Shown: positions 1-13,172 of the stretch, piece by piece | How the letters are laid out: each line of letters starts with the position of its first letter | Numbering within the stretch: position 1 is the stretch's first letter | Source of the DNA: Vulcanisaeta sp. MG_3 | GTDB lineage: Archaea > Thermoproteota > Thermoprotei > Thermoproteales > Thermocladiaceae | NCBI GenBank assembly: GCA_001516765.1 | Contig: LOCH01000164.1 | Location: forward strand, 1 to 13,172 | Direction of reading: 5' to 3' | Length of the DNA: 13,172 bases | Made by a program: the position numbers and the translations under genes | Notes under the pieces: model-generated | What the model was told of the DNA's origin: nothing | Database searches by the model: none | What the model saw: the letters and a program-made list of their open reading frames with translations, nothing else

Positions 1-38
1 TCCCCTTCGATATAATAACCAGGTACTTAAGGCGATAG

Positions 39-46
39 TTTAAATA
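39..46 (+). promoter_or_regulatory. TATA box of the moaC-type gene
   Basis: The motif TTTAAATA is centred about 29 bases before the ATG at 72, the archaeal TATA-to-start distance expected for a leaderless or nearly leaderless mRNA. A second AT-rich motif on the opposite strand near 9-20 could serve a gene running left out of the window, but that cannot be tested here. Bases 1-38 show no coding signal that I can support. Confidence 0.6.
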
Positions 47-71
47 TGCGTAATATTGAGTATTTCCCATA

Positions 72-1055
72 ATGTCAGTTAAGATGATAGATATAACCAG
101 TAAGGAGCCCGTCTATAGGGAAGCGGTGGCCAGGGGTTTCCTCAAGGTTGATGAGGATACAATGAGTGATTTAATCAATAACGGTGTTAGCGGTCTTGGT
201 AATGCTGCATCAATAGCGAAGATTACGGCAATAAATGCCGTGAAAACCGCGTGGAGGTACATACCACTCCTCCACCCAATACCCATAACCTACGTGGAGG
301 CTAGGGTTCATTATGAGAAGGATGGCATTGAAATGGCCGTACTAGCTAGGACAAGGGCACAGACCGGTGTTGAGATGGATGCCTTGTTTGGATTGTTCAC
401 GGGACTCCTGGCTGCCTGGAACACGATCAAGGGTTGCAGCAGGACATGCACCCCTGAGTGGGTCACCAATTTCATGGGTAAGAAGGTGCAAACCTGCGGC
501 TCAAGCCGTGTTGACGGTATGTTCGATATAAGGGTTGTTAATAAGGTCAAGTCTGAGGATAGTGTTGGTCTTGGCATTGAGGATTTCGTGGACAATGCCA
601 ATGGGCCGCCAATCGTTACAATGTTCGATGTAACCACGGAACCCACGTACTACGGTGAAGCATCGGCTAAGGGATTCATAAGGCTTAGGGAGGAGACCGT
701 GGAGCTCATTAGGCAGGGTAAGGTTGAGAAGGGTGATGTAATCACGGTTTCTAAGACGGCTGCAATAGTGGCTGCCAAGAAGGCATGGGAGATATTACCC
801 CTCGTGCATCTAAACTACCTGACATACGTCAATGTGGATGCTAGAGTTATTGAGGATGGCGTCGAAATCGCTGTCGACACGCGCAATGTGTCTAATACGG
901 GTTCAGCCATGGAGGCTGTGTTCGCCACGGGTGTGGCATTACTGACTGTTTGGGATATGGTTAAGAAATATGAGAAGGATGAGAAGGGTCAATACCCCCA
1001 TACCGTGATTAGGGAGATTAAGGTGTTGAAGGCTTTGAAAACTCCAGCTGTTTAA
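72..1055 (+). CDS. moaC: Tandem double-domain MoaC (cyclic pyranopterin monophosphate synthase)
   Basis: MoaC converts 3',8-cyclo-7,8-dihydro-GTP, made by MoaA, into cyclic pyranopterin monophosphate for molybdenum or tungsten cofactor. Single-domain MoaC is about 160 residues; this 327-residue protein carries two copies, roughly residues 5-160 and 184-320. Each copy has the opening MIDIT or MFDVT strand, the helix before the LLHP or LVHL segment, and the TG(V/S)(E/A)M(D/E)A helix. In E. coli numbering, copy 1 keeps R26 (R16), H77-P78 (H68-P69), E112 (E101) and K131 (K120), but has L42 for K51 and N117 for D128. Copy 2 keeps K51 (K220), H77 (H246), E114 (E281), D128 (D295) and K131 (K298), but has G195 for R26, L247 for P78 and A279 for E112. 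Copy 1 also has an insert with cysteines 122, 126 and 142. The GGKSG tail is absent. Family assignment is firm; activity as a pseudo-dimer is inference. Confidence 0.9.
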   Translation: MSVKMIDITSKEPVYREAVARGFLKVDEDTMSDLINNGVSGLGNAASIAKITAINAVKTAWRYIPLLHPIPITYVEARVHYEKDGIEMAVLARTRAQTGVEMDALFGLFTGLLAAWNTIKGCSRTCTPEWVTNFMGKKVQTCGSSRVDGMFDIRVVNKVKSEDSVGLGIEDFVDNANGPPIVTMFDVTTEPTYYGEASAKGFIRLREETVELIRQGKVEKGDVITVSKTAAIVAAKKAWEILPLVHLNYLTYVNVDARVIEDGVEIAVDTRNVSNTGSAMEAVFATGVALLTVWDMVKKYEKDEKGQYPHTVIREIKVLKALKTPAV

Positions 1056-1057
1056 TG

Positions 1058-1746
1058 TTAATTATAAACCTCCTTAATTACCCGTTCAACTTCTTCAATA
1101 TCCTTCACGGTATCAACGGACTTCCAATAAACATCCCTATAAACAATGCCCTTAATCCTCCTCTCATTAGCAAGCTTTGGGAACGCGGTCACCTCAATAT
1201 CACCCTTATCGGGTAAGTACCTAAACACCTCCTTTGTGAACGCGTAGACGCCAGCATTAATTAGATAATCGAGCAATGGCTTTTCCCTAAACTCGGTTAT
1301 GAAGCCATTATGATCAACATGCACTATGCCGTAGGGGCTCCTCATGGGGACCAGGGCTATTGTGGCTGTGATCTCTTCATTCAATTCATCTATTAACGGC
1401 TTTATAGATAGGTTGGTGATTATGTCACCGTTGAGTACGATGAATACCTCATCCTCAAGGAACTTCATGGCGTTCTTGATGGCACCACCCGTACCGAGGG
1501 GCTCCTCCTCAACGCTATAGAAAAGCCTAACACCAAACCTGGAACCATCACCCATAACCTCGAAGACCTTAGTCCTCAAGTAACCCACGGCAAGCACTAT
1601 ATCCTTAATGCCCTGCTTACTCAACCACTCAATCTGCCACTGGAGAATTGGTTTACCACCAACTTCCACCAGGGGTTTTGGCCTATCCAACGTCAGGGTG
1701 CAAGCCTTTTTCCAAACCCACCGGCTAGTATTAGTGCCCTTACCAT
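1058..1746 (-). CDS. Sugar-phosphate nucleotidylyltransferase, frame disrupted near its N-terminus
   Basis: This is a member of the NTP_transferase family (glucose-1-phosphate thymidylyl- or mannose-1-phosphate guanylyltransferase-like), which joins an NTP and a sugar 1-phosphate to give a nucleotide sugar. Reading from ATG 1746 gives MVRALILAGGFGKRLAP, then TGA (1695-1693). The rest of the signature, LTLDRPKP, continues in the -1 frame and runs to the TAA at 1058. One extra C in the CCC at 1698-1696 would restore a 229-residue protein of normal length with GGFGKRLAP-LTLDRPKPL. Downstream are an NGD segment in VLNGDI (metal and nucleotide site), an FREKP loop and a C-terminal W-K-SVDT. A TATA box about 28 bases before 1746 supports that start. 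A TTG start at 1690 would give 210 residues without the phosphate-binding GGxGxR loop, probably inactive. The cause may be a sequencing error, a real mutation, or programmed -1 frameshifting. The sugar is unknown. Confidence 0.8.
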
Positions 1747-1770
1747 GTATACCGAATAAGCGTTATTAGG

Positions 1771-1778
1771 TTAATTAA
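1771..1778 (-). promoter_or_regulatory. TATA-like box of the nucleotidylyltransferase gene
   Basis: Read on the minus strand, AGTTAATTAACC is centred about 28 bases before the ATG at 1746. It fits transcription from that ATG rather than from the TTG at 1690, which would leave an unusually long leader for this window. Confidence 0.5.
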
Positions 1779-1867
1779 CTTTAACCTCATCAAGGTATGC
1801 ACACCCTATAGCTGGTTACAGAGGTGAAGCTACATGCGGTATCTCTTTCATAAACTCTAATTTGAAG

Positions 1868-1879
1868 TTAAATTTATTA
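1868..1879 (+). promoter_or_regulatory. TATA box of ribB
   Basis: TTAAATTTATTA is centred 28-30 bases before the ATG at 1904. No Shine-Dalgarno motif lies between, so the gene is probably leaderless. Confidence 0.55.
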
Positions 1880-1903
1880 CTTAAACCTTAGGTTTATGAA
1901 GTT

Positions 1904-2584
1904 ATGATCGAGAGGGCAATGGAATTGTTAAGGCAGGGTAAGATCATATTCATACATGACTCAGACGATAGGGAGAACGAGGTCGATGCCGTGATAAGGG
2001 CTGATTACGTAACACCATCAGTAATAACCTGGATGAGGCACAGGGCCGGCGGTCTTATATGCTTCGTTACTGAGGACTCGATAGGTAGACAGTTGGGACT
2101 TCAATTCATGAGTGAAATGCTTCGTAATGTGGGCTTTGACGGCCTCGTTAAAAGACCTAGTTATGGAGATGATCCGGCGTTCTCCATATACGTAAATCAT
2201 GTTAAGACAAGGACGGGGATTAGGGATAGGGATAGGGCGATGACTATAACGAGGCTCGCGGAAATAGTAAAGATGGTGATAGATGGAAAAGTTAACGAGG
2301 CAAGGAAGGTATTTTATGAGGAGTTTTACGCACCAGGTCACGTACCAATACTACTCGGTAGAGTCGGACGTAGGTTTGGTCACACGGAGCTTTCGTTAAT
2401 ATTAGCTAAATTATCTAATGTACCACCATCCCTCGTCATAGTCGAGATGCTGAGTGATGATGGTGGAGCAATGGCTAAAGGTGATGTTGAGAATATAGCT
2501 AAATCACTTGGTACCGTGGTTGTGGATGGTGATGAAATAATAATGAGGGCCAAGGTAGAGGGTATAATTAATAGTACACCTTAA
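1904..2584 (+). CDS. ribB: 3,4-dihydroxy-2-butanone 4-phosphate synthase
   Basis: RibB converts ribulose 5-phosphate to 3,4-dihydroxy-2-butanone 4-phosphate and formate, supplying the four-carbon unit of riboflavin, in the cytoplasm. The 226 residues match a stand-alone RibB domain with no GTP cyclohydrolase II fusion. Visible motifs in order are DDRENEVD at 21-28 (metal and substrate acidic loop; E24 and E26), TGIRDRDRAMTI at 104-115, PGHVP at 144-148, the catalytic-region GHTEL at 159-163 and an E181 segment followed by DDGGAMA. Bacterial enzymes usually read ENEGD where this has ENEVD, a mild difference. The ATG at 1904 is preferred because an upstream ATG at 1896 runs into a stop after three codons. 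Neighbours are the divergent nucleotidylyltransferase and cren7, both with their own promoters, so no operon is indicated. Confidence 0.93.
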   Translation: MIERAMELLRQGKIIFIHDSDDRENEVDAVIRADYVTPSVITWMRHRAGGLICFVTEDSIGRQLGLQFMSEMLRNVGFDGLVKRPSYGDDPAFSIYVNHVKTRTGIRDRDRAMTITRLAEIVKMVIDGKVNEARKVFYEEFYAPGHVPILLGRVGRRFGHTELSLILAKLSNVPPSLVIVEMLSDDGGAMAKGDVENIAKSLGTVVVDGDEIIMRAKVEGIINSTP

Positions 2585-2614
2585 TTTTATACCTAAGGAA
2601 GTCTAACATAACGT

Positions 2615-2620
2615 ATTTTT
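2615..2620 (+). terminator. Possible T-run terminator after ribB
   Basis: A short run of T (ATTTTT) lies about 30 bases after the ribB stop in an AT-rich gap. Archaeal termination commonly uses T-runs without a hairpin, but this one is short, so the call is tentative. The rest of the 220-base gap up to cren7 shows only the cren7 promoter. Confidence 0.3.
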
Positions 2621-2765
2621 CTCGTATTACTATCGTCCCTAACGGCTTGATATTGTTTAACCTCGCCTTTTCATAATTATCGTATTATTTGACATTTATT
2701 AAGAAATAATGCTAAGTTTGGCGTATTGATACCGATATATTTGTCCGTTGCATTTCCAAGCGATG

Positions 2766-2775
2766 TTTTTAAATA
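2766..2775 (+). promoter_or_regulatory. TATA box of cren7
   Basis: TTTTTAAATA is centred about 34 bases before the ATG at 2805 and 25 before an in-frame TTG at 2796. It therefore fits a transcript starting near 2797, with either a leaderless TTG or a very short leader before the ATG. Confidence 0.6.
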
Positions 2776-2804
2776 CTCCCGAATTATGAGCTTTATTGAC
2801 CAAT

Positions 2805-2996
2805 ATGGTCTCGCTAGAGGATCTGGCTAAGAGGGAATATGAGGTGGAGGGTAGGAAGTTGAAGCCTACGAAGGTTTGGAAGGTGCAGCCTAAGGGTAGG
2901 AAGGGTTTTGTGATGGCGTTGTTCAAGACGCCAGATGGTAAGACTGTTAGGAAGGTAATAGCGAAGGTAGACGAACAAGGAAACATAATAACCTAA
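2805..2996 (+). CDS. cren7: Chromatin protein Cren7
   Basis: Cren7 is a small, basic, abundant crenarchaeal protein with an SH3-like barrel that binds the DNA minor groove, bends DNA and compacts the chromosome. The protein is 63 residues from ATG 2805 (66 from the in-frame TTG at 2796), against about 60 in Sulfolobus. The core [12 protein letters not shown], then [14 protein letters not shown], matches the Sulfolobus Cren7 core with its W26, PKGRKG loop, LFK strand and P-x-GK turn. At positions known to contact DNA in Sulfolobus Cren7, L28 is replaced by V and V36 by F. The N-terminal stretch is more acidic ([13 protein letters not shown]) than in Sulfolobus. The coding strand is strikingly purine-rich and is followed by a G-free 3' region. 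The gene has its own promoter and no operon partner. ATG was chosen because it puts the conserved Trp at about the usual distance from the N-terminus. Confidence 0.9.
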
Positions 2997-3000
2997 ACAA

Positions 3001-3060
3001 AACAAAAACAAACCAAAAATCAAAATTAAAAATAAAACCTTTCTTTTTCCCTTTTATTTC
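3001..3060. terminator. Bidirectional hairpin-free terminator between cren7 and the aminotransferase gene
   Basis: Between two convergent genes the plus strand changes from A-rich (3001-3037) to pyrimidine-rich with several T-runs (3038-3060). Rightward transcripts from cren7 meet the T-runs at 3041-3057. Leftward transcripts from the aminotransferase read the A-tracts as long T-rich runs. Archaeal RNA polymerase terminates at T-rich tracts, so this block plausibly stops both. No inverted repeat is seen. Confidence 0.6.
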
Positions 3061-3083
3061 ACAGCACTACACTCCTTTAATAC

Positions 3084-4310
3084 TCATCGCCTATAGTATG
3101 TAAGTACACGCTTTATTGCCTTAGCCGTGTCCACGGCATCCTCCTCCGTGTATAATGGCCCTATCAAAATCGATACGATGCGCTCCGCTGCCCACTCGGC
3201 ATTAGGCAATGGTTTGTACGTGACTTTCCTGCCGTAGTATGGGCATGACCAGGGGCAACCCTTCCCGTGATCAGCCATGTTTAGTATTATTGGTTCCTTA
3301 TGCAGGGGTATTGGGTATGCCACCGTAGCTGCCTCGATACCCTCAGCCCTCAATGCATTCACAACCCTATCTCTACCAACCCTTATCTTCTCCAGGTTTA
3401 GTATTATTTGGAATAGGTGCCACGCATGCCTGATGTACGGCTTAGGGCGTGGGAACTGTACCAGGTCGTTCTCGATATACTCGAGCTCCTCCATTAATAC
3501 CTTCGAAAACATCTCCTTGCGCCTTATTATCTCCTCAATCCTCTTCAATTGTGAATAACCAAGGGCTGCCTGAAACTCGGTCATCCTATAGTTATAGCCC
3601 AGCAATTCGTAGTAATACTTGCCAGTCTCACCATGACTCCTCAACAACCTAGCCCTCCTAGCCACATCATCGTTGTTCGTAACGACAGCGCCACCCTCTC
3701 CCGTCGTTATTGTTTTTGTGGGATAGAAACTAAGTGTTCCGACATCACCAATAGAACCAACGAAACTGCCCCTGTACATGGCACCGAGCGCCTGTGCTGT
3801 ATCCTCAATGACGTATAATCCCCTCTCCTTTGCGATCTTCATTATCTCATCCATCTCGGCTGGGTAACCAGCCAGGTGAACTACGATGATAGCTTTAGTT
3901 CTATCAGTAATGGCTTCCTCGATCGAGGCTGGGCTTATGTTCAGGGTCTCCCTATCAATATCCGCAAAGATGGGGATTGCATTGGAATGTAGTATTGTTG
4001 TTACTGATGCAGCGAATGTTAGGGGTGTTGTGATCACCTCATCCCCAGGTCCAATGCCGAGGGCCTTTAGTGCTACGTGTAGTGCTGCTGTGCCGTTTGA
4101 AACAGTTACCGCATACTTAACGCCTAAGTACTTACTTAGTTCTTGCTCAAGGGCGGTATTCCACCTACCACCAATTGCAGATAATTGCCCCGACTTAAGC
4201 GCATCAACGACCAACTCGATATCCTCATCGGTTATCCACGGCCGATAACGAAGGGGTGATTTACCATCCCTAATTGGTTTCCCACCCTCAATTGCAGGTA
4301 ATTCGTTCAT
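3084..4310 (-). CDS. DegT/DnrJ/EryC1/StrS family PLP-dependent sugar aminotransferase
   Basis: Enzymes of this family transfer an amino group, usually from glutamate, to a keto-sugar nucleotide to make amino sugars for glycans. A few act on other substrates. The 408 residues are full length for the family. Visible features are SNGTAAL at 71-77 (cofactor phosphate binding), EDTAQALGA at 169-177 with D170 facing the pyridine nitrogen, and DVGTLSFYPTK at 189-199 with K199 as the expected Schiff-base lysine, followed by GEGGAVV. The C-terminal part has an insert with a CPWSCP motif (C352, C356) before the usual AAERIVSI helix. The ATG at 4310 sits about 30 bases from a TATA box. It is not in an operon: the next gene upstream starts with its own ATG at 4788 and ends 44 bases away. 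The damaged nucleotidylyltransferase nearby could belong to the same glycan pathway, but they are not co-transcribed. The substrate cannot be read from the sequence. Confidence 0.9.
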   Translation of the reverse strand: MNELPAIEGGKPIRDGKSPLRYRPWITDEDIELVVDALKSGQLSAIGGRWNTALEQELSKYLGVKYAVTVSNGTAALHVALKALGIGPGDEVITTPLTFAASVTTILHSNAIPIFADIDRETLNISPASIEEAITDRTKAIIVVHLAGYPAEMDEIMKIAKERGLYVIEDTAQALGAMYRGSFVGSIGDVGTLSFYPTKTITTGEGGAVVTNNDDVARRARLLRSHGETGKYYYELLGYNYRMTEFQAALGYSQLKRIEEIIRRKEMFSKVLMEELEYIENDLVQFPRPKPYIRHAWHLFQIILNLEKIRVGRDRVVNALRAEGIEAATVAYPIPLHKEPIILNMADHGKGCPWSCPYYGRKVTYKPLPNAEWAAERIVSILIGPLYTEEDAVDTAKAIKRVLTYYRR

Positions 4311-4334
4311 TTAAAACAACAGCATGACTTGGCA

Positions 4335-4346
4335 TTATAAATATTA
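4335..4346 (-). promoter_or_regulatory. TATA box of the DegT-type aminotransferase gene
   Basis: On the minus strand ATAATATTTATA is centred about 30 bases before the ATG at 4310. It overlaps the tail end of the gap after the YkgJ-like gene, giving the aminotransferase its own transcript. Confidence 0.55.
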
Positions 4347-4353
4347 TCGTGCC

Positions 4354-4788
4354 TTAATGAACCTTAACCCTAATCCTGTATAGCCTTGATAATGCTTCCT
4401 CCAGTGCCCTGGTTTCGTCAGGGAAATTCTCGAGACCCAAAACCTCACCGGAGTTTATCATGTCATTAACCCACCTGCACTCCTTAGATATTAGTACCTC
4501 GCCAGTGTTTGGGTTGTAGAGTAGTGGGTACATTTTACAGGATAGTGGTTTCATGGAATGTATCGTGCATGCCCTACTCTCCTTATCGTAAAATGGGCAG
4601 TAACCCTTAATCAACCACCTATAAACCCTGACACCATTGATTGACAACTCACGATACCTAATTTCGAAACCCCTATTTTTAGCTAGCGTTTTAACTCTTG
4701 TTAATTCCTCTTCAAAGAGTATTGGGCCCCTCTCCTCATTATCAAAGTAACAGCACTCATCGCACCTAAGGCACTGAAACAACTTCAT
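4354..4788 (-). CDS. YkgJ-type CxxCxxCC metal-binding protein
   Basis: This small cytoplasmic protein belongs to the YkgJ/UPF0153 family, thought to bind zinc or an iron-sulfur cluster through a cysteine cluster; the role is not known. In its 144 residues the N-terminus reads FQCLRCDECCYF (C6, C9, C12, C13). The second half has the family signature: C64-P, C74, H77, P81, C84 and Y87-P88, with a further C104. The gene follows the IF-2B-like gene with a one-base overlap (TAATG), so the two are translationally coupled. A GGTGA motif 6 bases before the ATG is the one clear Shine-Dalgarno site in the window, as expected for an internal cistron. The family assignment is firm; any enzymatic role, and any partnership with the IF-2B-like protein, is inference. 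Confidence 0.85.
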   Translation of the reverse strand: MKLFQCLRCDECCYFDNEERGPILFEEELTRVKTLAKNRGFEIRYRELSINGVRVYRWLIKGYCPFYDKESRACTIHSMKPLSCKMYPLLYNPNTGEVLISKECRWVNDMINSGEVLGLENFPDETRALEEALSRLYRIRVKVH

Positions 4789-5648
4789 TATTGTTCACCA
4801 AGGTTGAGTACATTATTTATGAACGCTTCCCTCAGGCTCTCAATATCCTCGGCCCTCGGTCTCTTAATAACACCAACATCGGTTATTAAGTAATCCACCA
4901 AGTCAAAGGGTACCCTATCGAACAATGGAACCTCAATTGTCATGTCACCAATGACCTCACTAACCGTGTAAACCTCACCAACACCGCCGGTTGCGGCTTT
5001 ATAGGACTCGGCAATAACTATTGTTTCAACATCGAACCTTCGGGCTGTGATGAGTAGGGTCTCCGTGCCGACCTTATTGAGGAAGTAACCATCGGCATAC
5101 AGTCCATCGGCACCAACGATAGCGTAGTCAATCCCCCTTTTAATGAAGCTCGCTATTGCTGAGTCAGGTATTGGCTTGATGGTATTCACAAGGCTTGAGT
5201 AATCACTAATAGCTTGTGAAACTTCATTACCAGGTCTTGATTCCATTATGAACAGTGATTCGAAGCATTTACCCCATTGCGCCAGTGCTGTCTTAACGGC
5301 TGAACTATAGCTAATTGTTATGGCGCTGGATCCGCATTTAATGGCATGCTTATTCAACTGCCCAACTAACCTACTCTGTATCTTTGAGTATTCCTCCTTC
5401 AACCTACTGACCACATCATTGATATTAAAGCCCCTATTAAGCGCCTGGTCAATTATGTACGCGAGGTTCGCTAATGATGCCATCCCAGGTCTAATACTCC
5501 TTAACCTATTAACCAAGGCCTTGATCTCATCCTCACCAAACCCACTGCTTAGTGCCAAACTCACTGCCTCAATGCCCTTCAGGAAATACCAAGAGGCTCC
5601 ATGAACCCTATCCTCCCTTAACTCCCTTAATAGTACGTCGATACCCAT
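4788..5648 (-). CDS. IF-2B alpha/beta/delta-related protein (ribose-1,5-bisphosphate isomerase/MtnA superfamily)
   Basis: The superfamily includes eIF2B regulatory subunits, methylthioribose-1-phosphate isomerase (MtnA) and archaeal ribose-1,5-bisphosphate isomerase. From ATG 5648 the protein has 286 residues. Motifs in order are DRVHGAS at 13-19, a RPG-x-ASLAN segment at 53-61, ESRPGNE at 136-142, VGADGLYADG at 178-187 with D181 matching the acidic catalytic residue of the isomerases, and NKVGT at 191-195. Where isomerases carry a catalytic Cys (a THCN-like segment), this protein has ITISYSSAV, closer to the eIF2B THSYS form. A classical isomerase role is therefore doubtful. An in-frame GTG at 5696 would add 16 residues, but the TATA box would then lie inside the gene, so ATG 5648 is preferred. 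It is the first gene of an operon with the YkgJ-like gene and divergent from the DUF89 gene. Confidence 0.8.
   Translation of the reverse strand: MGIDVLLRELREDRVHGASWYFLKGIEAVSLALSSGFGEDEIKALVNRLRSIRPGMASLANLAYIIDQALNRGFNINDVVSRLKEEYSKIQSRLVGQLNKHAIKCGSSAITISYSSAVKTALAQWGKCFESLFIMESRPGNEVSQAISDYSSLVNTIKPIPDSAIASFIKRGIDYAIVGADGLYADGYFLNKVGTETLLITARRFDVETIVIAESYKAATGGVGEVYTVSEVIGDMTIEVPLFDRVPFDLVDYLITDVGVIKRPRAEDIESLREAFINNVLNLGEQ
4795..4799 (-). promoter_or_regulatory. Shine-Dalgarno site of the YkgJ-like gene
   Basis: The minus strand reads GGTGA, then six bases, then the ATG at 4788. It lies inside the end of the upstream coding region and fixes the start of the second cistron. The other genes here seem to be leaderless and show no such motif. 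Confidence 0.7.
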
Positions 5649-5674
5649 TATACACCATATCGAAGATAAAGGGG

Positions 5675-5684
5675 TTATTAAAAA
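5675..5684 (-). promoter_or_regulatory. TATA box of the IF-2B-like operon
   Basis: TTTTTAATAA on the minus strand is centred about 31 bases before ATG 5648. It argues against the longer GTG start at 5696. Confidence 0.5.
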
Positions 5685-5742
5685 CTCATTCCGCACGGCT
5701 TATGATGATGACGTGGTTAATCATACTAAATAATTACTACCA

Positions 5743-5754
5743 ATATATTTATTA
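5743..5754 (+). promoter_or_regulatory. TATA box of the DUF89 gene
   Basis: ATATATTTATTA is centred about 29 bases before the ATG at 5777, with no Shine-Dalgarno motif between. The 128-base gap at 5649-5776 thus holds two divergent promoters. Confidence 0.6.
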
Positions 5755-5776
5755 ACTAACTATTTATCAATCGCCA

Positions 5777-6613
5777 ATGCTATATATAGAAGTCCCCGAG
5801 TGCATACTATGTGCCCTGGAATCAAGAATGCAGGAGATCAAGAAGTTTGGGGTTAATGATGTTAATAACTACATGAGAATATCGATGAAAATTTCGGAAT
5901 TAATACCGAGAGGAAGAACCCCACTCTTCATCGAATCATTCGAGGAGATCATGCGAATACTAAATAATAATGACCCCCATGCGAAGGAGAAGGTAGAGCT
6001 AGAGAACGTGGCCTCATCAATACTACATAGAGTTATTGAAAATGCTGGTGATGATATAACCAGGTACTTCGAGATAGCTGCTGCGGCTAATTCCGTGGAT
6101 GTCCCAATGAGGGATTATCAATTCGACATAGATGATTTCGTGAATAAATTGCTCGAGGATGCCGTTTGGTTAGGTATTTCTAAGAATAAACTGGGTGAGT
6201 TATTGGGTAGCGTAAGGAGTGTGGGTTATGTGGTCGATAATTCAGGTGAATTTCAAATAGATGCTCTATTAATAAGGAGGTTGGTTGACGTCGGCATCAA
6301 CGTGACTGTTTACGCCAGGGGTTTACCCTACGAGGTTGATGTTACGGCAGATTATGTAAGTAAGGTGCTTAATAATACCAATGTTAAAGTCGTCTCCACA
6401 GGCACTAGGTACCCAGTATTTTATAATAGGAGCCTATTAGGGAACCTTAAGGAGCATGATTTAGTGATCTCTAAGGGGGTGGGCAATTTTGAGGCCTACT
6501 TGGAGAATAACCTAAACTTAAAGGTTCTGTTTCTATTCAGGGCTAAGTGCGGACCCATGATTAGGATGCTTAGGGTCCCCAAAAATAGCCCTGTTATCTA
6601 TTCCACACTCTAA
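5777..6613 (+). CDS. DUF89 family metal-dependent phosphatase-like protein
   Basis: DUF89 proteins are metal-dependent phosphatases; studied members act on fructose phosphates, phosphopantetheine or other metabolites and are seen as damage-control enzymes. The 278 residues are typical of the archaeal single-domain form. Visible features are C9 and C12 near the N-terminus (ECILC), a helical cap with AAAANSVDV at 101-109, the metal-site strand YVVDNSGE at 151-158 (D154, N155), EVDVT at 186-190 (D188, where many members read NDVT), DLVISKGVGNFEAY at 228-241 (N237, E239) and the KC at 258-259 of the last active-site loop. The substrate cannot be told from the sequence. It is transcribed alone, divergently from the IF-2B-like operon. 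Because that superfamily acts on sugar phosphates, a shared metabolic theme is possible but unproven. Confidence 0.87.
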   Translation: MLYIEVPECILCALESRMQEIKKFGVNDVNNYMRISMKISELIPRGRTPLFIESFEEIMRILNNNDPHAKEKVELENVASSILHRVIENAGDDITRYFEIAAAANSVDVPMRDYQFDIDDFVNKLLEDAVWLGISKNKLGELLGSVRSVGYVVDNSGEFQIDALLIRRLVDVGINVTVYARGLPYEVDVTADYVSKVLNNTNVKVVSTGTRYPVFYNRSLLGNLKEHDLVISKGVGNFEAYLENNLNLKVLFLFRAKCGPMIRMLRVPKNSPVIYSTL

Positions 6614-6640
6614 ATAATACATTGCAATCACTAAAAACTA

Positions 6641-6736
6641 CATATTAATAAATAGCATTTTATAATAAAAATCTTGACTTATAATAAAATTAATATGCAA
6701 TTGTATGCACATAATAATTCTTCATTATACATAATG
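6641..6736. repeat. AT-rich short repeats upstream of the GltD-like gene
   Basis: The gap 6614-6809 is very AT-rich. It holds an inverted repeat CATATTAAT (6641-6649) and ATTAATATG (6689-6697), a direct repeat TATAATAAAA at 6661 and 6680, and a near-palindrome CATTAT-AC-ATAATG at 6723-6736. The last lies about 50 bases before the TATA box at 6782-6789 and could bind a regulator. Such matches also arise by chance in AT-rich DNA, so no function is claimed. Confidence 0.35.
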
Positions 6737-6781
6737 ATTTACTTGTAGAATTATAGTTGATTTAGGTCCAAGGGAAAAGGC

Positions 6782-6789
6782 TTATATAA
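6782..6789 (+). promoter_or_regulatory. TATA box of the GltD-like gene
   Basis: TTATATAA is centred about 24 bases before the GTG at 6810 and supports that GTG as a leaderless start. An in-frame start further upstream is not available. Confidence 0.6.
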
Positions 6790-6809
6790 TCAATTAATGC
6801 ATTGCCCAC

Positions 6810-7871
6810 GTGAAGTTCGCACTTAAGTGCTCCCCTGGCCAGAAGATAGAGAGGCGTAGTGAGAGGGTGGCCATTATAGGTGCCGGGCCTGCAGGACTTG
6901 GCGCAGCTGGTTACCTGGTATGTAAGGGTTTTCAGGTTGACGTGTATGATAAACTGCCAGAGCCTGGTGGATTAATGATCTTCGGCATCCCTGAGTACAG
7001 GGTTCCTAAGAAGAACGTTAGGGCTGGCGTTAAGGAGCTCATAGAGTTGGGTGTAAACTTCATACTCAAGACCAAGGTTGTCGCCGATGAGGAGGTACAT
7101 GCTGAGGGTGACGATTTTGCAGAGAGCAAGGTGTATCTTGAGGATCTCATTAACAAGTATAATGCCGTATTAATAGCCACGGGAACCTGGAAATCAAGAA
7201 ACCTTGGCATACCTGGCGAGAACCTAAAGGGCGTCTACCTAGCCCTTGATTACCTATACAGGATATACACGAGTGAACTCGGTTACCTACCCAAATCCGT
7301 GGTATACCCAACAGGTAATAGGGTGGCTGTGATTGGCGCAGGCTTGACGGCCGTCGATGCAGCAATAGAGGCGCAGAGACAGGGTGCTAAGGAGGTTTAT
7401 GTTCTGTATAGGAGGACGATTAATGAGGCACCAGCAGGTAAGATGGAGATACAGGGCTTGATAAAGAGGGGTATCAAATTCGTGGAGCTCACAAACATAG
7501 TGGAGGTCCTAGGCAAGGATCACGTAGAGGCTGTTAAGTTGATAAAGATGAAACTTGGGAAACCCGACAAGAGCGGTAGACCAGCGCCAGAGCCAATTCC
7601 AGGTAGTGAGTATACCATGGAGATGGATACGGTAATAGCCGCAATAGGCGAAATACCAACACCGCCATTTAAGGATGGTTGTTGCGGAATCAAGTTGACA
7701 CCCCACGGAACCATAGATATTGATCAGAAACACAGAACAACTAGAAAGGGTGTGTTCGCAGCAGGCGATGTAGCCACCGGACCAAGCCTAATAGGTAAGG
7801 CATTAAAGAACGGTATTGATGCCGCTATGGCAATTGAGGAATATTTACTTAAGGGTGGTTGGAGAGAGTAA
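6810..7871 (+). CDS. Stand-alone GltD-like FAD/NAD(P)-dependent oxidoreductase
   Basis: This resembles the flavin part of the glutamate synthase small subunit (GltD) and relatives such as NfnB/SudA, which pass electrons between NAD(P)H and a partner. Of its 353 residues, 19-34 form the FAD-binding RVAIIGAGPAGLGAAG. GGLMIFGIPEYRVPK at 53-67 is typical of the GltD group. RVAVIGAGLTAVDAA at 171-185 is the NAD(P) site, and GVFAAGD at 314-320 is the second FAD contact. GltD is about 470 residues with an N-terminal domain holding two 4Fe-4S clusters. Here that domain is missing, leaving only a few residues before the FAD motif. No large-subunit gene lies nearby, so glutamate synthase activity cannot be assumed; a ferredoxin or another protein may be the partner. 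GTG is the start. The gene is flanked by promoter-bearing gaps and appears monocistronic. Confidence 0.85.
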   Translation: MKFALKCSPGQKIERRSERVAIIGAGPAGLGAAGYLVCKGFQVDVYDKLPEPGGLMIFGIPEYRVPKKNVRAGVKELIELGVNFILKTKVVADEEVHAEGDDFAESKVYLEDLINKYNAVLIATGTWKSRNLGIPGENLKGVYLALDYLYRIYTSELGYLPKSVVYPTGNRVAVIGAGLTAVDAAIEAQRQGAKEVYVLYRRTINEAPAGKMEIQGLIKRGIKFVELTNIVEVLGKDHVEAVKLIKMKLGKPDKSGRPAPEPIPGSEYTMEMDTVIAAIGEIPTPPFKDGCCGIKLTPHGTIDIDQKHRTTRKGVFAAGDVATGPSLIGKALKNGIDAAMAIEEYLLKGGWRE

Positions 7872-7981
7872 AATTATTTATAATTTCAATCCCATTAAAA
7901 TATAGCGATAATTTTTAAATACATACGGCATTAATTAAATAAGTTAACAAGATACAGAGATAGTACAAGTATGAGGTGGTG

Positions 7982-7989
7982 TTTAAATA
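7982..7989 (+). promoter_or_regulatory. TATA box of the FAH-family gene
   Basis: TTTAAATA is centred about 26 bases before the GTG at 8012, giving a leaderless start. The rest of the 140-base gap (7872-7981) is AT-rich and shows no gene. Confidence 0.6.
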
Positions 7990-8011
7990 AGTCTACTTAC
8001 CTACCTGCTTC

Positions 8012-8917
8012 GTGAGACTCTTATCGTTTGTTTGGGGTAGTAAACAAAGGGTGGGTGCTTACGTCAATAATGTGGTTATGGATTTACCGGAGACTTACAT
8101 GAGGATTTACGAGACAGATAACGCACCAAACTTTCTCTATGATATGAAATCACTGATTGAGGGTGGCGAACCTATCATGCAATTAATCAGAGATTTAATA
8201 AATAGGGCTTTAAAGTCGGGTAATGCCGTAGTTAGGGACCCAGCCTCGATTACCTGGTTACCGCCTGTCACAAACCCCGAGAAGATCCTTTGTGTTGCAG
8301 TCAATTATCGAGAACATGGTAAGGAAAGCAGCGCCAAGCCCCTAGATAGACCATACTTCTTCCCCAAGTTCCCAAACGCGCTTATCGGTCATAAACAACC
8401 AATACTGAAGCCTAGGGCTTCCAAGCAAGTTGATTGGGAAGTTGAGTTAGCACTGATCATAGGTAGGAAAGGCAAGTACATCGATGTTGATAGAGCCCTT
8501 GACCATGTTTTCGGCTACCTAATACTTAATGACATCTCAATGCGTGACTGGCAATTCCCCAGTAAGGAGCCCTACGGCATGGATTGGATCTACGGCAAAA
8601 GCATGGACTCATCAACACCCGTCGGCCCATACGTGGTAACGAAGGACGAAATAGAGGACCCACATAACTTAAGGCTAACCCTTAGGGTTAATGGTGAGGT
8701 GGAGCAGGACGACAATACGAAAAATCTCATATTCAAAATACCAGAATTAATACACTGGGCCTCACAGGGCATAACACTAAAGCCAGGGGACTACATAAGC
8801 ACTGGAACGCCTGCAGGCGTGGGTTTTCCAAGGAATAAGTTCCTTAAGGGTGGTGATGTTGTGGAGGCTGAGATAGAGGGTATAGGCACGTTAATGAACA
8901 CCGTTATCGAGGAATAA
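8012..8917 (+). CDS. Fumarylacetoacetate hydrolase (FAH) family protein
   Basis: FAH-fold enzymes use a divalent metal to cleave or decarboxylate 2-oxo acids such as acylpyruvates, hydroxy-oxo-heptenedioate or 2-keto-3-deoxy sugar acids. The 301 residues comprise an N-terminal small domain (about 1-80) and the catalytic domain. Visible there are VNYREHG at 97-103, the metal ligands DWEVEL at 141-146 (E143, E145), NDISMRDWQ at 173-181 (D174), GKSMDSSTPVGP at 195-206 and STGTPAGVG near the end. The layout is that of the acylpyruvase/fumarylpyruvate-hydrolase group rather than the Sulfolobus 2-keto-3-deoxyarabinonate dehydratase type. The substrate is not determined. The start is GTG with a well-placed TATA box; an upstream ATG at 7971 opens only a 14-codon frame. 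It is transcribed alone, toward the tRNA gene. Confidence 0.87.
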   Translation: MRLLSFVWGSKQRVGAYVNNVVMDLPETYMRIYETDNAPNFLYDMKSLIEGGEPIMQLIRDLINRALKSGNAVVRDPASITWLPPVTNPEKILCVAVNYREHGKESSAKPLDRPYFFPKFPNALIGHKQPILKPRASKQVDWEVELALIIGRKGKYIDVDRALDHVFGYLILNDISMRDWQFPSKEPYGMDWIYGKSMDSSTPVGPYVVTKDEIEDPHNLRLTLRVNGEVEQDDNTKNLIFKIPELIHWASQGITLKPGDYISTGTPAGVGFPRNKFLKGGDVVEAEIEGIGTLMNTVIEE

Positions 8918-8954
8918 TACTCGTGGTTAAAAACTAATTAGGGAAGCAAAAACC

Positions 8955-8960
8955 TTTAAA
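8955..8960 (+). promoter_or_regulatory. TATA box of the tRNA-Ser gene
   Basis: TTTAAA, preceded by an A/C-rich BRE-like stretch, is centred about 26 bases before the first base of the tRNA at 8984. Confidence 0.6.
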
Positions 8961-8983
8961 CCATAAGCAATAAACAATCAAAC

Positions 8984-9101
8984 GCCGGGGTGGCCGAGCC
9001 AGGTCCAAGGCGATCTCCGCAGGATTGACGCGGAGACCTTTACGGGCCTGCTAAGTCCGTCCCCGCAAGGGGCCCGGGTTCAAATCCCGGCCCCGGCACC
9101 A
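8984..9101 (+). tRNA. tRNA-Ser(GCT) with a 30-base intron at position 26/27
   Basis: The acceptor stem GCCGGGG (8984-8990) pairs with CCCCGGC (9091-9097), followed by A and an encoded CCA. The T arm is CCGGG-TTCAAAT-CCCGG (9074-9090). The long variable arm CCCC-GCAA-GGGG (9061-9072) marks a type II tRNA. The anticodon arm CGGGC-CTGCTAA-GTCCG (9043-9059) has anticodon GCT, reading AGC and AGU. The D stem is GCC/GGC. Between the D stem and anticodon stem are 30 extra bases that form a complete bulge-helix-bulge motif with the flanks, so they are read as an intron. The spliced tRNA has 88 bases including CCA. The discriminator base is A, whereas G is what I know for archaeal tRNA-Ser. The intron hairpin contains TGA, another Ser anticodon, but its loop is not a valid anticodon loop. 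Confidence 0.9.
9013..9042 (+). other. Non-canonical archaeal tRNA intron (bulge-helix-bulge)
   Basis: The outer helix is GGTCC (9002-9006) with GGGCC (9044-9048). The central four-pair helix is AAGG (9007-9010) with CCTT (9037-9040). The three-base bulges are CGA (9011-9013) and TAC (9041-9043). The inner helix is TCTCCGC (9014-9020) with GCGGAGA (9030-9036). This is the standard recognition shape of the archaeal splicing endonuclease. Cutting between the second and third bulge bases joins G9012 to C9043, leaving one base (position 26) between the D and anticodon stems. A one-base shift of both cuts would remove the same length. Confidence 0.85.
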
Positions 9102-9104
9102 GGA

Positions 9105-9137
9105 TAATTTTTCAATGTTTTCTTGAGTGTCTTGTTT
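9105..9137 (+). terminator. T-rich terminator after the tRNA
   Basis: Several T-runs (ATTTTT, TTTTC, GTTTTT) begin a few bases after the CCA end of the tRNA, in the gap before the convergent dehydrogenase gene. No hairpin is seen. Confidence 0.5.
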
Positions 9138-9165
9138 TTAGCCGTTAGTTTGCCCTAGTGTTTAC

Positions 9166-9999
9166 TTACGGGTTTAGGTTGGCTATTTCGGAGAAGTCTT
9201 TTCTGCCGAGGCCCTTTTGGTTGGCTGTTTCGAGGGTTTTGTTTATTGTGGTTAGTAGTGGTAGTGTTTTGCCTCTGTTTATTGCATGCTTTATTGTTTG
9301 TTCTGTGACGTATTTGGCTAGGTTTATTGAGAATGATTCTGGGTAGTTGTTGTTCAGCATCCAGGGTAGTCTCGTCCTTAGTTGTGCTGAGTCTGCCCCG
9401 CTCATGGTTAGCGCTTTCATTAGTGTGTCGTTGTTTAAGTTCAATTCCTTAATTAACGGCATTAGCTCTGCCAGAATTGCGGTGTTGGCTATTATTATTG
9501 ATGTGCTTATTAACTTGAGTAGTGTGGCTTGTTCGTGGGATCCTACGTATATTGGCGTACCCAGTTGCCTGAGTCCCTCCTCACTGGTCCTGTATAACTT
9601 CTCGTCACCACCCACGAACATGACTAGAGTCCCTGACTCGGCTTGCTTGGGTCCTCCCTCGAGTCTGACGGTTAGGTAGTTCAATCCCTCCCTATTGACG
9701 GTATTGAGCACTTCGTTTAATTCCTCAATGCCCATTGTTGTTGTGTCTAGGATTGTTGATTTGGTGTGTAATTGCTTAAGTACGTCAATGACTTCATTAC
9801 CTGTGGGTAGTGCAAGTATTGCGTAATCAACATCGGTGGGGCATTCTGACGCGTCATTAAGTGCCCTTAGTCCTAGATTTGTTAGTGATTGGTACACCGA
9901 TTTATTCACGTCATATCCATAAACCACGTGGCCCCTCCCCAGGAGATTTACGGCAATGCCCCTGCCCATCCTACCCAGACCCACTATGCAGAACTTCAT
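9166..9999 (-). CDS. 3-hydroxyisobutyrate dehydrogenase-like NAD(P)-dependent oxidoreductase
   Basis: This member of the 6-phosphogluconate/3-hydroxyisobutyrate (beta-hydroxyacid) dehydrogenase superfamily oxidises a beta-hydroxy acid, or reduces its semialdehyde, with NAD(P). From ATG 9999 it has 277 residues. It shows the Rossmann motif VGLGRMG at 6-12, D30 after the second strand (which suggests NAD), a DTTTMG segment at 85-90 and EGGPKQAESGTLVMFVGG at 114-131. K162 is at the place of the catalytic lysine, and KYVTEQTIKHA lies near the C-terminus where the usual KDL-like helix sits. Two family positions differ: the substrate-binding SGG is EGG here, and the Asn usually after the catalytic Lys appears as Ser. 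The substrate is thus open. An in-frame start at 10056 would overlap the upstream gene and swallow the TATA box, so ATG 9999 is preferred. Confidence 0.82.
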   Translation of the reverse strand: MKFCIVGLGRMGRGIAVNLLGRGHVVYGYDVNKSVYQSLTNLGLRALNDASECPTDVDYAILALPTGNEVIDVLKQLHTKSTILDTTTMGIEELNEVLNTVNREGLNYLTVRLEGGPKQAESGTLVMFVGGDEKLYRTSEEGLRQLGTPIYVGSHEQATLLKLISTSIIIANTAILAELMPLIKELNLNNDTLMKALTMSGADSAQLRTRLPWMLNNNYPESFSINLAKYVTEQTIKHAINRGKTLPLLTTINKTLETANQKGLGRKDFSEIANLNP

Positions 10000-10020
10000 T
10001 GTCCTACACTTTTTCGATAC

Positions 10021-10028
10021 ATTAAAAT
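10021..10028 (-). promoter_or_regulatory. TATA box of the dehydrogenase gene
   Basis: ATTTTAAT on the minus strand is centred about 26 bases before ATG 9999, inside the 40-base gap after the UbiD gene. The dehydrogenase can therefore be transcribed alone as well as by read-through from ubiD. Confidence 0.55.
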
Positions 10029-10039
10029 TAGCTTTTGTG

Positions 10040-11479
10040 TCATTTATTTGACGCATTACGACCCATAGTGGAGCTTATTAGCCTATTTACTTTATCGATT
10101 ATGTCCTTTGGGAAGTCGGCATCAACATCCATGGGGTACTCTCTACCTCCGTATTCCTCAGGTAATTTCCTTGTTGCATCAATACCCACCTTACTCCCCA
10201 GGTTCGGTATTGGTGTTGATGGGTCGAGCTCCTCAACTGGGTAATCATTAATTATTAGCACATCCCTGGCAGGATTTACGTGTGCAGCTACAGCATACAT
10301 GACCTGGCGGAAGTCTTTAATGTCTATGTCGTGGTCGGTCACGATGATTATTTTACCCAGGACTGGAACCATGCCCCACAGTGTGAGCATTACCCTACGT
10401 GCGTGCCCGGGGTACCTCTTCCTAATGGATACTATCATTACGTACCCAAGGCCCTCAGGTGGTATTTCGATATCCACAATCTCGGGCATTAGGAGCGTGA
10501 GCATTGGTTTGATAACTTCATTACCAAACCTTATTATGCTTCCATCCTCGAGTGTTGGTTTACCTGTGACCGTGACTGGTATTAGTGGTTCCTCCCTTGA
10601 ATAAATAGCTTTAACCTTGACGATTGGGTAGTCCTTGGCTATTGAGTAGACACCAACATGATCACCAAAAGGTCCCTCCCTAGCATACTCCCCTGTCAAT
10701 TCACCCTCAATTACGAGCTCGGCATCGGCTGGGTAATCAACATCAACAGTAGAACCCCTAATCAACTCAACACCCTCACCCCTCAATACGCCGGTGATGA
10801 GCAGTTTATCCAGTGGATGTGGTATCGAAACACCCGCCATGAGCATCGTGACTGGGTCCGGACCAAAGACCACGGCTACCTCACCCTTACCCTCCAATTC
10901 GCTGTACATGGCACTTCTACGCCATGGTTGCCAATGCATTATGAAACGATCCCTACCGACTACCTGTAGTCTATAGTAACCGAAGTTTCGATAATTGCCA
11001 TATTTAACGAAGGTTATGCCGAACGTTATGAATCGACCAGGTTCGCGAGACCATTGCCTAATGGCTGGTATCTTTGTTAAATCAATCTCCCTCCACTCGT
11101 ACTTTCTAACTGGCCCGTTATTTACGAACTTTGGGAAGTATTGGGCATACCTTCTTAACTCACTCAATGATTTTAACGCGTCAAGTAAACCTCCAGGGAC
11201 CCTGAAATTAATCATATTAGTTAACTCTGAAATGGCATCACCTAGGTTTCTACTCTCCATAACCATCGTAACCCTATCCCATTTACCAAAGAGGTTGCCC
11301 ACGATCGGTAAAGTTCTCTCCCTGGTTCTTCTTATTATCACGGCAGGACCGCCGCTGTACATTAATTGCCTTAATAGTGCCGCAACCTCGAGGTCGACGC
11401 TAACCTCCTCATTAATCTCAACAAGCTCGCCCGCACTCCTTAATTTATCTAGGTACTCCCTGAAGCTCTTAATGACCAC
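10040..11479 (-). CDS. UbiD family prenylated-FMN-dependent decarboxylase
   Basis: UbiD enzymes use prenyl-FMN, made by a UbiX partner not seen here, to decarboxylate or carboxylate aromatic and unsaturated acids, including 4-hydroxybenzoate-type and naphthoate-type quinone precursors. The 479 residues are full length. Seen are the N-terminal FREYLDKLRSAGELVEI, an NFGYYRLQ segment at 165-172 (N165 as metal ligand, R170 matching the catalytic Arg), H182 and E238 as likely further metal ligands, and REGPFGDHVGVYS at 267-279, holding the catalytic acid region (E268, D273). The start is GTG with a TATA box about 28 bases away. It lies head to head with a UbiA-type prenyltransferase, with 76 bases between, and 40 bases before the dehydrogenase. 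The context suggests quinone synthesis (for example the late decarboxylation of a prenylated naphthoate); aromatic acid degradation is the alternative. Confidence 0.88.
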   Translation of the reverse strand: MVIKSFREYLDKLRSAGELVEINEEVSVDLEVAALLRQLMYSGGPAVIIRRTRERTLPIVGNLFGKWDRVTMVMESRNLGDAISELTNMINFRVPGGLLDALKSLSELRRYAQYFPKFVNNGPVRKYEWREIDLTKIPAIRQWSREPGRFITFGITFVKYGNYRNFGYYRLQVVGRDRFIMHWQPWRRSAMYSELEGKGEVAVVFGPDPVTMLMAGVSIPHPLDKLLITGVLRGEGVELIRGSTVDVDYPADAELVIEGELTGEYAREGPFGDHVGVYSIAKDYPIVKVKAIYSREEPLIPVTVTGKPTLEDGSIIRFGNEVIKPMLTLLMPEIVDIEIPPEGLGYVMIVSIRKRYPGHARRVMLTLWGMVPVLGKIIIVTDHDIDIKDFRQVMYAVAAHVNPARDVLIINDYPVEELDPSTPIPNLGSKVGIDATRKLPEEYGGREYPMDVDADFPKDIIDKVNRLISSTMGRNASNK

Positions 11480-11503
11480 GTAAATACAGCTGGGGATTGG
11501 GAA

Positions 11504-11513
11504 TTAATTATTA
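11504..11513 (-). promoter_or_regulatory. TATA box of the ubiD homologue
   Basis: TAATAATTAA on the minus strand is centred about 29 bases before the GTG at 11479. Together with the plus-strand box at 11530-11535 it forms a compact divergent promoter region of 76 bases. Confidence 0.5.
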
Positions 11514-11529
11514 CTGGTGCTGGTAATCC

Positions 11530-11535
11530 TTAAAT
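11530..11535 (+). promoter_or_regulatory. TATA-like box of the ubiA homologue
   Basis: TTAAAT is centred about 24 bases before ATG 11556 and 27 before ATG 11559. It is too close to a TTG at 11547 for that to be the start. Confidence 0.45.
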
Positions 11536-11555
11536 CCAACCCGTAATTGCACCAT

Positions 11556-12497
11556 ATGATGGGTATTAAGTCATGGCTATTGTCATTCAGCCCCACAACC
11601 CTGACCAGCGCCTTCTCGTCAGTGACGCTGGGGACCGCATTGGCTTGGTACTTAAACAACAAGTTCGATTTTGTAACCTACGTAATAACACTGGTTGCAT
11701 TACTGCTCGCCCAAGCTGGCGTTAACCTGGTACATGATTACTACGATTACCTAAGCGGCGTTGATGTAATATATAGATCGAGCGGCTTTTCCCATAGGCC
11801 ACACCCAATTATAGACTTTGGCCTTAAACCCAGGAGCGTAATTGCTATGGGCTATGTATTTCTCGCAATAGCCTTTATGGCTGGTGTGTACCTATTCCTA
11901 ATCGCTGGGTGGTCCGTGATAGCGCTGGCTGTTGCGGGTTTAGTAATTGGTGTTGGTTATAGTGTACCACCGCTAAAGCTTCACTATAGGGGTGTTGGTG
12001 AGGTTTTGGCTGCCATAGCCATGGGACCCCTGGTCACTTGGGGCTCGTACATAGTCCAAACGGGCATTTACACAAACCCTGCACCATTAATTGTCGGTAT
12101 ACCAAATGGCCTCTTCACACTACTGATACTATTGGGCTCTGGCGCGCTCGAGATTGATGCCTGCAGGGCTGTTGGTAAGATGACCCTAGTCCTACTGGCT
12201 GGTTTGAGGAATGTTAAGTACATTGTTTATGCATCCATAGCCATAATGTACCTGGCAATAATAGTTTCCGCAATACTCCACTACCTACCCTATATATCAC
12301 TGGTAACGTTTGCATTGATACCCAGGACAATAGGGCTTGCCAGCCCCCTACTGGCGAGCGATGAAAATGAGGTCAGGAAGAGGTGGAGGGAGCTTAGGAA
12401 ACTATGGGCTGGACCCTTCAGCGTTAGGTTGCTGATGCTCATAATATTCATAGCGACAATGATCATTGCACGTATTTATCCACCCTTATCAATCTAG
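11556..12497 (+). CDS. UbiA/MenA-type membrane prenyltransferase with an altered second motif
   Basis: UbiA-family enzymes are integral membrane proteins that attach an isoprenoid chain to an aromatic or other acceptor. The 313 residues are hydrophobic throughout, with about eight or nine membrane helices. The first aspartate motif is intact: NLVHDYYDYLSGVD at 57-70 (N57, D61, D64), very like MenA. The loop IGVGYSVPPLKLHYRGVGE at 131-149 and GPLVTWGSYIVQTG at 157-170 are also MenA-like. The second motif, normally of the form NNLRDIETDRAAGK, reads SGALEIDACRAVGK at 195-208, so its aspartates appear as E199, D201 and C203. Either this is a divergent active enzyme or its chemistry has changed. 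Start ATG 11556 is preferred over a TTG at 11547 on TATA spacing. Divergence from the UbiD-type gene suggests a joint role in quinone synthesis, perhaps resembling the MqnP/MqnL pair of the futalosine route; this is inference. Confidence 0.83.
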   Translation: MMGIKSWLLSFSPTTLTSAFSSVTLGTALAWYLNNKFDFVTYVITLVALLLAQAGVNLVHDYYDYLSGVDVIYRSSGFSHRPHPIIDFGLKPRSVIAMGYVFLAIAFMAGVYLFLIAGWSVIALAVAGLVIGVGYSVPPLKLHYRGVGEVLAAIAMGPLVTWGSYIVQTGIYTNPAPLIVGIPNGLFTLLILLGSGALEIDACRAVGKMTLVLLAGLRNVKYIVYASIAIMYLAIIVSAILHYLPYISLVTFALIPRTIGLASPLLASDENEVRKRWRELRKLWAGPFSVRLLMLIIFIATMIIARIYPPLSI

Positions 12498-12517
12498 TCC
12501 TCGTACATCTACAAAAC

Positions 12518-12525
12518 TTAAAATA
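12518..12525 (+). promoter_or_regulatory. TATA box of the MFS transporter gene
   Basis: TTAAAATA is centred about 22 bases before the GTG at 12543 and 48 before an in-frame ATG at 12570. The first spacing is slightly short and the second long, so the start stays somewhat uncertain. Confidence 0.45.
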
Positions 12526-12542
12526 CGTCAATTAACTATGGC

Positions 12543-13172
12543 GTGCATACCGCAAATAACCTTGAAAGGATGAGGACCAGGGCAGTAATTAGTGCATACC
12601 TCGGTTGGGTTATGGATGGATATGATGCGTTAATCGTTACCCCAATCATGCCATTATTAGGGCAATTGTTCTTTCCAGGCCCATACTCACTGCTCGGTGG
12701 AGTCTCGACACTCGTGGCAACGCTTGTCGGTAGACCACTGGGTTCCGTGATCATGGGTTATGTCGGTGATAGGTTCGGCAGGAGAGTTGGTTTGCTAGTC
12801 ACTGTGCTTGGTTACAGTCTCTCGGCACTTGCCATAGCCCTGCTACCAACGTACTTAGCCATTGGCACGTTGGCACCAATATCGCTATTAATACTGAGGT
12901 TTTTACAGGGAATATTCCTCGGTGGTGAGTGGGGACCTGGCACGGCGTTAATCATGGAGTGGAGTAGGTGGAGGAGGGAGTTGACATCAGCCTTCGTGCA
13001 GAGCGGTTACCCCATCGGTGTCGTGATTGCCACGTTGGTCTATGCATTATTTATGGGCGCGGTTGGTCCTATGGAATTTAATAATTATTTCTGGAGGGTC
13101 TACATAGCCACTGGCGCGGTAGTTGCCCTATTGGCCTTTGCCGTGAGGAGTAGGCTTGTGGAATCACCATTA
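12543..13172 (+). CDS. Major facilitator superfamily transporter, metabolite:H+ symporter type (partial, 3' end outside window)
   Basis: An open frame of 210 codons runs from GTG 12543 to the right edge without a stop. It encodes the first half of a 12-helix MFS proton-coupled transporter. Visible are GWVMDGYD at 21-28 in helix 1 with two acidic residues, the loop 2-3 motif GYVGDRFGRR at 72-81 (the family's DRxGRR signature), and RFLQGIFLGGEWGPG at 119-133 in helix 4, typical of the metabolite:H+ symporters that carry organic acids such as shikimate, alpha-ketoglutarate or aromatic acids. A basic patch SRWRRE follows. The ATG at 12570 is an alternative start that would lose nine residues before helix 1. 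The neighbouring UbiD decarboxylase, dehydrogenase and FAH-family genes would suit an organic or aromatic acid as cargo, but that is a guess. Confidence 0.85.
   Translation, partial: MHTANNLERMRTRAVISAYLGWVMDGYDALIVTPIMPLLGQLFFPGPYSLLGGVSTLVATLVGRPLGSVIMGYVGDRFGRRVGLLVTVLGYSLSALAIALLPTYLAIGTLAPISLLILRFLQGIFLGGEWGPGTALIMEWSRWRRELTSAFVQSGYPIGVVIATLVYALFMGAVGPMEFNNYFWRVYIATGAVVALLAFAVRSRLVESPL

Follow-up and report, generated by a model that had tools for sequence, protein, structure and literature searches.

A tandem MoaC from Vulcanisaeta with one canonical composite site and a second site probably selected for another role

Introduction

MoaC turns 3',8-cH2GTP into cPMP, and two of its residues, K51 and D128 in E. 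coli numbering, are essential for this chemistry. The canonical enzyme (PF01967; TIGR00581) is represented by structures from E. coli (PDB 1ekr) and Sulfolobus tokodaii (PDB 2ohd), and two further entries hold, according to their titles, the E. coli K51A variant with 3',8-cH2GTP (PDB 4pya) and the D128A variant (PDB 1eks). For MoaC2 of M. tuberculosis, the available text of one report (PMC3602415) describes GTP positioned through superposition with the T. thermophilus complex, where its contacts are K62, D137 and K140 in chain A and H88 in chain B; these are the ligand residues named there, together with Leu60 in a docking. By motif and spacing, K62, D137, K140 and H88 correspond to K51, D128, K131 and H77 of the E. 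coli protein. The chain assignment in that text covers H77 and K51/D128/K131, and the roles of R26, E112, M113 and E114 were assigned here by pattern.

MoaC is also found in longer chains. In the MoaC–MoaB and MoaD–MoaC fusions (NCBIfam NF002947), the partner is another Moco protein and not a second MoaC. Examples seen in this work are a 235-aa MoaD–MoaC protein (P0039; PF02597 and PF01967) and two loci of family f8 (L011 and L013), in which a single MoaC with Asn in place of P78 is followed, in frames of 304 and 311 aa, by a C-terminal part that is MoaB-like by eye. The self-fusion of MoaC is already in print: a survey of archaeal fusions and fissions (PMC11237513), the only clearly relevant prior description found in a search of the open-access literature, reports MoaC fused to itself on several occasions (cluster 625.1) and suggests frameshifts in syntenic blocks for these cases. 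They are likewise MoaC–MoaC proteins of archaea, and the part of the survey at hand discusses neither a residue partition nor a second site.

Here, we describe such a tandem from the heat-loving archaeon Vulcanisaeta sp. MG_3. It is like canonical MoaC in fold, with the canonical residues split over one composite site (site 1), and it differs in consisting of two fused copies that have between them a single canonical site, not two, in having Asp for E114 in its first half and in the rebuilding of the second, mirror-image site (site 2). The tandem, the residue partition, the reciprocal loss between lineages and the purifying selection were computed directly. From these comparisons, we consider it probable that the MoaC of this archaeon is a pseudo-dimer whose two sites differ, site 1 being canonical and site 2 selected for another job.

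Results

Organisation of the tandem gene

The window, that is, the whole stretch of DNA analysed, is an entire contig of 13,172 bases from a genome that is 54.6% complete. Its first complete gene is a single ATG-initiated ORF at 72–1055 (+ strand), which encodes 327 aa and is matched twice by PF01967 (84–449 at 94.2 bits and 621–1031 at 126.7 bits; cut-off 27), as expected from the original prediction of a fused MoaC tandem. The whole-protein scores lie above the curated sequence cut-offs of the MoaC family (PF01967, 216.7 bits against 27; NF008999, 269 against 171; TIGR00581, 214.7 against 141.5), and the AF2 model of the tandem has the MoaC fold (pLDDT 91.4, pTM 0.92). The nearest named relatives are Vulcanisaeta proteins, with 85% to that of Vulcanisaeta sp. 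JCM 14467, and the genus names used below are taken from named proteins. An assembly or frameshift artefact is ruled out: 39 genomes, some of them single-contig, carry the tandem as an uninterrupted frame. In some other genomes, the tandem frame is interrupted or in pieces (G002, G020, G035 and G039): that of G002 (L032; L093) is broken, and that of G039 (L054) has an in-frame TGA within the match, both possibly due to sequencing errors.

Alignment and residue-retention counts delimit half 1 at approximately residues 1–165 (72–566), followed by an inter-domain linker, placed by alignment at about residues 166–182 (567–617), and by half 2 at about residues 183–327 (618–1052), all on the + strand. 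Residues were placed by alignment to E. coli MoaC 13–136 and by the points at which helices begin in the predicted model. In half 1, R16, L42, H68-P69, E101, M102, D103, N117 and K120 occupy the positions of R26, K51, H77-P78, E112, M113, E114, D128 and K131, respectively. In half 2, the positions of R26, K51, H77, P78, E112, M113, E114, D128 and K131 are taken by G195, K220, H246, L247, A279, M280, E281, D295 and K298. The helix starts align L42 with K220, three residues before helix α2, and N117 with D295; the MAFFT alignment sets a Gly, not L42, opposite K51, which is non-Lys under both alignments. The partition proposed from the sequence is thus reproduced by alignment: half 1 lacks K51 (Leu) and D128 (Asn) and keeps R26, H77-P78 and E112, and half 2 keeps K51, D128 and K131 and lacks R26 (Gly), P78 (Leu) and E112 (Ala). 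The proposal had omitted the retention of K131 by half 1 (K120) and of H77, M113 and E114 by half 2 (H246, M280 and E281).

The canonical composite site

For comparison, 49 tandems (from 39 genomes and 10 database proteins) were split into halves and aligned with 12 single MoaCs and the E. coli protein. Left out were G002, whose frame is broken, G020, which is in two fragments, and G035, whose frames are split; G013, G016 and G042 gave no MoaC match. Apart from six divergent tandems, here called Conexivisphaerales-type and treated below, half 2 keeps K51 in 43/43 tandems and D128/K131 in all 42 with residues there (one row being truncated), and half 1 keeps H77, P78, E112, M113 and an Asp at position 114 in 43/43, with R26 kept in 40 of the 41 that have a residue at that position. 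Half 2 thus has the chain A set (K220, D295 and K298) and half 1 the chain B set (R16, H68, P69, E101, M102 and D103), so that one whole canonical site can be assembled in the tandem, with one half providing K51/D128/K131 and the other H77. A dimer with two equivalent canonical sites is not seen, as the second site lacks K51, D128, R26 and E112.

One composite canonical site per chain, as originally proposed, is therefore a well-supported reading of the sequences, as is the proposed course of duplication and fusion with complementary specialisation afterwards, the same partition being present in 43 tandems. By analogy, the halves would pair, within a chain or between chains, as in the MoaC dimer. 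Site 1, with K220, D295 and K298 given by half 2 and H68, E101, M102 and D103 (Asp for E114) given by half 1, would be active and would turn 3',8-cH2GTP into cPMP, as in MoaC. Chance or decay of the gene is ruled out by the recurrence in 43 tandems and by dN/dS values of 0.04–0.09 in three pairs (the window and two Vulcanisaeta copies); rapid decay, which together with a separate complete MoaC would have spoken against the original prediction, is not seen.

Distribution, origin and Moco gene context

The class survey covered MoaC matches in 81 genomes, many of them incomplete. The same fusion recurs in 42 of them: the matches indicate tandems in 23/25 genomes of the window's family, in 18/19 of family f2 (probably Thermoproteaceae) and in one of family f7. 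The f2 frames are of about 250 aa and, in most g5 genomes, PF01967 by itself detects just one half, the second showing against the window protein. Another 27 genomes with a match have a single MoaC or pieces of one (fragments in G312 and G361), and 12/81 have no MoaC match. A separate moaC was found in none of the 42 tandem genomes; since the window genome is only 54.6% complete, this negative rests on the others, within a set in which many genomes are incomplete. The tandem is thus the only MoaC found in the tandem genomes of the class and, as with canonical MoaC, moaA is present.

In a quick tree of 88 rows, which left out 14 near-duplicate or partial tandems, 35/35 first halves lie on one side of a branch (support 100) and 35/35 second halves on one side of another (support 62, weak). 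Because first halves group together and second halves group together, a single duplication origin fits the sequences, and independent fusions were rejected on the same grouping, weak as it is for the second halves.

Regarding the gene context, moaA scores above the family cut-off in five nearly complete genomes (G004, G007, G010, G011 and G012), and a shorter match is present in G000 (at C10; 295 bits, below the 325 cut-off). It lies on the same strand as the MoaC match, 6 to 1,182 bases away, in nine genomes (G030, G033, G034, G035, G040, G041, G043, G044 and G048), and moeA is directly upstream of the tandem in Thermocladium (L094). The tandem of family f7 (L034, in G048), which is outside the window's order, is the one 6 bases from its moaA match; its half 1 keeps R26/H77/P78/E112 and its half 2 K51/D128/K131, and it lacks the site 2 signature described below. 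Molybdopterin-enzyme domains (PF01568) are present in four of the five nearly complete tandem genomes (G004, G007, G010 and G011), and a search for PF01568 found none in G012, of the Caldivirga group. Because the canonical set is whole, moaA is present and PF01568 domains occur in four of these five genomes, site 1 is most likely, as judged from sequence, the cPMP synthase of the cell.

The mirror-image site

The remaining positions would form a second pocket, to which half 1 contributes in the chain A role (L42, N44, N117 and K120) and half 2 in the chain B role (G195, H246, N248, S278, A279, M280 and E281). Two segments of half 1 belong to it: a GLGN loop (residues 41–44; 192–203, + strand), in place of the K51-G-D motif, and a W-N-x-x-K motif with a three-Cys loop (residues 115–148, with C122, C126 and C142; 414–515, + strand). 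At the position of this loop, half 2 carries a loop of the canonical type, YEKDEKGQYP.

In Vulcanisaeta, Caldivirga and Thermocladium, site 2 is marked by its own invariant signature, formed by GLGN, WNxxK, the three-Cys loop, H-x-N and TGSAME. G41, L42, G43 and N44 are invariant in the 16 rows of these genera and in all six Conexivisphaerales-type rows, and G-L-G-N, W-N-x-x-K, E-P-x-Y-x-G, L-P-L-x-H-x-N and T-G-S-A-M-E are invariant across the six Conexivisphaerales-type and seven window, Vulcanisaeta, Caldivirga and Thermocladium proteins. By analogy with the MoaC dimer, these motifs include positions that would line the other pocket. The Cys-rich loop follows the N117/K120 helix in all 25 site 2 tandems, with three Cys in 24 and two in P0033, against 0 or 1 Cys in the corresponding loop of the 24 other tandem rows.

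With K51 and D128 replaced, MoaC chemistry is unlikely at site 2. Half 1 would give it the GLGN loop, N117, K120 and the Cys-rich loop, and half 2 would give H246, N248 and S278-A279-M280-E281. In such a pocket, H246, E281 and K120 would be leftovers of the canonical site, and N44, N117, N248, S278, the glycine-rich loop before the helix and the Cys loop would be additions, a composition that would suit another ligand, possibly phosphorylated and possibly with a metal.

Conexivisphaerales-type tandems

A sequence search found six further tandems (P0028–P0033), which are 37–41% identical to the window protein and partly share the D-N-x-x-G-P-P stretch of its linker. They represent six database clusters, to which a word-filtered second protein search added none, and they are the whole sample of proteins with site 2 only. 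We infer the order Conexivisphaerales from their names (P0029, Conexivisphaera sp.; L086, Nitrososphaerales archaeon; L087 and P0032, Thaumarchaeota archaeon). In a tree that left out G008 and G023, and in which the outgroup f2 is not on one side of a branch (three rows fall on the wrong side), this clade groups as the sister of Vulcanisaeta, with support values of 98/92, and its branch measures 1.57 changes per column. Its position beside Vulcanisaeta on such a branch suggests horizontal transfer and long divergence.

At least three of 20 genomes of that order match the tandem (G402, G403 and G405), with a search model that could miss a weak one, and 19 have a MoaC match of 129–164 bits, the exception being G402, which comprises 0.6 Mb. 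A normal MoaC is thus also present in two of the three genomes with the tandem, in one of them within a Moco gene cluster. In G405, about 74 kb lies between the tandem and the separate moaC on a single contig of 1.59 Mb, which makes contamination unlikely there. This moaC encodes YR, PKGD, FCHG, TGVEME and WDMVK, that is, the canonical residues, and it adjoins MoaA (PF06463 and radical SAM) at L123:5240–9874, with MoeA_N and further MoCF_biosynth genes around. The Conexivisphaerales-type copy lacks canonical catalytic residues and is very unlikely, from its sequence, to be a cPMP synthase. The simplest account would be that the cell had a native MoaC, which made site 1 dispensable, and that site 2 was the part of use to it.

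Reciprocal loss between lineages

Canonical MoaC numbering was used to define eight active-site positions for each site, and residue retention was counted per group, leaving out G003, G008, G023 (partial), P0027 and P0044. All 16 positions are invariant in the 16 Vulcanisaeta, Caldivirga and Thermocladium rows. The six Conexivisphaerales-type rows keep 8/8 positions of site 2, 1/8 of site 1 and 31/81 other conserved positions: K220, D295, K298, H68, M102 and D103 are absent from 6/6 rows, R16 is kept in six and E101 in two. With positions taken as independent and the six rows having one common history, Fisher tests give P 0.0014 for site 2 versus site 1 and 0.0009 for site 2 versus background, and site 1 does not differ significantly from background (P 0.25). 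The reciprocal pattern is found in the 17 rows of family f2, which keep 8/8 positions of site 1, 1/8 of site 2 (E281) and 24/81 others, with A279 kept in 8/17. Site 1 is also kept in five more rows (f1 g3, f7 and P0034; R16 in 4/5), which have no consistent site 2. Two residues break the clean split, R16 in the Conexivisphaerales-type rows and E281 in family f2; kept by nearly all tandems, they may serve structure or both sites. One 302-aa tandem, P0027, looks intermediate, with N128, K131, G26, H77 and TGCALE present and GLGN and the Cys loop absent.

These counts bear on the original suggestion that, of the two sites, only the composite canonical one works, its mirror image being simply dead. 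The absence of K51, R26, D128 and E112 from site 2 is in keeping with it, and a dead second site does suit family f2, where the erosion of site 2 next to an intact site 1 shows that the former is dispensable for the latter. However, site 2 carries its own invariant signature in three genera, the window's included, and it is the one of the two sites that the Conexivisphaerales-type proteins retain; a dead site should not outlast a live one. For the window, we consequently find a dead site unlikely.

It is quite unlikely, too, that the residues of site 2 are conserved solely for folding, dimer contact or hexamer assembly. The LIPLCHQ loop that bears H77 does join the dimer contact of MoaC, according to the available text of PMC3602415, but the f2 tandems have lost every site 2 residue except E281 (and A279 in 8/17) with site 1 still conserved, and the replaced catalytic positions and the co-occurring Cys loop look like a pocket and not like a need of the fold.

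The Conexivisphaerales-type copy might also be a horizontally acquired gene in decay, the common motifs being leftovers. Site 1 is lost in it, the K51 and QYP loops are deleted and its PF01967 score is only about 50 bits. Nevertheless, the gene is under purifying selection (dN/dS 0.14–0.22 in three pairs; the value in one Caldivirga pair is 0.13), its predicted model is well folded (pLDDT 85.8, pTM 0.89), and site 2 is kept in full in all six sequences against the 31/81 background given above, which together make decay highly improbable. A separate, selected function of site 2 is most likely on this sequence evidence.

Possible roles of site 2

Site 2 would be kept by selection for another job, probably to bind or convert a related ligand, and the Cys loop may carry a metal. 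That the site has a function would follow from the pattern of conservation, and the roles considered here are candidates. In a PDB fold search, looked at twice, nothing except MoaC stood clear.

The neighbours of the tandem vary by genus: an NTP transferase and a DHBP synthase in Vulcanisaeta, moeA in Thermocladium, and an aldehyde dehydrogenase, an FAD oxidase and a thiamine-binding-like protein in the Conexivisphaerales-type loci. In the window and 13 named loci (save L092 and parts of L091 and L093), no neighbour was seen common to all site 2 genera, and gene neighbours were accordingly rejected as a guide to the function. The DHBP synthase gene (PF00926; window 1904–2584), two genes downstream of the tandem, was seen there in Vulcanisaeta loci only. 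Further along the window (4354–6613), genes for a CxxCxxCC protein, an IF-2B-like protein and an ARMT1-like phosphatase lie together, and they have the same order in L089 and L090. The thiamine-binding-like gene (L086:10830–11150, with PF01910; L087:10877–11299) is convergent with the site-2-only tandem, and its product presumably belongs to the YkoF/MTH1187 family. YkoF of B. subtilis (PDB 1s99), counted here as one of the nearest known systems, was likewise one of the fold matches.

A narrower form of the preferred explanation, in which our confidence overlaps with that in the broader one, is that site 2 binds a ligand without catalysis, in a regulatory or carrier role, and holds, for example, the product of MoaA or cPMP. 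Phosphate-binding loops are often glycine-rich and ahead of a helix, and the glycine-rich GLGN sits before helix α2. The K51 position of site 2 is non-Lys, and the K51A variant of E. coli MoaC holds 3',8-cH2GTP (title of PDB 4pya). On the other hand, substitutions also affect D128, R26 and E112, which may prevent the canonical ligand from fitting, and none of the five scanned neighbours of the L086 tandem is a moa gene. We regard non-catalytic binding as a genuine possibility, short of an even chance. Somewhat more doubtful is the proposal that site 2 is a new active site, in which a pocket of the MoaC fold with a metal or cluster on the three-Cys loop would carry out a non-MoaC reaction; the protein would then be bifunctional in Vulcanisaeta, Caldivirga and Thermocladium, and the Conexivisphaerales would have acquired it and stripped it to the new function.

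Discussion

Homo-oligomeric enzymes with sites at their interfaces are common. In the MoaC tandem, two such chains became one, with one site retained and the other remodelled, probably for another job, and lineages later differed in which of the two they discarded. The tandem pattern predicts the chain role of each MoaC active-site residue. The three natural classes of protein, with both sites, with the canonical site only and with the new site only, amount to a double dissociation, which makes the sites separable for study. Finally, the finding singles out the uncharacterised Conexivisphaerales-type protein, one example of which is annotated as MoaC.
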